Of a DNA stretch of 61,709 nucleotides, positions 1-61,709 are shown in pieces. The stretch comes from Candidatus Peregrinibacteria bacterium (GTDB lineage Bacteria > Patescibacteriota > Gracilibacteria > UBA1369 > PNNO01). The translations under genes and the position numbers were made by a program. Positions within the stretch are counted from its first letter, which is position 1. Every line of letters starts with the position of its first letter. Below the pieces are notes generated by a model, which worked only from the letters and a program-made list of their open reading frames with translations, made no database searches and was not told the origin of the DNA. The stretch spans positions 1 to 61,709 of the forward strand of contig JAFGJT010000011.1 of the NCBI GenBank assembly GCA_016928915.1. Reading direction: 5' to 3'.

Positions 1-28
1 AATATTTTATGAGTTCTTCTTGTTTCAT
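1..28 (-). CDS. 5' end of a gene running off the window (partial)
   Basis: An ATG on the minus strand at 28-26 opens a frame reading MKQEELIKY up to the window edge. There is no Shine-Dalgarno, but few genes here have one. Only nine codons are visible, so no function can be given, and the start itself is a guess. Confidence 0.25.
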
Positions 29-518
29 ATTGAGAGATAAAAACTGCCCAAATATTAAAAGGTTTTGTGGTGGCAATTTCGGCTAACTACCTACTAGGCG
101 AATTATATTATTAGCTAGAGATTGTTTCAATGAATTAATATAAATTTTGGATAAATAAAATATTATTTATAATTTTGTGGATATGTTAAATATTTGAATA
201 AATTATTCATGTAAACTGAAATAAAAAGACGTTAAGTATGGTTTTGTTGGAGTATAATACGAAGAATTGGTTCGTATAGCGTGGAATTTTTCTGAAGGGA
301 GTCCGGATAACAGGATTTATTTAGGTGCGGGGGATTTAAATTCGAAGACAGGTGTACAATATGGCACAAAATGTGTATGCGGCTGCCCAAGTGCTGCAAA
401 GGGCCTATAACAGCAGCGTTCTTATATAAATGTGGCTGATTCTTTTTTTAGGATTTTTTTAGATATTTTTTAAATTGTTTTGTTAGTATTATGGGGAGTT
501 GTACGTTATATATTAACC
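29..518. other. AT-rich gene-poor stretch before the recombinase
   Basis: This is about 490 bases without an intact gene. The first 230 bases are AT-rich and show no coding signal that I can see. The second part holds the broken reading frame listed separately at 258-473. No tRNA, terminator or convincing promoter was recognised, and no copy of the tRNA-Ser 3' end that could mark an attachment site. Confidence 0.5.
258..473 (+). pseudogene. Decayed coding remnant with internal stop
   Basis: Following the stop at 255-257, the frame starting at 258 reads a plausible protein tail (YEELVRIAWNFSEG, then DNRIYLGAGDLNS, then a Cys-rich CVCGCP) to a TAA at 408-410. It continues in the same frame (QQRSYINVADSFFRIF) to a TAA at 471-473. 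There is no ATG at the front. The composition (Gly-rich turn, C-x-C-x-C cluster) suggests the C-terminus of an exported, perhaps pilin-like, protein, but that is a guess. An interrupted tail lying beside a recombinase gene suggests decay after rearrangement. Confidence 0.35.
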
Positions 519-1415
519 ATGTTGCGTATGAATAGCGCTATTCGGATTATTCAAAGTTACACAAACCGGTCGATTCACAAAATTTGGACAAATCAGATTA
601 AGATTGTGCAAGTTTTAAAGAGAATGGCGGAGGAGCTGCTTATTAGAAATTACAGTCCGCGGACTGAAAAAATTTATCTTTATTGCATCGGGGAATATTT
701 TAAATTCGATTCTGATGCGGCAACCAGATGCAGTAGTGAAAAAATCCGTGAATTTTTGTTATTTAAAAGCAAAAACGGTGCGGGTCCGGTGATGTATAAT
801 TTGTATCTGAATGCTATAAAATTTTTTTATAAAACCGCGCTTGTCCGTCGCAAAGAAATTAAAATTCCGTATGCCAAGCGCCCTAAAAGCATGCCAAAAA
901 CTCTGGGCAGGGAAGATATTTTGCAGATTCTTTCGGTAATTACGAATTATAAACATAAACTGTTAATTGCGCTTACTTACGGTGCGGGACTGCGGTTAAG
1001 CGAAGTTATTGGTTTGAAAAAAATCAATCTGGATTTCTCAAATAATTCCATTGAAATTAAAAACAGCAAAGGAGGTAAAAGCCGAATTACTATTATGCCT
1101 GAAAAAATAAAGGAAAAATTGCGCCAATATACCCGGCATCTTGCATGGGCGGATTATGTTTTTGAAAGTTCGCGCGGGGGCAAAATGTCACCGCGGACTG
1201 CACAAAAAATCTTTAAAAATGCTCTTAAAAAGGCACAAATTGAAACATCCGCAACATTTCATTCTCTGCGGCACAGTTTTGCAACGCACCTTATGGAGAA
1301 CGGCACTAATATACGGTTTATTCAGGAGCTTTTGGGGCATTCAAGCATAAAAACCACCCAGATTTATACACATGTGGGCTGGAAAGCCTTGTGGAATGTA
1401 AAAAGTCCGCTGTGA
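519..1415 (+). CDS. Tyrosine recombinase / phage-type integrase
   Basis: Site-specific recombinase of the XerC/XerD/integrase family, which cuts and rejoins DNA through a tyrosine. An N-terminal SAM-like DNA-binding domain (NYSPRTEKIYLYCI) is followed by the catalytic domain: Arg in YGAGLRLSEVIGL, the H-x-x-R box in HSLRHSFATHL, the LLGHSSIKTTQIY block and the nucleophile in YTHV. All four hallmarks are intact. The start is uncertain: ATGs lie at 519, 528 and 624, and the conserved part begins near 624. It ends 55 bases from the 3' end of tRNA-Ser, the usual site of integrating elements, yet no element cargo is visible. It could equally be the chromosomal Xer enzyme. Confidence 0.85.
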   Translation: MLRMNSAIRIIQSYTNRSIHKIWTNQIKIVQVLKRMAEELLIRNYSPRTEKIYLYCIGEYFKFDSDAATRCSSEKIREFLLFKSKNGAGPVMYNLYLNAIKFFYKTALVRRKEIKIPYAKRPKSMPKTLGREDILQILSVITNYKHKLLIALTYGAGLRLSEVIGLKKINLDFSNNSIEIKNSKGGKSRITIMPEKIKEKLRQYTRHLAWADYVFESSRGGKMSPRTAQKIFKNALKKAQIETSATFHSLRHSFATHLMENGTNIRFIQELLGHSSIKTTQIYTHVGWKALWNVKSPL

Positions 1416-1452
1416 AATTGTCGCGGCCCTTTAAAATGCAGGGGCCGCAGGT

Positions 1453-1467
1453 AGCCCCTTTGGGGCT
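1453..1467 (-). terminator. Small hairpin downstream of tRNA-Ser
   Basis: AGCCCC-TTT-GGGGCT forms a tight six-pair hairpin directly after the CCA end of the minus-strand tRNA-Ser. There is no clear U-run after it, so it may be a processing or weak termination signal rather than a full intrinsic terminator. Confidence 0.4.
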
Positions 1468-1469
1468 AT

Positions 1470-1560
1470 TGGCGGAGAGACTGGGATTCGAACCCAGGAG
1501 GAGCGCAAGGCCCCTAACGGTTTTCAAGACCGCCGCTTTCGACCGCTCAGCCATCTCTCC
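1470..1560 (-). tRNA. tRNA-Ser (anticodon UGA)
   Basis: On the minus strand the acceptor arms GGAGAGA and TCTCTCC pair, the discriminator is G and CCA is encoded. The T-arm GGTTCGAATCC is canonical, the anticodon loop CTTGAAA gives UGA, and there is a long variable arm as in class II tRNAs. It reads UCA-type serine codons. The 3' end faces the recombinase gene. Confidence 0.93.
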
Positions 1561-1589
1561 ATGCGCCGCGCACATCGCATACAAATATA

Positions 1590-4259
1590 TTACATTCGAA
1601 GTGGCACTTCAATACCAAGTATTTTTAAGCCCTCGCGCAGCACGCGTGAAACCGCTTTTACTATGTTAAGTCTGGCGAGTTTTACATGTTTTGACTCGGC
1701 CTGAAGCACTGAAACCGAATTGTAAAAATTATTGAATTTTTGCGCGAGCTCGTATAAATAGTTTGATAAAATATTTGGCTTAAACTCATCGGCCGCAAGC
1801 ATCAGGTATTCCTGAAATTTTAAGAGGTCGCGCGCCACCGCCTGCTCGGTCGGGTGTTCAAACGGCTTCAGGCCGTCGTTTATCCCGCCGGCGTTTTCAA
1901 TGGCTTCAAACAAATCTATCTGCGGACTGTTTTCATCAACCTCAACTTTTTTTCTTCCCCTCGGCTGTTTATTCATATCTTTATTCATTTCATCATATTT
2001 CCGTAAAATGCTTTCAGCCCGCGCCGCAGAGTACTGCAAATATGGCGCGCTGTTTCCCTCCACGGAAAGCATTTTATCCCAGTCAAACATTATATCCGTA
2101 AGCCTGTTCTGGCTTAAAATGTTGTATTTGATCGAGCCTATTGCAACCATTCGCGCAACATTTTCTTTTTCTTTTTTCTTTAGCTCCGCGCTTTTTTCCT
2201 CAACTATTTTTAATGCCCTTTCGTATCCCTCTTTTAAAAGATCTTCAAGAAGAATCACATTGCCTTTTCGGGTGCTCATTGACCTGTCGGGCAGGCGCAT
2301 TCTTCCAAATGAAACATGCTCAAACCGGGCGCTTTGGTACCCGAGCATTTTTGCGGTTTCAAAAAGCTGTTTAAAGTGCAGACTCTGCGCCATATCAACA
2401 ACATAAATTATCAGCTGCGGATCCCATCTTTTTATTCTGTAATCAATTGTGGCAAGGTCACGGGTTGAATAAAGGGTTGCGCCATCGGATTTTTTAAGCA
2501 TATATGGCGGCAGATCCGTATTTGCAAATTCCACAATCAAGGCACCGCCCTCCCCCTGTTTTATAACTCCTTTTTTTAGCCCTTCCTCGATAATCGGCTC
2601 CATTTTGTCGTTGTAGTAACTCTCGCCGATATATTCGTCAAAATGAATACCCAAAGTCGCATATGTCTTTTCAAGATCAGCGATACTCAATTCCTTAAAC
2701 CATGTCCAAAGCTCCATGTTTTCCTGATTTCCCTCCTCCATTTTTTTAAATTCCTCGCGCGCCCTGTCTTCAAGAGTTGCGTCCTGCTCGGCTTCCTCGT
2801 GAAATTTTACGTAAAGTTTTAAAAGTTCCGGAACAGGATCTTTTTCTATAATTTTTTTATTGCCCCAATGTTTATAGGCATATATCAATTTGCCGAACTG
2901 CGTTCCCCAGTCCCCAAGGTGATTGTCGCCGATTATTTTATACCCCAGAGCCTTGTAAAGGTTATATAAAGCCTGCCCTATAATTGTTGAAAGAAGATGA
3001 TGCACGCCCAACGGTTTTGCAATATTGGGAGCTGAAAAATCAATTACAACAGTGCTGTTCCCCCCGTAAGTGTTATCGTAAAGCTGCTGCTCCTCGGCGA
3101 AATCTTTAACTTTTATCTGCATCCAGCCCTGCGCGATTTTAATATTTATAAAACCCGGAAGAACCGCTTCCACGCTTCCTATAAACTGAACGGGTTCAAT
3201 ATTTTTTATAATTTCCTCCGCGATTTTTAGCGGCTCTTTTAAAAGCTGCTTGGCCAGTTTTAAAGCTATGGAGCATGCGTAATCACCGTGCTCGGCGTCC
3301 TTGGGGTATTCAACGGCCAGTTCCTGAATGTCGGCTTCGGGAAACGCTTTTTGAGCCGCCTGTTTTAAAACTTCGGTAAGTTTTGCCTTTAAAGTGTATC
3401 TGTCAACCGGACCGGGAAGACCATCGGATGGTTCGGGACCATCGGATGGTGCCGGACCACCGGATGGTGCCGCAGCCTGTATTGCTTCTCCCGTTTCCCC
3501 TGTCCTCTCTTTATACAATTCTTCCTTAATCTCCTGCGGAATTGCTATAATTGCGGTTGTTTGCGGTTTAACGGGCTTTTTATTCTTTGATTCATACTCC
3601 AAAAGACCCGTTACACCAAAATCTTTCTCTTTTCTTGGAAATTTAACTATATCATCCTCGAATTCATCGCCTCCGCAGTATTTTTTAACCATCTGCGCAA
3701 GCTCATGCAGCTGCATTTTCAAGGCTTCATCACTAAAAATCCCCAAATTTTCTATAATAAAAACGGCATTCTTTGTGCTTAAATTAAAAGAACCCCTTTT
3801 AAACTGCTCGCTGTTCCATTTTTTTGTAAGATCATCGCCCTGGTCGCGGTAAAATATGCTTTTTTTGTCGTATTCAAGCACTATATCACCGTAAATATCA
3901 TCAAGGCTGAAGCCTATTACCGGTGCCTGCCATTTGACCATGTAGTAATCGCGTATTCTGCTTAGATTATCCGTAAAAGGCACATCTTTGCCGCTTAATA
4001 CCGAAGAAAGCAGAGATTCAAGGCATGTTTTATATGTTTTGCCTCCTATTTCCTTAAAAACCGTTCTCCAGTTGGATATTTTGGGTTCATTTTCGGGACT
4101 TTTATTTTTATACTGTTTTAAGGTCTGAGCGCGCAGACCGTCAAACAGCTGCTTTAAAGGTGTGCTTTTTCTCGTATTATCGAGCTTTTTCGCCACCAGT
4201 ATCCCGAATGAGAGGGAAGGATATTTTTCGCTTAATTCTTCATTGATAATTAATCTCAT
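1590..4259 (-). CDS. argS: Arginyl-tRNA synthetase fused to an N-terminal B3/B4 domain
   Basis: Class I enzyme charging tRNA-Arg with arginine. The C-terminal ~600 residues are a complete ArgRS: Add-1-type N-domain (about 285-385), Rossmann catalytic core, KMSKS-like MSTRKGN and a DALR anticodon-binding end. The first ~215 residues instead match the B3/B4 fold of the PheRS beta subunit and solo COG3382 proteins (WRTVFKEIGGK; LSRIRDYYMVKWQAPVIGF; NAVFIIENL). A linker with three P-S-D-G-type repeats joins them. The HIGH motif, usually HVGHLRS, reads GVHHLLS (residues 418-424), so the first His and Gly are changed. I chose the ATG at 4259; codons upstream to 4340 are hydrophobic non-conserved sequence. 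The usual ArgRS length is 550-580; this is 889. Confidence 0.93.
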   Translation of the reverse strand: MRLIINEELSEKYPSLSFGILVAKKLDNTRKSTPLKQLFDGLRAQTLKQYKNKSPENEPKISNWRTVFKEIGGKTYKTCLESLLSSVLSGKDVPFTDNLSRIRDYYMVKWQAPVIGFSLDDIYGDIVLEYDKKSIFYRDQGDDLTKKWNSEQFKRGSFNLSTKNAVFIIENLGIFSDEALKMQLHELAQMVKKYCGGDEFEDDIVKFPRKEKDFGVTGLLEYESKNKKPVKPQTTAIIAIPQEIKEELYKERTGETGEAIQAAAPSGGPAPSDGPEPSDGLPGPVDRYTLKAKLTEVLKQAAQKAFPEADIQELAVEYPKDAEHGDYACSIALKLAKQLLKEPLKIAEEIIKNIEPVQFIGSVEAVLPGFINIKIAQGWMQIKVKDFAEEQQLYDNTYGGNSTVVIDFSAPNIAKPLGVHHLLSTIIGQALYNLYKALGYKIIGDNHLGDWGTQFGKLIYAYKHWGNKKIIEKDPVPELLKLYVKFHEEAEQDATLEDRAREEFKKMEEGNQENMELWTWFKELSIADLEKTYATLGIHFDEYIGESYYNDKMEPIIEEGLKKGVIKQGEGGALIVEFANTDLPPYMLKKSDGATLYSTRDLATIDYRIKRWDPQLIIYVVDMAQSLHFKQLFETAKMLGYQSARFEHVSFGRMRLPDRSMSTRKGNVILLEDLLKEGYERALKIVEEKSAELKKKEKENVARMVAIGSIKYNILSQNRLTDIMFDWDKMLSVEGNSAPYLQYSAARAESILRKYDEMNKDMNKQPRGRKKVEVDENSPQIDLFEAIENAGGINDGLKPFEHPTEQAVARDLLKFQEYLMLAADEFKPNILSNYLYELAQKFNNFYNSVSVLQAESKHVKLARLNIVKAVSRVLREGLKILGIEVPLRM
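3414..3467 (-). repeat. Three 18-bp tandem repeats in the argS linker
   Basis: Three in-frame 18-bp units encode PSGGPA, PSDGPE and PSDGLP. Each DNA unit carries the small palindrome CCATCGGATGG or CCACCGGATGG. The unit is a multiple of three, so copy number could vary without breaking the gene. The repeats lie in the linker between the B3/B4 and ArgRS modules. Confidence 0.8.
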
Positions 4260-4349
4260 GGCAGAAAGATACCAGATATTGAATTTGTCCGCAATTTTTG
4301 GTACAATATAAAGATTTACAAATAAAATACAAATTAACACAAAAGTACA

Positions 4350-5888
4350 ATGGTAAAGAATTTAACACTCAACAAAAGGCTTTTTTATTTAATTGTAGCC
4401 TTAACTGCTCTGTTTTTATGCCTTAATTTTGTGCCGGGCGCGTATGCGCAGGCGGGCGACACCACTCCTCCGGATGATGTTGAAAACCTTCAGGTTCAGA
4501 CATATGACGGAGCGGCATACCTTACATGGGATGTGGCAACCGATGATGTTAAGGTGACGGGATATAAACTTTATTCCGGTCCGGAGCCCGTAACGGCACT
4601 TTCAGGTGAGTATTCCAACCCCGTAATAGATGTGGGTGATACTATTTCATTTTTACTGACAGGTCTTGAAAACGGCAAAACCGTTTACTTTGCAATTACA
4701 GCTTATGACGCGGCCGGAAACGAAAGCGACAGCTATTCAAACGAAGCAAACGCAACGCCGGATCCTTCATACGGCGAAGCGCCGGATGCTCTTTTGCATT
4801 CAGCTTCCGATGAAGATGCTCCGACCGTTTCGGACGCGCAGGCGCTTGATAATATCACCGTTAAAATTGTTTTCTCGGAGGCTGTTGTAATTCCGGGAGA
4901 CGCTCCTGAAACAGCGTTCACTATTATTAATAATGCAACATCCGAACTTTTGGCCGTTAAAGCGGTAAAAATGGATGATGATGACGTTCTTGGCAGAACG
5001 GTTTTATTAACAACAGATCCCCAGCAGGGAGGTTCCGAATATATTTTAACAGCCGGAATTCAAATTGAAGATACCGGAGGCAATCCTATTGTAAGCGGCA
5101 CTTCGGATACAGCCGCATTTATAGGAAGCACGGTTGAACCGGGCCAGGATTTAATGGGTGATCTGCCCGAAGAGGACGTAACTCCTCCAAGGCTTGAATC
5201 AGCGGAGTCCGCCGGCAAAAATAAAATCATTGTTACATTTTCAGAGCCTGTAATTTTAAGCAGCGACCCTGAAACAAACTTTACAATCAGACCCGAAAGT
5301 TCACCTTTAACGGTGCTTGAAATCACGGGTGTTGAAAAAGACTCAACCGGATTAATGGTTACTTTAACCACCGACGATCAGGCTTCAGAAACTTACGAGC
5401 TTCTTGTGTCCGGCATTATTGATGAAGCCGGCAATGAAATCGCATCAAACGCAAACACAGTAACATTTGAGGGCAATTATGTGGCGGCAGTTGCACCTCC
5501 GGATGAAACCGGAGACGATGCTCCGTCTTTAACTCCGCAGAATGTTAAAAATCTGATCGCTTCAATTGTAAGAGAACTCGTTATTAAATTAACATGGAGC
5601 ACACCCGATGATGAATCAATCGTTGACCAGATTCTATATAAATCAATTGACGGCGGTAAAAATTATGACACGGGAACATCGCTCGGCGCCGACAGGGAAG
5701 AAGTTGAGCTTACCGGCTTAACTCCGGGCTCTGAATATTATTTTAAATTAACAACAAAAAACCAGGAGGGCGTTGAAAGCACCGGTGTTGTGACTCATAT
5801 AAGACTTGCCGAAACGGGCATGGGCCTGGGGCTTCTTATCGGAGCTTCAATGGGTCTTGCGGCGCTTAAAAACAAAAAGAAAAAATAG
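4350..5888 (+). CDS. Cell-surface protein: FnIII and SbsA-like Ig domains with LAETG sorting signal
   Basis: Secreted, probably wall-anchored protein. A signal peptide covers about residues 1-35 (hydrophobic LIVALTALFLCLNF, then GAYAQA). Then come a fibronectin type III domain (about 38-140, LTWDVATDDVKVTGYKLY and AITAYDAAGNES), two bacterial Ig-like/SbsA-type domains (about 155-260 and 275-375, each with VTFSEPV/KIVFSEAV and EIASNANTVTF-like ends) and a second FnIII (about 393-480). The C-terminus is LAETG, a hydrophobic stretch and KNKKKK, the layout of a sortase substrate of the LAxTG class. No sortase gene is in the window. It is transcribed divergently from argS and followed by a strong terminator. 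Role likely adhesive or structural. Confidence 0.85.
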   Translation: MVKNLTLNKRLFYLIVALTALFLCLNFVPGAYAQAGDTTPPDDVENLQVQTYDGAAYLTWDVATDDVKVTGYKLYSGPEPVTALSGEYSNPVIDVGDTISFLLTGLENGKTVYFAITAYDAAGNESDSYSNEANATPDPSYGEAPDALLHSASDEDAPTVSDAQALDNITVKIVFSEAVVIPGDAPETAFTIINNATSELLAVKAVKMDDDDVLGRTVLLTTDPQQGGSEYILTAGIQIEDTGGNPIVSGTSDTAAFIGSTVEPGQDLMGDLPEEDVTPPRLESAESAGKNKIIVTFSEPVILSSDPETNFTIRPESSPLTVLEITGVEKDSTGLMVTLTTDDQASETYELLVSGIIDEAGNEIASNANTVTFEGNYVAAVAPPDETGDDAPSLTPQNVKNLIASIVRELVIKLTWSTPDDESIVDQILYKSIDGGKNYDTGTSLGADREEVELTGLTPGSEYYFKLTTKNQEGVESTGVVTHIRLAETGMGLGLLIGASMGLAALKNKKKK

Positions 5889-5910
5889 AAATCCACAGTT
5901 TTCTTAAGTT

Positions 5911-5943
5911 AAAAAACCCCCGCTTTGCCGGCCGGGGTTTTTT
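5911..5943 (+). terminator. Intrinsic terminator
   Basis: AAAAAACCCC...GGGGTTTTTT forms a GC-rich hairpin flanked by A and T runs, just after the surface-protein gene. The A-run on the other side means that it could work in both directions. Confidence 0.85.
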
Positions 5944-6007
5944 AGAATTTTTTTAAAGTTTGTTTAACTTTGTGTGCGATGATAACCAACGCATAACAAT
6001 CTCATTT

Positions 6008-6820
6008 ATGAAAAAAATGTTTATTGTGGTTTTGTTTATCACTATAAGCTCATTGTATTTTGCGGGCTCTTTAACCTACGGCAAATTCCGCATATCGTTT
6101 CTGGATGTCGGGCAGGGGGACGCGATTTTTATAAGGACACCCGATGATTATACTGTTCTTGTTGATGGAGGACCCTCGTCAAAAGTCCTTGAGCAAATCG
6201 CGGAAGTTATGCCCGTTTATTCAAGAACGATTGATATTTTAATTCTTACTCATCCGCATTCAGACCACGTAAACGGGCTAACCGAAATCACAAAAAGATA
6301 CGTTGTTAAAAAAGCGTTTATAACTGGTGTGGATTATTATAATCCTTATTACACAAAGCTGCTGTCATTATTTAACGAAAAAAAAATCCCGGTTTATTTT
6401 GCAAAGGCGGATAATGATTTTAAGATCGGTAAAAACGTTTACCTTGATTTTGTATGGCCCTCAGTGCCGATTGCCGGAAGAAAATTTGAAAACGTAAATA
6501 ATTCTTCGATTGCTTTGAGGGTGATTTATAAAGATAAAATTATTTTTTTGGGCGGAGACGCGGAGCAGGAGCAGGAAAATGAAATGATAAATTCCGGCTT
6601 TAATTTAAGCGCAGATATTTTAAAAGCCGGGCATCACGGCTCACGAACTGCAACCCAGGATGAATTTTTAGACAAAGTTGACCCGCGGATTGTTGTAATC
6701 CAGAGCGGAACGGGCAATTCTTACAAACATCCTCACAAAGAAATCCTTGAAAAACTTTTTGACAGAAATATTGAAATCAGACGAAACGACAAAGAAGGAA
6801 GAATAGATTTTATTTTCTGA
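6008..6820 (+). CDS. ComEC-like metallo-beta-lactamase fold hydrolase
   Basis: Stand-alone version of the C-terminal domain of ComEC/Rec2. An N-terminal hydrophobic segment (FIVVLFITISSLYFAG) should export or anchor it. The fold begins with SFLDVGQGDAIFI and shows the metal-binding HPHSDHVNG, then LGGDAE and AGHHGS, all typical of the family. At 270 residues it lacks the ComEC channel domain. In ComEC this domain is thought to degrade the non-transported DNA strand; the stand-alone proteins have no settled substrate. The ATG at 6008 was chosen since upstream codons are non-conserved. Confidence 0.85.
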   Translation: MKKMFIVVLFITISSLYFAGSLTYGKFRISFLDVGQGDAIFIRTPDDYTVLVDGGPSSKVLEQIAEVMPVYSRTIDILILTHPHSDHVNGLTEITKRYVVKKAFITGVDYYNPYYTKLLSLFNEKKIPVYFAKADNDFKIGKNVYLDFVWPSVPIAGRKFENVNNSSIALRVIYKDKIIFLGGDAEQEQENEMINSGFNLSADILKAGHHGSRTATQDEFLDKVDPRIVVIQSGTGNSYKHPHKEILEKLFDRNIEIRRNDKEGRIDFIF

Positions 6821-6834
6821 ATATCGCGGCGGGC

Positions 6835-8088
6835 CTAAATTCTTTTAATATCGGCTCCTAAAGACTGCAGTTTATCTTCAATGTTTTCATAACCGCGGTC
6901 AATAAATTCAATGTTGTTGATTTCGGTTTTGCCGTCAGCGCAGAGAGCCGCAAGAATCATTGCCGCGCCCGCGCGTATATCCCAGCTTGAAATCGGCACG
7001 CCCTTTAATTTGCGCGGGCCTTTGATTATAGCCTGATGCGGATTGATTATTTCAAATCTCGCGCCCATTTTTTCAAGTTCAAACAAGTAATTCAATCTGC
7101 CCTCAAATAATGTTTCGTATATTTTGCTCTCACCTTTTGCCTGCGTTAAAAGTACGGCGAACGGCGCCTGAAGATCCGTTGGAAAACTCGGGTAAACGGC
7201 TGTTCTTATTTTCGCAACAGCCTGTATGTTTTTTGTGGGTCTTATATGGATAAAACTTTTATTGGTTTCAAAATTCACACCCGCTTCTTTAAGCGCCTGC
7301 AAAAAACTGTCCAGGTCATGCGGGTCAATACCGGTTATTTTTACATCACCCCCGGTCAATGCGGCGGCAATGGCATATGTGCCCGCTTCAAGATAGTCTC
7401 CTGTTACGGAATAGGTGCACGCTTTTAAAGATTTTACGCCTTCTATATGCAGTTCGTGTGTTCCCACGCCCTTTATCTTTGCGCCGCATTTGTTTAAAAA
7501 TCCGCATAAATCCTGAACGTGAGGTTCGCACGCCGCAAGACGTATTACAGTTTTTCCTTTCGCAAAAGCAGCTGCCATTATAGCGTTTTCGGTTGCTGTC
7601 ACGCTAATTTCGGGCATTGTAATATCAGCCCCGTTCAATTGCGCCGCAACAAGAATTATATGCTGTTTGTCATCAACCACCTTGCACCCCAGTTCTTTTA
7701 AGGCTGTTATATGCGCGTCAACAGGTCGCTTGCCCAGAACGCATCCGCCCGGGTAAGACATGCTCACTTTTTTAAACCGCGCAAGCATGGGCCCGAGAAG
7801 AAGAATCGAAGCCCTCATTCTGCACACAAGTTCCCCGTTTATATCCGCGGATTTTAATTTTTCGGGATTAATCGTAACCGTGTTTTTCTGAAATTTAACG
7901 GAACATCCAAGGTGCTCAAGTATTTTTAGCAGGGAATGAATATCCGAAATATCGGGCACGTTTTTAATAATTGATTGCCCTTTACATAAAAGCGAAGCGC
8001 AGATAATCGGCAGGGATGCGTTTTTTGAGCCGCCGACCCTGATTTCTCCATTTAATTTTTTCCCCCCGTTTATTACAAACTTTCCCAT
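6835..8088 (-). CDS. murA: UDP-N-acetylglucosamine 1-carboxyvinyltransferase
   Basis: First committed step of peptidoglycan synthesis: transfers enolpyruvate from PEP to UDP-GlcNAc in the cytoplasm. The 417-residue length is normal. Visible marks are the substrate-binding GGSKNASLPII at the N-terminus, the flexible loop PGGCVLGKRPVDAH whose Cys is the fosfomycin target and proton donor, and a C-terminal DRGYENIEDKL. Its stop is 15 bases from the convergent hydrolase stop. Divergent from murJ, which also serves peptidoglycan synthesis. Confidence 0.97.
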   Translation of the reverse strand: MGKFVINGGKKLNGEIRVGGSKNASLPIICASLLCKGQSIIKNVPDISDIHSLLKILEHLGCSVKFQKNTVTINPEKLKSADINGELVCRMRASILLLGPMLARFKKVSMSYPGGCVLGKRPVDAHITALKELGCKVVDDKQHIILVAAQLNGADITMPEISVTATENAIMAAAFAKGKTVIRLAACEPHVQDLCGFLNKCGAKIKGVGTHELHIEGVKSLKACTYSVTGDYLEAGTYAIAAALTGGDVKITGIDPHDLDSFLQALKEAGVNFETNKSFIHIRPTKNIQAVAKIRTAVYPSFPTDLQAPFAVLLTQAKGESKIYETLFEGRLNYLFELEKMGARFEIINPHQAIIKGPRKLKGVPISSWDIRAGAAMILAALCADGKTEINNIEFIDRGYENIEDKLQSLGADIKRI

Positions 8089-8130
8089 TTTGATTGATTT
8101 AAAAAGCAGGGTGCATTATATACTAAAAAC

Positions 8131-9681
8131 ATGCTTAGCAAAATATTTAAAGCAACGGGCGTGAGAAGTGCGGGGTTTATTTTGATGTTTGCCTCGGTTT
8201 TAAGTTACGCGGCGGGCATGCTGCGCGACAGAACTCTTTCGCATGTTTTCGGCGCCACGCGCCTTACGGATGCTTACAACGCGGCCTTTTTAATCCCGGA
8301 TTTTCTTTTTAACCTTTTTATTGCGGGCGCTTTGTACACGGCTTTTTTGCCGGTATACACAAGCTACCTTAAAGAAGACGTTAAGGAGGCTGAAAAAATC
8401 GCGAATACGGTTTTATCATTCGGTGCGATATTGCTGTCGGTTCTTGGTATTATTTTCGTTTTTCTTACGCCATATCTGATACCTGTAATTTTCAGCCATG
8501 TTGATGCGGCCGATCATAAACTGATAATCGATATGTCGCAGATTTTGCTTATTTCTCCGGTTATATTCTGCATAAGCAATGCGATAGGCACTATTTTAAT
8601 GACGCACAAACATTTTATCGCTTATGCTTTTTCGGGGTTCTTTTATAATCTTGGAATAATAGGCGGTATTTTTATTCTGCATAATCAGCTTGGAATTTAT
8701 TCGGCCGCGGTGGGAGCTGTAATCGGCGCATTGCTGCATCTTCTGGTAAGACTTTTAAATCTTCTTGTTCTTCCGCATAAAATCAAATTCAATCTTGCGC
8801 TTAAACACCCGGGAATAATAAAAATCTTTGTTCTTATTATTCCAAAAACAATTAATTTGATGACCACGCAGGCTTATCTGTGGGCTTATACGATTGTGGG
8901 GTATACGCTTGCTGAAGGAAGCATTGCCGCGTTTAACTATGCCAGAAACCTACAGAGTTTTCCGGTAAGCCTTTTTGGAATTGCGTTTGCAACCGCGGCT
9001 TTCCCTTTTTTAAGCGACCACGCGCACGGCAACGATGAAAAAAGTTTTTCACGCGAGTTTCAGACCGCGCTTGAAAAAATACTGTTTTTTACCATACCCG
9101 CAACCGTGGGCATGCTCCTTTTAAACCGCGAAATTGTGGAAATAATTTTAAAAGGCGGAATTTTTGATCAGGCGGCGGTAACCCTTACGGCATCATGTCT
9201 TCTGCTTTTTGTCATATCAATTCCCCTTGAAAGTTCGGTGCATCTTTTTGCGCGGGGATTTTACGCATATAAAAATACTTTAACGCCGATGTATATAGCA
9301 ATAATCAGCACTGCGGTTAATATTGCGGTTTGTGTTTTTGCCGCAAAAAGCATTGGAGTGCAGGCAATCGGACTTGCTTTTTTGGCCGGAGCATTTATCC
9401 AGCTTTTGCTGCTGGCCATATTTATTATTAAAAAATTAAATTATTTTAATCTAAAAATGTTCGGTTACAAAATGCTTAAAATATTATCAGCATCCTGTAT
9501 AATGGGAGCCGCGGTATATATGACTCCGTTAATATTGCCCCAGATGAACTTTTTGACCGCGCAGATAATAAGAGTTATAGTTGGAACCCTGATCTTTTTT
9601 ATGCTTGCATATTTAATGCGCTGTCCGGAAATTAAATTCATAACATTAAAAAGAAGTGGACCACCCGACACAACATCCTAA
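8131..9681 (+). CDS. murJ: Lipid II flippase MurJ (MviN)
   Basis: Integral membrane protein of the MOP superfamily that moves lipid II across the membrane. The N-terminus (SAGFILMFASVLSYAAGMLRD; TDAYNAAFLIPDFLFNLF) is diagnostic, and about 14 hydrophobic helices follow over 516 residues, the usual length. The gene starts 43 bases from murA on the opposite strand, so both may share a control region. Its end overlaps the next gene by 26 bases, implying coupled translation. Confidence 0.95.
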   Translation: MLSKIFKATGVRSAGFILMFASVLSYAAGMLRDRTLSHVFGATRLTDAYNAAFLIPDFLFNLFIAGALYTAFLPVYTSYLKEDVKEAEKIANTVLSFGAILLSVLGIIFVFLTPYLIPVIFSHVDAADHKLIIDMSQILLISPVIFCISNAIGTILMTHKHFIAYAFSGFFYNLGIIGGIFILHNQLGIYSAAVGAVIGALLHLLVRLLNLLVLPHKIKFNLALKHPGIIKIFVLIIPKTINLMTTQAYLWAYTIVGYTLAEGSIAAFNYARNLQSFPVSLFGIAFATAAFPFLSDHAHGNDEKSFSREFQTALEKILFFTIPATVGMLLLNREIVEIILKGGIFDQAAVTLTASCLLLFVISIPLESSVHLFARGFYAYKNTLTPMYIAIISTAVNIAVCVFAAKSIGVQAIGLAFLAGAFIQLLLLAIFIIKKLNYFNLKMFGYKMLKILSASCIMGAAVYMTPLILPQMNFLTAQIIRVIVGTLIFFMLAYLMRCPEIKFITLKRSGPPDTTS

Positions 9682-10459
9682 AAAAAAGAAATTTGCCATA
9701 TATCTGCTATTTGCGGCTATCGGCGTTGCGCTGGGCGGGGCTTTTATCGCATATCCAAAGATAATTGATTTTGCTGAAAGAATTGCTCTGGATAAACAAA
9801 ACGAGGAAACAATGACGCAAATTTTAAATGATGGAATTCTTGAAAAGACCATTGAGAATATTCAAAATATCACCGAGCAGGAACCCGCCCGTAGCGTGGT
9901 TCTGCTTGAAAATGCTTACCTGAATGTGCCTTTTGTGTGCCAGGCGCCGCTTCAGACCGAAGCGAACTGGAAATATCATGAAGAAAGCTGCGAGGAGGCG
10001 GCTCTTTTACAGGTAAAATATTATCTTGATGATGTTAATGAACCCGATAAAAACAAGGCTCATGAAGAAATTTTAAATATGATCGACTGGCAGGAAAAAA
10101 ACTTCGGCGAACATAAAGATTTGTACGCGGCAGACATGAAAGATTTTATTAAAGGGTATTACGGCTATACAAATGAAGAAGTTGAAATAATTTATGATGT
10201 TGATATTACGGCAATCAAACAAGCCATATCGGCGGGCTATCCTGTGATTACGCCCATTATGGGAGATATTCTTAAGAATCCTTATTATCCTTATCCGGGT
10301 TATCATATGCTGGTGATAATCGGGTATACGCCGGACAAAATCATTACAAACGATAACGGCACAAGAAGAGGCAAAGATTTCAGCTATCCGTATGACAGGT
10401 TTATGCAGGCGTTAAAAGCGGCGGGCGGCGATGTGCTAATAATTAAAAAGCTAAAATAA
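9656..10459 (+). CDS. Membrane-anchored C39-like (papain-type) peptidase
   Basis: A single N-terminal transmembrane helix (FAIYLLFAAIGVALGGAFIAY) places the remainder outside the membrane. The catalytic domain (about 85-265) has the C39-like order: nucleophile Cys in EESCEEAALLQ, His in YHMLVIIGY, and Asn/Asp in TNDNGTRRG. These features match Peptidase_C39_2 proteins, which are secreted cysteine peptidases of mostly unknown targets. The likely start is GTG at 9656 inside the end of murJ; the overlap suggests co-expression. The substrate is unknown; an envelope role is inferred from position. Confidence 0.8.
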   Translation: MDHPTQHPKKKKFAIYLLFAAIGVALGGAFIAYPKIIDFAERIALDKQNEETMTQILNDGILEKTIENIQNITEQEPARSVVLLENAYLNVPFVCQAPLQTEANWKYHEESCEEAALLQVKYYLDDVNEPDKNKAHEEILNMIDWQEKNFGEHKDLYAADMKDFIKGYYGYTNEEVEIIYDVDITAIKQAISAGYPVITPIMGDILKNPYYPYPGYHMLVIIGYTPDKIITNDNGTRRGKDFSYPYDRFMQALKAAGGDVLIIKKLK

Positions 10460-10462
10460 TCT

Positions 10463-11248
10463 ATGGCTAAAAACCGCAAGAAAAAAAAGAAAGCCAAAAA
10501 AAAGGCGCAGGCCGTGCTGGCTGTTAAGAAAAAAAACCTGCAGCCGGTTGCAGCGGCAAAATCCGTTGCCGCGGCAAAACAGAAAAAAATTACAAAACTT
10601 AAAACAGCAATTAAAGAAAAACGGAATGAAATTTTTGAATCCGAAAATAAAAAATGGGCTATTGTTATGATATGCGGCGCCGCATTTTTTGCGCTTTTAA
10701 TTCAGTCGTGGCTTGAGGCGGAATTTAATCCGGAAAAAATAAAAACCAGTTTCGGGCTGGTTAGAACATCCGCGATTGAAGCGTTTAAAATCACGAATAA
10801 CTTTGATATTACAAATCTTAACGGTTCGGACGGCGCGTATGCGGCGCCGGGTGAAACCGACAAGCAGGTTTTTGCTTTTGAACTCTCTTCCGACAATAAA
10901 ACCGTTCTGTTTAAAAACCTTATATTAACAAAAGAAGGCAGTGCTTTATCTGAAAAAATACTGCGGCTTAAACTTTTTGAAGGAGAAAACGCAATAAGCG
11001 AGGCTGACAGAAAAAATGATGCATTTACTTTTAAAAAATTCACTTCCGTTCTGCAGCCGTATACAAAAAAAACATATACTGTAAAAGCTGATTTTGCCGA
11101 TGACACCGAACCCGGCACAAGGCTGAAATTTTCACTTTTAAATGCTTATGGCATAGGTCTCTTTGTTGATGAAAATCCGTTTTACGCGCTGGATACGTTT
11201 CCTTTTGAGGGGCCTTACACAACTCTTGTGGGCTGGAGAAAAAAATAA
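10463..11248 (+). CDS. Hypothetical single-pass membrane protein with Lys-rich N-terminus
   Basis: No family recognised. The first ~60 residues are extremely basic (runs of K with A), then comes one transmembrane helix (WAIVMICGAAFFALLIQSW) and about 180 residues that would lie outside. The outer part has alternating hydrophobic strands and looks like a beta-rich domain. The basic inner tail may touch nucleic acid or lipid heads. It starts 3 bases after the C39-like peptidase, so the murJ, peptidase and this gene probably form one transcript. Confidence 0.7.
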   Translation: MAKNRKKKKKAKKKAQAVLAVKKKNLQPVAAAKSVAAAKQKKITKLKTAIKEKRNEIFESENKKWAIVMICGAAFFALLIQSWLEAEFNPEKIKTSFGLVRTSAIEAFKITNNFDITNLNGSDGAYAAPGETDKQVFAFELSSDNKTVLFKNLILTKEGSALSEKILRLKLFEGENAISEADRKNDAFTFKKFTSVLQPYTKKTYTVKADFADDTEPGTRLKFSLLNAYGIGLFVDENPFYALDTFPFEGPYTTLVGWRKK

Positions 11249-11250
11249 AT

Positions 11251-12768
11251 TTATGAATAAATAAAATCCTTTCTGTATTGTATGGCTTCGGCAATATGGC
11301 GTTTTTCAACGGTTTCTCCCTGCTCAAGATCCGCGATTGTGCGGGCAACTTTTAAAACACTCAAATAGCTTCTTGGGGAAATGTTTAATTTTTCGGCGAG
11401 TTGTTTTGCAAATTCTTCGGTGTCTTTATTAAGCCGGCAGATGTTTTTTATCTGTGTAATTTTAATGTCGTTGTTAAAAACTCCCCTTGAGGTCTGACTT
11501 TTTCTTGCCTTTATAACGCGCTTTCTAATTTCAGCTGATGACTCCGATAACCCGGTCTGATGCGATGAAGATAAAACTCTGCCGGCAAGACGCGGCACTT
11601 CAACAATGATATCAATGCGGTCAAGAATAGGTCCGGATATTTTTTTATAATACTGCCTGATCTGAAAATCCGAACATGTGCACTTTTTTACAGGGTCCGA
11701 AAAATAACCGCACGGGCACGGGTTCATTGCCGCTATAAGCTGAAATCTGGCGGGCAGCACGGATGTTTTGACATTCCGGCCGAGGCGCAGAACACCGTCC
11801 TGCATCGGCTCCCGCAGGATTTCAAGGGTGTGCCTTGAAAACTCCGCTATCTCATCAAGAAATAATACACCCAAATGAGCCAGCGTAGCTTCTCCGAGTG
11901 TAAGCGGATTGTTCCCGCCAATCAATGTTGCGGCTGTTGTTGAATGGTGAATATGCCTGAAACGGGGAGTTCTTATGGGAAGACTAAAGTTGTGCCTGTT
12001 TGCCGCGACAGAATAAATCATGCTCACGTCCATTGACTGGTCCCGGGTAAGCGGCGGCAGGATGCCCGCGTATGCTTTTGCGAGCATTGTTTTGCCTGTG
12101 CCGGGCGGACCCACCATTAGAATATGGTGGCCTGCCGCCGCGCTTATTTCAAGAGCACGTTTGGGAATGTTGTGTCCGACAATTTCGGAAAAATCCACTT
12201 CGGGCTTATATATTTCATCCTGAGAAATTTCCGAATCAGCTCTTAAATAGGGTTTTATTTTAAAACCGCCTTCGAAATATCCGGCAATTTCACACAGATT
12301 GTTAAACGCAAGCACATCGACCCCCCTGATTATCGCAGCCTCTTTTCTGTTTTGATAAGGCAGTAAAATTGACTTAAATCCGCTTTTTTGCGCAAAATGG
12401 GTAAGCGCCAGAGCTCCGGCGATTTTTCTTAAACTTCCGCTCAGCATAAGTTCTCCTGCGCAAAAAATATCCTCCATTGAACCTGATTTTATCTGGTCGG
12501 ATGCAAAAAGCATTGCAAGCGCAACCGGCAGATCAAAATGCGACCCCTGCTTTTTAAGGTCCGCAGGCGAAAGATTAATAATTTTTTTGGTTTGCGGAAA
12601 AATAAAACCCGAATTTTTAAGTGCGGGCCTTATTCTCTCCCGCGCTTCTTTAATGGAAGCGTCACCGAGCCCGACTATCATAAAAGAAGGAAGCCCGTTT
12701 GAAATATCGGCTTCAACCCTAACAAGTTTAAGAACAAGCCCGTCAAATGCCGCAGTATAAATATTCAT
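11251..12768 (-). CDS. comM: YifB/ComM family Mg-chelatase-like AAA+ ATPase
   Basis: 505 residues, usual for the family. An N-terminal Lon-protease-S5-like domain (SFMIVGLGDASIKEARERI) is followed by the AAA+ core with Walker A GPPGTGKTMLAKAY, Walker B LGVLFLDEIAEF and the insert NPCPCGYFSDPVKKCTC. In naturally transforming bacteria ComM is a hexameric helicase that extends branch migration of incoming DNA. The ComEC-like hydrolase in the same region fits a competence theme, but that link is inference. Confidence 0.93.
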   Translation of the reverse strand: MNIYTAAFDGLVLKLVRVEADISNGLPSFMIVGLGDASIKEARERIRPALKNSGFIFPQTKKIINLSPADLKKQGSHFDLPVALAMLFASDQIKSGSMEDIFCAGELMLSGSLRKIAGALALTHFAQKSGFKSILLPYQNRKEAAIIRGVDVLAFNNLCEIAGYFEGGFKIKPYLRADSEISQDEIYKPEVDFSEIVGHNIPKRALEISAAAGHHILMVGPPGTGKTMLAKAYAGILPPLTRDQSMDVSMIYSVAANRHNFSLPIRTPRFRHIHHSTTAATLIGGNNPLTLGEATLAHLGVLFLDEIAEFSRHTLEILREPMQDGVLRLGRNVKTSVLPARFQLIAAMNPCPCGYFSDPVKKCTCSDFQIRQYYKKISGPILDRIDIIVEVPRLAGRVLSSSHQTGLSESSAEIRKRVIKARKSQTSRGVFNNDIKITQIKNICRLNKDTEEFAKQLAEKLNISPRSYLSVLKVARTIADLEQGETVEKRHIAEAIQYRKDFIYS

Positions 12769-12780
12769 AAAATCAAATTA

Positions 12781-12798
12781 TGCATTACAATTAATGCA
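12781..12798. promoter_or_regulatory. Small inverted repeat upstream of comM
   Basis: TGCATTA-CAAT-TAATGCA is a perfect 7-bp inverted repeat 13 bases upstream of the comM start. It could be an operator or a weak hairpin; no function can be assigned. Confidence 0.3.
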
Positions 12799-12835
12799 CA
12801 CACTTTTAAACAGAACCTAAAAAAATTCTAAAAAA

Positions 12836-14134
12836 TCATTCGCCCACTTTAACCTCAAAAAATTGGCTGTCCGAAAGCAGTCTTAAAGTGTTGTCCTCCG
12901 GGTTAAGCTCAAGCTGTTTCGGCTCGGTTTCCAGCAGCCCGGTCATGTCCTGCACTAAATAAAATTCGTTTTCTTTAAGCCCCCATTTTACAAGAATTAT
13001 ATTTTTTTCTTTTGAAGCGTCCTCAAAAATCGAAGCATAATCCGATACCTGTTGCTGAGGATTAAATTTAATCATATACGGAAAATCAAAACTTATCACC
13101 GAGTACGAAGTGGAAGTAATAAAATAGGCATTATTTAAGTTAAAATCGAAATTTCGTATATCCCCCTCGAACTGCAACCTGTTTAAAACCTCCGGCATGG
13201 TATCGTAATAATAAAACGACTGTGTCATGTCGGACTCTGTTTTTCCTTTAAACACAAACACTCTGCCGTCTTCCGACCACTGCCCCGCTTCAATCGTGTA
13301 CCCCTCAAAAATATTTTTTCTTGTTCGGTTCGCAAGATCAATCGTATAAAGAATTTCCGGGGTAAACGTTTTATCAAGCAGAGCCATATATGTTTCATCC
13401 GGTGAAATTTTAATCTTATAATCGGTTACGTCGCGCGTAAAATAAATCAGATTTTCAGACTCATCGGGATTTTTAAGGTCGAGCTTTTTAAGTGCGTATT
13501 TCTTTAATGCTTCATCGTATGCAATTGTATAGACGGAATTCTCATCAGCTGAAAATATAGCCGTATCAGCGCCTTTTAAACCATTTAATGTTTTCAGGGA
13601 AAAATCAGAAAATGAATATAAAGAAACTGTTCCGTTTTCAAATATCAGTGCCGATTTCCCGGATTTTGCAAAAACAAATTCATCAATGATTTTGGGCAGT
13701 CTTTTTGGTATAAAATCCGCGGGGAATTCCACAAACAAAGATATCTCCTTTAAATTATCCGAAAATTTTGAATAACCGGCTGGCAGTTTAAGGCCTTTAA
13801 ATTCGGTTCCCGAAAGGGTCTGCGGAATAAACTCAAGGCTCAGGCCGACTACCTGTCTGTCTCCTCTTTTAATAATTATCGACCCGGACTCTTCGTAATA
13901 ACCGTCTTTTTTAACAATATAACTCCTGGGGCCGGCGGGCAGGCTGAATTCGCACCCGTTATCAAAGCAGGTTTGTGATTTATCGTCTATCGTTACCGTA
14001 AAGGGCGGTTTTGAATATTCAAAAACAACAGTGCCGGTATTTAAAAGCACGTTCCAGATAAAATAAAAGGCAGCCCCCGCCAATATCAGAACGATTATCA
14101 TTATTGAAATTTGTTTTGAACGGTTTTCAAACAT
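12836..14134 (-). CDS. PEGA-domain membrane protein with propeller-like repeats
   Basis: An N-terminal transmembrane helix (IMIIVLILAGAAFYFIWNVLL) is followed by a PEGA-like domain (about 35-105: FTVTIDDKSQTCFDNGCEFSLPAG, PRSYIVKKDGYYEE), which is a small surface beta domain. Residues ~130-430 hold repeated strands with D-E/S-A-D-E turns (FSADENSVYTIAYDEA; SPDETYMALLDK) resembling a TolB/WD-type beta propeller. It is probably an extracytoplasmic scaffold. Its stop is 67 bases from the comM start region, and yraN lies just upstream on the same strand. Confidence 0.65.
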   Translation of the reverse strand: MFENRSKQISIMIIVLILAGAAFYFIWNVLLNTGTVVFEYSKPPFTVTIDDKSQTCFDNGCEFSLPAGPRSYIVKKDGYYEESGSIIIKRGDRQVVGLSLEFIPQTLSGTEFKGLKLPAGYSKFSDNLKEISLFVEFPADFIPKRLPKIIDEFVFAKSGKSALIFENGTVSLYSFSDFSLKTLNGLKGADTAIFSADENSVYTIAYDEALKKYALKKLDLKNPDESENLIYFTRDVTDYKIKISPDETYMALLDKTFTPEILYTIDLANRTRKNIFEGYTIEAGQWSEDGRVFVFKGKTESDMTQSFYYYDTMPEVLNRLQFEGDIRNFDFNLNNAYFITSTSYSVISFDFPYMIKFNPQQQVSDYASIFEDASKEKNIILVKWGLKENEFYLVQDMTGLLETEPKQLELNPEDNTLRLLSDSQFFEVKVGE

Positions 14135-14151
14135 TATTGCTGTGATTTAAA

Positions 14152-14535
14152 TTATACGCCCTTATAATGCACCAGATCTTCAACTTCATCAAAGGAATTG
14201 ATCAGTATCGCTATAAGGTCTATGCGCCACTTGGTTATTTTAACATCTGCGTTCTTTGAAGCTGTTCTAAAAAATTCATATATTGTTTTTTTTATGCGTG
14301 AATATTTTTTATGATTAAAAGCCTCCTGCGGGAGCCCGTATGCGAGATTTCTGCGCGTTTTAACCTCGCAAAAAATCACTTCATCTTCGTATTTTGCTAT
14401 AATATCTATCTCCCCGAATCTTGAGTGAAAATTTGTCCCAAGAATAGTGTAACCGGACGCAACAAGGTGCCCGGCAGCATATTCTTCGCCCAGACGCCCT
14501 GTATTTTTGGCTTTTTGAAGGGATTTTTTATCCAT
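14152..14535 (-). CDS. YraN family protein (UPF0102), endonuclease-like
   Basis: 128 residues, normal for the family. The restriction-endonuclease-like fold shows LGEEYAAGHL, then the catalytic-type FGEIDIIAKY and FCEVKTRR (the D...E-x-K pattern). Function in bacteria is not settled; a Holliday-junction-type nuclease is suspected. ATG at 14535 is preferred over the upstream TTG at 14553 because conservation starts there. Confidence 0.88.
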   Translation of the reverse strand: MDKKSLQKAKNTGRLGEEYAAGHLVASGYTILGTNFHSRFGEIDIIAKYEDEVIFCEVKTRRNLAYGLPQEAFNHKKYSRIKKTIYEFFRTASKNADVKITKWRIDLIAILINSFDEVEDLVHYKGV

Positions 14536-14602
14536 AATATAACAAGAATACAACTTTGAGTTAAAGGAAACTTAAAAAATTTTTAAAATTATTTTAAATT
14601 GC

Positions 14603-14608
14603 TAGAAT
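14603..14608 (+). promoter_or_regulatory. Probable extended -10 for dnaB
   Basis: TGC-TAGAAT is an extended -10 element. It would start a transcript near 14615, about 30 bases before the chosen dnaB ATG. No good -35 was seen, as is common for extended -10 promoters. Confidence 0.4.
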
Positions 14609-14646
14609 GGAGTTCCATTTACATAAGTTTAAATGACCCAAGATTA

Positions 14647-16002
14647 ATGCATGTACCCCCTAACAGCCAGGAGGCTGAAAAGTCGACCCTGGGAGCCCTG
14701 CTGATTGATAAGGACGCAATCATTAAGATCGCGGATTTTCTTACGGCGGATGATTTTTATCATGACAGGCACGCTATGATATACAGGGCCGCGACAGAGC
14801 TTTTTGACAAAAGAAATCCGATTGATGTATTAACAATCACTTCGCACCTTGAGGACAAAAAAGAACTTGATCTTGTTGGGGGCGCATCTTACATTGCGGA
14901 ACTTACTTCGGAGGTGCCCACCGCTTCGCATATTTTCCAGTATGCCACCATAGTCAAACAAAAATCCGTACTGCGCAAACTTTTAAAAGCCGGGGACACA
15001 ATTATTTCGCTTGGTTATAAAGAAACGGAAGAAATCGAAAATCTTCTTGAAGAAGCTGAAAAATCTTTATTTAACGTATCGCAGACTTTTATAAAGGACA
15101 GATTTATTCATGTTAAAGAAATTTTAAGCGCAACTTATGAAAAACTCGCCGACCTGCACGATCCCGAAGGTAAAGATAAATACAGGGGAATTCCCACGGG
15201 TTTCAGGGATCTTGATAATCTGCTTTCGGGACTTCAGCCTTCGGATTTAATAATCATCGCCGCAAGGCCTTCAATGGGCAAAACATCGTTCGCTCTGAAT
15301 ATTGCACAAAATGTGGGTAAAAACGGCAAATGCGTCGGCATAATCTCGCTTGAAATGTCAAAAGAACAGCTTGTTGAAAGAATGTTTTGTTCACTTCTTT
15401 CGGTTGATTCGTGGAAAATGAGAACCGGAAAACTTACCGACACCGACTTTGCAAAAATCGGAGGCATTATGGATGATCTGAATTCAATGAAACTTTTTAT
15501 AGATGATTCCGTGGGAGGATCAATCGCGGAACTTAGGGCAAAAGCAAGAAGGCTTCAAATGGAGCAGGGGCTTGATCTTTTGATTGTCGACTATCTGCAG
15601 CTTATGACCAGCGGAAAAAATTCATGGGGCTCAACAAATCGCGTGCAGGAAATTTCGGACATTTCACGAACATTAAAAAGCCTCGCGCGCGAACTTCGGA
15701 TCCCGATTATTGCACTATCCCAGCTTTCGCGCGCGGTTGAACTTCGCCCTCAAAAAATCCCGCAGCTTTCGGATCTTCGCGAATCCGGGGCCATTGAGCA
15801 GGACGCCGATGTTGTAATGATGCTTTACCGCGAAGACTATTACGAAGAAGACTCCGACAGAGCCGGCATAACCGATATTTATATCCGCAAGCACAGAAAC
15901 GGTCCAACGGGGCGAATAGAGCTGGGCTTTAAAAAGGAACAGATGAAGTTTATCTCGCTTGAAAAACAGCGAAAAGCCGAAGATTACATGGTTGAGGCGT
16001 AA
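14647..16002 (+). CDS. dnaB: Replicative DNA helicase DnaB
   Basis: Hexameric 5'-3' helicase of the replication fork. The N-terminal primase-interacting domain begins PPNSQEAEKSTLGALLID. The RecA-like core shows Walker A ARPSMGKTSFALN, then ISLEMSKEQL, LIVDYLQLM and SQLSRAVE with the DLRESGAIEQDAD block. The ATG at 14647 gives 451 residues; an upstream in-frame TTG at 14599 would place the start inside the likely promoter. Fork loading factors are not in the window. Confidence 0.97.
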   Translation: MHVPPNSQEAEKSTLGALLIDKDAIIKIADFLTADDFYHDRHAMIYRAATELFDKRNPIDVLTITSHLEDKKELDLVGGASYIAELTSEVPTASHIFQYATIVKQKSVLRKLLKAGDTIISLGYKETEEIENLLEEAEKSLFNVSQTFIKDRFIHVKEILSATYEKLADLHDPEGKDKYRGIPTGFRDLDNLLSGLQPSDLIIIAARPSMGKTSFALNIAQNVGKNGKCVGIISLEMSKEQLVERMFCSLLSVDSWKMRTGKLTDTDFAKIGGIMDDLNSMKLFIDDSVGGSIAELRAKARRLQMEQGLDLLIVDYLQLMTSGKNSWGSTNRVQEISDISRTLKSLARELRIPIIALSQLSRAVELRPQKIPQLSDLRESGAIEQDADVVMMLYREDYYEEDSDRAGITDIYIRKHRNGPTGRIELGFKKEQMKFISLEKQRKAEDYMVEA

Positions 16003-16021
16003 AATTTTATTTCCGCGCGGG

Positions 16022-16051
16022 TTGTCAATTTTATTATTTTTGTTGTAAAGT
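16022..16051 (+). promoter_or_regulatory. Probable lysS promoter
   Basis: TTGTCA, an 18-base spacer and TAAAGT lie 24 bases upstream of the lysS ATG. The match to a housekeeping promoter is moderate. Confidence 0.4.
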
Positions 16052-16074
16052 AGGTTCTGAATTTAACAATTTTT

Positions 16075-17580
16075 ATGGAAACAACGGAATATAAAGACCG
16101 GCTCGAAAAAATCAAAATGTTGCGGCAAACAGGCATTAATCCTTATCCGGATAAGTTTGACCGCACTCACACAGCAGTTGAAGCGGTTGCGTTTGGTGAA
16201 AAGGATGTCCGTGAGGTTGAGGAAATCATTAAAAAGCCTGATGCTAAGGTTAAACTCTGTGGCAGGTTAATGGCTTTTAGAAGCCATGGAAAACTTTCTT
16301 TCGGGAAAATTCAGGATGCTTCGGGAAGAATACAAATATGCCTTATGCGCGATATTCTGGGAGATGAAAAATGTAAATTTTTTGAAAAGAAAATTGATGT
16401 TGCTGATTTTATTGGTGTTACAGGTGAACTTTTTAGAACAAAGCACGGAGAAATAACTTTGCTTGTTACTGATTATATTTTGCTTTCAAAAACCCTGCGC
16501 CCTCTGCCCGAAAAATTCCACGGTCTTCAAGACCAGGAGGCAAAGTACAGACAGAGGTATCTTGACCTTGCCATGAATCCGGAAACCAAAAAAATATTTG
16601 AATTCAGATCTGATTTTATAAGATATCTTCGGGAGTTTTACTGGAACAACGGATTTTTGGAAATTGAATGCCCGGTAATGGCCACTTCGGCTTCGGGCGC
16701 TCTTGCAAAACCTTTTAAAACCCATCATAACGCGCTTGACGCTGATTTTTTCCTTAGAATAGCGATTGAAACTTATCAAAAAGTGGCGATCGGCGGCGGT
16801 TTTGAAAAAGTTTTTGAAATCGGGAAATGCTTCAGAAACGAAGGTATGGATCCCTCGCATCTTCAGGAATTCACCATGAATGAATTTTACTGCGCGTACT
16901 GGAACTATCAGGATCTTATGAAATTTACCGAGGAAATGTTTGAATTTTTGCTTAAAAAAACACTCGGAACTCTGGAGGTTGATATTAAAGACAGGGAAGG
17001 AAACACGCAGACGGTTAATTTTAAAAGGCCGTGGAAAACAATCAGCATAAGAGATGTAATTTTGGAAGACAGCGGTATTGATATTAATAAATTTAAAACC
17101 GAAAAAGAACTGCTAAAAGCCATAAAGGATAAAAAAATCAATATTGAGGACGCGGCAAAATTAAGCAGGGGCAATTTAATAGACCACCTTTATAAAAAGG
17201 TTTCGCGCCCCAAAATGATCGGACCCGTGTTTTTAATCGAACACCCCACGGATCTTTCTCCGCTCGCTCGCCGCAACGATAAAAATTCCGATATTGTGGA
17301 CAGGTTCCAGCTGGTTGTAAACGGATGGGAAATTGTAAATGCCTACTCGGAGCTCATAGATCCGCTTGAACAGTCAAAGGCTTTTTCAGAGCAGTCCGAA
17401 GCGCAAAAAAAAGGTGACGAGGAAGCGCACGGGAAAGACGATGAGTTTGTGCTTGCAATGGAGCACGGGTTTCCTCCAATAGCAGGATGGGGCATGGGCA
17501 TAGACAGAATTGTTGCGCTTTTAACCCGGCAGGATAATTTAAAAGATGTTGTTCTTTTCCCATTAATGAAGCAGACCTAA
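16075..17580 (+). CDS. lysS: Lysyl-tRNA synthetase, class II
   Basis: Charges tRNA-Lys. 501 residues, as usual. An N-terminal OB-fold anticodon domain (VKLCGRLMAFRSHGKLSFGKIQD) precedes the class II core, with motif 2 FEIGKCFRNEGMD and motif 3 GWGMGIDRIVALL. The QDQEAKYRQRYLDL segment before the core is typical of LysRS rather than AspRS/AsnRS. The next gene starts 6 bases after the stop, so the two are probably co-transcribed. Confidence 0.97.
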   Translation: METTEYKDRLEKIKMLRQTGINPYPDKFDRTHTAVEAVAFGEKDVREVEEIIKKPDAKVKLCGRLMAFRSHGKLSFGKIQDASGRIQICLMRDILGDEKCKFFEKKIDVADFIGVTGELFRTKHGEITLLVTDYILLSKTLRPLPEKFHGLQDQEAKYRQRYLDLAMNPETKKIFEFRSDFIRYLREFYWNNGFLEIECPVMATSASGALAKPFKTHHNALDADFFLRIAIETYQKVAIGGGFEKVFEIGKCFRNEGMDPSHLQEFTMNEFYCAYWNYQDLMKFTEEMFEFLLKKTLGTLEVDIKDREGNTQTVNFKRPWKTISIRDVILEDSGIDINKFKTEKELLKAIKDKKINIEDAAKLSRGNLIDHLYKKVSRPKMIGPVFLIEHPTDLSPLARRNDKNSDIVDRFQLVVNGWEIVNAYSELIDPLEQSKAFSEQSEAQKKGDEEAHGKDDEFVLAMEHGFPPIAGWGMGIDRIVALLTRQDNLKDVVLFPLMKQT

Positions 17581-17586
17581 CATTGT

Positions 17587-18660
17587 ATGGTGAAATTTTT
17601 TTCTAAAACAAGGCTTAAAACGGGAATCTTAATTATTGTGTTTTCCGCTTTGTTTTGTATTTTGTTTGTTCTTTCCGCTCTTGGAGGACTGCGTTATTTT
17701 ATCCCGTATTATTTTGAGATAGCGGGTCCGCCTTTTTCTGAAAAATCTTATCTTGTGCTTTTTCAGAATGAAAAACAGCTTACCCCGAGCGGAGGCGCTA
17801 TAACGCGCTATGGCATAATCAGGTTCTCAAACGGTTTTTTTGCAGGACTTGAAAAAAAAGACACACCAATAATCGCATGCACTGATCCGGATTTCACAAA
17901 ATGTCTGCCTGAAACAGGTGAAATATATGATGGAATTTTCGCCGTGAATTCCCGAATTTATGAAAAGCTTAAAGACACTTCGTTTTCTCCGCTTGCGTGG
18001 CGCAATATAAGTGACATAATCGTTCGGGGGCTTAATGAAAAAGATATTCAGCTAAACTTTTTTTCCGGCAATCTGCAAAAAAAAATCAGCGCAAAGGGGT
18101 GGAGCAGCAAAATGTCCGTGCCCCGCAAGGATTTTTTGGCAATTGTTGATTCCAATATTTCCGGCAACAATGTAAATCAGTATATAAAGCGCGATATAGA
18201 CTACCGCGTTGATCTTTCGGACTTTAAAGCAAAATTAACTGTTACTCTGGAAAATTTTGCGCCATCTTTGACTGAACATGATGATAATACTTATAAATCC
18301 GAACTTAAAATTTATCTTGCACCCGGAACCGAACTTCAAAAAGCAGCTGTGCTCACACTTCCCGTTGAGTCTTTGGAATATGCGATTTATTCGACTAATA
18401 TAACCTTAAAGCCCGGCGATCGAAAGGTCGTTGACTATACTTTTATTATGTCCGAGGAAATACTTAAAGAAAATTCATATCACCTTGATATAATAAAGCA
18501 GCCAGGTACAAATCAGGATTATTATTCCGTGATAGTTGAAAATCCACAAAAATGGACACCCGCGAGCAGTGACTTTGAAATAACCGATAATACTGCAGTA
18601 TGGAGAGGTTTTCTTAATAAAGACGCGTCCTTGAATTTTTCAATAACCAAGAATCCGTGA
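17587..18660 (+). CDS. DUF4012-like membrane protein
   Basis: An N-terminal transmembrane helix (TGILIIVFSALFCILFVLSAL) leads into an outer domain with YLVLFQNEKQLTPSGGAI, close to the DUF4012 signature of large CPR surface proteins, and later FLAIVDSNISGNN, the second DUF4012 landmark. At 357 residues it is shorter than typical members (often 500-700), lacking most of the long N-terminal region. No enzyme motif is visible. Follows lysS closely. Confidence 0.65.
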   Translation: MVKFFSKTRLKTGILIIVFSALFCILFVLSALGGLRYFIPYYFEIAGPPFSEKSYLVLFQNEKQLTPSGGAITRYGIIRFSNGFFAGLEKKDTPIIACTDPDFTKCLPETGEIYDGIFAVNSRIYEKLKDTSFSPLAWRNISDIIVRGLNEKDIQLNFFSGNLQKKISAKGWSSKMSVPRKDFLAIVDSNISGNNVNQYIKRDIDYRVDLSDFKAKLTVTLENFAPSLTEHDDNTYKSELKIYLAPGTELQKAAVLTLPVESLEYAIYSTNITLKPGDRKVVDYTFIMSEEILKENSYHLDIIKQPGTNQDYYSVIVENPQKWTPASSDFEITDNTAVWRGFLNKDASLNFSITKNP

Positions 18661-18732
18661 AAAACATCGCACAGCGGTTTATTTAAGTATGTTTATCAAA
18701 CTTTTTTTAAATATTTACATACCTGTACAAAG

Positions 18733-19470
18733 ATGTGTTTTACAATCACCCTAAAATCAGATTTAAAGAAAGCCGAAAAAAGGTTTAAGGCAAAATTTGC
18801 AGAGCCAAAAAATATTATACCCATTTTTTACAGTTCCGCTTTCACCTTGCCTTCACATCCTGTGATCTTAAATAATGATCCATCATCAATAATTCTCGCT
18901 AAATGGGGGTTGATTCCTCACTGGATAAAAGATGCCGAATTCGCTGAAAAAATTCGTAAACAAACCTTTAATTCAAGAGCTGAAACGATATTTGTTAAAC
19001 CGACATTCCGTAATCAGATAAAGCAAAAAAGGTGCATGGTAATTGTTGACGGATTTTTTGAATGGAGGGAATTTAAAGGGAAAAAATATCCGTATTATAT
19101 TTTTATGAAAAATGAGGAGCCTTTTGCTTTTGCAGGCATCTGGGATGAATGGATTGCGCCGGATTCAGGGGAAATAATTAAAACTTTTTCAGTAATAACA
19201 TGCGATGCGAACGATCTTCTTTCCAAAATCCATAATACAAAAAAAAGAATGCCGGTGATTCTAGATAAACAGGACGAAGAGAAATGGCTCAATAATGGGC
19301 TTGATAAGGCTGACATCGAAAAATTATTAAAACCTTATAAAGAAAATGACCTTGAAGCCTATACTGTCTCAAAAATGATTACACAACGCGGAGTTGAAAA
19401 AAACACTCCGGAAATTTTAAAACCCTTTGATTACCCGGAATTAAATAGTAAAATCGGGATGAATAATTAA
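18733..19470 (+). CDS. SRAP (YedK/HMCES) family protein
   Basis: SOS-response-associated peptidase family; these proteins form a covalent bond with abasic sites in single-stranded DNA and shield them. The catalytic Cys is residue 2 (MCFTI), which fixes the start at 18733. Other family marks are FNSRAETI, DGFFEWRE and the His of HNTKKRMPVIL. Length 245 is slightly longer than E. coli YedK. No LexA-like box was seen upstream. Confidence 0.93.
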   Translation: MCFTITLKSDLKKAEKRFKAKFAEPKNIIPIFYSSAFTLPSHPVILNNDPSSIILAKWGLIPHWIKDAEFAEKIRKQTFNSRAETIFVKPTFRNQIKQKRCMVIVDGFFEWREFKGKKYPYYIFMKNEEPFAFAGIWDEWIAPDSGEIIKTFSVITCDANDLLSKIHNTKKRMPVILDKQDEEKWLNNGLDKADIEKLLKPYKENDLEAYTVSKMITQRGVEKNTPEILKPFDYPELNSKIGMNN

Positions 19471-19481
19471 CAGGTTGGTGT

Positions 19482-21293
19482 ATGGATAAAATTGCGATTC
19501 TTGATTTCGGAGGGCAGTATGCGCATTTAATAGCCAACAGGATAAGAAGACTTGGGGTTTATTCCGAAATACGCGATTGCGATACGGCCGCGGAGGAATT
19601 AAAAGAATATAAAGGTCTGATTTTATCGGGCGGTCCGCAGAGTGTTTATGACGAAGGCGCGCCAAAATGCGATATCAATATTTTTAATCTTGGTATACCT
19701 ATTCTTGGTATCTGTTACGGGCTGCATATAATGATTCAGTCTCTTGGCGGCAAAGTTATGCCCGGCAAAATCAAAGAATACGGAAAAACAACGCTCAAGG
19801 TTTTAAATAAACAGGATATTTTTGAAGGACTTTCCGATGCTGAAACGGTCTGGATGAGCCATGGAGATGAAGCCGCGGGTCTTCCGGAGGGTTTTGAAAA
19901 AACCGCCTCAACCGAGCCGTGTGTAAATGCGGGTATAGCGAATTTTGCAAAAAAACTTTATGCGATTCAGTTCCACCCTGAGGTTACCCATACAATAAAT
20001 GGCAATAAAATTCTGGAAAATTTTTTGAATATCTGCGATGCAAAAAAAGAATGGAATCTTGATTTTTTTATTGAAAAAGAGATTGCCGCAATCAAAGATA
20101 AAGTGGGCAATAAAAAGGTTTTTATGCTTATTTCGGGCGGAGTCGATTCAACGGTTGCATACTCGCTTATACAAAATGCCATCGGCACAAAAAACACCTA
20201 TGGGCTGTTTGTTGATACGGGTTTTATTAGACTGCATGAAAGAGAAGAAGTTGAAGAAGCCTATAAAAAGGCGAGTATCGAAAACGTTCATTTCTTTTAT
20301 GCGGCCGATAAGTTTTTCGGCGCTTTAAAAGAAGTATATGATCCTGAAACAAAACGAAAAATAATTGGCGACAAGTTTATTGAAATACAAAAAATCATTG
20401 CGGATGAGCTAAAGTTAAATCCTGAGGAATGGCTTCTCGGGCAGGGAACGATTTATCCCGACACAATAGAAACCGGCGGCACACGTCATGCCGATAAAAT
20501 AAAAACGCACCACAACCGCGTTGAACAAATCCGGCAGTTAATTGAAGCGGGCAAAATTATTGAGCCGCTTACCCAGTTATATAAGGACGAAGTGAGAGAA
20601 GTGGGAACAAAACTCGGTCTACCCGACAGCATAGTGTGGCGGCACCCGTTTCCGGGCCCCGGGCTTGCGGTGCGATGCCTATGCGCGGATAAAATCGATT
20701 ATCCTGAAAATCATGAAGCGCTGGAACAAGAAATTAACGATTTTATTGCCAAGTACAAATTAACAGGCAAAATTTTACCCATTAAAAGCGTGGGGGTGCA
20801 GGGCGACGCAAGAACTTACAAACATCCGTTTCTGCTGGCAATGCATAAAGACACGAATCGCGACTGGGATATGCTGGAAACAGTTTCAACGGAAATCACA
20901 AACAGGTTCGGAAGTATAAACAGAGTGCTTTTAAAACTTCATCCGAGGGGGATTGTAAGCATGAATGTAAAGCCGGGATATTTAACAAAAGAAAGGATAG
21001 AGCTTTTGCAGAGAGCGGATTTTAGAGTGACTCAGTTTATTAAATACCATAAAAATTATAAGGATATATGGCAGTTCCCCACTGTTCTTCTGCCTCTTTC
21101 TTTAAACGACAAGCACGGTGAATGTATAGTTCTGCGGCCCGTCAACTCCGAAGAGGCCATGACTGCAAATTTTTACCGCATGCAGTGGAAATGGGTTGAC
21201 GAGCTGACCGAAGGTTTTAGGGAGCTGCCCGAAATTGACGGTGTTTTTTATGATATTACAAACAAACCGCCGGCAACAATAGAGTGGGAATAA
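19482..21293 (+). CDS. guaA: GMP synthase (glutamine-hydrolysing), long form
   Basis: Converts XMP to GMP using glutamine and ATP. N-terminal class I amidotransferase with Cys in GICYGLH and His-Glu in FHPEVTH; then the ATP-PPase with P-loop SGGVDSTVAYS and the dimerisation/XMP-binding end. At 603 residues it is ~80 longer than most bacterial GuaA (510-525). The extra sequence is in the C-terminal half, between FPGPGLAVR and the terminal TNKPPATIEWE, as in the long form known from eukaryotes. Gap to the SRAP gene is 11 bases. Confidence 0.96.
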   Translation: MDKIAILDFGGQYAHLIANRIRRLGVYSEIRDCDTAAEELKEYKGLILSGGPQSVYDEGAPKCDINIFNLGIPILGICYGLHIMIQSLGGKVMPGKIKEYGKTTLKVLNKQDIFEGLSDAETVWMSHGDEAAGLPEGFEKTASTEPCVNAGIANFAKKLYAIQFHPEVTHTINGNKILENFLNICDAKKEWNLDFFIEKEIAAIKDKVGNKKVFMLISGGVDSTVAYSLIQNAIGTKNTYGLFVDTGFIRLHEREEVEEAYKKASIENVHFFYAADKFFGALKEVYDPETKRKIIGDKFIEIQKIIADELKLNPEEWLLGQGTIYPDTIETGGTRHADKIKTHHNRVEQIRQLIEAGKIIEPLTQLYKDEVREVGTKLGLPDSIVWRHPFPGPGLAVRCLCADKIDYPENHEALEQEINDFIAKYKLTGKILPIKSVGVQGDARTYKHPFLLAMHKDTNRDWDMLETVSTEITNRFGSINRVLLKLHPRGIVSMNVKPGYLTKERIELLQRADFRVTQFIKYHKNYKDIWQFPTVLLPLSLNDKHGECIVLRPVNSEEAMTANFYRMQWKWVDELTEGFRELPEIDGVFYDITNKPPATIEWE

Positions 21294-22460
21294 TTACAAT
21301 GCGGCTGTAATAATTATTCCGGCCACAAGCGGTATCATTATATTATCGTCTACTTCAAAGTTTCTTTTTTTCCAGCCCAGATCCAGCGACTCAAAAAACA
21401 TGCTCACAAAACTGGCCAGAAATGCCGGCCAGATCGGCACAAAAATCAACGCGGCAAGAGTGCTTAGGATAACGGCAATTATGGTTCCCTCGACCTTCTT
21501 TTTTTCATTAAAAGGATTTGTAATTTTACCAAAATACCTTCCTACAATATTTGTTACCGAGTCTCCAACCGCTAAAATCATAATCGCGGCCATGGCAATA
21601 TTTTTTTCAAAAATAAAAGTCGTTAACGCGGCTCCAAGAACAAGAAAAAAAGAACCCCTTCCGGGAAATCTTGCGATATGATGCGGACGCTCAAAAACCA
21701 AAAGTATTTTATGCAAAACCGGTATATAGATTTTTCGAGCCGCCAGAACAAGTATTCCGCCCATAAAAACCGCGACAAAAAGTATAAAAGAGTTCAAAAG
21801 CTGAAGTTTAAGCAAAAAAACTATTGATACGCCGATAATCATATGGGCCGCCTGCCTTCGAAGTTCCAGTTTGTCTGAAATTTGCGATTCAAACCATGTA
21901 ATAAAATGATACTTTTTTTCGTATGCAAGCAGGCCGTAGGTTGAAAAAAGCCCAATAAAGCCTCCCGCCGCTATATCGCTTAAAGTATGAACTCCAAGAT
22001 ATGCCCTGCTTAAAATAATCAGACCGATAAACAAATAAATAAAATATCTGCTTTTCTTTCCAAAAATATATTTAATATATGGCAGCAGGGAGCACATAAG
22101 CGCAGTATGAATACTCGGAAATGCAAAACCGGAAGCAATAAATACAGGGTCCGTGCTTTCAAGAATGTACGGCCTTGGAACCTGAAAAATCAGTTTCAAT
22201 AAAAAGGCGGTTTCAAATGCAATAATCGCGGTTAAACACATAAACAACAGAAATCTGTATTTTTTATATTTAAGAGCGGCCGCCAAAATTAATGCGCCCA
22301 AAAACACAATCCCGAAATCCGTTATAAAAAACATGAACGATATAATGTTTTCTTCCTGAAGGATTTTCATCAAATCCGCGAACATTTCATCAAAAAAGAA
22401 ACTAAAAAAAACCACAAGAATTGCAGCGATCAGGTAAATTTTTAACTTTTTTATTTCCAT
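21294..22460 (-). CDS. PAP2 phosphatase fused to a CTP-dependent lipid (polyprenol/dolichol-type) kinase
   Basis: Two membrane enzymes in one chain. Residues 1-185 are a PAP2 phosphatase: K89...RP (96-97), PSIH (115-118) and SR-x5-H-x3-D (151-162). Residues ~198-388 match the dolichol/phytol kinase family: RRQAAHM, AVGDSVTNIVGRYFGK (298-312), NEKKKVEGT (318-326) and the terminal DDNIMIPL. PAP2 enzymes remove phosphate from lipids such as undecaprenyl diphosphate; this kinase family phosphorylates isoprenoid alcohols or diacylglycerol with CTP. The gene overlaps murI by 10 bases, so a role in keeping undecaprenyl phosphate available for wall synthesis is likely but inferred. Confidence 0.82.
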   Translation of the reverse strand: MEIKKLKIYLIAAILVVFFSFFFDEMFADLMKILQEENIISFMFFITDFGIVFLGALILAAALKYKKYRFLLFMCLTAIIAFETAFLLKLIFQVPRPYILESTDPVFIASGFAFPSIHTALMCSLLPYIKYIFGKKSRYFIYLFIGLIILSRAYLGVHTLSDIAAGGFIGLFSTYGLLAYEKKYHFITWFESQISDKLELRRQAAHMIIGVSIVFLLKLQLLNSFILFVAVFMGGILVLAARKIYIPVLHKILLVFERPHHIARFPGRGSFFLVLGAALTTFIFEKNIAMAAIMILAVGDSVTNIVGRYFGKITNPFNEKKKVEGTIIAVILSTLAALIFVPIWPAFLASFVSMFFESLDLGWKKRNFEVDDNIMIPLVAGIIITAAL

Positions 22461-23266
22461 ATCTGCACTTTTTTTACTTCCTTAATATTTAAATGCAGCT
22501 CCCTGTTTGCAAATTCCATAAACTTTTCCGGAGAATCGGTTGTCATATATTGGCGTGTATGGTTTTTTTGAAGCATTTCTTCAATTTCCGGGTGTCGGCC
22601 TAAATAATCCTTAAGGCTTAAAGCGGTGATTTTACCCGTGTCGAGCACTTTTATGCGCCTGCCCGCGTATTTTTGGAAATCATTATGCATTAAAGGATAA
22701 TGCGTGCATCCAAGGATCAACACGTCGATATTTGCTGATTTTAAGGGTTTTAAATATGTTTTTAAAATTTTTCTGGCTTCGGGTTTGTGATGCCAGCGCT
22801 CTTCAATAAGCGGCACAAGGAGCGGGCAGGCGCGGCTAAAAACTTTAACGCTTTCGTTTAAATGCTTCAATTCAGCATCGTATGCTTTTGACTCAATCGT
22901 GCCGCGTGTACCCACAACGCCTATACGGTAAGTTTTTGTTATTTCAACGGCTTTTTCAGCTACCGGTTTGATTACTCCCAAGATCTTTTTACTTTTATCG
23001 CCGGTATCGCGCAGATATTTCTGCTGAAGGTGTCTCAGGGCAAGTGAACTTACAGTATTGCACGCTGTAATAATCAGGGAAGCGCCTTGCGCAAATAAAA
23101 ATTCCACAGCTTCTTCGCTGTATTTTTTTACCGTATCCCGGCTGCGTATTCCATACGGCGCGCGCGCATTATCCCCCAGATACATATAATCATACTCCGG
23201 CAGTATCTTTAAAAGCGGTTTTAATACAGTGAGCCCGCCATATCCTGAATCAAAAATACCAATCAT
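22451..23266 (-). CDS. murI: Glutamate racemase
   Basis: Makes D-glutamate for peptidoglycan. 271 residues, normal length. The two catalytic Cys lie in ITACNTVSS and LGCTHYPLM, and the N-terminus IFDSGYGGLTVLK and LGDNARAPYG are diagnostic. It is upstream of, and overlaps, the PAP2-kinase fusion, forming a two-gene minus-strand unit. Confidence 0.97.
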   Translation of the reverse strand: MIGIFDSGYGGLTVLKPLLKILPEYDYMYLGDNARAPYGIRSRDTVKKYSEEAVEFLFAQGASLIITACNTVSSLALRHLQQKYLRDTGDKSKKILGVIKPVAEKAVEITKTYRIGVVGTRGTIESKAYDAELKHLNESVKVFSRACPLLVPLIEERWHHKPEARKILKTYLKPLKSANIDVLILGCTHYPLMHNDFQKYAGRRIKVLDTGKITALSLKDYLGRHPEIEEMLQKNHTRQYMTTDSPEKFMEFANRELHLNIKEVKKVQIWK

Positions 23267-23370
23267 ACTATAGTTTTATCCTGTATTTTAAATAATGAAA
23301 AGAGAATTAATTATGATTAGACTTTTATAGTCGTATTTAATATTATTGTTTTGCAATAAACAAGCATTTA

Positions 23371-24099
23371 ATGAGCAACTCTATAAAAATAATTTCGGTT
23401 TGTACGGGTATTTTTGTGGGAGTTTTAATGACTGTTCAGTTCAGAACGTCCACTCCGGCCGCAAGCTCTTATCCGCTTGACCAGCTTGAGGCGCAAAAGC
23501 AGCTTATAAAAGAATATATTGATGAAGAGGCTGTATTAAAAAGCCGCATAAGCCTGCTGCGTGATAAAATAGACACTTCGCTTAAAAACAACGAAGCTTT
23601 AATTAAAACTTCAAATCTTGAAACATTAAACAGGCTCAAGGCATCAATGGGGTTAACGTTAAAATCCGGCGAGGGCTTTACAATTGAACTTAACGATTCG
23701 CCGTTTATTGACCGCGATAACATTCCAAAAGAAGAGCCCGGTCTTGTGTATGCAGCTGATATTCGCGATCTGGTTAATCTGTTAAGAAGTCATAAGGTGG
23801 AGGGCATAGCCATAAACGGCCAACGGGTCATTGCAGCGTCAACAATAACCTCCGTAGGAAATACCGTGATGATAAACAATTCGCATCTGGCTCCCCCTTT
23901 TACGGTGTCCGCTATAGGCGATTTTGATTCACTCATGCTGCGTTTGCAGGACCCGGCCACGCTGACGGATCTTCAAAAACGCGTTACAGAAAACGGTATA
24001 CGCTTTTCAATTCAAAAATCTCCATATGTAATTCTACCGGTTTATAACGGGCTTTTTCATACAAATTTTATTCAAGCAGCAACAAATGAAACTATTTAA
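23371..24099 (+). CDS. DUF881 family membrane protein (first of pair)
   Basis: One N-terminal transmembrane helix (IISVCTGIFVGVLMTVQF), a coiled-coil stretch (about 35-85) and the DUF881 domain (LVNLLRSHKVEGIAINGQRVIAAS; HLAPPFTVSAIGD). The family is found next to division and sporulation genes in Gram-positive bacteria, and the fold resembles the dimerising part of septal/pilus proteins. Function is unproven. It overlaps the second DUF881 gene by 14 bases, so the two products probably work together. Confidence 0.85.
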   Translation: MSNSIKIISVCTGIFVGVLMTVQFRTSTPAASSYPLDQLEAQKQLIKEYIDEEAVLKSRISLLRDKIDTSLKNNEALIKTSNLETLNRLKASMGLTLKSGEGFTIELNDSPFIDRDNIPKEEPGLVYAADIRDLVNLLRSHKVEGIAINGQRVIAASTITSVGNTVMINNSHLAPPFTVSAIGDFDSLMLRLQDPATLTDLQKRVTENGIRFSIQKSPYVILPVYNGLFHTNFIQAATNETI

Positions 24100-24742
24100 A
24101 CAAAATACAGAATACACAACGCCTCAAATAATAATCCTGGCCGCAACAGGACTTCTTCTCGGGTTCCTGCTGATTACCCAATCCAGATATTTTACAAGTT
24201 ATGTAACCACTCTGGGTCGTGATTCGGGTGAGAATGTTTTTAGAAAAATTCAGATGCTCAAAACTTCAAATAATGACCTTGCCGAAGAAATCAGTAAACT
24301 TGAATTACAGCTGCAGGAGGTGTCAAATCAGGCTCTGGCCCTGGAAACAATCAATAAAGATATTCAAAAAAACAAGCTTATTACCGGCGATATTGCGATT
24401 TATGGTCCAGGCATTGAAATCGAAATCGGCACCCAACTTTCCGATATCTGGTTTACGGATATTGTAAATGAACTTTTTGCAGCGGGCGTGCAGGCGGTTT
24501 CAATCAACAGTCTTCGTCTTACGGATACCACGATCGGTTTCGACAAACTGCCAAACGGACAAATAATGCTTAATAATGTTATTTTAACTCCGCCTTATAA
24601 ATTTGCGGTAATCGGCGAAAAAACCAATATTAAACAGGTTATTGAAACATCCGGCGGAATTATAGAAAGACTTAAATCCACATATCAGGATTTTAATTAC
24701 AAAATTACCGAAAAAGACCGTATAGAAATGTCTAAAATTTAA
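24086..24742 (+). CDS. DUF881 family membrane protein (second of pair)
   Basis: Same architecture as its neighbour: transmembrane helix (IIILAATGLLLGFLLI), coiled coil (about 45-95) and DUF881 domain (IVNELFAAGVQAVSINSLRL; ILTPPYKFAVIGE). The sequence is clearly related to but diverged from the first copy, consistent with an old duplication and a heterodimer. Its last 4 bases overlap the convergent HTH gene. Confidence 0.85.
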   Translation: MKLFKQNTEYTTPQIIILAATGLLLGFLLITQSRYFTSYVTTLGRDSGENVFRKIQMLKTSNNDLAEEISKLELQLQEVSNQALALETINKDIQKNKLITGDIAIYGPGIEIEIGTQLSDIWFTDIVNELFAAGVQAVSINSLRLTDTTIGFDKLPNGQIMLNNVILTPPYKFAVIGEKTNIKQVIETSGGIIERLKSTYQDFNYKITEKDRIEMSKI

Positions 24743-25272
24743 AAATAAGCCAGGATTATCCAGATCGGCTGAAAAGCAAGTATAACCCCCAAAGTTATAT
24801 AAAGAATTCTTTTATTGAAAATTTCTTTTTTATGGCCCGTTAAAAGCGCCTGATGCTCAAGCAAAGGCACGCTGGCCTTGAGCTGCGATTCAAGCTGACC
24901 CACTCTGTAATTGGCTCCTTCAAGCCTCTGCTGAAAATTTTTCACATCTTCCCTGATTTCATCGTAAAGTTTTTTGTAAACTCTTTCTTCAACGCTGTTT
25001 ACAAGGTCCGATTCCTGCACCTGTTCATTATTTTCAAGCCTCTCTATTCTAATAGTCTGCGAATGGGGCTGTTTGTGAATCGGCGTGTGTGTGCGCGTTT
25101 GTTTTACATGTGTTATAAGCTCTTCTTCGTTTAATAAAATTCTGCCCGCAATATTTTTTGAGGTAATAATTCTTTTGTTAATATATCTGTCGAGAGTTCT
25201 AACAGATACTTTTAACATCTGCGCCGCCTGTTTTCTGCTTATTTTGTATGCTCCCTGTACATTTGGAACCAT
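24739..25272 (-). CDS. Membrane-anchored helix-turn-helix protein
   Basis: The N-terminus (about 8-55) is an excisionase/MerR-like HTH (SRKQAAQMLKVSVRTLDRYI; GRILLNEEELITHV). Then come a His/Thr-rich linker, a coiled coil (about 85-140) and one C-terminal transmembrane helix (ILYITLGVILAFQPIWIILAYF). There is no effector domain. A DNA-binding head on a membrane-tied coiled coil recalls chromosome anchors such as RacA, though here with a true membrane helix. Convergent with the DUF881 pair. Function is unknown; a tethered regulator is the alternative. Confidence 0.75.
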   Translation of the reverse strand: MVPNVQGAYKISRKQAAQMLKVSVRTLDRYINKRIITSKNIAGRILLNEEELITHVKQTRTHTPIHKQPHSQTIRIERLENNEQVQESDLVNSVEERVYKKLYDEIREDVKNFQQRLEGANYRVGQLESQLKASVPLLEHQALLTGHKKEIFNKRILYITLGVILAFQPIWIILAYF

Positions 25273-25363
25273 AGTCTTGACAACATTAAATATTTGATCG
25301 CTATAAATATAAAGAGTTTTTTTAAATTTGTCAAAAGGTAATTATTATGTTATTTTGTTGCAT

Positions 25364-25903
25364 ATGATTAAAAAATTAGCTTCGGATGAGATCCTTAAGG
25401 CAAAACCATCTATTGAACGGGTGCGAAAATTAAAAAGGATGCCGATATATATAATTGCCGATAACATCAGGAGTTTATATAATGTAGGAGCTATTTTTAG
25501 AACTTCCGACGGGATTCTGGCGGAAAAAATTTATTTATGCGGAATGACAGGCATTCCTCCGCGCAGAGAAATTCAAAAAACATCACTCGGAGCATGCGAA
25601 GTTGTACCGTGGGAATACCGTGAAAACTCAGTAAGTGCCATTAAAGAGCTTAAAAAGAAGGGAGTACAGATTGTCGCACTGGAATTAACCCATTCGTCCC
25701 AAAATTATGCTGATACTGAATTCGAATTTCCCTGCGCGCTGATAGTCGGTCACGAAATAAACGGCATTAATGATGAAATTATGCAGTATGTTGATAAGGC
25801 GATTGATATTCCAATGCTGGGCAGAGCAAATTCTTTAAATGTTGCCACTGCATTCGGAATTGCTGCGTACCAGATATTACATAAATATAAAAAATCATGC
25901 TGA
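25364..25903 (+). CDS. SpoU/TrmH family RNA 2'-O-methyltransferase
   Basis: Knotted SPOUT-class enzyme using SAM to methylate a ribose in tRNA or rRNA. Marks: IIADNIRSLYNVGAIFRTSDG (motif 1 NVGAIFR), ALIVGHEINGI (motif 2) and IPMLGRANSLNVATAFGI (motif 3). At 179 residues it is a bare catalytic domain without an L30e-like binding domain. The exact target cannot be told. The ATG at 25364 is chosen; a TTG at 25328 lies in the leader. Overlaps ybeY by 7 bases. Confidence 0.88.
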   Translation: MIKKLASDEILKAKPSIERVRKLKRMPIYIIADNIRSLYNVGAIFRTSDGILAEKIYLCGMTGIPPRREIQKTSLGACEVVPWEYRENSVSAIKELKKKGVQIVALELTHSSQNYADTEFEFPCALIVGHEINGINDEIMQYVDKAIDIPMLGRANSLNVATAFGIAAYQILHKYKKSC

Positions 25904-26322
25904 ATCTTGAATATTATAACGAGACCGGGCATCCCGTATCTGCTGTAATTTTTGAAGAACTTCTTGATGTGATTAATCAAAAAATCCCTCAAAAAAACAA
26001 GGCTCTCATCACTCTTACGCTGGTTAATAAAAAACTCATCCGACAGATAAATAAAAAATACAGAAAAACAGATGCCCCAACGGATGTTATCTCTCTTAGT
26101 TATTTAAACACCGACTACCCGGGACAGAACATTCTGGGGGAAATTTTTATATGCGTTGATATTGCCGAAAGACAAGCCAAAGAGCACGGCCACGACCTTC
26201 GGACGGAACTAAAATTTCTTTTTGTGCACGGGGTTCTTCACTGCATAGGATACGAACATGCAACCGAAGAAGACTTTGAAACAATGATGATGCTTACTAA
26301 CCGGATTTTAAAGTCAGCCTAA
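25897..26322 (+). CDS. ybeY: Endoribonuclease YbeY
   Basis: Metal-dependent RNase for 16S rRNA 3'-end maturation and ribosome quality control. 141 residues. The zinc-site motif appears as HGVLHCIGYEH (family H-G-x-L-H-L-x-G-Y-D-H), with INKKYRKTDAPTDVIS upstream. Pairing with an rRNA-type methyltransferase in one operon fits ribosome maturation. Its 3' end overlaps the convergent decarboxylase gene by 26 bases. Confidence 0.95.
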   Translation: MLNLEYYNETGHPVSAVIFEELLDVINQKIPQKNKALITLTLVNKKLIRQINKKYRKTDAPTDVISLSYLNTDYPGQNILGEIFICVDIAERQAKEHGHDLRTELKFLFVHGVLHCIGYEHATEEDFETMMMLTNRILKSA

Positions 26323-27229
26323 AGTATTCAATTGTCTTTTTAAGGCCCGTCTCAAGGCTTACTGTCGGCTTCCAGTTTAATATTTTAACAGCTTTTGAAA
26401 TATCAGGTTTTCTTCGCACAGGGTCATCCTGCGGCATGGGTTTATAAATAATTTTACTTTTGGATTTTGTGAGCCCCAGTATATCCGCGGCCAGCTGCTT
26501 TATGGTGATTTCTTTGGGATTTCCAAGATTAACCGGTGATGTAATTTCCGCTTTCATTAATTTAAGCAGACCGTCAATAAGATCATCTATATACATAAAA
26601 CTCCTTGTCTGTTCACCGTCCCCGTTAATGCTTAAAATATCATTTTGCAATGCGGATACAATAAAGTTCGATACCGCCCTGCCGTCATTCAAATGCATGT
26701 TCGGTCCGTATGTATTAAAAATCCGCGCGATGCGTATGTTAACTTCGCACTCTTTATGGTAAGCCGAAAATATGGACTCGGCACAGCGTTTGCTTTCATC
26801 GTAGCACGAACGCGGACCAACGGGATTAACATTGCCGAAATAACTTTCATCCTGCGGGTGTTTTTGCGGATTGCCGTAAATTTCAGAGGTGGATGCGAAT
26901 AAAATTTTTGCGTTATTCTTTTTTGCAAGTTCCAGTAAATTTAAAGTCCCAATCGTATTCGAGCGTATAGTCAAAACAGGATTTTTTTGATAATGAAGGG
27001 GCGATGCGGGAGACGCCAGATGGTAAATCTGGTGAACCTCAAAATCCAGAGGCGCGCAGACATCCTGTTCGATTAGAGAAAAATGCGGATTGTTTAACAG
27101 CGATGTAAGATTTTCTTTTTGCCCCGTTATAAAATTATCAACGCATATAACCGTTTGACCGTTGTTTATAAGCCTGTGGCACAAATGGGATCCAATAAAG
27201 CCGGCCCCGCCCGCAACTAAAATTTTCAT
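26297..27229 (-). CDS. UDP-glucuronate decarboxylase (UDP-xylose synthase) family
   Basis: Short-chain dehydrogenase that turns UDP-glucuronate into UDP-xylose with bound NAD. Marks: GGAGFIGSHL nucleotide-binding loop, YHLASPASP, SCYDESKR with the catalytic Tyr-x3-Lys, and RIFNTYGPNM. The HLASPASP and PRSCYDESKR blocks are specific to the UXS branch rather than to epimerases. 310 residues. The gene directly upstream makes UDP-glucuronate, so the pair forms a two-step route from UDP-glucose to UDP-xylose. Confidence 0.9.
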   Translation of the reverse strand: MKILVAGGAGFIGSHLCHRLINNGQTVICVDNFITGQKENLTSLLNNPHFSLIEQDVCAPLDFEVHQIYHLASPASPLHYQKNPVLTIRSNTIGTLNLLELAKKNNAKILFASTSEIYGNPQKHPQDESYFGNVNPVGPRSCYDESKRCAESIFSAYHKECEVNIRIARIFNTYGPNMHLNDGRAVSNFIVSALQNDILSINGDGEQTRSFMYIDDLIDGLLKLMKAEITSPVNLGNPKEITIKQLAADILGLTKSKSKIIYKPMPQDDPVRRKPDISKAVKILNWKPTVSLETGLKKTIEYFRLTLKSG

Positions 27230-27238
27230 ATAATTAAT

Positions 27239-28540
27239 TTATCCTATACCAATATACTCAAACCCGGCTTTTTTAAAAGCTTTTTGATTTAACAGATTTC
27301 TTCCGTCCAGAATAACCCGGCCCTTCATGTGTTTTTTTAAAAATTCCGGCGTGATTTTTTTAAACTGCGGCCATGCGGTTAAAATCATAAGAACGTCAGC
27401 ATTGCGCAAAGCGTCTGCAGGTTTTTTGCATGGCATAATGTTTTTGTGCTTCCCTGCCGCTTTTAAAAATGCGCTTAATCCGGCGGGATCGTAAACTTTA
27501 ATTTTAGCTTTTAATTTTATTAATTTATTTACAACAGCTATTGAAGCGGCTTCTTTAACCGAGTCTGTGTCGGGTTTAAACGAAAGGCCCAGCACCGCAA
27601 CATTTTTATCGGCAAGTCCTTTATAACGGTCGAACAAATGCAATTTTTGTTTTTCATTTATTTCATCGACAACTTTAAGAAGTTTAAAATTATATTTTTT
27701 TTCTTTTCCAAAATGTATCATCGCGTTTATGTCTTTTTTCAAACATCCGCCTCCGTAACCAACACCTGCATGCAGATAATCCAGACCTATTCTTTTATCA
27801 AATTTTAAACCCTTTTCGATTTCTTTGATGTTTACGCCGGCAATTTCACAAAAACCTGCGATTTCATTAATAAACGAAAGCTTCATTGCCAAATACGAAT
27901 TTGCGGCATATTTAATAATTTCAGCGGATTCGGGCGTTGTAAAAATTATCGGTCTTTTTTTTGACTGAAAAGACTTATATAAACCCTTAATGATTGCCAC
28001 TGATTTTTTATTGTTAATACCCGCTACAATTCTGTCGGGTTTTAAGGTATCGCGAACAGCGCTGCCCTGCCTTAAAAATTCAGGATTTGAAACAATATCG
28101 AATTTTACTTTTATATTTCTTTTTTTTATTTCCTCCTGTATGGCCAGAGCGCATATTTTATTTGTTCCCGGCGGCACGGTTGATTTGATTATTAAAATTT
28201 TATAGCTGTTTATGGATTGGCCGAAGTCTTTCGCGGCATTGATTACGGCCATTATGTCGGCTTTAAAATTTTTCTTTGGAGGAGTCCATACGCAGCAGAT
28301 AATTACGTCGCTGTTTTGTATGGCAGTTTTTAAACTGTTTGAAAACTGCAAATTTTTTAATTGAAGATGTTTTTTAACAAGCTTGTCCAGACCGGGTTCA
28401 AAAAAAGGTATATTATTTTTTTTAAGTCCGTTGATTTTTTGCCTATCAATATCGGCGCATATAACTTTATGCGCTTTCTCAGCCATGCACGCGGCTGTTG
28501 TTAACCCCACATAGCCTGCTCCCAATACTGTTATTTTCAT
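27239..28540 (-). CDS. UDP-glucose 6-dehydrogenase
   Basis: Oxidises UDP-glucose to UDP-glucuronate with two NAD. 433 residues, normal. N-terminal GAGYVGLTTAACMAEK; catalytic Cys in GVGYGGGCLKKDI; STVPPGT and NPEFLRQGSA blocks. An AGGA sequence about 8 bases before the ATG is one of the few Shine-Dalgarno-like sites in the window. Nine bases separate it from the decarboxylase gene. Confidence 0.95.
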   Translation of the reverse strand: MKITVLGAGYVGLTTAACMAEKAHKVICADIDRQKINGLKKNNIPFFEPGLDKLVKKHLQLKNLQFSNSLKTAIQNSDVIICCVWTPPKKNFKADIMAVINAAKDFGQSINSYKILIIKSTVPPGTNKICALAIQEEIKKRNIKVKFDIVSNPEFLRQGSAVRDTLKPDRIVAGINNKKSVAIIKGLYKSFQSKKRPIIFTTPESAEIIKYAANSYLAMKLSFINEIAGFCEIAGVNIKEIEKGLKFDKRIGLDYLHAGVGYGGGCLKKDINAMIHFGKEKKYNFKLLKVVDEINEKQKLHLFDRYKGLADKNVAVLGLSFKPDTDSVKEAASIAVVNKLIKLKAKIKVYDPAGLSAFLKAAGKHKNIMPCKKPADALRNADVLMILTAWPQFKKITPEFLKKHMKGRVILDGRNLLNQKAFKKAGFEYIGIG

Positions 28541-28712
28541 AATATAATCCTATACATTTAATAAAAAAGGGCAAGTGGCGGTATTAATTATGTGAAAAAT
28601 CTATAAATGCAATACAGGTTATGGCAAGCTCAGTTTGAAAAATCCCTTTAAATAAAGGCTAAACTCTGATAAAATTTTTTTAGTTTTTTTATTTCTTAAT
28701 CAAAAACATCGT

Positions 28713-28925
28713 ATGAAAAAACTCAATGTACTTGATTGGGTTGCGCTCGTCCTTGTGATTGTCGGAGGTCTTAACTGGGCGCTTGTAGGTCTTTTTTACT
28801 TTGATCTTGTTTCCTGGCTTTTTGTACAAACTTTAAATTTGCTTATTGTTGCAAGAATTGTTTATGTATTGGTCGGAGTTGCCGCATTATATTTGATCTA
28901 TACAGCTTCAAAAATGGCAAAATAA
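28713..28925 (+). CDS. DUF378 family small membrane protein
   Basis: 70 residues with two transmembrane helices. The N-terminus (LDWVALVLVIVGGLNWALVG) is the DUF378 signature. Function is unknown. Stands alone, followed by a strong terminator. Confidence 0.88.
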   Translation: MKKLNVLDWVALVLVIVGGLNWALVGLFYFDLVSWLFVQTLNLLIVARIVYVLVGVAALYLIYTASKMAK

Positions 28926-28953
28926 TGTCCGCCAAAAATTAAAACAAACTAGG

Positions 28954-28982
28954 CCGCACCGCGTTAAACCGGTGCGGTTTTT
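28954..28982 (+). terminator. Intrinsic terminator after DUF378 gene
   Basis: CCGCACCG and CGGTGCGG form an eight-pair GC stem followed by T6. A textbook rho-independent terminator. Confidence 0.9.
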
Positions 28983-29002
28983 TATACTTATCAGTAATCG
29001 CT

Positions 29003-29971
29003 TTAAAGCAATATTGTCGCAACTGAAAAATAAATTATTACCGAAAGTATATCCTGAATAATCGTCGCGACCGGGCCGCTTGCATTGGCGGGATCCTGCT
29101 TAAAACGTGTAAATATAAAAGGGATGACAAGCCCAGTTGTTACTGAGGAAATAATGGCTATACAAAGAGCGATTGCGGTAACAAGGGCTATCTGCATGTT
29201 GCTATAAAAAATATTGGCAAAAACAAAAAGCGCAAGGCTGATTAATACACTTAGCATTATTACAACAACAAACTGTTTTAAAAAATATTTTGTAAATTTA
29301 AGGTCGGGATTGATGGCGTAATCTCTGATAATAAACGCTACCATTTGCGCTTCAACAGCGCCGCCCATATAAACAACAAGCGGTATAAAGGCGGCAAGAA
29401 TTACATGTTTTGCCAAAGTGACTTCGTAAAAACCCACAATCTGGGCGGCGAAAAGTCCTCCCAGAAGCCCGAATATAAGCCACGGCAGACGATGTTTTAA
29501 AGATTTAAAAGGTGAAATTTTCATAATATCATCGTTTACACCCTGCTCGTGGTGGGCACCGGCGATCTTTAACAAGTCTTCACGGCTTTCTTTGTACATT
29601 ACCTTTAAAAGAGCTTCACTCGGCACCGACCCGACAAGCACTCCATATTTATTTACGATTGGCACTCCAACAATGTCTTTTTTTAATGCCAGATGCGCGA
29701 CTCTTTCCTGATCCGTTCCCGGACGGGCGAAAAAAACTTTTTTGCGCATTATGCGGGAAATTTTTACTTTGCCTTTATGCTTTAAAAGTTCATGCACGGA
29801 TAAAATGCCTTTTAAATGATTACCTTTATCGACCACATAAATATAATGGATTGATTCGAATTTTCTTATATTGTCAAAAAGATACTGTTGTGCCTGCCAC
29901 ACAGAGCTTGAAACATTAACTGTCGGCACTTTCTTTATTAAAAGTTTTGACGCTGTTTCTTTTGTATTCAT
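29003..29971 (-). CDS. MgtE-like divalent cation transporter lacking the N domain
   Basis: Mg2+ channel family (SLC41-like). Two CBS domains (about 1-130: DNIRKFESIHYIYVVDKGNHL; VGVPIVNKYGVLVGSV) precede the five-helix pore domain (about 160-322), with PLVVYMGGAVEAQ and FKQDPANASGPVATIIQD. The normal MgtE helical N domain (~130 residues), which gates the channel with the CBS pair, is absent. It is 2 bases from the MscS-type gene start side and probably co-transcribed with it. Confidence 0.85.
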   Translation of the reverse strand: MNTKETASKLLIKKVPTVNVSSSVWQAQQYLFDNIRKFESIHYIYVVDKGNHLKGILSVHELLKHKGKVKISRIMRKKVFFARPGTDQERVAHLALKKDIVGVPIVNKYGVLVGSVPSEALLKVMYKESREDLLKIAGAHHEQGVNDDIMKISPFKSLKHRLPWLIFGLLGGLFAAQIVGFYEVTLAKHVILAAFIPLVVYMGGAVEAQMVAFIIRDYAINPDLKFTKYFLKQFVVVIMLSVLISLALFVFANIFYSNMQIALVTAIALCIAIISSVTTGLVIPFIFTRFKQDPANASGPVATIIQDILSVIIYFSVATILL

Positions 29972-29973
29972 AA

Positions 29974-30987
29974 TTATTCTGGTTCGTCCTCATCATATGC
30001 AACCGGAACCACCTGGGGTATTGGCTGACCGTCCGGCCCAAGTTGTACCTGGGGAGGTATTTCGGGTTGAGTAAAAACAGGCTGGTTCTGGAATGCCTGA
30101 ACTCTTGTTTTTCTTTCTTCGGTCATGGTTGAAAGCTCGGGCTCTGAACCGGCTTCGATGCCTTTGTAGTAAGGCATAATGACTTTCTGGTCATCGAACG
30201 CTTTGTTAATTTCTTTTGCCAGATCCGTTTTGATTTTTAAAATATTGCACGGCCTCTGAATCCAAAATTTTAAAGTAAAAGAAGGCCCAAGGTCGGTAAA
30301 TTTTTTAAATATAATTGAATATTTGGGGCTTTTTAAAATTTTAGTATTTGTTTTCATCAGTTTTTCAAAAATTTTAAGAGCGCTGTCAACATCAGATCCG
30401 TAGCCAAGAACAACATCAAAATCCAGACGCCGAACAGTATTGTTTGAAAAATTCACAATTGACTGTGTCATTACATCGCTGTTGTAGATTGTAATCTGTC
30501 TTGCGTCAAAAGTTTCAAGCGTGGTTGCCTGAAAATCCATTTTAATTACACGACCCGTATAATCACGAATTTTAATTATATCGTTAAGTTTAAAAGGAGA
30601 CTTAAAAAGAATTAAAATACCCGCAACATAGTTTTTAATTATATCCTGGAGGCCGTATGAAAGGCCGAGGATGGCAACGCTTATTAACAGGGTCATATCA
30701 AGACCTACCACCTTTAAAGCCATTGTAATCGATACAACAATAATAAATCCGGTTATTAATTTATCCAGAAGGTTAATTGCGTTCTTTTGCTGCTCATGAG
30801 TTGATTCAATTTTTCTAAGCCTGCTTCTTACAAACTTGATTACAAAAAGGCCTACAACAATTATCGCAGCGCCCTCAATAACTTCAACAAATTTCATTAA
30901 AATCTGAGGCAGAATAGCCGCGAAATCAATTTGCCCTTCGGAAACTCCGTTTGTGGGTATACTTGTTGCGGGAATGGTTGTAGCCAT
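29974..30987 (-). CDS. MscS-type mechanosensitive channel
   Basis: Three N-terminal transmembrane helices lead to the pore-lining helix and beta domain: GLSYGLQDIIKNYVAGILIL, KLNDIIKIRDYTGRV, TIYNSDVMTQSIVNFS. The cytoplasmic alpha/beta cage follows. The last ~45 residues are Pro/Gln-rich and acidic, outside the fold. Small-conductance channels release solutes on hypo-osmotic shock. Pairing with a Mg2+ transporter fits ion homeostasis. Confidence 0.92.
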   Translation of the reverse strand: MATTIPATSIPTNGVSEGQIDFAAILPQILMKFVEVIEGAAIIVVGLFVIKFVRSRLRKIESTHEQQKNAINLLDKLITGFIIVVSITMALKVVGLDMTLLISVAILGLSYGLQDIIKNYVAGILILFKSPFKLNDIIKIRDYTGRVIKMDFQATTLETFDARQITIYNSDVMTQSIVNFSNNTVRRLDFDVVLGYGSDVDSALKIFEKLMKTNTKILKSPKYSIIFKKFTDLGPSFTLKFWIQRPCNILKIKTDLAKEINKAFDDQKVIMPYYKGIEAGSEPELSTMTEERKTRVQAFQNQPVFTQPEIPPQVQLGPDGQPIPQVVPVAYDEDEPE

Positions 30988-31030
30988 GTATTTTGTGTTT
31001 TTGTTTGTTTAATGCCCAATTTATCTAATA

Positions 31031-31059
31031 ATTATACCAAAAAATCAGCAAATTTTCAA
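31031..31059 (-). promoter_or_regulatory. Promoter of the MscS-MgtE operon
   Basis: On the minus strand, TTGAAA (31059-31054), a 17-base spacer and TATAAT (31036-31031) preceded by TGG. It would give a leader of about 37 bases to the ATG at 30987. Confidence 0.6.
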
Positions 31060-31082
31060 TTGAGAAATCGAACTGTCGCCAA

Positions 31083-31095
31083 TTGTTGACAACAA
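31083..31095. promoter_or_regulatory. Palindrome upstream of small unknown gene
   Basis: TTGTTG-A-CAACAA is a perfect odd palindrome. It contains TTGACA and one 10-of-11 match to the TNNTTKACAAT boxes found at 36190-36288. It lies 52 bases before the 31147 start and could be an operator. Confidence 0.35.
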
Positions 31096-31146
31096 CTTGG
31101 AAATCAGTAAAATTTTAATTAAATTTATAATTTAGCAACTCATATA

Positions 31147-31395
31147 ATGACGCCAAAGAAAATCGACATACATGATGAAGACATAAGTGCTGATGAAAAT
31201 GAAACACCAAAAGAGTCTTTAAAGGAAATCAATAAACTTAAATTAGATATTCAACGTATCAATGCATTATTAAATGCTCCTCTGGCTTTTGAAAGCGTTC
31301 CAAATAAAATTCACTTAGGATGGCATAGGGAGCTAGAATTCTGCAAAGAAAGACTCCAACAATTAAAATCACCTTTAAAAATAGACAAAAAGTAG
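31147..31395 (+). CDS. Hypothetical small acidic protein
   Basis: 82 residues, no family recognised. The N-terminal third is acidic (IDIHDEDISADENE); the rest is predicted helical (LKEINKLKLDIQRINALL; HRELEFCKERLQQL). No membrane segment or signal peptide. It ends 13 bases before the flavoprotein gene and is probably co-transcribed with it. Confidence 0.6.
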   Translation: MTPKKIDIHDEDISADENETPKESLKEINKLKLDIQRINALLNAPLAFESVPNKIHLGWHRELEFCKERLQQLKSPLKIDKK

Positions 31396-31407
31396 TATAT
31401 TTTTTTT

Positions 31408-32601
31408 ATGAAAATAGCTGTTATCGGCGCAGGCGCCGCGGGGATATTTTCCGCAATTTTTTTAAGGAATTTTAAAGCTGAAATTCATATTTTTGAGCAG
31501 AACGAGATTCTGGGTGAAAAACTGAGATTAACCGGAGGCGGAAGAATGAATATTACAAATAAAAGGCTGTCTGCCGCCGACTATTTTTCGTCAGAGGAAA
31601 GGCTAAAAAACAATCTTTTAAAAACGCGCTGGCTGGATCGCCGCGAAGAGTTGTTTGATGAACTTGGGATTAAATACAAATGGGAGGAAAACCGTGCGAT
31701 TGCAAAAACCGAAAACGCGGTAAGAGAAGTTGAACGTCTGATACGAGCAATTAAAAAACAGAGGAATGCTTTTATCCGTGAGAAAATTAAAATTTCGGAT
31801 ATCCAAAAATCCGGGAATAAATATTTATTAAAATTTGATAATAAAACAGAAGAATTTGAGTTTGTAATAATCGCAACCGGAGGAATGCTGAAACTGCACG
31901 ATATGGGCGGACGCGAAGATATCTATAAACTTCCAATAAAGCTTGGCCATACAATCACAAAAACAAGGCCCGTGCTTACGCCGCTTGTTATAACCAATAA
32001 TCCGTTTAAACAAATCGCGGGGCTGTCATTTAAGGGAGTTATTAAAAATATTGGATCAAAAGAAGAATTTAACGGAGATATTCTGATTACCCACCTTGGG
32101 ATTTCGGGGCCCGCCGTGCTTGATTTTTCTTCGGTTTTTGAAGGCAGTTCATGCGAGCTGGGGTTTATATCCGGTTTGAATGAAAATCAGTTTAAAGACG
32201 AATTCTGGAAGCTCAGAGAGGGCAAAAATTATGTACGGACATTTCTGCATAAATTCATGCCGAAAAGTTTGTACGAATGGCATTTAAAAAAGTGCGGAAT
32301 ATCAACGGAATCAACCATAGCGGATGTGAACAAAGAAAAATTTAACAACTTACTGAGTAATTTATATCGTCTGGTTTTAAGCGGCGTTCAAAGAATGGAC
32401 TACTCAAACGCATGGACAACACAAGGAGGAGTTGATTTAAAAGAAATAAATGTGGCGACAATGGAATCGAAATTAAATCCGCATATTTTTTTTGCGGGCG
32501 AAGTTGTTGATATGAACGGACTCTGCGGGGGATACAACATAACATTTGCCGCAATCACAGCCAAAATCGCGGCGGAAGCGATACTGAATTATTCCAAATA
32601 A
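31408..32601 (+). CDS. BaiN/HI0933 family FAD-dependent oxidoreductase
   Basis: 397 residues. The N-terminal FAD-binding loop GAGAAGIFSA, GGGRMNITN and the internal HLGISGPAVLD are diagnostic for this flavoprotein family. The C-terminal VVDMNGLCGGYNITFA closes the FAD site. Substrate is generally unknown; some members reduce bile-acid intermediates, which is unlikely here. Confidence 0.9.
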   Translation: MKIAVIGAGAAGIFSAIFLRNFKAEIHIFEQNEILGEKLRLTGGGRMNITNKRLSAADYFSSEERLKNNLLKTRWLDRREELFDELGIKYKWEENRAIAKTENAVREVERLIRAIKKQRNAFIREKIKISDIQKSGNKYLLKFDNKTEEFEFVIIATGGMLKLHDMGGREDIYKLPIKLGHTITKTRPVLTPLVITNNPFKQIAGLSFKGVIKNIGSKEEFNGDILITHLGISGPAVLDFSSVFEGSSCELGFISGLNENQFKDEFWKLREGKNYVRTFLHKFMPKSLYEWHLKKCGISTESTIADVNKEKFNNLLSNLYRLVLSGVQRMDYSNAWTTQGGVDLKEINVATMESKLNPHIFFAGEVVDMNGLCGGYNITFAAITAKIAAEAILNYSK

Positions 32602-32604
32602 ATA

Positions 32605-32633
32605 TTGACAACTCCTGGCTGGCACTCTATAAT
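32605..32633 (+). promoter_or_regulatory. Consensus promoter of hsp20
   Basis: TTGACA (32605-32610), a 17-base spacer and TATAAT (32628-32633) match the housekeeping consensus perfectly. The -10 lies in the spacer of the CIRCE element, so a bound repressor would block polymerase. Confidence 0.9.
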
Positions 32634-32645
32634 GAGGAGTGCCAA
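32619..32645 (+). promoter_or_regulatory. CIRCE element (HrcA operator)
   Basis: CTGGCACTC-N9-GAGTGCCAA is the 9-9-9 inverted repeat bound by the heat-shock repressor HrcA (consensus TTAGCACTC-N9-GAGTGCTAA). Eight of nine arm bases pair. It sits on the promoter of the small heat shock gene. Confidence 0.88.
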
Positions 32646-32681
32646 TTTGCCAAAGGCATTTTATTCTTAACCCAAATAAAT

Positions 32682-33140
32682 ATGACACACGACGAAAAAA
32701 GAATGACTGTGCGTGACGAAATGGACCGTTTTTTTGACGATCCTTTCGCCCCATTCTTCAAGCCTTTTTTCAACGATCCGTTCTTCGGAGGAAGAAAAGC
32801 CTTTGTTTCAAGCGCTTTCCCGTTAATTGATGTAAGCGAAAACGAAAAAGAGCTTAAAGTTGTCGCCGATATACCCGGATACGATCCAAAAGAGGTTGAT
32901 GTTGAAGTAAAAGACAATGTTCTTACGATTTCAGGCAAAAAAGAACATGAAATTGAAGAAAAAGGCAAAAAGTTTTACCGCAAAGAACGCTCATCCGGTT
33001 CTTTTACCAGAAGCTTTGCGCTTCCGTATTATACTGACGCGGAAAGCATTGAATGCAGCGCAAAAAACGGCACATTAACGGTTGTCATTCCTAAAAAAGC
33101 GGAGGCAAAAGGCAAAAAAATTGCAGTTAAAGTCAAGTAA
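32682..33140 (+). CDS. Small heat shock protein, Hsp20/alpha-crystallin family
   Basis: ATP-independent chaperone that holds unfolding proteins. 152 residues: a variable N-terminal arm rich in Phe and Asp, then the alpha-crystallin domain (about 45-140) with KVVADIPGYDPKEVDVEV, NVLTISGKK, GSFTRSFALP and the closing NGTLTVVIPKK. The usual I-x-I tail appears only as IAVKVK. Under a perfect promoter overlapped by CIRCE, so heat induction through HrcA is expected. Confidence 0.95.
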   Translation: MTHDEKRMTVRDEMDRFFDDPFAPFFKPFFNDPFFGGRKAFVSSAFPLIDVSENEKELKVVADIPGYDPKEVDVEVKDNVLTISGKKEHEIEEKGKKFYRKERSSGSFTRSFALPYYTDAESIECSAKNGTLTVVIPKKAEAKGKKIAVKVK

Positions 33141-33205
33141 AATTTTGCAACAATTTTAAACCGGGCCGCGTATAATATTTACGGATATTTTTTAACCTTA
33201 AACTT

Positions 33206-34447
33206 ATGAACGAAAATAAGATGCTAAGAGGCGTGGTTATCGGAGGTTTGTCCGGAGCTGTCTGCGCGGCTTTGGTAAGCCTTGCCGTTATTTATATTGT
33301 ATCGCCCCAGCTGTTAAACAGCGCAAATAATATTGTTTCGGAAACTTCAAAACAACCGGTAAAAGAACAACAGGCTGTTGTGACGGGATCGCAGGAAGAG
33401 CTTGTTGTGCAGGCTGTTGAAAAAGCCGCTCCCGCGGTTGTTTCAATAATAATCACAAAAGATGTGCCTAAGCTGGAGCAATATTTTGAAACATACAAAG
33501 ACCCGTTTTACGATAATTTTTTCGGACCCGGTTTTGGAGGAACCTTTCAGATTCCACAGTATCGTCAGAACGGGACTGAAAAAAAAGAAGTCGGCGGCGG
33601 CAGCGGATTTATAGTTTCATCCGACGGATACATCGTTTCTAACAGACATGTAGTTGACGATGAAACCGCCGAATACACAGTAATTTTAAACGACGGCACA
33701 AAGCATGACGCAAAAATTATTGCGCGCGACAGCATTGAGGATGTCGCCGTTTTAAAAATTGAGGCGACGGATCTGCCGTACTTAAATTTTGGGGATTCTG
33801 AGGGCTTAAAATTGGGACAGAGTGTAATCGCGATAGGAAATCCACTTCTTGAATTCAACAATTCGGTTTCCGTAGGCGTTATTTCAGGGTTATCGCGTTC
33901 AATCACAGCAGGCGGATTATTTACAAAACCCGAAAATCTGGATGATGTAATACAAACCGATGCCGCGATCAATCCCGGAAATTCCGGCGGTCCTCTGCTT
34001 AACTTGAAAGGTGAGGTAATTGGTATGAATGTCGCCATAGCTGACGGGCAGAATATCGGATTCTCATTGCCTTCCAATAATGTTAAAACCATTGTCGAAT
34101 CGGTTAAAGAAACTGGTAAAATTACACGACCGTATTTAGGCTTGAGATATGTTCCGATCACCAAAGAAATAAAAGAATCCAACAAACTGTCAGTGGATTA
34201 CGGAGTGCTTGTTGTAAGGGGCGAAACCGTTTCCGATCTGGCCGTAATACCCGGTTCTCCGGCTGATAAGGCCGGCCTTGCTGAAAACGATATTATTCTT
34301 GAAATAGACGGGGTTAAACTGGAAGAAGGTGTTTCTCTTACAAGAATAATTTCACAGAAAAAAATCGATGATACCGTTACTTTAAAAATTCTTCATAAAG
34401 GGGAAGAAAAAGAAGTAAAAGTTGAATTAAATGAAATGCCGGAGTAA
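33206..34447 (+). CDS. HtrA/DegP-type serine protease
   Basis: Membrane-anchored protease-chaperone of the envelope. Transmembrane helix at about 8-35; trypsin-like domain with His in SNRHVVDD, Asp in IEDVAVLKI and Ser in NPGNSGGPLL; one C-terminal PDZ domain (about 300-410: VIPGSPADKAGLAENDIILEI). 413 residues, standard for a one-PDZ HtrA. Next to hsp20, giving a protein-quality pair. Confidence 0.95.
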   Translation: MNENKMLRGVVIGGLSGAVCAALVSLAVIYIVSPQLLNSANNIVSETSKQPVKEQQAVVTGSQEELVVQAVEKAAPAVVSIIITKDVPKLEQYFETYKDPFYDNFFGPGFGGTFQIPQYRQNGTEKKEVGGGSGFIVSSDGYIVSNRHVVDDETAEYTVILNDGTKHDAKIIARDSIEDVAVLKIEATDLPYLNFGDSEGLKLGQSVIAIGNPLLEFNNSVSVGVISGLSRSITAGGLFTKPENLDDVIQTDAAINPGNSGGPLLNLKGEVIGMNVAIADGQNIGFSLPSNNVKTIVESVKETGKITRPYLGLRYVPITKEIKESNKLSVDYGVLVVRGETVSDLAVIPGSPADKAGLAENDIILEIDGVKLEEGVSLTRIISQKKIDDTVTLKILHKGEEKEVKVELNEMPE

Positions 34448-34457
34448 TTCCAGCCGA

Positions 34458-35123
34458 TTATATTGTCAACAAATTGTCGTTTTGTTTAAGCCATTTTATC
34501 CGGTCCTTGTAATCGGGCAGAATGGCTTTTACTTTTGCCCAGAAATTTTTTGAATGATTAAGGTGCGCGAGGTGCGAAAGCTCGTGGACAATCACATAAT
34601 CTATTACCTCGCGCGGAGTCATTACAAGCCGCCAGCTGAAGTTTATTCTTCTCTTTGAGTTGCATGACCCCCAGCGACGCATCGCGCCTGAAATGCGGAT
34701 TGAAGAAGGATTAAAAGAAAACCGGTCAGCCATAAAGCGAGTGCGCTTAACAACGATTTCTTTCGCCTGTTTTTTATACCAGCCAACGATGTGTTTTTTG
34801 GCTTTGGGAAGCTTTTTTTCGGGGAGATAAAGTTTATCCAGAGCCTGAATGTTTTTAAGGTTTTCGGTTATCTGAAGTTTGTAAGTTTTCCCCAAAAACA
34901 AAAATTCTTCACCGTTAATAAATTGCTTACCCGTTTTTGGTCTTTTTGCCATTTCTTCAAATTTCTTCTGTATCCATCCAAGTTTTTGATTAACCAGGTT
35001 CTGAATATAATCCTCCGAAACGCGAAATGGCGCGCGGATAACCAAAGAAGGTTCTTTTGTTATAACAAGAGAAATAGTGCGCCTTTTTGATCTGATAATT
35101 TTGTAACCGGTAATGCTCCTCAT
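34458..35123 (-). CDS. YgjP-like zinc metallopeptidase (M48/DUF45)
   Basis: 221 residues. The zinc site HELSHLAHLNHS (HExxH plus a further His) and MRRWGSCNSKRRINFSWRLV are diagnostic of the YgjP/SprT-like family. Cytoplasmic, with no signal peptide. Substrate unknown. Follows the HTH-ATPase gene on the same strand with a 10-base gap. Confidence 0.9.
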   Translation of the reverse strand: MRSITGYKIIRSKRRTISLVITKEPSLVIRAPFRVSEDYIQNLVNQKLGWIQKKFEEMAKRPKTGKQFINGEEFLFLGKTYKLQITENLKNIQALDKLYLPEKKLPKAKKHIVGWYKKQAKEIVVKRTRFMADRFSFNPSSIRISGAMRRWGSCNSKRRINFSWRLVMTPREVIDYVIVHELSHLAHLNHSKNFWAKVKAILPDYKDRIKWLKQNDNLLTI

Positions 35124-35133
35124 AATTGTAAAT

Positions 35134-36189
35134 TTATCTACCCTTCTCTGCTTCTGTTATTGCCCTTTCCACCATAAACTTTACACCTTCGTTCATATTG
35201 ATATTTTCAAGTTTTATTTCGGGATGTTTATTGTGAAAAACCCGATAAATTTCATCTGCGAAAGCCTGCCCGACCACCTCGACTTTATTATAATCAAACA
35301 GAACAATTTTAAATTTTTCCAGTCCGGATAAAATACGGCGCGCCTGTGAACGTGATATATGAATGCCTCCGAGGGTATAAAGCTTAACCTGTATTTCGGT
35401 CTTATCAAAGCCATAATTATTACTTCCGTCAATATTGGCATATTCTCTGAAGATTTCACTTAAATGCCGGCTTGATGTTGTTTTTATACTAAATCTCACT
35501 TTTGTTCCTTTTTTCATTTTTTTAACTTTTTGGACAAAAATATCCGGAAGTGTGTTATTGAAAATAAGTTCATAACCATAACTATCCAGAATAAAATTAT
35601 CTGCGACCCTGGAAGTAAAAAAGATACCTTCGCCCGAATGGGATTTTGGCATAGTTGTAACTTTACCCTTTAAAAGCTCTTGAATTGCCTCAAGCTCGGA
35701 ATTTAAATGCTTTTTATTCATAATACTTTTAAACACCCCTATCCCGGAATCATTCACTGAAAAAGACAATATCTCATCGCGAATAGAGACTTCAACAGAT
35801 ATAAACCTGGACCGTGAGTGTTCAATTGCATTATTAAACATTTCCGAAAAAGCATATGTAAAAATACTTTTCACATTTTCAAATAATTTTTTAAGTAAAG
35901 GCGATTTTCTTTCAATTTCATCAAAAACCTTGTGCTCTTCCAGTGAAGAATTTTTATATATCTTCTTATAACACACAGGAAAAATTTCCTGATGATTCTC
36001 GGCATATTCGGGAAGCACATAGAAAGATTTCCGGGTTGAACCGATTTTGAGAAGCTTTCCTTCTGAAACAAGAATTTTAATAAGGTGGCTTGCATATTGC
36101 CTGGATACACTAAAAAAAACGGCAATCTTCATTGTTTCCACTTGTCCTTCGGTTTTCGCAATCTCCAGTATTTTTTCTTTATTCAACAT
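35134..36189 (-). CDS. HTH - HATPase - STAS-like (DUF4325) regulator
   Basis: Three parts: a winged-HTH-like N-terminus (about 1-60: MKIAVFFSVSRQYASHLIKIL), a GHKL ATPase (about 95-240) with N-box EMFNNAIEHS, G1 NDSGIG and G2 SGEG, and a STAS-like DUF4325 domain (about 255-345: YGFDKTEIQVKLYTLGG; ISRSQARRILSGLEKF). The ATPase resembles anti-sigma kinases such as SpoIIAB, and STAS domains are their usual partners; here both are joined to a DNA-binding head. No receiver or membrane segment, so it may act as a one-protein switch. ATG at 36189 is chosen (TTG at 36201 lies in the promoter repeats). Confidence 0.8.
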   Translation of the reverse strand: MLNKEKILEIAKTEGQVETMKIAVFFSVSRQYASHLIKILVSEGKLLKIGSTRKSFYVLPEYAENHQEIFPVCYKKIYKNSSLEEHKVFDEIERKSPLLKKLFENVKSIFTYAFSEMFNNAIEHSRSRFISVEVSIRDEILSFSVNDSGIGVFKSIMNKKHLNSELEAIQELLKGKVTTMPKSHSGEGIFFTSRVADNFILDSYGYELIFNNTLPDIFVQKVKKMKKGTKVRFSIKTTSSRHLSEIFREYANIDGSNNYGFDKTEIQVKLYTLGGIHISRSQARRILSGLEKFKIVLFDYNKVEVVGQAFADEIYRVFHNKHPEIKLENINMNEGVKFMVERAITEAEKGR

Positions 36190-36288
36190 ATTGTAAATCA
36201 ATTGTAAACCAACTATCGTTTAATTGTCAAGCAATTGTCAACTAGCTACCGTTCGATTGTAAACTAATTGTAAAGTAATCTAGTCCGA
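36190..36288 (-). repeat. Three 33-bp tandem repeats, each with two 11-bp boxes (putative operator array)
   Basis: Units at 36190-36222, 36223-36255 and 36256-36288. Read on the minus strand each has an 11-base spacer plus two boxes TNNTTKACAAT, where K is T in the outer units and G in the middle one. Six boxes are thus spaced 11 or 22 bases apart, on one face of the helix. Two spacers share YRAACGRTAGY. The array abuts the ATG of the HTH-ATPase gene and contains its probable promoter. Confidence 0.88.
36201..36230 (-). promoter_or_regulatory. Probable promoter inside the repeat array
   Basis: On the minus strand TTGACA (36230-36225) and TACAAT (36206-36201) are 18 bases apart, both made from repeat boxes. 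The transcript would start only a few bases before the ATG, so it would be nearly leaderless. Confidence 0.55.
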
Positions 36289-36300
36289 TAATGGCATAAT

Positions 36301-37548
36301 TTATTTCATTAAAATTTCCTCAATCTTCATCAGCCTGTTGTATTTGCATACTCTTTCGCCTCTTACAAGCGAGCCGGTTTTGATGAGCGGACAATTTAAA
36401 CCCACCGAGAGATCTGCGATAAAAGTGTCTGTGGTTTCGCCGGAACGATGCGATACAAACGGCTTCCAGCCCTGTTTTTTTGTCATTTCAACTGCTTCTA
36501 TGGTTTCGCTTACGGACCCGATCTGATTAAGTTTTATAAGAACCGAATTTACAGCCTGTTTTTCAATCGCCTCTTTGATTCTTTTAATATTTGTAACAAG
36601 AAGATCGTCACCGACAATTGTAATTTTTGAGCCCGCTTTTTGCGTGAAATTTTTAAATCCGTCCCAGTCGTCCTCCGCATGGCTGTCTTCAATAAGTATT
36701 ATGGGATATTTGTTTATAAGCTCTTCGTACCATACTGAAAGCTCGTCGGATGACAGTACTTTTTGTTCGCCGTTTATTTTTAAATTATATTTCCCGTTTT
36801 CATAAAAACTTGATGCTGCGATATCCATTCCGATTTTTACATCATCGGTTGAATACCCGGCTTCTTTTATCGCCTGCACCATTAAATCCAAAGCTTCTTC
36901 GTTTGATGAAAGTTTTGGCGCGAAGCCGCCTTCATCTCCCACGCTTACAGTGTATCCTTTGCCTTTTAAAATTCCTTTAAGGGTCATTATAATTTCGGCG
37001 CCCGCGCGGATTTTTTCTTTAAAACTCGGGTAATTCACAGGGGCAAGCATGAATTCCTGTACATCCAGTCCGCTGTCAGCGTGCTTTCCGCCGTTGATAA
37101 TATTAAGCATTGGCTGCGGCAGATTGAAATTTGTGTTGCCGGTGATTTTAGCCAGATATTCGTAAAGCTCGATTCCCCGCTCCATTGCGCTCACTTTTGC
37201 GAATGCCATTGAAACGCCAAGAATAGCGTTTGCTCCAAGTTTTGATTTATTTTCGGTGCCGTCCATATCAATTAAAAATTTATCAAGCGAATTCTGGTCG
37301 AATTCTTTATTTATAATATTTTGGGCGATCACCTTATTTACATTTTCAACCGCTTTTAAAACTCCCGCGCCTTTAAAGCGACTTTTATCGCCGTCGCGAA
37401 GCTCGAGAGCCTCGTGAATGCCCGTTGACGCGCCCGAAGGCACTGACGCTGTTGCGGTATAGCTGCCAATTTGTAAATCAACTTCAATTGTCGGGTTCCC
37501 TCTGGAATCCAGGATTTCTCTTGCGAAAACAGATGTGATTTTTGACAT
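36301..37548 (-). CDS. eno: Enolase
   Basis: Converts 2-phosphoglycerate to PEP in glycolysis. 415 residues, normal. Marks: ARQILDSRGNPT-like EILDSRGNPTIEVD, GGKHADSGLDVQE, the catalytic GDEGGFAP, LIKLNQIGS and SHRSGETTDTFIADL. tRNA-Pro ends only 20 bases upstream on the same strand, leaving no room for a separate promoter. Confidence 0.97.
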   Translation of the reverse strand: MSKITSVFAREILDSRGNPTIEVDLQIGSYTATASVPSGASTGIHEALELRDGDKSRFKGAGVLKAVENVNKVIAQNIINKEFDQNSLDKFLIDMDGTENKSKLGANAILGVSMAFAKVSAMERGIELYEYLAKITGNTNFNLPQPMLNIINGGKHADSGLDVQEFMLAPVNYPSFKEKIRAGAEIIMTLKGILKGKGYTVSVGDEGGFAPKLSSNEEALDLMVQAIKEAGYSTDDVKIGMDIAASSFYENGKYNLKINGEQKVLSSDELSVWYEELINKYPIILIEDSHAEDDWDGFKNFTQKAGSKITIVGDDLLVTNIKRIKEAIEKQAVNSVLIKLNQIGSVSETIEAVEMTKKQGWKPFVSHRSGETTDTFIADLSVGLNCPLIKTGSLVRGERVCKYNRLMKIEEILMK

Positions 37549-37568
37549 TTATTTGTGTGGTTAATAAA

Positions 37569-37645
37569 TGGTCGGAGTGGCGGGACTTGAACCCGCGACC
37601 TCAAGCACCCCATGCTTGCGCGCTAGCCAACTACGCTACACCCCG
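37569..37645 (-). tRNA. tRNA-Pro (anticodon GGG)
   Basis: Minus strand: acceptor CGGGGTG/CACTCCG (one G-U pair), discriminator A and encoded CCA. The anticodon stem-loop CAAGC-ATGGGGT-GCTTG gives GGG. T-loop GGTTCAAGTCC. Located 20 bases upstream of eno. Confidence 0.93.
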
Positions 37646-37667
37646 ACATTATTTTGTCCTTAAACAG

Positions 37668-37695
37668 ATTGACTTTTCTTGCCCTTGAAGTCAAT
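37668..37695. promoter_or_regulatory. Inverted repeat upstream of tRNA-Pro/eno
   Basis: ATTGACTT and AAGTCAAT are perfect 8-bp arms around a 12-base loop. The right arm holds a TTGACT -35 for the minus strand. It may be the control site of the tRNA-Pro-eno transcript. Confidence 0.4.
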
Positions 37696-37755
37696 AATTT
37701 TTTGGATTTTTTTGCATGCAAAATTTAAATTAATATCCGACATAATTTAAAAAAA

Positions 37756-37784
37756 TTGACAAGTTATATTTTTTTTGATTTAAT
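37756..37784 (+). promoter_or_regulatory. Promoter of the 37810 gene
   Basis: TTGACA (37756-37761), 17-base spacer, TTTAAT (37779-37784). Start of the transcript near 37791, about 19 bases before the ATG. Confidence 0.55.
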
Positions 37785-37809
37785 TTTTCCCTATACATAA
37801 TTATTGCTT

Positions 37810-38199
37810 ATGGAAATAATGGATCACGATTTTGACGAAGATGAAGCAAAAATACAAAATAAAAAATATATCAGCAAACTGATTGCTCAGCACGCATTTG
37901 CCCTCGAACAGTTAATAAACGAATTAAAGAAGATAAAAACCGATTTATCCAAAGCCGTTATAAACATAAACTCCCTTGCCTCAACAAGAATAGATGTGAC
38001 TGATGTTGATTTAAAATACCTTGAAGGTATTTTAAAAAACGAGGTTATGGTTGAAGAATTTTGGTATGCCATAACCGCATTAATTACCGATGTGAATTTT
38101 ATGCTGTTAGATCAAGATAAACTTTTAAGTCAAGAAAACAAAAAAAAACTTGACGAAATTTATAATTTCTTGACGCGTTTAAAATTGTTAACAAGATAA
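37810..38199 (+). CDS. Hypothetical helical protein
   Basis: 129 residues, no family recognised. Acidic start (DHDFDEDEAKIQNKK), then mainly amphipathic helices (HAFALEQLINELKKIKTDLSKAV; EEFWYAITALITDVNFMLL). No membrane segment, signal peptide or metal motif. It has its own promoter and stands between two tRNA genes. Confidence 0.6.
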   Translation: MEIMDHDFDEDEAKIQNKKYISKLIAQHAFALEQLINELKKIKTDLSKAVININSLASTRIDVTDVDLKYLEGILKNEVMVEEFWYAITALITDVNFMLLDQDKLLSQENKKKLDEIYNFLTRLKLLTR

Positions 38200-38267
38200 A
38201 GAGGATTAATATCTTTACACTGTATAGCCTTTAAAGTAGACTGTCTGCAGCACTTTAAAAAGTATTT

Positions 38268-38361
38268 GGAGAGGTACTCAAGTGGCTGAAGAGGCGGGTT
38301 TGCTAAACCTGTAGGGTCATGTATTTTGGCCGCGGGGGTTCGAATCCCCCCCTCTCCGCCA
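38268..38361 (+). tRNA. tRNA-Ser (anticodon GCU)
   Basis: Acceptor GGAGAGG/CCTCTCC, discriminator G, encoded CCA, long variable arm, and anticodon loop TTGCTAA giving GCU. T-loop GGTTCGAATCC. Reads AGC/AGU codons. Confidence 0.95.
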
Positions 38362-38363
38362 AC

Positions 38364-38387
38364 AGACCTCGCTTATAAGCGAGGTCC
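38364..38387 (+). terminator. Hairpin after tRNA-Ser
   Basis: GACCTCGCTTATAAGCGAGGTC is a perfect 22-base palindrome just after the tRNA. It is followed by a pyrimidine-rich tract (TTCCCCTTCTTCTT) rather than a pure T-run, so it is a plausible terminator or processing site. Confidence 0.6.
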
Positions 38388-38424
38388 TTCCCCTTCTTCT
38401 TAAGAAGTATTTAACAAATTCATT

Positions 38425-38811
38425 ATGCCAAACTATCATTCGCCCATGCACTTTGAAATCCCTGTTGATGACATGGATCGTGCTATTGCTTTTTATAAAG
38501 GCCTTTTCGGCTGGGAAATCACTTCTTCCGGGCCTGATTTTACGGACTATTATATGATTAAAACCGTTCCTTCGGACGGCTCTGCAAGGGGCATTAACGG
38601 CGGGATGATGAAGCGTGCGGATCCAAATCAACATCCGATTAATTACATCACGGTTGAAAATATTGATGAATATCTCGGGAAAGTTGAGAGCCTTGGGGGT
38701 GTTGTTTTAATGCCCAAAATGCCTGTTAAAGGAATGGGCTGGAACGCTGTGTGCCAGGACAGCGAAAAAAATTCATTTGGCTTATGGCAGGATGATAAAA
38801 ATGCAGCATAA
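38425..38811 (+). CDS. VOC (glyoxalase/bleomycin resistance) family protein
   Basis: 128 residues, one VOC domain of two beta-alpha-beta-beta-beta modules: HFEIPVDDMDRAIAFYKGLFGWE at the start and NYITVENIDEYLGKVESLGG in the second half. The metal-ligand pattern (His/Glu) is plausible with H9 and a C-terminal acidic residue, but the substrate cannot be inferred. It overlaps carB by 20 bases, so translation is coupled. Confidence 0.85.
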   Translation: MPNYHSPMHFEIPVDDMDRAIAFYKGLFGWEITSSGPDFTDYYMIKTVPSDGSARGINGGMMKRADPNQHPINYITVENIDEYLGKVESLGGVVLMPKMPVKGMGWNAVCQDSEKNSFGLWQDDKNAA

Positions 38812-41800
38812 AAAAACCAAAATCAGGTCTGTTTTAATTCTTGGTTCCGGTGCGTTGAAAATCGGCGAAGCCGGAGAATTTGATTATTCGGGCTCGCAGG
38901 CGATCAAGGCATTAAAAGAGGAGGGCATAAAATCTGTTCTGGTTAATCCGAATATAGCGACTAATCAGACTTCAAAAGGACTTGCGGATAAGATTTATTT
39001 TCTTCCGGTTAATTCTTTTTTTGTTGAAAAAGTTATTAAAAAAGAAAGACCTGACGGCATTTTTTTGGCTTTTGGAGGACAAACCGCGCTGAACTGCGGA
39101 GTTGAATTGTATGAAAAAGGAGTATTGAAAAAATATAATGTTAAAGTTCTGGGCACGTCTGTTGGAACTATCAAAAATACCGAGGACAGGGCCTTGTTTA
39201 AAAAAGAACTTAATAATATCGGCGTAAAAATGCCAAAAAGCTTTTCGTGCAGCAATAAGGAAAGCGCATATAAAGCGGCTGATAAAATCGGGTATCCGGT
39301 AATTATCAGAGCGGCTTTCGCTCTTGGAGGAAAGGGTTCGGGCTTTGCAAACAATCACAGGGAATTAAAAGAACTTTTAGATAAAGCTTTTGCATACTCA
39401 CCTCAGGTTCTGGTTGAAGAAAACTTAAAGGGCTGGAAAGAAATTGAATATGAAGTTGTGCGCGATAAAAATGATAACTGCATTACTGTCTGCAATATGG
39501 AAAATTTTGACCCTCTGGGTATTCATACCGGGGAAAGCATTGTTATAGCGCCTTCACAAACTCTTACCAATTCCGAATATCATAAACTGCGCGACATTGC
39601 GATTAAAACAATAAGCCATCTTGGGATTGTCGGTGAATGTAATATCCAGTATGCTCTGGATCCTGTATCGGATGATTATAGAGTGATTGAAGTGAATGCA
39701 AGACTGTCCAGATCATCGGCGCTTGCTTCAAAAGCAACGGGGTATCCTCTGGCTCACGTGGCGGCAAAACTGGCTCTTGGATACACACTCCCGGAACTTA
39801 AAAACGCCGTTACAAAAAATACAACCGCGTGTTTTGAACCGGCCCTTGATTATATGGCGCTTAAAATCCCGCGCTGGGATCTTGAAAAATTTCAAAGAGT
39901 ATCGCATGAAATCGCAACGGAAATGAAATCCGTTGGCGAAATCATGGCTCTTGGCAGAAGTTTTGAGGAAGTAATGCAGAAAGGCCTGCGCATGCTGCAA
40001 ATCGGCATGTACGGGTTTACGGCAAATCCGAAAGTTAATTTTAAATCAAAAAATCTGGAAAAAGAAATAAGCGTTGCCACTCCCAAAAGAATTCTTGCGA
40101 TAGCCGAAGGCTTAAAACGCGGCATGTCCGTAAAAAAAATCAGCCAGCTTTCCGGTATTGATACTTGGTTTCTGGAAAAACTAAAAAACATTATTTCAGT
40201 TGAAAAAGAATTATCATCGAAAAAAACTTTAAATAAAGATCTTATTCTGCGAGCAAAAAAACATGGATTTTCAGACAAGCAGCTTGCGCTGATATTAAAT
40301 AAAAAACATGAGGAAATAAGAATATACAGAAAAAAACAGGGGATTGTTCCGTGCGTAAAGCAGATTGACACCATGGCGGCCGAATATCCGGCACATACAA
40401 ATTACCTTTATCTCACTTATCACGGGAATAAAAACGATGTTGATTATTCAAAGTCCAAAAAGAAAAAAATCATAGTGCTTGGGTCTGGTTCGTACAGTAT
40501 AGGTTCTTCGGTTGAGTTTGACTGGTGTTGTGTTAACGCCCTTAAAACAGCGGAAAAAGAAGGATATGAAACAATAATGATTAATTATAATCCGGAAACG
40601 GTTTCAACCGATTATGATATTTGTGACAAGCTGTACTTTGATGAACTTTCGGTTGAGCGGATTCTCGATATTTATGAAAAAGAGAAACCATATGGAGTGA
40701 TTGTTTCGACCGGAGGGCAGATCCCCAACAATATAGCTGTAAAATTGCATATGGCGGGAGTAAAAATATTGGGCACGAATCCGGCAGATATAGATAGGGC
40801 TGAAAACCGTCATAAATTTTCTGCGATGCTTGATAAACTTGAGGTCGAGCAGCCAAAATGGAAAGAATTAACAAAAGCTGCAAAAGCCCTGCAGTTTGCG
40901 CGCGATGTCAGGTTCCCGGTTCTTGTGAGGCCTTCTTATGTGCTTTCGGGCGCGGCCATGCGCGTTGCGCATAATAAGGATTTGCTGGAAGATTTTCTTG
41001 AAAACGCTACCCGGGTTTCGCCGGACGCGCCCGTGGTTATAAGTAAATTCGAAAAAGGCGCCAAGGAAATAGAAATTGATGCTGTTGCCTATAAAGGCAG
41101 ACTTGTTATATGGGCCATTGCCGAGCATGTTGAAAACGCGGGTGTGCATTCGGGAGACGCAACAATTGTGCTTCCTCCACAAAAACTTTATATACAGACA
41201 ATACGAAGAGTCCGGGAAATAGCAAAAAAAATCTCAAAAGAGTTAAAAATTTCGGGACCTTTTAATATCCAGTTTCTGGCAAAAGCAAATAAGGTTAAAG
41301 TGATCGAATGTAATTTAAGAGCAAGCAGGTCATTTCCTTTTTCTTCTAAAGTGACAGGCTATAACTTTATCGAAATAGCGACAAAAGCGATGCTTGATAA
41401 AAAAGCCGATGCGTCATTATATAAAGAAGATTATAAAACCCTTGATCTTGATTATGTCGGCTTAAAAGCGCCGCAATTTTCGTTTTCAAGGCTTCACGGC
41501 GCCGACCCTGTGCTTGGGGTTGAAATGGCTTCAACCGGCGAGGTAGCCACATTTGGAAAAAATATTGAAGCCGCTTTCTTAAAATCAATGATTGCGGTGG
41601 GATTTACCATGCCCAAAAAAAACATATTGCTTTCAATAGGAAGAATTGAAGATAAAGCCAATTTTCTGGTATCTGCAAAAGCTCTTAAAAAAATGGGATT
41701 TGAACTTTTTGCAACCGAGGGCACAAGTGATTTCTTAAATGACAACGGAGTAAAAAACATGAAACTTTATAAAGTAAGCACCGGCAAATCGCCGAACATA

Positions 41801-42019
41801 ATTGATTATATAGCGGAGAAAAAACTGGATCTTGTAATAGATATCCCAAAAAACTACACCCGCCAGGAGATCACGGACGGATATATAATAAGAAGAAAAA
41901 CAATTGATACAAATATACCGCTGCTTACAAATCTGCAGGTTGCGAAACTTTTAACCAATGCGTTAAAACAGTACACAATTGAAGATCTTGAAATAAAAAG
42001 CTGGGATGAATATGTTTAA
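38792..42019 (+). CDS. carB: Carbamoyl-phosphate synthase large subunit, eukaryote-like type
   Basis: Makes carbamoyl phosphate from bicarbonate, ATP and ammonia supplied by CarA. Two ATP-grasp halves, an oligomerisation segment (ISVATPKRILAIAEGLKRGM) and the C-terminal MGS regulatory domain (ILLSIGRIEDKANFLVSAKAL). Blocks such as GEFDYSGSQAIKALKEE, LVNPNIATNQTS, GWKEIEYEVVRD and CNMENFDPLGIHTG match the CAD/CPS1 type better than the common bacterial type (EFDYSGAQACKAL). carA is not in the window. ATG at 38792 or 38801; a TTG upstream is unlikely. Confidence 0.95.
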   Translation: MIKMQHKKTKIRSVLILGSGALKIGEAGEFDYSGSQAIKALKEEGIKSVLVNPNIATNQTSKGLADKIYFLPVNSFFVEKVIKKERPDGIFLAFGGQTALNCGVELYEKGVLKKYNVKVLGTSVGTIKNTEDRALFKKELNNIGVKMPKSFSCSNKESAYKAADKIGYPVIIRAAFALGGKGSGFANNHRELKELLDKAFAYSPQVLVEENLKGWKEIEYEVVRDKNDNCITVCNMENFDPLGIHTGESIVIAPSQTLTNSEYHKLRDIAIKTISHLGIVGECNIQYALDPVSDDYRVIEVNARLSRSSALASKATGYPLAHVAAKLALGYTLPELKNAVTKNTTACFEPALDYMALKIPRWDLEKFQRVSHEIATEMKSVGEIMALGRSFEEVMQKGLRMLQIGMYGFTANPKVNFKSKNLEKEISVATPKRILAIAEGLKRGMSVKKISQLSGIDTWFLEKLKNIISVEKELSSKKTLNKDLILRAKKHGFSDKQLALILNKKHEEIRIYRKKQGIVPCVKQIDTMAAEYPAHTNYLYLTYHGNKNDVDYSKSKKKKIIVLGSGSYSIGSSVEFDWCCVNALKTAEKEGYETIMINYNPETVSTDYDICDKLYFDELSVERILDIYEKEKPYGVIVSTGGQIPNNIAVKLHMAGVKILGTNPADIDRAENRHKFSAMLDKLEVEQPKWKELTKAAKALQFARDVRFPVLVRPSYVLSGAAMRVAHNKDLLEDFLENATRVSPDAPVVISKFEKGAKEIEIDAVAYKGRLVIWAIAEHVENAGVHSGDATIVLPPQKLYIQTIRRVREIAKKISKELKISGPFNIQFLAKANKVKVIECNLRASRSFPFSSKVTGYNFIEIATKAMLDKKADASLYKEDYKTLDLDYVGLKAPQFSFSRLHGADPVLGVEMASTGEVATFGKNIEAAFLKSMIAVGFTMPKKNILLSIGRIEDKANFLVSAKALKKMGFELFATEGTSDFLNDNGVKNMKLYKVSTGKSPNIIDYIAEKKLDLVIDIPKNYTRQEITDGYIIRRKTIDTNIPLLTNLQVAKLLTNALKQYTIEDLEIKSWDEYV

Positions 42020-42924
42020 TCTTCGCGAAGCTTTTTCATTATATTGATTGCGGCGGTAACTCCGTCACCGCTTGAGGCCGCCACCTGTTTTACGGCGCCC
42101 GCACGTATATCCCCGGCGGCATAAACTCGTTTATGTGATGTCTGCATATTTAAATCAACTATAATTTCCCCTGCGGGTGTCAGTTCAACTTTATCATTTA
42201 ATAACTGAGAATTTGGTACATAACCGATAAATACGAATACGCCGTCTATGGGCACTTCTTTGTCTTCGTTGGTTTTATTGTTATGCAGGATTACGCTTTT
42301 TACCTTATCGTCACCTTTAATTTCTTTAATTTCCGTATCAAGGATAAAGTCCATTTTGGGATTTTTTCGTGCAAGGTCCTGAAGATATTTCTCAGCTCTA
42401 AAAATCTCGCTTCTGTGGACTATGGTCACCTTTTTTGCAAATTTGGTCAGGGCTATTCCTTCATCAAAAGCGGAATTGCCGCCGCCCACAACTATGACAT
42501 CTTTGTCTTTAAAGAAAGCGCCGTCACAAGTGGCACAGTACGAAACGCCTTTGCCGCGATATTTATCTTCGCTCGGCAGATTAAGGGTTCGCGGATTTGA
42601 GCCTGTTGCTGCGATTAAATACTTTGTATTATAAGTGTTCTTTGCCGTTTTAACCTCCACGTGATCATCAAATACATTAATCTCTTCTACTCCCTCATAC
42701 TGTATTTTTAAACCGAACTTCTGTGCGTGGTTCATCATCTGCGTTCCCAGCTGGAAACCTTCTATATGCTCAATTCCGGGATAATTTTCTATATTATCGG
42801 TTAACAGCACCTGCCCGCCCGGAGCATTTTTTTCCAAAAGAATTGCGTTAATTTTACCGCGCGCCGCATAAAGACCGGCGGCCAGACCGGTAACTCCTCC
42901 TCCCAAAATAATTAAATCGTACAT
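42016..42924 (-). CDS. trxB: Thioredoxin reductase
   Basis: NADPH-dependent flavoenzyme reducing thioredoxin. 302 residues. FAD loop GGGVTGLAAGLYAAR, redox pair CATCDG, NADPH loop VGGGNSAFDEG and the C-terminal AAGDIRAG. Overlaps the end of carB by 4 bases (convergent). Confidence 0.96.
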   Translation of the reverse strand: MYDLIILGGGVTGLAAGLYAARGKINAILLEKNAPGGQVLLTDNIENYPGIEHIEGFQLGTQMMNHAQKFGLKIQYEGVEEINVFDDHVEVKTAKNTYNTKYLIAATGSNPRTLNLPSEDKYRGKGVSYCATCDGAFFKDKDVIVVGGGNSAFDEGIALTKFAKKVTIVHRSEIFRAEKYLQDLARKNPKMDFILDTEIKEIKGDDKVKSVILHNNKTNEDKEVPIDGVFVFIGYVPNSQLLNDKVELTPAGEIIVDLNMQTSHKRVYAAGDIRAGAVKQVAASSGDGVTAAINIMKKLRED

Positions 42925-43001
42925 ATTTTTAATATTAAGTTTAAATTAATTTTTTGATCAGGCGTTTTGGCATATCCACAGGGTATACAGCGTGTAGTCC
43001 G

Positions 43002-43023
43002 CGCCTATACGCGCGTGTAGGCG
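43002..43023. promoter_or_regulatory. GC-rich near-perfect palindrome
   Basis: CGCCTATACGCG/CGTGTAGGCG pairs fully over 11 bp with one G-T. It sits in the 137-base gap between trxB and the glycosyltransferase, and is much richer in GC than its surroundings. The nearby GCGTGTAG is repeated. No T-run follows, so a binding or recombination site is as likely as a hairpin. Confidence 0.4.
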
Positions 43024-43061
43024 ATTGCCATTTTTCGGCTTTTTATCAACAAACTTGCCGA

Positions 43062-43895
43062 TTAAGCTTTTTGTTTAACTTGACAAGATGGACAATTATT
43101 CGGGTGCTTTCGAAATAAATATTTTATAAAATATTTGACCGCGTCGGTGATGTGAATTCTCATTGTTTTTTTCTTAAAAATATCCTGTATGCCGCCTTCC
43201 GACAAACGGGATTCGTTATGCCTGGCTTTTGCATGACCGACATAATGGACTTCGAATTTTTGCTGCCATGCTTTTCTGCAGAGTTCAACATCTGACATAA
43301 AAAGAAAATAATATTCATTGTTCGGACCGCACTTGTCCCAGCACTTTTTTGTTATAACCTGAAAAGCGCCGGTAAGCCAGTCAACCTGTTCGTTTTGTTC
43401 GGGACTTTTGTCCCACATTAAATATTTACGCATACGGCCGACAAATCTTTTACGCAAGAACGAAATGCGTTTAATAATAAGATCAAAAGGTCTTGGGAAT
43501 ACCCGGTAATTATCCTGCGTTTTGCCGTTCGGATATATAAGCCTTGGCGCAATTATACCAACCTGCGGGTGCTTTTTAAAATAATCCAAAAGTATCTTAA
43601 AAGTATCTTTTTCTATTTCAACGTCCGGGTTAACCATGGCGATATATTCGGAGTTTAATTTTGAAATGCCAAAATTATTGCCCTGCGGAAAACCTTTATT
43701 TGGAATATCAAAAAATTTTACATTTAAATTTTTGTACGAATGCCCGGAAATATTTTTATTCGCATCATGCCCGCCGTTGTTTACAACAACAATTTCGGTT
43801 TTTGCCGGAATATCGGCCTTTGATATGGCTTTTAAGTTTTTCTCAACGTCTTGCGGCGTATTGAAGTGCAGAATTACAATGCCCAGTTCGTTCAT
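43062..43895 (-). CDS. Glycosyltransferase family 2 (rhamnosyltransferase-like)
   Basis: GT-A fold enzyme. N-terminal LGIVILHFNTPQDVEKNLKAI, PNKGFPQGNNFGI, the acidic motif VNPDVEIE in place of DxD, and WLTGAFQVITKK, as in O-antigen/wall rhamnosyl transferases. 277 residues, cytoplasmic face. It follows the second GT by 5 bases. Sugar donor unknown; UDP-xylose made elsewhere in the window is one candidate. Confidence 0.88.
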   Translation of the reverse strand: MNELGIVILHFNTPQDVEKNLKAISKADIPAKTEIVVVNNGGHDANKNISGHSYKNLNVKFFDIPNKGFPQGNNFGISKLNSEYIAMVNPDVEIEKDTFKILLDYFKKHPQVGIIAPRLIYPNGKTQDNYRVFPRPFDLIIKRISFLRKRFVGRMRKYLMWDKSPEQNEQVDWLTGAFQVITKKCWDKCGPNNEYYFLFMSDVELCRKAWQQKFEVHYVGHAKARHNESRLSEGGIQDIFKKKTMRIHITDAVKYFIKYLFRKHPNNCPSCQVKQKA

Positions 43896-43900
43896 CTTTT

Positions 43901-44860
43901 TTACTTTAATAGTAATTTTTCCACTTCTTTCGGCTTAACAATTTTTTCGCTTTTACAAATTTTTTTCATTCCAAAGACCCTGAACAATTCTAAAGCAACT
44001 TTTGCGTTTGTGAAGAGATAAAAGAAAAATTTTAAACATTCGTAAAAATATGTTAAAAACCGTGTTTGGATGGAATACTTTTTTGAAAAATTATTTCGCA
44101 GCATTATTAAATGATTTTTATAGCTCATCTTTGCCTCGAAAAATGATTTCTTTTTGCCTTTGCCGAGCGTTCTTGCGTGCCAGCCCAGCACTTGATCAAG
44201 CATGTTTATTTTAAAACCGGCCCATCTTAGTCTGTATGCAAGATCAACGTCGTCCTTGTACATAAAGATATTTTCATCAAACAAGGCGCATTCCGATGCG
44301 CCCTTCCCCCGTATTTTAAAATAGTTTAATACGTTTCTGCGTATAATAAACGCGGCTCCGGATATCCCGAAAATATTATCCAGCGAGGTATCGTACTGCC
44401 CCTCGTCAAGTTTACCCTGCCCTTTGTCCCAAAAAGAATGTGCGCAATTTCCTATTATCCCGAAAGTATCGATAATTTTAGTTTTTTTATTTTTTTCAAA
44501 ATCCCAGTGATAAAGTTTTGCGCTTGCCATAGCGGTTTGCGGATGCTTATCAAGATATTCCGTGCACTTTTCAAACCCTTTTCGGTTAATCAGAATATCC
44601 GTATTAAGACAAAAATAATACTCCGATTTTGGCGCGCTCTTTAAAATAAAATTATGCCCTTTTGAAAAACCGATGTTGCCTTCTTTATGGCGTATAAATT
44701 TAATTTGCGGAAATTTTGATGTGATAAATTTTTTTATTTCATCATTAGCGGCATTATCTAAAATAATAACCCTGCTGTCCGGAAGTTCTGCGATACGCGG
44801 AAGGGTGATTTTTAAAAATTCAAGATCATTATACGAAATAAGCCCTATGACAGTTTTCAT
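43901..44860 (-). CDS. Glycosyltransferase family 2
   Basis: N-terminal TVIGLISYNDLEFLKITLP, IGFSKGHNFILK, CLNTDILINRKG and SGAAFIIRRNVL mark a GT2 of the same subfamily as its neighbour. 319 residues. The ATG at 44860 is preferred; the 18 bases upstream lie within the -10 box. The pair likely decorates a surface polysaccharide or glycoprotein. Confidence 0.87.
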   Translation of the reverse strand: MKTVIGLISYNDLEFLKITLPRIAELPDSRVIILDNAANDEIKKFITSKFPQIKFIRHKEGNIGFSKGHNFILKSAPKSEYYFCLNTDILINRKGFEKCTEYLDKHPQTAMASAKLYHWDFEKNKKTKIIDTFGIIGNCAHSFWDKGQGKLDEGQYDTSLDNIFGISGAAFIIRRNVLNYFKIRGKGASECALFDENIFMYKDDVDLAYRLRWAGFKINMLDQVLGWHARTLGKGKKKSFFEAKMSYKNHLIMLRNNFSKKYSIQTRFLTYFYECLKFFFYLFTNAKVALELFRVFGMKKICKSEKIVKPKEVEKLLLK

Positions 44861-44866
44861 GCTTAA

Positions 44867-44875
44867 ATTATAGCA
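44867..44875 (-). promoter_or_regulatory. Extended -10 giving a leaderless GT transcript
   Basis: On the minus strand TGTGC-TATAAT ends 6 bases before the ATG at 44860, so transcription would begin on or beside the start codon. The same TGTGCTATAAT occurs at 45978 and, with one base less, at 60796. Confidence 0.55.
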
Positions 44876-44884
44876 CACTCCGGT

Positions 44885-45952
44885 TTAAGCGTACTGGTCA
44901 AAGTCTTTATGATGTCCGTGCTGAACTGCGTCCTTAACCGCCGCGGCCAGAGCTTTATACCCTTTGCCGGAAAAATGCAGACCGTCTCCTCCGTTATATT
45001 TTGCCTGCATATGCCCGGGATTATTTTGGGCCACTATCTGGTTATATAAATCAACAACCTTAACCATAGGCCCTGCCTGCATTCTGATCCAATTGTTAAT
45101 TTCTTTAACTCTTTGCTCGCACTGTTCTTTTTTTCTTCCAAACCCTTTATATCCCATAACCGGCGGAAGGGTTACAAGCACGACCCTTGCGGGAGGTGTT
45201 TTTGCAAGCATCGCTTTTTTCATCGCGTCAAGATAACCAATGATTTCGTTTGAGGTCCTGAAACTCAAATCGTTAGCTCCGCCAAAAATAACAATTGCTT
45301 TTATATTATCCAGTTTGCCCGCGGCATTGAGCTTATTAAAATCTTTAAGCATTTCAAGAACTGATTTACCTCCCATAACATACCTTCTATCGCGTGCTGT
45401 AGGGATTTTTTGATTATCAATGTTAAAATAGGTTCTATAGCCGTATGTTAAAGAATCTCCAATAAGAGCCGTCTCGTTTGCGCTTATTTCAAGCTCATCG
45501 GCAGCTTCGGGCTGACGTGCGGTCTGCGCGGGCAGCGTTGCCGGTTCTTGTGAAACTTGCCGCCGCAGGTCCGATAACCGGCTTTTTGAGGCTGCAACTA
45601 TTTCACTGCTTCTTGCGAACTTTTTCAGGTCCGGGAAAAACTTAATAAGATGTGTATATGTATATATTCCCAGTTTGCCGTCCTGCCCTTCGGGAATATC
45701 TTTTCGGGGGAATATTGATGCATCCTTTTGGTGCATGTATTTTTGAAGTTCAAGAATTTTCGGGGTTAAAGGCGCGGTTCCGTCCGGGGGCTCTATGCCC
45801 GCGGCACGGCACGCTTCAGAAATAAAAATAACCGGTTCTGTGTTTATTAAAGGTTTTAATAGGGCTTCCGTTCTTTTGTCTCTGACTTTTGAATCTCTAT
45901 TAATTATTTGATCATATTGAATTTCGAGATTTTTGGGTAAAGACTCGGTCAT
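44885..45952 (-). CDS. SGNH/GDSL hydrolase with extra N-terminal region
   Basis: C-terminal ~220 residues carry the SGNH blocks: Ser in IGDSLTYGY, Gly in MGGKSVLEM, Asn in GGANDLSF and Asp-x2-His in GDGLHFSGKGY. Such enzymes cleave esters, often acetyl groups on sugars. The N-terminal ~130 residues contain EGQDGKLGIYTYTHLIKFF, resembling a peptidoglycan-binding-1 repeat. No clear signal peptide is seen, which is odd for a wall-binding protein. Position next to two glycosyltransferases points to polysaccharide processing. Confidence 0.8.
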   Translation of the reverse strand: MTESLPKNLEIQYDQIINRDSKVRDKRTEALLKPLINTEPVIFISEACRAAGIEPPDGTAPLTPKILELQKYMHQKDASIFPRKDIPEGQDGKLGIYTYTHLIKFFPDLKKFARSSEIVAASKSRLSDLRRQVSQEPATLPAQTARQPEAADELEISANETALIGDSLTYGYRTYFNIDNQKIPTARDRRYVMGGKSVLEMLKDFNKLNAAGKLDNIKAIVIFGGANDLSFRTSNEIIGYLDAMKKAMLAKTPPARVVLVTLPPVMGYKGFGRKKEQCEQRVKEINNWIRMQAGPMVKVVDLYNQIVAQNNPGHMQAKYNGGDGLHFSGKGYKALAAAVKDAVQHGHHKDFDQYA

Positions 45953-45977
45953 AATTAAAAATATAATACACCCTTAT

Positions 45978-45986
45978 ATTATAGCA
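45978..45986 (-). promoter_or_regulatory. Extended -10 of the SGNH gene
   Basis: TGTGC-TATAAT on the minus strand, about 25 bases before the ATG. No -35 is recognisable. Confidence 0.5.
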
Positions 45987-46005
45987 CATAACCATTAAAA
46001 CTTTT

Positions 46006-48003
46006 TTATGAGTTATCTTGCGACGGTGAAGATAGCGGCATATGTTCTTCATTGAGGACATTCGCGTCCACAGCCTCGGAGCCGCGAGTTTTTTTATAAT
46101 CTTCTTGTTCTTTTTGTGTCATTTTTCGGATTAACATTTTAACCAGTGTTGGCTTAAATTTGGGGTTTCTGGGGGGTTTATCTGTGAATTGTTTAACTAT
46201 TTTGAAACCATTGTCGCCAAGCAGCGTTTCAAGCTCTTCAAGAGTAAATTTATATGAATAATGCATAAGCATTTCTTCCCCCGCTTTTTTATAAACCGGG
46301 GAAGATCCATTAATGGTAATTTCGGTATCACATTTAAATTTTAGAATATGGGTAACTCTATAATAATGGTGATGGGTTGTTTCTTCATTTTTCTCTTCAG
46401 GCTTATTATTGCGCCAGGGCTTGTTATCATAAGTCACAATTAAATCGGCGGCATCATTAATATCCTTAATTTCCGTTCTTCCCCCGTTGTTATTCACGAT
46501 ATGCATTTTAAGCTTTAACTGGGGGATGGAAAAAGCATGTTGGACAAAATTTTTAAATTTAGGGGTTTCATATCCGGTTAAAATCCTTTTCTTCTCGTTT
46601 TCAAATTCTTCATCTTCCGGCGTATAGTTTCTTAGGTGCACTCCCATTAATAGATAATTTGACTGTATATCTTGCTCCTGAACCGCATCGGGATGTTCTA
46701 ATTCGGGCTCATCTAAAACCCCGTCAAACAATTCCATTGTTTCCCGTATTGAATTATTTCCTATGGGGGTATTACCAAAAGCCGTTATAAGCGTCTTTGA
46801 GGTTGCTGTTGCTTTTTTAGGTTTATGAGCGGGAGTAAGTAAATGCGAAAACAGTAAAAGCCTTGGCACAATATCAAGGCGATTGGCATATGCTGAATTT
46901 AAAGTCAACTCTTGAAGTAAATCTTTATCAGTTGTGTGTATGCCTAATTTTGCGGCAAGCAAATGATTAAGCAGTTTATTGGCGCTTGTAAAATCCGTAT
47001 CCTGCTGCAGGAATTTTCGTATTATTTTTCTTAATTTAAAAAGAAACGGCAAATCGGTCCATTTGACATAAGATTCTTTATTAAAACGAGTACTGAAGTT
47101 GTGTTTAATATTGCTGCAAAAAGCATTTAAACCGGACAGTGATTTTGCAAAAGCCGGTTTGTTTGCGTATAAATATTTAAATATGCAAATCAATGCCTGC
47201 TCAAGAATATTCATGCTTGCGTCAAGCACTTCAAATCTGATATTTATGTTTTGCTTGAGCCCCTTGGCTTTAATTAATATTTCCTGTAACAGCACCATTG
47301 CTTTTTCACCATTGCCAATGCCAAGATCAAGATATGTTAAATCTTGAATTCTGTCGTCCATTATGACTTCTAATACCTTTGGAGTCGCTACCTTAAGCAA
47401 ATCTGTTGCCCGCATGTAATAATCGCTATATTCGGGTGTCTGACAAACATCGTACCATTTGTCCGCATCAAGATATTTGATAGCAGGACAAAGCCTGTTT
47501 TCTTGCAAGCATCTTTTCATTAAAGCCCTCCATGGTTTATAAAAATCTTCGGTTGGGCTGTCTGAAATTATTTCTGTTGCAAGATCGCGGGTATCATCTT
47601 GAATTGTTTTGGTCTCTCTTACATTTACATATTTTTTTATTTCAATTGAGTATCTCAATGCCTGCTGCAACTGATGGGGATTGTCTCTATAATTGGCGTC
47701 ATTATCTTGTAATTCCCAAAATTTTAATACTTTAAGCGCCAATGCTTTTTCGGAAAACATTTTAGCGTTATCCTCACCAACAACCCGGCATGTAAAATCC
47801 AGTCTGTCGCGGGGGGGAGCTTCATTGGCGGGGGTTATATTTGCAAATAATTCCTCCGCTTCTCTTTCAGCCACTTCAGATGCTTGATTTTCATATAAAG
47901 AATCTTCGTCGACATTGACAGAATCACGGGAATAAATCTCCGGCGGTTCAAAACTAATTTGTTGGGAACTCTGATTAAGCGTAGAAGTATCCTTAATTGA
48001 CAT
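46006..48003 (-). CDS. Large protein with EgtD-like SAM methyltransferase domain
   Basis: 665 residues. Residues ~175-640 resemble the histidine-specific/DUF2260-type methyltransferases: DKWYDVCQTPEYSDYYM matches the region before the SAM loop, LTYLDLGIGNGEKAMVLL (222-239) is the SAM loop, and HYSYKFTLEELETLLGDNGF near the end matches their C-terminus. The family is about 320 residues; here ~170 residues are added in front and a helical insert (about 270-400) splits the domain. Substrate unknown. No other ergothioneine gene is nearby. Assignment is moderate. Confidence 0.6.
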   Translation of the reverse strand: MSIKDTSTLNQSSQQISFEPPEIYSRDSVNVDEDSLYENQASEVAEREAEELFANITPANEAPPRDRLDFTCRVVGEDNAKMFSEKALALKVLKFWELQDNDANYRDNPHQLQQALRYSIEIKKYVNVRETKTIQDDTRDLATEIISDSPTEDFYKPWRALMKRCLQENRLCPAIKYLDADKWYDVCQTPEYSDYYMRATDLLKVATPKVLEVIMDDRIQDLTYLDLGIGNGEKAMVLLQEILIKAKGLKQNINIRFEVLDASMNILEQALICIFKYLYANKPAFAKSLSGLNAFCSNIKHNFSTRFNKESYVKWTDLPFLFKLRKIIRKFLQQDTDFTSANKLLNHLLAAKLGIHTTDKDLLQELTLNSAYANRLDIVPRLLLFSHLLTPAHKPKKATATSKTLITAFGNTPIGNNSIRETMELFDGVLDEPELEHPDAVQEQDIQSNYLLMGVHLRNYTPEDEEFENEKKRILTGYETPKFKNFVQHAFSIPQLKLKMHIVNNNGGRTEIKDINDAADLIVTYDNKPWRNNKPEEKNEETTHHHYYRVTHILKFKCDTEITINGSSPVYKKAGEEMLMHYSYKFTLEELETLLGDNGFKIVKQFTDKPPRNPKFKPTLVKMLIRKMTQKEQEDYKKTRGSEAVDANVLNEEHMPLSSPSQDNS

Positions 48004-48124
48004 TATAGTAAAATTACATAAGGGTTGAAATTTTAAAACGAAACATGTAGTTTTGTCAAGGTTATATATATATTATTTTTATGTTAGATTTCAAGCATAA
48101 TTTTTAGAATTGTATATTTTGTTT

Positions 48125-49216
48125 ATGCCTGACAAAAATCCCAATACAATCCAGCGACGCAAAACACTTAAAATCATCGTAGGAAAGCCAAAAAAGAGAG
48201 AAATAATTATAGGCGGTCTTTATCCTGTTGTGATTCAGTCGATGTGCACAACCAAGACCGAAGACTGGAAAGCAACCGCTGAGCAGATTATAACACTTAA
48301 AAAAGAAAAATGTCAGATGGTAAGGGTTGCGGTGCCTTCGTTAGAAGCCGCAAAATCAATCCCTAAAATAAGGAAACATATTAAAATACCGCTGGTCGCG
48401 GATATACATTTTGATTATCGTCTTGCCCTGGAAGCGATAAAGCAGGACGCGGACAAAATTCGCATAAATCCGGGCAATATAGGAGAAAAAGATAAGGTGC
48501 GCGAGATAATTCTGGCGGCCAAAAAAGCAAAAATCCCTTTAAGGCTCGGTGTTAACGGAGGCTGCCTTGAAAATGATATTTTAAAAAAATACGGACATTC
48601 ATGTGCAGCCGCTATGAATGAATCCGCAAGACGCTGGATAAGATTTTTTGAAAAACAGGGTTTTAAAAATTTTGTAGTTTCACTGAAAGCGAGCAGTGTG
48701 ATCGAAACGGTAAAAGCATGCAGGCTTTTTTCAAAAGATTTTGTGTATCCTCTGCACCTTGGAGTAACCGAAGCGGGCTTAAATTTAAGCGGCATTGTTA
48801 AAAGCTCGGCAGGAATAGGTTCGTTATTGCTTGACGGGATCGGGGATACTATAAGGGTTTCTATTTCGGGAGACGCGGTTAAAGAAGTTATTGTTGCAAA
48901 AGAAATTTTAAAAGCTCTGGGCATGTATAATCTTGAACCCGAAATTATTGCATGCCCCACTTGCGGACGCACTGAAATTGATCTGGAAAAAATCGCTTCG
49001 GAAATTGAACAAAAAACAAAGTATATACAAAAACCTATAAAAATAGCGGTAATGGGATGCGTTGTTAACGGTCCCGGGGAAGCGCGAGGTGCCGATTACG
49101 CGGTATGCGGCGGTAAAAAAATGGGGGCGATTTATAAAAACGGTCAACTTGTTAAATCTGTTAAAGAAGATAAGCTGGTCAGCGAATTTATGAAAATTAT
49201 CAACAAAGACTATTGA
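48125..49216 (+). CDS. ispG: 4-hydroxy-3-methylbut-2-enyl diphosphate synthase (flavodoxin)
   Basis: Iron-sulfur enzyme, next-to-last step of the MEP isoprenoid route. TIM-barrel with VVIQSMCTTKTEDW and LVADIHFDYRLAL; the cluster Cys lie in IACPTCGR and VMGCVVNGPGE. 363 residues from the ATG at 48125. Its TGA stop overlaps the ATG of dxr, so the two MEP enzymes are coupled. Confidence 0.96.
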   Translation: MPDKNPNTIQRRKTLKIIVGKPKKREIIIGGLYPVVIQSMCTTKTEDWKATAEQIITLKKEKCQMVRVAVPSLEAAKSIPKIRKHIKIPLVADIHFDYRLALEAIKQDADKIRINPGNIGEKDKVREIILAAKKAKIPLRLGVNGGCLENDILKKYGHSCAAAMNESARRWIRFFEKQGFKNFVVSLKASSVIETVKACRLFSKDFVYPLHLGVTEAGLNLSGIVKSSAGIGSLLLDGIGDTIRVSISGDAVKEVIVAKEILKALGMYNLEPEIIACPTCGRTEIDLEKIASEIEQKTKYIQKPIKIAVMGCVVNGPGEARGADYAVCGGKKMGAIYKNGQLVKSVKEDKLVSEFMKIINKDY

Positions 49217-50226
49217 TGAAAAATTTAGGTATGAAAAATGTTGTAGTGCTCGGTTCAACGGGCATGCTGGGACGAATGGCCCTTGAAGTGCTTGAAAAAA
49301 ATTCGGCTGATTTTAAAATTGCGGGATTAAGCGGCTATAAAAATAAAGCTTTATTAAACAAACAAAATATTAAATATAAACCTACATACGGCGCTTTAAC
49401 CGATCCTGAAGAAATTAAAAAAATTGTATGCAAAAAAGATGTTGATATTGTTGTTGTAACCTGCGGCGGCGTTGATTTAAAAGATGCGGTAATCGCGGCT
49501 GTTAAAGCGGGGAAGAAAATCGCAATGGCAAATAAAGAGATGATCGTTGAATACGGGCAGGAGATTATGACGGCCGTCAAAAAATCGGGGTGTATGTTTA
49601 TTCCTGTTGATTCCGAGCATTCGGGAATATTTCAGTGTCTGCGGGGAAAGCGCATGGCGGATATTGAGAAGGTATATTTAACTTGCTCCGGCGGTCCTTT
49701 TTGGAATTTGCCGAAAAAAGATTTTAAAAAAACGACTCCTGAACAAGCGTTAAAGCATCCTGTTTGGAAGATGGGGAAAAAGATAACCGTTGATTCTGCG
49801 ACACAAATGAATAAAGCGCTGGAAATAATTGAGGCAAAATATTTGTTTGATCTAAGGCCGCGGCAAATAGAAGTTTTAATACATCCGCAGAGCCGCTTGC
49901 ACGCGATTGTTCAGTTTAAGGATGGGAACGTACTTGCCCACATGGGGTATCCGGATATGAAAATCCCCTTGCGTTATGCGCTTTATTATCCTGATGTAAG
50001 GGGGGGGAATGCGTTGAAAAGGCTTGATTTAACCGATTGTAGACTGGAATTCTTTAAGCCCGATTTAAAACGATTTCCTTCAATCGGATTTGCATATAAG
50101 GCCTTAAATAAGGGGGTTGGCGCCTGCCGAAAATTAAACCGCATCAACCAGTCCGCGGTTGATAAATTTTTAAATAAAGAGATTGGATTTTTGGATATTT
50201 TTGCTTTAATCAGAGAAAAATTATAA
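49216..50226 (+). CDS. dxr: 1-deoxy-D-xylulose 5-phosphate reductoisomerase
   Basis: First committed MEP enzyme, NADPH-dependent. Marks: NADPH loop VLGSTGMLGRMALEVL, IAMANKEMIVEYG, PVDSEHSGIFQCL, the catalytic loop GGPFW and KITVDSATQMNKALEIIEA. At 336 residues it is shorter than the usual 380-400, lacking about 45 residues of the N-terminal domain and the C-terminal tail; all active-site blocks are present. Confidence 0.95.
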   Translation: MKNLGMKNVVVLGSTGMLGRMALEVLEKNSADFKIAGLSGYKNKALLNKQNIKYKPTYGALTDPEEIKKIVCKKDVDIVVVTCGGVDLKDAVIAAVKAGKKIAMANKEMIVEYGQEIMTAVKKSGCMFIPVDSEHSGIFQCLRGKRMADIEKVYLTCSGGPFWNLPKKDFKKTTPEQALKHPVWKMGKKITVDSATQMNKALEIIEAKYLFDLRPRQIEVLIHPQSRLHAIVQFKDGNVLAHMGYPDMKIPLRYALYYPDVRGGNALKRLDLTDCRLEFFKPDLKRFPSIGFAYKALNKGVGACRKLNRINQSAVDKFLNKEIGFLDIFALIREKL

Positions 50227-50243
50227 AATTTCGTTTGAAGCTA

Positions 50244-50272
50244 TTGACGAAAAGGGCTTTTTTGTCTATCAT
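50244..50272 (+). promoter_or_regulatory. Promoter of the infC operon
   Basis: TTGACG (50244-50249), 17-base spacer, TATCAT (50267-50272). The transcript would begin near 50279, about 27 bases before the proposed infC start. Confidence 0.55.
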
Positions 50273-50305
50273 CCTGAAGCTTAATATTTTTAACCAAAAC
50301 TGTTT

Positions 50306-50815
50306 ATAAATAAACATTTACGGATAAACGAGGGCATAAGAGTCCCGACCGTGCGTCTTATAGACGAAAACGGTGAGCAAATGGGCATACTGTCAACAAC
50401 CGACGCGATTGCAAAAGCGCGCGAAAGCGGACTTGATCTTGTGGAGGTTTCTCCGAATATTAATCCTCCGGTATGCAAAATAATGGATTTCGGCAAATAT
50501 CAGTACCGGCAGAAAAAGATTGAGCAGAAACATAAAAAAATGCAGAAGCAAACCGAGGTTAAAGGAATAAGATTAAGTTTTAGAACCGACGAACATGATC
50601 TTGAAGTAAAAATCAAACAGGCTCAAAGATTCTTGAAGGATAGAAATATTGTTAAAGTTACGCTTATATTTAAAGGAAGGGAGGCTGCGTACGCGCACAT
50701 TGCCGAAGAAAAAATGAAAAAATTCGTAGAGGGTATCAAAGAAATCGGCAAAGTGGATGAAGGACCGAAAAAACAGGGATACAATATGATAATGATAATT
50801 TCACCATTAAAATAA
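50306..50815 (+). CDS. infC: Translation initiation factor IF-3 (non-canonical start codon)
   Basis: Binds the 30S subunit and checks start codons. The conserved N-terminus INEGIRVPTVRLIDENGEQ begins upstream of any ATG, GTG or TTG: the first such codon in frame, GTG at 50351, lies inside it. The in-frame codons after the stop at 50291 include CTG (50300) and ATA (50306); one of these must initiate. IF-3 genes often use AUU-type starts, letting IF-3 limit its own translation. With ATA the protein has 169 residues, the normal length. C-terminal domain IRLSFRTDEHDLEVKIKQA and GPKKQGYNMIMII present. Confidence 0.9.
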   Translation: MNKHLRINEGIRVPTVRLIDENGEQMGILSTTDAIAKARESGLDLVEVSPNINPPVCKIMDFGKYQYRQKKIEQKHKKMQKQTEVKGIRLSFRTDEHDLEVKIKQAQRFLKDRNIVKVTLIFKGREAAYAHIAEEKMKKFVEGIKEIGKVDEGPKKQGYNMIMIISPLK

Positions 50816-50821
50816 CATTAT

Positions 50822-51010
50822 ATGAAGAATAAAGGTTCAAGCGGCGCAAAAAAACGCGTCAAAAAAACAGGGTCAGGTAAATATATGTTTCAGAAGTCAT
50901 GCAAAAATCATCTTCTTGTGAATAAATCAAAAAGGCAGAAAAAGCTCTTTAACAAGGGCATGCCGGCAAACAATACACAAAGCAAAATTTTAAAAAAACT
51001 TGTTGGATAA
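50822..51010 (+). CDS. rpmI: Ribosomal protein L35
   Basis: 62 residues: KKRVKKTGSGKYMFQKSCKNHLL matches the L35 signature (K-x-T-G-S-G-K). Basic throughout. Sits in the universal infC-rpmI-rplT order, 6 bases after infC. Confidence 0.96.
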   Translation: MKNKGSSGAKKRVKKTGSGKYMFQKSCKNHLLVNKSKRQKKLFNKGMPANNTQSKILKKLVG

Positions 51011-51026
51011 TATTTAATTTACATAT

Positions 51027-51380
51027 ATGACTCGAATCAAAAGAGGCCTTACGGCCCACCGCAGGCACCGCAAGATAGTAAAGCTCGCCAAAGGTTACAG
51101 GGGACTTCGCTCCTCGATTTTCACACAGGCAAAAAATGCCGTGATGAAAGCCGGAACCAACGCATACCGCGACAGAAAAATCCGCAAAAGAACATTTAGA
51201 AGGCTGTGGATTACGCGAATCAACGCCGTATGCAGAGAAAACGGAATTACTTATTCAAGATTTATGAACGGCCTGCTAAGGTCCGATATACTTCTTGACA
51301 GAAAAGTATTGGCAAATCTGGCGGCAACAAACGAGTCTGCGTTTAAAGAGCTGATTGAGAAAGTTAAGGCTCTATCATAA
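51027..51380 (+). CDS. rplT: Ribosomal protein L20
   Basis: 117 residues. Marks: [37 protein letters not shown] and YSRFMNGL. Assembly factor and structural protein of the 50S. Its stop overlaps the murF ATG by one base (TAATG). Confidence 0.97.
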
Positions 51381-52666
51381 TGAAAGAACTGCTTAAAAAG
51401 GCCGTGCTCTTTTTATTAAAATTTTTGGCGAAAGTTAAGCTTTTTAGAATGCGCGCCAAAATTATCGGCGTAACCGGATCGGTTGGCAAAACAACTTGCA
51501 AGGATGCTATTTTTGCAGTTTTAAGCCGTAAATATAAGGTTTTACGGAGCGAGAAAAGCTATAACAGCGAATTCGGGCTGCTGCTGACGATTTTGCATCA
51601 GGAGTCGGGATTTTCAAGCGCGGGACAATGGTTAAAAACATTGTTTTTTGCATTTTTCAGAGCGTTTTTTGCGCGCGACAAATATGATTTTTTGGTTCTT
51701 GAAATGGGAGTGGATAAGCCCGGCGACATGGATTTTTTAACCGGCGTTGTCAAGCCGGATATGGCCTTAATTACAGCAATAAAGCCTGTGCACATGGCAG
51801 ACGGACAGTTTAAAAATCTTGAAGAAATCTATAATGAAAAATCGAAAATTTTTAAAGCCTTAAACAAAGGCGGTGTCGCGCTTGTAAATCTTGATGATCC
51901 TTATATCGCAAAAATTGCCGATGAAGGGAAATTAAATTTAAAAACTTACGCGGCAAAAAAAAGAGCGCATTTTATGGCTGAAAAAGTTGACCAGAAAGAT
52001 TTTGGCCTTGAATTTGATGCTGTATATAATAATGACCGCATTCAAATAAAAACCGCTTTATACGGGGACTACCAGGTCTATTCCCTGCTGCCGGCGATTG
52101 CCGCGGGGGTGATTTATAACGTGCCGACCGAAGATATCCAAAAGGGGGTTAATGAATTCAGGCTGCCTCCGGGAAGAATGTCGCTGATTGAAGGGATAAA
52201 AGACATTTTAATTTTGGACAGTTCGTACAATGCCTCTCCGGAAGCGGTTACTGAAGCTCTGAAAGTTTTAAAATTTTTTGGCGATAAAAGAGGCGGCAGA
52301 AAAATTTTTGTTTTCGGAAACATGAACGAGCTGGGAACAGCCTCAAAAGAAATGCACCGGCAAACCGGTGCGCTGATTCCGCAATATGCCGACATGCTTA
52401 TAACGGTTGGCGATGAGGCTGTATTCGCGGCTTCAGCTGCAAATAAAAACAATATGGATTCGGCAAATATTTTTAGCTTTAAAACAGCAAAAGAAGCGGC
52501 CGATTTTTACAAAAAAAACAGCCTTAAAAACGATATAGTGCTTGTAAAAGGCTCGCAAAACAAAGTGCGGCTGGAAATGTTTATAAAAAATATCATGGCG
52601 CATCCGGAGCAGGCTGAAAGTCTGCTTGTAAGGCAGGACGAAAACTGGCAGAATATTAAGCCTTAA
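51380..52666 (+). CDS. murF: MurF-type UDP-MurNAc-peptide ligase
   Basis: Adds D-Ala-D-Ala to the UDP-MurNAc tripeptide. 428 residues. ATP loop IIGVTGSVGKTTCKDAI, central LEMGVDKPGDMDFL, KSKIFKALNKGGVALVNLDD and the C-terminal ligase domain ILDSSYNASPEAVTEAL, with FGNMNELG. The N-terminal substrate-binding domain of typical MurF is replaced by a short basic/hydrophobic helix, so the exact substrate is less sure than the family. Confidence 0.88.
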   Translation: MKELLKKAVLFLLKFLAKVKLFRMRAKIIGVTGSVGKTTCKDAIFAVLSRKYKVLRSEKSYNSEFGLLLTILHQESGFSSAGQWLKTLFFAFFRAFFARDKYDFLVLEMGVDKPGDMDFLTGVVKPDMALITAIKPVHMADGQFKNLEEIYNEKSKIFKALNKGGVALVNLDDPYIAKIADEGKLNLKTYAAKKRAHFMAEKVDQKDFGLEFDAVYNNDRIQIKTALYGDYQVYSLLPAIAAGVIYNVPTEDIQKGVNEFRLPPGRMSLIEGIKDILILDSSYNASPEAVTEALKVLKFFGDKRGGRKIFVFGNMNELGTASKEMHRQTGALIPQYADMLITVGDEAVFAASAANKNNMDSANIFSFKTAKEAADFYKKNSLKNDIVLVKGSQNKVRLEMFIKNIMAHPEQAESLLVRQDENWQNIKP

Positions 52667-52676
52667 AGGGCACAAT

Positions 52677-53603
52677 ATGTACAACTGGAATATTATAGGT
52701 CACAAAAAACAGCTTGAACTTATTGAAGAAGATATCAAGTCCGGGCGTACGGCGCATGCGTATCTTTTTACGGGCCCGTCTTCGGTTGGAAAATTCGCCA
52801 TAGCGAAAATGATGGTGAATATCATGCAGTGCCCCAATAATCTGTGCAGAACCTGCCCGACCTGTATACAGCTTTCCAAAGGCAGCCATGCCGACACAAT
52901 TGTTCTTGATGATGATGGTGAATCCATAAAAATCGAACAGATACGCGATATTATCGCGCGGCTTAATATGACGAAACAGGCGAATTATAAAATTCTGCTT
53001 ATCAAAAAAGCTGAAAGGCTGACCCCCGAAGCCGCCAACTGTCTTTTAAAAACCCTTGAGGAGCCGCCTCCGGATACTATGATTATTTTAACCACAAATA
53101 ATATCCGTGAAATCCTTCCAACGATTATTTCACGCGCAAGGCTTATTAAATTCACAGGTTATTCCGAAAAATTTTTATTTGAAAAGCTTAAACCTCTTTA
53201 CCCGAACGTGGAAGAAGATGTAATCGCGCAGGTATGTTCTCTTGCCATAGGCAAAAGCGGAAAAGCCATAAAATTATTAAATGACGCAAACCTTTTGGCA
53301 TCTTACAGAACCATGTATAATATTCTCTGCGAGTTTCTTGAAGACAGGCCCGTATACGGCAAATTTAAAGCAATCGCCGAAATTATTGAAAACGGGACTG
53401 AAAATGAATTTCTGGATGTGTTTACCTATCTGGTGCGGAACAGGCTGTATAAAGGCCTTGAAACAGGCAGCAACAAGATAACCGCCTCTGAAAAAAAACG
53501 TTACGTAGCCCTTCTTAAAGAAATCGAGGAAACAAAAAAACTTCTTAAAAAAAATATCAATATGCGTCTGGTACTCGAAAATTTAGCACTAAAATCAGTA
53601 TAA
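52677..53603 (+). CDS. holB: DNA polymerase III delta' subunit (clamp loader)
   Basis: AAA+ protein of the clamp loader. 308 residues. Loop FTGPSSVGKFAIAKMM (degenerate Walker A, as in delta'), zinc module CPNNLCRTCPTC, KAERLTPEAANCLLKTLEEPPP and the sensor region TIISRARLIKF. Next to ricT, as in many bacteria. Confidence 0.92.
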   Translation: MYNWNIIGHKKQLELIEEDIKSGRTAHAYLFTGPSSVGKFAIAKMMVNIMQCPNNLCRTCPTCIQLSKGSHADTIVLDDDGESIKIEQIRDIIARLNMTKQANYKILLIKKAERLTPEAANCLLKTLEEPPPDTMIILTTNNIREILPTIISRARLIKFTGYSEKFLFEKLKPLYPNVEEDVIAQVCSLAIGKSGKAIKLLNDANLLASYRTMYNILCEFLEDRPVYGKFKAIAEIIENGTENEFLDVFTYLVRNRLYKGLETGSNKITASEKKRYVALLKEIEETKKLLKKNINMRLVLENLALKSV

Positions 53604-53605
53604 TA

Positions 53606-54463
53606 ATGAAAGTTATTGCGGTTACAGACCAGTTTACAAGAAAAGAAATCCAGATCCCGTGGATTGAAGCCGCGGCCGAACTTACGGATTCTGATTTTAT
53701 CGTTTATCACGACGAGGAACGCCGCGAGAATATTGGCAGGATTTTTATTGCCGTAAAAGATGAAAAAAATAAGGAAAAAATCCATGATGATTATTCTTTT
53801 TTAAGAAAGGCAACGGCCCATGATCTGCAGAAAATGGAAATGATGAAGAACCAGGCGGATGAAGCCGGGGTAATATGTAAACAAAAAATCGGGGAGCACA
53901 AACTTGATATGCAGCTTATTTTCACCGAATTTTCTCTGGACGGTTCAAGGGTGAATTTTATTTTCACCTCCGATGACCGGGTTGACTTTAGGGAACTTGT
54001 AAAGGATCTTGCAAAAACTTTCAACAAACAAATTCATCTTCAGCAGATAGGCCCCCGCGACAAAGCGCGCGCCGTTTCGGGCAGAGGCAAGTGCGGCAAA
54101 TGCCTGTGCTGCTGCTGCTGGCTTAAAGATCTTTCGAGTATAACAATGGACATGGTCAGATCCCAGTCGCTTGAAAGCAAAGGCAGCTCAAAACTTTCGG
54201 GCTGCTGCGGCAAACTTATGTGCTGTTTAAGATATGAAGTTTCAGCCTACAAAGATCTGATGAAAAATCTGCCCAAGGCCGGCAGTATTGTAAAAGTTGC
54301 AAAAGGCGAGGGGCAGGTGACTTCTCTTGATGTGCTTAATCAAAAAGTTAAGGTGGTTTTTGCGGACAGAAGTTTTGAAATAGTGCATGTGGATGATATT
54401 AAAAAAGTAATAAAAGCGCAGGAAATTGAAAATATAAATGAAAAAGATGAAGTATGGAAATAA
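53606..54463 (+). CDS. ricT: PSP1-domain protein RicT (YaaT)
   Basis: 285 residues. The PSP1 core shows IHLQQIGPRDKARAVSG, then Cys-rich GKCGKCLCCCCW and SGCCGKLMCCLRYE, as in B. subtilis RicT, which with RicA and RicF binds Fe-S clusters and steers RNase Y cleavage. RNase Y itself is encoded 3-5 kb away on the other strand. RicA and RicF were not seen in the window. Starts 2 bases after holB. Confidence 0.9.
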   Translation: MKVIAVTDQFTRKEIQIPWIEAAAELTDSDFIVYHDEERRENIGRIFIAVKDEKNKEKIHDDYSFLRKATAHDLQKMEMMKNQADEAGVICKQKIGEHKLDMQLIFTEFSLDGSRVNFIFTSDDRVDFRELVKDLAKTFNKQIHLQQIGPRDKARAVSGRGKCGKCLCCCCWLKDLSSITMDMVRSQSLESKGSSKLSGCCGKLMCCLRYEVSAYKDLMKNLPKAGSIVKVAKGEGQVTSLDVLNQKVKVVFADRSFEIVHVDDIKKVIKAQEIENINEKDEVWK

Positions 54464-55191
54464 TTCTTATATTAATAGCGGCCGCTGTAATCGGAATATT
54501 TATTAGAAGGCTGTATCTGGTTGAGGAGCATACAAAATCGCTTCGCATTAAACCGATTACCGAAAAAGAATCGCGGCTCAGCAAAGTTTCAAGAATGATA
54601 TATAAAGGAGCCGGCAAACTTGCCCCGCGCACTCTTGAGGCTAAAATTATATATTCGCGGGCGGTTAAACATTATGAAAAAGGGGATATGGAAGAAGCGG
54701 AAAAAAAACTTATCCAGGTTACGGCCCTTGATGAAAACTTTACGGATGCGCTGCATAAACTGGGAATGATTTATTTAAAGCAGGACCAGTTTGGCAAAGC
54801 AGAAGCTATTTTTAAGCAGCTTATTTACGGCGGAGAAAATGACGCTGTTTTTTTTAGCAATCTGGGCCGCGCTCTTTACGAGCAAAAAAAATACGAGGAG
54901 GCGCTTGAAGCATATTTGAAAGCAATTGATCTGGACGCAACAAGGCCCGGAAGGTTTGTAAGCGCCGCCGAAGTTTACAGGCGTCTTGATAATAAGGAAA
55001 AAGCCGCGGAAATGTATAAAAAAGCCATTGAGCTTGATGAGCGAAATATTGATTACCTGCTAGTTTTCGCGCAGTTTTTAATTGATGACGGAAAAATTGA
55101 ACAGGCAAAAGAGAATATTGCAAAAGTTACCGAATTTGATCCCGAAAACGAAACGGCAAATGAAATGATGAAGGAAATTGAAAAAGGGTGA
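54454..55191 (+). CDS. TPR-repeat membrane-anchored protein
   Basis: An N-terminal transmembrane helix (IILILIAAAVIGIFIRRLYL) is followed by about five TPR units between residues 70 and 240 (EEAEKKLIQVTALDENFTDA; YEEALEAYLKAIDLDATRP; EKAAEMYKKAIELDERN). TPRs bind partner proteins. It overlaps ricT by 10 bases and ends the long infC operon. Confidence 0.85.
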   Translation: MEIILILIAAAVIGIFIRRLYLVEEHTKSLRIKPITEKESRLSKVSRMIYKGAGKLAPRTLEAKIIYSRAVKHYEKGDMEEAEKKLIQVTALDENFTDALHKLGMIYLKQDQFGKAEAIFKQLIYGGENDAVFFSNLGRALYEQKKYEEALEAYLKAIDLDATRPGRFVSAAEVYRRLDNKEKAAEMYKKAIELDERNIDYLLVFAQFLIDDGKIEQAKENIAKVTEFDPENETANEMMKEIEKG

Positions 55192-55207
55192 TTGTTCCCG
55201 CAGATTT

Positions 55208-57427
55208 TTATTCACCGCTTGCTGAAGGCCCCACCATGATTTTGGCGGGAACAGCTTTATAAACACTGTCGATACGTTCTTTTATCGTTTCTCCGTTTTT
55301 GGTTATGTAGCGGTACCAGGTTGCACTAAAGCCTGTATGCGCGTTTTCAACCTGTTTGCGGGCTCCGGGGGCCATGCCGGGAGACTCAATAATTATAGCG
55401 GGACCGGGGCTGTGATAGCCGTATGTATAAGGTCCTTCCATTTCAATTTTTCTGTTGTCATCAGTGCCGTAAAATTTATAAAAAGCTTTTACGCCGTCCG
55501 TATAGGACTGCACAAGAACGTATCCGGAGGTGTCGTTGATAAATTTTAAATCGCGCACCCCGGGGTAAATTGTGGAATCCAGACCGTACCCGTATATCTG
55601 CGCATAATACGATACCGCGTAAGAATGCGGCGCTCTTTCTACAATCGGGAATCCGGCAAGCAGCGCGGCCCTGTACATTGTTGATGAAACCTGGCACAGC
55701 CCTCCGCCGTATTCGGGAATTGTGCCTTCGGCTTTAATAACGAGCTCGGGCCTGTATCCTGTTGACGCATCCACCGGACCAAGGTGTTCGTTAAATGAAA
55801 AAGTTTCGCCGGGAGCTATTAATGTTCCGTTAAATCTGTTCATGCCCACATTAATATTGTAGATACGGTTTGTGGGGGATCCGGCAAACGCGCTGCGGCC
55901 TGTTGCAATTAAAGTTTTAATTCCCATATCCTGAAGCTCCTCTGAAGTCTGTACCTGTGCCTTTTTTTCGGCAACCGGAATATTTATATCTTCAATATTG
56001 TTGTTTACGGCTTCTTCAAGAGCGCTTATTAAAAACCTTTTGATTATTTTTCTGCCGTTTTCTCCTTTGCCGTTAAAAATTATTTCTCCTTTTTCATTTT
56101 TATATATTTCAACATCCTGCGGTTCGGACTCGATGTCCGGCACGATTTTTTCATCCACCCATGCTTCAAAAGGATTTGAGTTTATATGTATGCGCAGTTT
56201 TTTCTCGATTAAAAAAGGAGGCTGTAAATTTGCAGATGCCGTAGCGATAGCGGTCGTTTCAATCGGAAAAGTATAAAGGTCCCCGATTTTTAATTCATCT
56301 TTATAGTCAAATTTTACCCAGTCAAGATGATCTATCAGTTTTATAGTGTACGTGAAATTTTCGTATTCAAGAAAAGTTTTTTTATTGAGCGTTTCTTTAA
56401 TTGCGGACAGCTCCTCTTCAAGAGTTGTTTGCGTGACAAGGGGATTGTCGTCAACAAGTATAATATTTACCGGCTCGGCCGAAAGCTCACGGGCGTTTTG
56501 TTTGATGTCAAAATATAAAGTTCTTAAATCAATCGCTTTCCCTGATTTTTCCGGAACAATTGTAAGGGTGTTGTTTTCAAAAGCCAGATAAGCGTTGGAT
56601 GATTTTTTTTCGTCAAAATTAAATTTAAACTCAATATTTTTCACGGCGGTATTAAGATCAACCGAAACATAATAAGGAGCCTCGGAGGGGGATATAAGGC
56701 TCTGGATCACTTCGAGGCCGCTTGTGCGGCCGAATTTAATAAACTCAATATCCTGCAGGGTTCTGCGCGCATCAAGCCCGATCCCAAGTTCGTTCGGAGC
56801 AAATTCCAAAGTTGTATTGTCAAGGTTTATCGGGATTTTGCTATCAATAAAAGGTGTGCCTTTTTGCATCAGCTTATTCTGAATTTCATCAACCGTTAAA
56901 AGGCCGACATCCATGCCGGCGACTCGCGTGCCCGGCATTGATTTATTATCGAGTTCAAGCGTCAGCAGAAGGGAGGCTGCAAAAAAAATAAGCGCGATCC
57001 CGAGCAGAGAAAAACCAATAATCACGGGGATTCTCAGGTTTATGGCCAGTATTTTATATATTGCGCGCAACTGCACTAATTTTGACTCTTTGGCCCGTGC
57101 CTGGGTTTCTGCCTGGGCTGCGGCTTGAATTTGCTCCTTGCTTTCGGTCTTGGTCTTGCCTTGATTTTGAATTTTGGCTGCGGCTTGAGTGGGCTGCTGC
57201 GGAACCTCTGTCTTTTTTTTAAATAATTTTAAAGAAGGTATTTGTATTTTAAACGACTTTTTTTGCTGTTTTTCCTTTTGGGTTTGTTTTGCGGTTTGCT
57301 TTTTGGATTGTTTTTTGTGCTTGCGTTTTTTTAAAGGCGGATTTTCTAAAACAGCCGCGCTTTTTTTTGCGGCAGGTTTGGCTGTTTTTTTAGCCTTGTA
57401 CTTCTGTTTCTTCTTTTTTTTAGCCAT
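55208..57427 (-). CDS. VanW family protein with peptidoglycan-binding-like repeats
   Basis: 739 residues. A long Lys/Gln-rich cytoplasmic head (about 1-120), one transmembrane helix (VIIGFSLLGIALIFFAASLLL), two PG_binding_4-like segments (about 165-480) and a VanW domain (about 500-660: GRSAFAGSPTNRIYNINVG; FSFNEHLGPVDAS; GGGLCQVSSTMYRAALLAG). A beta-rich G5-like end follows. VanW proteins are linked to wall binding and some antibiotic-resistance clusters; the activity is unproven. Confidence 0.9.
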   Translation of the reverse strand: MAKKKKKQKYKAKKTAKPAAKKSAAVLENPPLKKRKHKKQSKKQTAKQTQKEKQQKKSFKIQIPSLKLFKKKTEVPQQPTQAAAKIQNQGKTKTESKEQIQAAAQAETQARAKESKLVQLRAIYKILAINLRIPVIIGFSLLGIALIFFAASLLLTLELDNKSMPGTRVAGMDVGLLTVDEIQNKLMQKGTPFIDSKIPINLDNTTLEFAPNELGIGLDARRTLQDIEFIKFGRTSGLEVIQSLISPSEAPYYVSVDLNTAVKNIEFKFNFDEKKSSNAYLAFENNTLTIVPEKSGKAIDLRTLYFDIKQNARELSAEPVNIILVDDNPLVTQTTLEEELSAIKETLNKKTFLEYENFTYTIKLIDHLDWVKFDYKDELKIGDLYTFPIETTAIATASANLQPPFLIEKKLRIHINSNPFEAWVDEKIVPDIESEPQDVEIYKNEKGEIIFNGKGENGRKIIKRFLISALEEAVNNNIEDINIPVAEKKAQVQTSEELQDMGIKTLIATGRSAFAGSPTNRIYNINVGMNRFNGTLIAPGETFSFNEHLGPVDASTGYRPELVIKAEGTIPEYGGGLCQVSSTMYRAALLAGFPIVERAPHSYAVSYYAQIYGYGLDSTIYPGVRDLKFINDTSGYVLVQSYTDGVKAFYKFYGTDDNRKIEMEGPYTYGYHSPGPAIIIESPGMAPGARKQVENAHTGFSATWYRYITKNGETIKERIDSVYKAVPAKIMVGPSASGE

Positions 57428-57441
57428 AGAAAGTCTGTGCC

Positions 57442-57720
57442 TTAATCCTTTTTCTTAAATAATTTTTTAAACCAGCTTAATATTTTAACTCCTTCTTTTT
57501 TTGCTTTTGCTCCCTGTTCAACAATATAACCTCTTGTTTCTTTACCTGTTTTAGGAGCAACCGACATGCCTACAACGGAACCTATCGCGCCGCCTATTAT
57601 GGCTCCCATAACAAGTTTATCCATTATCCCCTTTTTCTTTTTAACAAGCTTTTTATCGAGCTTTTTTTCATCCTTGTTTTTTTTCTTTCCAAACATACTT
57701 TTAGGTTTATTTGGCTGCAT
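57442..57720 (-). CDS. YtxH-like small membrane protein
   Basis: 92 residues. Basic N-terminus, a Gly-rich transmembrane helix (LVMGAIIGGAIGSVVGMSVAP) followed by KTGKETRGYI, the YtxH pattern, and a basic tail. Overlaps the end of rny by 14 bases. Function unknown. Confidence 0.8.
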   Translation of the reverse strand: MQPNKPKSMFGKKKNKDEKKLDKKLVKKKKGIMDKLVMGAIIGGAIGSVVGMSVAPKTGKETRGYIVEQGAKAKKEGVKILSWFKKLFKKKD

Positions 57721-59236
57721 CAACAGCTTTTGTTCTTCGTATAAGATTAACTTTAATTTTACCGGGATAACTTAAATGTTCTTCGATTTCATGAGCAATA
57801 CTGCCGGCAAGTTCGGACATTTTTTCATCAGGGACTTCTTCGGGGATAACAAGAACGCGCACCTCTCTGCCCGCTGAAATTGCGTATGTTTTTTGCACGC
57901 CCTTAAATTCGGTGGCGATTTCTTCAAGCGCGCGCAGTCTGTCCAGATATTTACCCAAAGATTCCTGCCGCGCCCCGGGTCTTCCGGCTGAAATCGCGTC
58001 AGCCGCCATTACAATCCTTGCCTCCGGAGTGTTGGGCGTTTCAGCTTCGTGATGAGTCCATGCAGCATGTATTTGTTCCGAAGTAAAATTGTATTTTGTC
58101 ATGATTTCACGCGTCAAAACATCATGAGACCCCTCGACTTCATGGTCAATCGCCTTCCCTATGTCATGAAAAAACGCGCCGATTTTGGCGGTTTCAACAT
58201 CAAGCCCCAGCTCGCTTGCAAGAAGCTCAGCCATGTACGCAACCTCAAAAGAATGAAGAAGAATATTCTGCCCGTAGCTTGTGCGGTATTTTAATCTGCC
58301 TACAATTTTTATAAAATCCCTGGGAAACTGTTTTTTAAAGCCCATTTTGTGTAAAGCTTTTTCGCCCACCAGCATTAAATCCGCATCAATAATTCTTTTG
58401 GCCTGATCAATCGCTTCGCTTATGTTGCGTGTAGTTATATGTCTCATCTTGACCAGCTTTTCAAGGGCTATGCGTGCGATTGTTTTGCGCAAAAGGTCAT
58501 AACACGAAACAACTATCGTATTAGGCTCATCGTTAAACACAACATCAACATCAATCAATTTTTCAAACAGCAAAATATTTTCGGCGTTTCTGCCCACGAT
58601 TTCGGCTTTAATTTCGTCTCTGCGGACTATCACAACCGCCTCTTTTTTTTCAACAGAAGTTCTGTCCGTGAATTTCTGCATTGAATCTTTTAATATGTTT
58701 TTTGCTTTTTTCTCAACCTGTTCCTTAAGATTTTCCTGAAGTTTCGCGAGTTTTTCATCTTTTTCCTGTTCGAGTTCGTGCGTAAATTTATCAATAAAAT
58801 TTTGCGACATGTCCTCGAGCCTTAAACCAAGTTTGGCGGCCAATTTTTCTTTTAACTGATTTTCGCGCTCGGTTTTTGCAGCATCTGTTTTTTTAATATC
58901 TTCCTCAATAAGCGCGACAAATTCTTTGTAGCCGCTGTTTTTTGTGTCTTTGCGGCGAAGAGCTTCTTCTTTAAATCTGATATTTTGTTCAATTGTGTTA
59001 ATAAGGGTTTTCATTTGCTTAAGCATATCTTCGGTGTTTGTTTTTATGCTCTGGGCGTTTGCTTTCGCGTCAGCAAGGATATGTTCGGCCTCGGTTTTTG
59101 CCTGATGCATGAGTTCTTCGCTTTTTGCCCGGGTCTTTTCAATGTCAACAAATTTGATTTTACGAAATATTACCTGGCTGATTAAAGCGCCAAGTATTAT
59201 AGCTCCCGCCAAAATTAGTATATCGATTAAGGACAT
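57707..59236 (-). CDS. rny: Ribonuclease Y
   Basis: Membrane-bound endoribonuclease starting mRNA decay. N-terminal helix (IDILILAGAIILGALISQVIF), long coiled coil (about 30-200), KH domain (about 210-270, GRNAENILLFEKLIDVDVVF) and HD domain with the metal motif FFHDIGKAIDHE. 509 residues, normal. RicT, its known partner in other bacteria, is encoded at 53.6 kb. Confidence 0.96.
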   Translation of the reverse strand: MSLIDILILAGAIILGALISQVIFRKIKFVDIEKTRAKSEELMHQAKTEAEHILADAKANAQSIKTNTEDMLKQMKTLINTIEQNIRFKEEALRRKDTKNSGYKEFVALIEEDIKKTDAAKTERENQLKEKLAAKLGLRLEDMSQNFIDKFTHELEQEKDEKLAKLQENLKEQVEKKAKNILKDSMQKFTDRTSVEKKEAVVIVRRDEIKAEIVGRNAENILLFEKLIDVDVVFNDEPNTIVVSCYDLLRKTIARIALEKLVKMRHITTRNISEAIDQAKRIIDADLMLVGEKALHKMGFKKQFPRDFIKIVGRLKYRTSYGQNILLHSFEVAYMAELLASELGLDVETAKIGAFFHDIGKAIDHEVEGSHDVLTREIMTKYNFTSEQIHAAWTHHEAETPNTPEARIVMAADAISAGRPGARQESLGKYLDRLRALEEIATEFKGVQKTYAISAGREVRVLVIPEEVPDEKMSELAGSIAHEIEEHLSYPGKIKVNLIRRTKAVDAAK

Positions 59237-59274
59237 CTTAAGTTATTAGCCTGAATAAGCCTGTTAGCTTGTAT

Positions 59275-59303
59275 ATTTTACAGGTTTTGGTTGTGGAAGG
59301 CAA
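59275..59303 (-). promoter_or_regulatory. Promoter of rny
   Basis: On the minus strand TTGCCT (59303-59298), 17-base spacer, TAAAAT (59280-59275). Transcript start near 59268, about 30 bases before the ATG. Confidence 0.5.
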
Positions 59304-59331
59304 AAAGTTTTTATAGGAGAGTGCCGGATAT

Positions 59332-60708
59332 CTATTTGCCGAAAAATTCTATGGCTTTGGCGAGCTCCGCGTGGTTTTTTGCGTAATCTTTAATGTCCAT
59401 GCCTTTAAGATACGCCTCGCATGCCTGAACGAGGGCTGTTGCTCCGGCCCGAGTGCCGTCCGGATGCGCGTGGCAGCCAGCTCCCATGGTTGTAATAAAA
59501 TCAACACCTCCCATAACGTCTATAAAAGGTTTAAGTTTTGTGGGATTTAATCCGCCGGATATAATGGGGCAGCATTTTTTCATGCCGCGCCAGCTATCGT
59601 CCTCCAAGATAACATGGTGCGCGTTATCCTCGTTTATCATTGCGATAAGATCTTCATCGTTTTCAGAAATTTTGCCCCAGTTCTGTGTAAAAAAATGTCC
59701 TTCGGACTCAAGTTTTAAAATTCCGTGAGCCGCGGTAATGTCTTCACTTACCGTGCCTGCCATTTTACCTATTCCCGCTGTGCCGGTATGAATTCCCGAT
59801 GCACCCGCAAGACGCGCATATTTAGACAACACCAGCACTGAAAAACCTATTGGATTTTCTTTGCGTGTATATGCCGCGTGGCTTGCCCTGTGGAAATGAA
59901 TAAATACATCGGGATAATGCCTGCGAAGAGTCTGGGTTGCCATCCATCCCGCTGTTATTCCGTCAATTAAAAACGCATAAGAGCCCGGCTCGAAAACGCT
60001 TTTGATAAGCTCGCAGCGGGTGATCATAGTATCAAAATCGGCCGCGGAAACGTTAAACGAATGAACTTTTTTATGCCCTGTCTCTTTAACCGCTTTATCC
60101 ATTGCCTCTTTTACATGATGCACCATCTTGTCGTATGGAGAAAAATCCTGATCAGCCTGAGGTTCGTCGTTCTTTACAAAATCGCCGCCGCCAACCCAAA
60201 AATCATAACAAACCTCAGCATATTCGGCTGAAGTTAAGCCCATTTTTGGTTTTACGATCGTGCCCAGAATCGGCCTGTCGTAAACGTTTAAATACTTGCG
60301 CATATCGTCAATTGTGTAGCTCGGGCCGTCGTACTGCTCAAGCATTGCCGGGGGAAACCATATATCCATAAGTTTGATTTCGTCCACTTCTTTCATGCCC
60401 AGAACATTTCCCACAACATAAGTAAGAATGTTCTGCACGTTGCCTCCGCGGTCAAAAAGCCGCCAGGGATAAGCGATCCATACAAGGTGTTGTTTAGGGT
60501 CGGTTTTGTACACAAGAGCGTTCATCTTGCGTGAAAATTCCGTTTCGGTTTTAACTTTAAAATTAGTGCCCGTTGAAGATTCGGCCGCAACTTCGGAAGC
60601 GGCGGAAAGCAGATCCATGCCCTTGCCCGGCACAAGATGAAAAACAGCCAGAAGATACTCGCCGTTTTTTGGGTCTTTAAGTTTAAGGTTTATGTAGTCT
60701 TTCTGCAT
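59332..60708 (-). CDS. RuBisCO large subunit, form II/III
   Basis: Carboxylates ribulose 1,5-bisphosphate. 458 residues with all key sites: E43/T48 loop AAESSTGTN, K153 in GTIVKPKMG, carbamylated Lys179 with D181/E182 in GGDFVKNDEPQ, H273 in HFHRASH, GIHTGT, loop 6 K315 in GIGKMAG and S384-GG. An insert of about 25 residues (346-371) between FFTQNWG and SWRGMKKC is the mark of the form II/III group known from Methanococcoides and CPR bacteria. In these lineages it is thought to feed on ribose from AMP. AMP phosphorylase and ribose-1,5-bisphosphate isomerase are not in the window. Confidence 0.95.
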   Translation of the reverse strand: MQKDYINLKLKDPKNGEYLLAVFHLVPGKGMDLLSAASEVAAESSTGTNFKVKTETEFSRKMNALVYKTDPKQHLVWIAYPWRLFDRGGNVQNILTYVVGNVLGMKEVDEIKLMDIWFPPAMLEQYDGPSYTIDDMRKYLNVYDRPILGTIVKPKMGLTSAEYAEVCYDFWVGGGDFVKNDEPQADQDFSPYDKMVHHVKEAMDKAVKETGHKKVHSFNVSAADFDTMITRCELIKSVFEPGSYAFLIDGITAGWMATQTLRRHYPDVFIHFHRASHAAYTRKENPIGFSVLVLSKYARLAGASGIHTGTAGIGKMAGTVSEDITAAHGILKLESEGHFFTQNWGKISENDEDLIAMINEDNAHHVILEDDSWRGMKKCCPIISGGLNPTKLKPFIDVMGGVDFITTMGAGCHAHPDGTRAGATALVQACEAYLKGMDIKDYAKNHAELAKAIEFFGK

Positions 60709-60795
60709 AATTTGTGTGTTTTAATGTTAATGATTTTATTGGTGTTTTTGTCCCGAGCTTGATTCGCCCATCCGTCTTTTAATGTTTCTTTTGTT

Positions 60796-60824
60796 ATTAT
60801 AGCACAAAAAATGGCTGCGGCCAA
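60796..60824 (-). promoter_or_regulatory. Promoter of the RuBisCO gene
   Basis: On the minus strand TTGGCC (60824-60819), 17-base spacer, TGC-TATAAT (-10 at 60801-60796). It leaves a leader of about 80 bases, longer than most in the window. Confidence 0.6.
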
Positions 60825-60869
60825 GTTGGGCGAAAGGGAAAGGGCTCGTTCCCGCCAATCGTCTATTCC

Positions 60870-61364
60870 CTAAAAGTCTTCCATAAGTTCTTTTAAAGAT
60901 ATGAATATTCTTTTGGACATTGCCGAAGGATTATCCGGACCCTGTTCTTCCCCGCTTAAAATTCTTGCGCGTTCTTTAACCTCTGCGCGTAATTCCGTCG
61001 GGGTTAAGCCTACGTCAACGCCTATATATCTTCCGTCAAACTCAGGATTAAATTCCGGCAGATCAAATATAGCGCCATCACTGTCAATATATCCTTTAAC
61101 AATATGCTCAATAATCATTTCTTCAAATGTTTTAAGTTGTCCCCGCGTAAGTTGTAAATTTTTAATCATCATTTCTTCTTTTTGTTCTTCGGTTATATCG
61201 GACTGCGTTATTTCAATAATTTTTTGGTCGTTTTCTCTGCTAAGGCTATATCTTAATTCACAAAGTTTAATATTGAGAAGTATAAGTTTTTGAACAAAAA
61301 GATCGCTTTGGAATTTTTCGGCGGTTTGCTCAAGATCGTTAAAGGAGGTGAGGTTTTCTGACAT
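60870..61364 (-). CDS. Hypothetical helical protein
   Basis: 164 residues from the ATG at 61364 (a TTG at 61433 would add 23 residues). No family recognised. Mostly helical and charged (LEQTAEKFQSDLFVQKLILL; SDITEEQKEEMMIKNL), with the segment GRYIGVDVGLTPTELRAEV in the middle. No membrane helix or signal peptide. Confidence 0.6.
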   Translation of the reverse strand: MSENLTSFNDLEQTAEKFQSDLFVQKLILLNIKLCELRYSLSRENDQKIIEITQSDITEEQKEEMMIKNLQLTRGQLKTFEEMIIEHIVKGYIDSDGAIFDLPEFNPEFDGRYIGVDVGLTPTELRAEVKERARILSGEEQGPDNPSAMSKRIFISLKELMEDF

Positions 61365-61501
61365 TTTAATATTAAAAAAGGACTTAATTATATCTAAAAA
61401 TCCATTTGTGTCAAAAGGGTTTTTATGATGCAAAAATTTAAAGCTGGCTTACCATTAAATCAATTTTGGCGATCTCGGCGCGGGTAATAGATTAATTAGG
61501 T

Positions 61502-61705
61502 TTAAATACTATTCTTTGTTCCAAGTGCAGCAGCGTCACTGGCAATTGTTGGATTAAAGAAAGTTCTCGTTAAATCCCCGCCGGCAAAAGTTGTAGATGA
61601 AATTAATGTGCAATCTGCGTAATAGTTTCAGACATTTAAGACACCGTAGTTGAGTTTTTGTTTTTGTAACTGGTATTTCAGGATTCCAAATTGTAGCGGT
61701 GACAT
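61502..61705 (-). pseudogene. Decayed coding remnant with in-frame TGA
   Basis: From an ATG at 61705 the minus strand reads MSPLQFGILKYQ and on to a TGA at 61630-61628, then in the same frame NYYADCTLISSTTF, AGGDLTRTFFNPTIA and DAAALGTKNSI to TAA. The second part looks like a real protein tail. TGA is a stop elsewhere in this window, so this is most likely a broken gene. The rest of 61434-61709 shows nothing else. Confidence 0.35.
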
Positions 61706-61709
61706 AAAA

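Follow-up and report, generated by a model that had tools for sequence, protein, structure and literature searches.

To our knowledge, arginyl-tRNA synthetase (ArgRS), like TyrRS and TrpRS, is not generally counted among the synthetases that have a post-transfer editing domain. What, then, is a B3/4 domain doing at the N-terminus of an ArgRS in the stretch of Candidatus Peregrinibacteria DNA analysed here (61,709 nucleotides, contig JAFGJT010000011.1, hereafter the window)? The original prediction placed a PheRS-type B3/B4 domain ahead of a complete ArgRS, gave no strand, and proposed that it could edit, bind tRNA or clear a non-canonical amino acid such as canavanine. The frame lies on the minus strand and is made up as follows:

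1590–4259, minus strand: B3/4–ArgRS fusion gene (ATG at 4259, stop at 1590–1592, 889 residues).
3627–4259, minus strand: CtdA-type B3/4 domain, residues 1–211, by hhalign, PDB profile search, AF2 model and fold matches.
3906–3917, minus strand: IGFS, residues 115–118, at the place of the CtdA-type GGED, by alignments and motif counts.
3852–3866, minus strand: site of an 18-residue deletion near residues 132–136, where the GxEPF loop is gone, by alignment of the window's family.
3804–3827, minus strand: TKKWNSEQ, residues 145–152, at the place of the CtdA-type CRRWNWRE/Q, by alignments and motif counts.
3393–3626, minus strand: flexible linker, residues ~212–289 (pLDDT below 50 at 222–285 in the full-length AF2 model).
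3135–3383, minus strand: ArgRS N-terminal domain Arg_tRNA_synt_N (PF03485), residues 293–375, by Pfam.
2079–3092, minus strand: ArgRS catalytic domain (PF00750), residues 390–727, by Pfam, with VHHLL (419) and MSTRKG (661).
1593–2039, minus strand: DALR anticodon-binding domain (PF05746), residues 741–889, by Pfam.

Residues 291–889 form a complete bacterial ArgRS, with a TIGR00456 score of 474.1 bits against a cut-off of 261.65 and all three Pfam domains; we take VHHLL and MSTRKG to be the HIGH and KMSKS equivalents. The protein thus shares its three ArgRS domains with bacterial ArgRS and differs from it by approximately 290 extra N-terminal residues. In the full-length AF2 model (mean pLDDT 77), the folded parts are joined via the very-low-confidence stretch 222–285, and the B3/4 domain and the synthetase are probably connected through a flexible tether of about 75 residues. 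Near-repeats occur in the linker at window positions ~3405–3475 and encode PSGGPAPSDGPEPSDG.

The identity of the N-terminal domain would be missed by Pfam and single-sequence searches alone. Indeed, residues 1 to ~215 have no Pfam B3_4 match at E ≤ 1 (the PF03483 gathering score being 29.3 bits), residues 1–211 match no NCBIfam model, and a single-sequence phmmer search gave a weak match to CtdA (PDB 9f7e, E = 0.062). Fused relatives from families f5, f13 and f14 pass the PF03483 cut-off; those of f1, the window's own family, and of f2 miss it. Family profiles settled the matter: a profile of six members of the window's family aligned with freestanding CtdA-type proteins over 213 columns (hhalign probability 99.9, E = 2.3e-34), versus 1.2 for a control with a stretch of ArgRS, and a PDB hmmsearch with the family profile had CtdA 9f7e as its top match (E = 5.9e-5). 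The AF2 model of residues 1–233, the structure prediction that had been called for, is confident and compact (pLDDT 87.7, pTM 0.87). Its predicted fold belongs to the B3/4 superfamily, far above unrelated structures, and is nearest to CtdA 9f7e (Z 22.4; 2.5 Å over 202 residues), versus Z ~13.5 for PheRS beta (bacterial PheRS ~11–13.5) and ~5.6 for the first rows of other families.

By profile and predicted fold, the N-terminal domain is a B3/4 domain of the CtdA lineage, not of the PheRS type. A B3/B4 domain ahead of a full ArgRS was accordingly borne out, whereas PheRS-type editing as a first reading was dropped. The guess of canavanine proved apt because the domain belongs with CtdA, a canavanyl-tRNAArg deacylase. 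CtdA deacylates canavanyl-tRNAArg without needing ArgRS and spares Arg-tRNAArg, and the ArgRS of its bacterium discriminates against canavanine only ~13-fold (Hauth et al. 2023, PMC10018355). The window domain resembles CtdA (PDB 9f7e, 9mkl) in whole-domain fold, in sequence profile, where CtdA is nearest, and in its tie to tRNAArg; CtdA is freestanding, whereas in the window the domain is joined to ArgRS and is without the motif residues of GGED, GxEPF and WNWR. Likeness to the PheRS beta B3/B4 editing domain (PF03483), which matches other fused families, is at the level of the fold superfamily; the window domain differs from it by lacking a PF03483 match, by its synthetase and by having nearer relatives among CtdA-type proteins.

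The fold held in common with PheRS raises the alternative of editing in trans on a different tRNA, as with PheRS B3/4 and Tyr-tRNAPhe, and a search for PheT in the assembly to which the window belongs gave nothing at E ≤ 0.001. However, a high-scoring PF03483 place is present in 58 of 59 genomes, including all six other f1 members; these places are presumably PheT, and the absence from the window's assembly is thus probably an assembly gap. As CtdA is nearest in both sequence and fold, and fusion and adjacency concern argS, we hold editing in trans to be very improbable.

Conservation of the fusion in relatives, whose absence would have refuted the original prediction, was amply borne out. In a survey of the window's order (89 genomes of Candidatus Peregrinibacteria/Peribacteria relatives, the window's own included), in which B3/4 and argS places were joined by hand, the fusion was found in 44 genomes and five of 16 families: f1 (7/7), f2 (11/13), f5 (1/1), f13 (6/8) and f14 (19/30), a count that includes an f1 genome whose gene has an in-frame TAA, as well as some genes cut by contig ends. 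Among the seven f1 genes, one is broken by the TAA, which lies inside the domain (G001, a metagenome-assembled genome (MAG)), and one is cut at a contig end. Seven further genomes, all of f14, carry split yet adjacent genes, 2–3 bases apart at the four loci measured. In the other eight genomes of these five families, one or both parts had no match or lay at contig ends, and no ArgRS fusion was found in the other 11 families (30 genomes).

This distribution bears on whether the fusion could be an assembly chimera or the product of a mis-called start. The named relatives (12 loci) are MAGs of Candidatus Peregrinibacteria and Peribacteria, plus two less closely named MAGs, a point in favour of a chimera; however, the same architecture recurs across the order, including on contigs of 998 kb and 313 kb, which rules out chance or chimera. 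Starting from an in-frame GTG at 4340 would lengthen the protein by 27 residues, but the alignment of relatives begins at the same residue, the ATG at 4259. We regard both artefacts as practically dismissed.

The window, a second fused locus (L098) and a split locus (L063) have common neighbours, namely an fn3 protein, a metallo-hydrolase and an EPSP-synthase-family gene (presumably murA, by reading); fused and split forms thus occupy one syntenic locus. Judging from the split versions, the two parts do not seem to need a covalent link. Beside the fusion gene in the window are a Phage_integrase-family gene (480–1412) and a tRNA-Ser gene (1470–1560), and a similar recombinase (L104, 9413–10279), by reading only, adjoins a distant fused locus. 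Some genomes have a second, unfused ArgRS besides the fused or split B3/4–ArgRS (G004:C75:21115-22812, G029:C2, G036:C2 and C4, G438:C18); in f13 genomes this second ArgRS is divergent, with frames of 650–670 residues.

No description of a B3/4–ArgRS fusion was recognised in the literature searched, mainly that of open-access journals; within that literature, this is an assembly of known parts in an apparently new architecture. The nearest precedent is the PheRS B2 domain fused to CPR TyrRS, likewise a PheRS-beta-type domain at the N-terminus of another synthetase in CPR bacteria; it differs in that B2 is an RNA-binding OB fold rather than an editing domain, and in being carried by TyrRS rather than ArgRS (Mukai et al. 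2017, PMC5370408).

Whether the window's domain could still edit depends on its pocket. CtdA-type rows have GGED, GxE and CRxWNWR in common, with one or two exceptions at single places; from this invariance and an alignment with PheRS, we infer that these columns line the pocket. The Glu of GGED is found in both plasmid CtdA-type rows, in 8/9 ArgRS of f5/f14, in 3/3 ArgRS of other classes and in 9/14 rows labelled free, a label that includes three rows starting at contig ends which may be cut fusions (F_G182, F_G050, F_G313). Split f14 rows keep GxE and WN, with Glu in one of five, Lys in three and His in one. Family f13 retains EPF without GGE, and f2 has neither the loop nor the WN motif. 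In the window's family, all four rows have Phe for the Glu of GGED, a deleted GxEPF loop and WNSE for WNWR; in the window itself, GGED has become IGFS and CRRWNWR has become TKKWNSE. Missing pocket residues were named as a ground for refuting the original prediction, and in the window's family they are largely missing, GGED and CRRWNWR being replaced and the GxEPF loop deleted, whereas other fused families retain them. Editing is thus well supported as the ancestral role and not for the window protein, its pocket residues being replaced or deleted.

With the GxEPF loop and most CtdA motif residues lost, editing in the window's family may be altered or lost altogether. Three readings are left: another substrate, RNA holding, or slow decay. 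According to the second, a domain that once edited would now only bind tRNA or stabilise the synthetase, like other appended domains of aminoacyl-tRNA synthetases. This fits a fold and a fusion that persist despite the replaced residues and deleted loop, and it fits f2, where the 11 fused genomes keep a domain with still greater motif loss; domain retention therefore does not need the CtdA pocket. However, at the pocket sites the window's family shows strong conservation of residues of its own, which looks more like re-tooling than decay. The missing CtdA motif is, moreover, no bar to catalysis by itself, since PheRS B3/4 edits without that motif. We consider RNA holding alone unlikely and slightly favour editing or re-tooling over it; some editing activity in the window's own protein has a little under an even chance.

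The third reading, in which the domain no longer has a function and is decaying but has so far escaped loss, draws on the in-frame TAA of G001, on motif loss in f13, f1 and f2 relative to f5/f14, and on the 11 families without an ArgRS fusion. It is opposed by the presence of the domain ahead of ArgRS in every f1 genome, one stop-interrupted, by the compactness of the AF2 model and by selective constraint. We compared dN and dS in 13 pairs in all, dS being saturated in most of them beyond four close f13/f14 pairs. For these four, the values for the domain versus the ArgRS part were 0.018 versus 0.027 and, for G036/G029, 0.054 versus 0.045 in f13, and 0.013 versus 0.040 and 0.047 versus 0.088 in f14. 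In f1, the domain gave 0.148 and 0.094 in the two of four pairs with a measurable ratio, and constraint there is only roughly measured because dS is near or past saturation. In f2, identity of the domain versus ArgRS was 48 versus 70% in one pair and 56 versus 58% in the other. A functionless remnant appears to us decidedly improbable.

The domain is not confined to ArgRS. In a sample of 379 genomes of Patescibacteria, 44 near-full-length places were found at E ≤ 1e-17, and all were classified. Weaker matches (E > 1e-13) were PheT in all three cases inspected (L176–L178, from gene order and letters, with Pfam for L176 only), so that only places at E ≤ 1e-17 were counted. The 44 places comprise 27 fusions in 24 genomes, 14 freestanding domains (four beside argS) and three cut by contig ends. 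Fusion partners are ArgRS (11), class II LysRS (6), class I LysRS (4), TyrRS (4, one of which, in G406, is a short frame that stops within the synthetase), TrpRS (1) and MetRS (1); the domain is N-terminal on ArgRS, TyrRS and TrpRS and C-terminal on LysRS and MetRS. Three genomes (G095, G328, G261) each have two different fused synthetases.

Some of these architectures are composite. The TrpRS fusion (L153, G113:C91, 1166–3412, minus strand; first labelled TyrRS in a quick tree and in the motif table, and TrpRS by NCBIfam) has two distinct domains of editing type, a YbaK-type tRNA_edit domain and B3/4, ahead of the synthetase in a 749-residue frame. Class II LysRS is joined to B3/4 and HD in L140 (G328:C23, 1627–4947, plus strand) and L137 (G095:C25, 965–3793, plus strand), and the G328 enzyme adds DUF2000, making a four-part synthetase. 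In L138 (G342:C1), class II LysRS is followed by a PheT-like tRNA_bind (B2-like) stretch and then by B3/4. The MetRS fusion (L154, G261:C3, 2746–5166, minus strand) bears B3/4 at its C-terminus. One genome of a distant family (G343) has argG, argH, a freestanding CtdA-type B3/4 gene, a gene for a 567-residue protein and argS in a one-strand row with gaps of 4, 19, 30 and 9 bases; the 567-residue protein (L183, G343:C14, 7209–8909, minus strand) gives weak HTH-like matches only.

We then placed 58 domains in a careful tree without an inferred root, leaving out 12 rows: G113, three partial or long rows (K2_G159, F_G182, M_G261), and eight near-copies or extras (R_G030, R_G052, Fop_G049, R_L106, R_G029, R_G046, R_G039, R_G022). 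Two rows starting at contig ends, which may be cut fusions (F_G050, F_G313), count as free. The ArgRS domains of the order, whether fused or split, form a single clade (100/99), TyrRS domains form another (95/86), and class I and class II LysRS domains are interleaved in a third (99/94), which includes one contig-end-cut row. Class I and class II LysRS are unrelated enzymes, and the single clade of their domains suggests an association of the domain with lysine or tRNALys rather than with the scaffold. Partner labels changed 12 times on the tree versus a mean of 34 after shuffling, and none of 200 shuffles was as low, near-copies favouring such clustering. Domain clades thus mostly seem to track the amino acid of the partner synthetase, one exception being G035, a class II LysRS with a CtdA/Arg-type domain. 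A second ArgRS group (G076, G223, G294) lies near the plasmid CtdA-type rows, and ArgRS probably acquired the domain more than once.

The place of the GGED Glu varies along with the partner. LysRS rows have Phe or Tyr there in 11/11, with G035 apart (Asp); rows labelled TyrRS have Tyr, His or Phe in 9/9, one of these rows being the TrpRS of G113; and the MetRS row has His. A tentative reading, to which we give somewhat less than an even chance as a whole, is that B3/4 in Patescibacteria would be a portable, amino-acid-specific proofreading cassette, re-tooled in the window's family and editing in cis for ArgRS, both LysRS classes, TyrRS, TrpRS and MetRS, with the third GGED residue helping to set the substrate (Glu for Arg, Phe/Tyr for Lys, Tyr/His for Tyr and His for Met).

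For the window itself, the account that we moderately favour is that of a complete ArgRS with a tethered CtdA-lineage B3/4 domain, ancestrally a hydrolase of misacylated tRNAArg, the pocket having been rebuilt in the window's family and the activity probably changed or reduced. The ancestral domain would have hydrolysed tRNAArg misacylated with an arginine analogue such as canavanine and just released from the synthetic site; tethering would make this post-transfer editing in cis, on the product of its own ArgRS. Hydrolase activity, substrate and action on that product are all three what we infer. In the window's family, the rebuilt pocket with its deleted loop may serve another substrate, or only hold tRNA. 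Amino-acid-scavenging CPR cells would be expected to meet odd amino acids.

In favour of this account we count the CtdA homology and fold, the fused or split linkage to argS and the arginine row of G343, together with the retention of CtdA motif residues by other fused ArgRS, domain dN/dS below that of the ArgRS part in three close pairs, and partner clustering in the domain tree. Against it, the window domain lacks most CtdA motif residues, G001 has its TAA, f1 and f2 miss PF03483, and constraint in f1 is but roughly known; the Arg-type domain on the LysRS of G035 speaks against strict amino-acid tracking. Nothing ties these organisms to canavanine. Control of CtdA by guanidine riboswitches is frequent, not universal, but guanidine-I was found in none of the 89 order genomes, which also counts against the account, and a search of the window for the other guanidine riboswitch classes gave none.

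That relatives of the domain occur on several charging enzymes suggests, from sequence comparison, a portable error-checking part. If the cassette reading is true, editing in cis would extend to synthetases not usually credited with it. In any case, the set provides candidate deacylases for analogues of lysine, tyrosine, tryptophan and methionine. Six synthetases carry B3/4 domains whose motifs range from intact through altered to eroded, and a single locus offers both fused and split forms; this natural series allows direct tests of which analogues endanger small bacteria that scavenge amino acids, and of how the specificity of editing evolves.

Follow-up and report, generated by a model that had tools for sequence, protein, structure and literature searches.

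An array of helically phased direct repeats placed before the gene appears to be a family trait of genes that join a winged helix-turn-helix (wHTH), a GHKL ATPase and a STAS-like DUF4325 domain, and its occurrence throughout the family, in several phyla, emerges here as new. The gene from which we started lies in a 61,709-nucleotide stretch of DNA of a Candidatus Peregrinibacteria bacterium (contig JAFGJT010000011.1; hereafter the window). That its protein binds the array and hence regulates itself, as an earlier note on this DNA had proposed, is strongly supported by comparison, because the array is family-wide, the boxes covary with the HTH, box pairs cluster at the gene and the neighbouring genes are not conserved. 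The features of the locus are as follows.

34458..35123, minus strand: ORF for a putative YgjP-like (HExxH) metallohydrolase; downstream neighbour, 10 bp past the stop of the wHTH/GHKL/DUF4325 gene
35134..36189, minus strand: wHTH/GHKL ATPase/DUF4325 gene; 351 amino acids, ATG at 36189, stop ending at 35134
35137..35469, minus strand: DUF4325 STAS-like domain, residues ~241-351 (PF14213 match, fragment model)
35470..35964, minus strand: GHKL (SpoIIAB-like) ATPase domain, residues ~76-240 (Pfam, SpoIIAB fold match, invariant residues)
36004..36189, minus strand: winged HTH, residues ~1-62, recognition helix ~30-42 (AF2 topology, weak profile matches, box covariation)
36190..36274, minus strand: operator array of six head-to-tail TNNTTKACAAT boxes (sequence, TRF, genome and family comparison)
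36190-36200, 36201-36211, 36223-36233, 36234-36244, 36256-36266 and 36267-36277, minus strand: the boxes with their flanking TNN
36201..36230, minus strand: likely core promoter TTGACA-18-TACAAT (11/12 consensus match; conserved boxes in 19 close relatives)

Read 5' to 3' on the minus strand, the array is TACTTTACAAT TAGTTTACAAT CGAACGGTAGC TAGTTGACAAT TGCTTGACAAT TAAACGATAGT TGGTTTACAAT TGATTTACAAT ATG. As described in the earlier note, it contains six exact copies of TNNTTKACAAT in gene orientation, at offsets of 11 and 22 bp and abutting the ATG; the boxes form pairs 11 bp apart which recur every 33 bp. Of the three 33-bp repeats said to reach 36288, the period holds (TRF: 36190-36274, period 33, 2.6 copies) and the extent was slightly generous, because conservation is poor in the last part of the third unit (36275-36288). 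Chance is not a sufficient explanation of the array, since the only three exact TTKACAATN3TTKACAAT pairs of the 1.13-Mb genome all fall within 85 bp at this site. A search of the window that tolerated up to three mismatches returned 20 matches compared with 7.7 ± 2.4 in shuffled sequence. Rfam matches near the gene are confined to two tRNAs. Further tandem repeats of the window are located at 3419-3472 (18-bp x3, 91% match) and 57275-57330 (24-bp x2.2).

The proposal that boxes make up the -35 and -10 of the likely promoter fits the sequence. The top sigma-70-like match in 34300-37700 is TTGACA-18-TACAAT (11/12). Each hexamer falls within a box, the perfect -35 (TTGACA) within one and the -10 (TACAAT), 18 bp further along, within another. 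Among 19 close relatives conservation is highest in the -35 box (TTGACAAT) and in the TTTACAAT box that lies 22 bp further along. Transcription is predicted to start a few bases before the ATG, which would make the transcript near-leaderless. This geometry bears on the sign of regulation. A positive autoregulator or bistable switch, in which bound protein would recruit polymerase and lock the gene on, seems rather improbable to us. Boxes are indeed found upstream, at positions typical of activators, a third, distal pair is present in the window, and 11-bp direct repeats recall activator arrays of the PhoB/PhoP kind. However, occlusion is favoured by the coincidence of the conserved boxes with the -35, the -10 and the start region, and the -35 is perfect, so that an activator is not needed.

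Comparison of the regions upstream of homologues, one of the checks proposed in the earlier note, extended the array to the family, and the note's refuting condition of homologues that lack the repeats did not overturn its reading. Phased repeats (11, 21/22, 32/33 or 43/44 bp) precede 53 of 55 homologues, compared with 14 at control lags, and the only peaks in the autocorrelation of these 55 regions are at 11-12, 21-22, 32-33 and 43-44 bp. Set against shuffled sequence, repeats at 11, 22 and 33 bp occur in 36 (4.0 shuffled), 29 (2.7) and 31 (3.5) of them, respectively. Among Acidobacteriota 11 of 12 regions carry a phased repeat, compared with 2 at control lags, and the boxes (GTTGACAAT or TTGACG) are 21-22 bp apart. 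Lachnospiraceae have 21-bp repeats of other boxes, with 9 of 16 regions positive at lag 21 (2.0 expected) and the excess confined to lags of 21 and 42 bp; pooled over phased and control lags, the difference in this group is unconvincing (12/16 versus 10/16). A clear array was not apparent in this group, to which the cultivable carrier Mediterraneibacter agrestimuris belongs. The box itself changes from subgroup to subgroup, TTKACAAT being accompanied by TAACATAGA (loci L058 and L063), CTTTACAAC (L062), GTTTACATT (L061), GTTGATAAT (L067), GTTGACAAT (L029) and others.

Divergence of the boxes provides a clue to their reader. With the rest of the protein controlled for, distance between boxes correlates with distance between HTH regions (partial Mantel r 0.46, p ~0.0005); in the reverse test, box against rest of protein with the HTH controlled for, r is -0.01. 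Six of the 55 homologues were omitted from these tests because their boxes were weak or out of place or their HTH was truncated. Because box distance tracks the HTH and not the rest of the protein, the comparison points to the HTH as the part that reads the boxes.

The array seems to be addressed by its own gene only. Of the 22 box pairs (up to one mismatch) in ten other carrier genomes, 17 are located at the gene, the reversed control pattern giving 0, and the remaining five, from two genomes, look like AT-rich low-complexity sequence. Searches of the window's own genome for pairs at 11 and 22 bp with up to two mismatches yielded background only beyond the array, and no convincing second target. 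Genuine targets elsewhere with a single box or degenerate boxes might escape a search for pairs. A search of 380 genomes of the phylum gave 10 exact pairs at a distance from any intact gene, compared with 7 control hits. At one of the ten (L177; G341:C17, ~3738, minus strand) an intact three-box array is followed directly by ~22 C-terminal codons, the middle of the gene being gone; this locus is a decayed copy that has retained the array. Two more of the ten are array-like box pairs in another genome (G300), where the homologue search found none (L175:6845 and L176:4913). One, with three boxes, directly precedes a gene for an NYN-domain protein and the other a Phd-type antitoxin and PIN/VapC gene, these family names having been assigned by eye. 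The two pairs may be true targets, relics or chance occurrences.

Such sites, and the genes that adjoin the family, are relevant to the idea that the protein is a local controller of cargo genes in the style of CapK/CapS, CapW/BrxR or restriction-modification C proteins, repressing its own promoter together with genes reached by read-through. The logic of CapK/CapS is close, the G300 sites precede an NYN gene and a Phd/VapC pair, and defence or nuclease genes occur among the neighbours, namely type I restriction genes at L009 and L004, one DRT-type match, and the YgjP gene of the window. Nevertheless, we regard cargo control as unlikely, since any one neighbour family is seen at about two homologue loci at most, the nearest downstream ORF is often on the opposite strand (L002, L003, L008, L021, L024, L025), and genuine defence neighbours are few, their enrichment not being clear. 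PADLOC assigned the gene to no family. At L009 the family gene is placed between type I restriction genes (HsdR/HsdM), and at L004 it follows an EcoEI-type R gene. In the window genome only, the YgjP gene is possibly co-transcribed with the wHTH/GHKL/DUF4325 gene; at the enolase loci of 19 other genomes neither gene is found adjoining, these relatives being too distant for an empty-site comparison.

Phased, iteron-like repeats and patchy presence would also be expected of a partition or replication site of a mobile element, with the array serving a binding protein and not a promoter, and the HTH has weak profile similarity to the plasmid partition protein AspA. We consider this highly improbable. 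The family consists of a single gene on chromosomal contigs, and neither a partner NTPase nor an integrase adjoins it; homologues were absent from 72,556 plasmids, 50,697 phages and viral contigs in a search whose plasmid part recovered a positive control protein, and the conserved array had no exact match in viral contigs. Moreover, the boxes coincide with promoter hexamers.

The reading of the protein as HTH, GHKL ATPase and STAS-like DUF4325 domain is supported by Pfam, by an AF2 model and by fold matches. A Pfam search of the 351-residue protein placed DUF4325 (PF14213) above its gathering score (E=1.1e-10, 41.5 bits versus a cut-off of 23) and HATPase_c just below (E 1e-5, 26.1 bits; cut-off 26.4), with HATPase_c_2 also matched; the HTH was not recognised in this search, and the N-terminus gave weak MarR, AspA and IclR profile matches. 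The AF2 model, built from 32 homologues (mean pLDDT 88), combines wHTH topology in residues 1-58 with a GHKL domain and, at the C-terminus, an alpha/beta domain. Its N-terminal elements (H4-14, H19-25, H30-42, E47-49, E56-58) form a wHTH fold predicted with high confidence, in agreement with the DNA-binding N-terminus assumed in the earlier note. SpoIIAB is the top Foldseek match of the whole model (TM 0.78 by target length). For a fragment model of the DUF4325 part (pLDDT 79) the best PDB matches are RsbS and SpoIIAA, at TM ~0.5-0.57 and weak (best E 0.02).

The ATP site of the protein is strictly conserved. The Bergerat motifs (N box, DxGxG, GxG) are invariant or nearly so in 69 homologues, and E116, N120, D147, G149, G151, G186 and T229 are invariant in all 69. 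Given this invariance, nucleotide binding presumably matters to the protein. T264, R280 and S281 in the DUF4325 part are likewise invariant. By contrast, the equivalent of the SpoIIAA phospho-serine (Ser58), placed with some uncertainty by alignment and by eye from the helix start, is Ala in 48, Gly in 18 and Ser in 2 of 69 homologues, and Ala309 in the window protein. These residues weigh on the idea of a cis-fused phospho-switch, in which the GHKL domain would phosphorylate DUF4325, in the same or an adjacent chain, and thereby free the DNA, or of an anti-sigma kinase directed at a separate STAS protein. The SpoIIAB-like fold, the STAS-like domain in the same chain and the invariant S281 and T264 speak for it, as does the presence of two ordinary STAS proteins in the same genome. 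Because the usual STAS phospho-serine is missing (Ala or Gly in 66/69), a SpoIIAA/CapS-type switch in cis is unlikely and phosphorylation of the classical serine is disfavoured, leaving S281 and T264 as the conserved candidate hydroxyls. The interpretation in the earlier note is thus supported in part: its second half, in which the ATPase and STAS halves would sense a signal or sequester a partner as in anti-sigma switches, may hold, and the missing serine counts against the classical phospho-serine version of it. As to a partner in trans, both STAS proteins adjoin RsbW-like and SpoIIE-like genes of their own. Taken together, we find either form of the switch distinctly improbable. The two STAS genes (G000:C7:59281-59580, L172, and C8:27995-28291, L173) are situated one beside an RsbW-like HATPase gene and one beside a SpoIIE/PP2C-like phosphatase gene, and these loci appear to be separate partner-switching modules.

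The explanation that we favour, and believe to be probably correct, is that the protein is a solitary, self-contained autorepressor whose operator is its promoter and whose DNA binding is gated by ATP. The N-terminal winged HTH would bind the TTKACAAT box, and several protomers would line up head to tail on one helix face across their own promoter. With the -35 and the -10 each formed by a box, the promoter could be occupied by the protein or by RNA polymerase but not by both; since bound protein must then compete with polymerase, negative autoregulation, which would hold synthesis low, is the simplest reading. The GHKL domain would bind ATP, and its nucleotide or ligand state, relayed via the STAS-like domain, would set the assembly of protomers on the array. 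A signal that frees the array would let the protein accumulate. Because a second target was not found and the neighbours are not conserved, the protein itself is probably the output, and it may act on a widely conserved cellular partner, that is, a host factor. In this scheme binding of the array is deduced from covariation, and the sign of regulation, ATP gating, the signal and the partner are inferred as well; the sign could be positive instead.

The family is scattered. In the window's phylum 37 of 380 genomes have a homologue at E<=0.001 (~25 substantial, in patchy distribution), as do 23 of 200 Lachnospiraceae (~16 substantial) and 12 of 199 Acidobacteriota; single copies or pairs occur in Chloroflexota, Pseudomonadota and Margulisbacteria. 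In the tree the one from Margulisbacteria falls together with an Uhrbacteria copy (support 99/95), which is consistent with transfer, a binning error being the alternative. A description of the family was not found in a search of the open-access literature for DUF4325 or the domain combination. It is tempting to speculate, although here we are tentative, that these genes represent an undescribed family of transferable, self-addressed one-gene switches, in which a single chain unites a sensor, an ATPase, a STAS and a DNA-binding part. They would control virtually nothing besides their own promoter, by way of a private, helically phased operator that serves as promoter as well and whose sequence diverges together with the HTH, the protein being the output. 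A lone regulator that is kept in some small-genome Patescibacteria without an evident regulon is a puzzle. The family also offers ~80 natural pairs of protein and operator whose boxes and recognition helices have diverged in concert while the helical phase stayed fixed, a set that is usable for the recognition code of winged HTHs and for insulated genetic switches.

Several known systems share parts of this design. CapW/BrxR and C proteins are autoregulators, wHTH regulators that repress their own promoter and control adjacent defence genes; they differ from the window protein in having neither a GHKL nor a STAS domain. In PhoB/PhoP-type arrays, 11-bp direct repeats are bound head to tail. The direct repeats at one helical turn and the TTNACA-like half-sites are common to both, whereas the window protein is unrelated, lacks a receiver domain and has a private operator instead of a regulon. 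With SpoIIAB/SpoIIAA (RsbW/RsbV) it shares the GHKL fold and probably a STAS-like domain, but it fuses both with an HTH in one chain and lacks the phospho-serine.

Nearest in logic is CapK/CapS (2026), which combines HTH, GHKL and STAS parts with autoregulation (PMC13373217), as the window protein probably does. In CapK/CapS, with which VapKSC is grouped, an HTH-STAS-GHKL kinase and a STAS-wHTH repressor control immune operons; the CapS-type repressor binds cooperatively at its own promoter, overlapping the -10, and is autoregulated (PMC13373217). These systems comprise two or three genes with palindromic TTAA sites, a conserved phospho-serine and immune or toxin cargo, capK being followed directly by capS and usually by an immune operon downstream; CapK/CapS is activated by single-stranded DNA (PMC13373217). 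The window family, by contrast, is a single chain in the order HTH-GHKL-STAS instead of HTH-STAS-GHKL, with direct phased repeats and without phospho-serine, cargo or conserved neighbour. On the basis of domain order, single chain, direct sites, missing phospho-serine and absent cargo we do not count it as a member of CapK/CapS, and it is set apart from CapK by description, domain order and sites. The missing phospho-serine therefore raises the question of how a GHKL/STAS module signals without that phosphorylation, and the family extends the GHKL/STAS logic recently described in CapK/CapS by a variant fused in cis.
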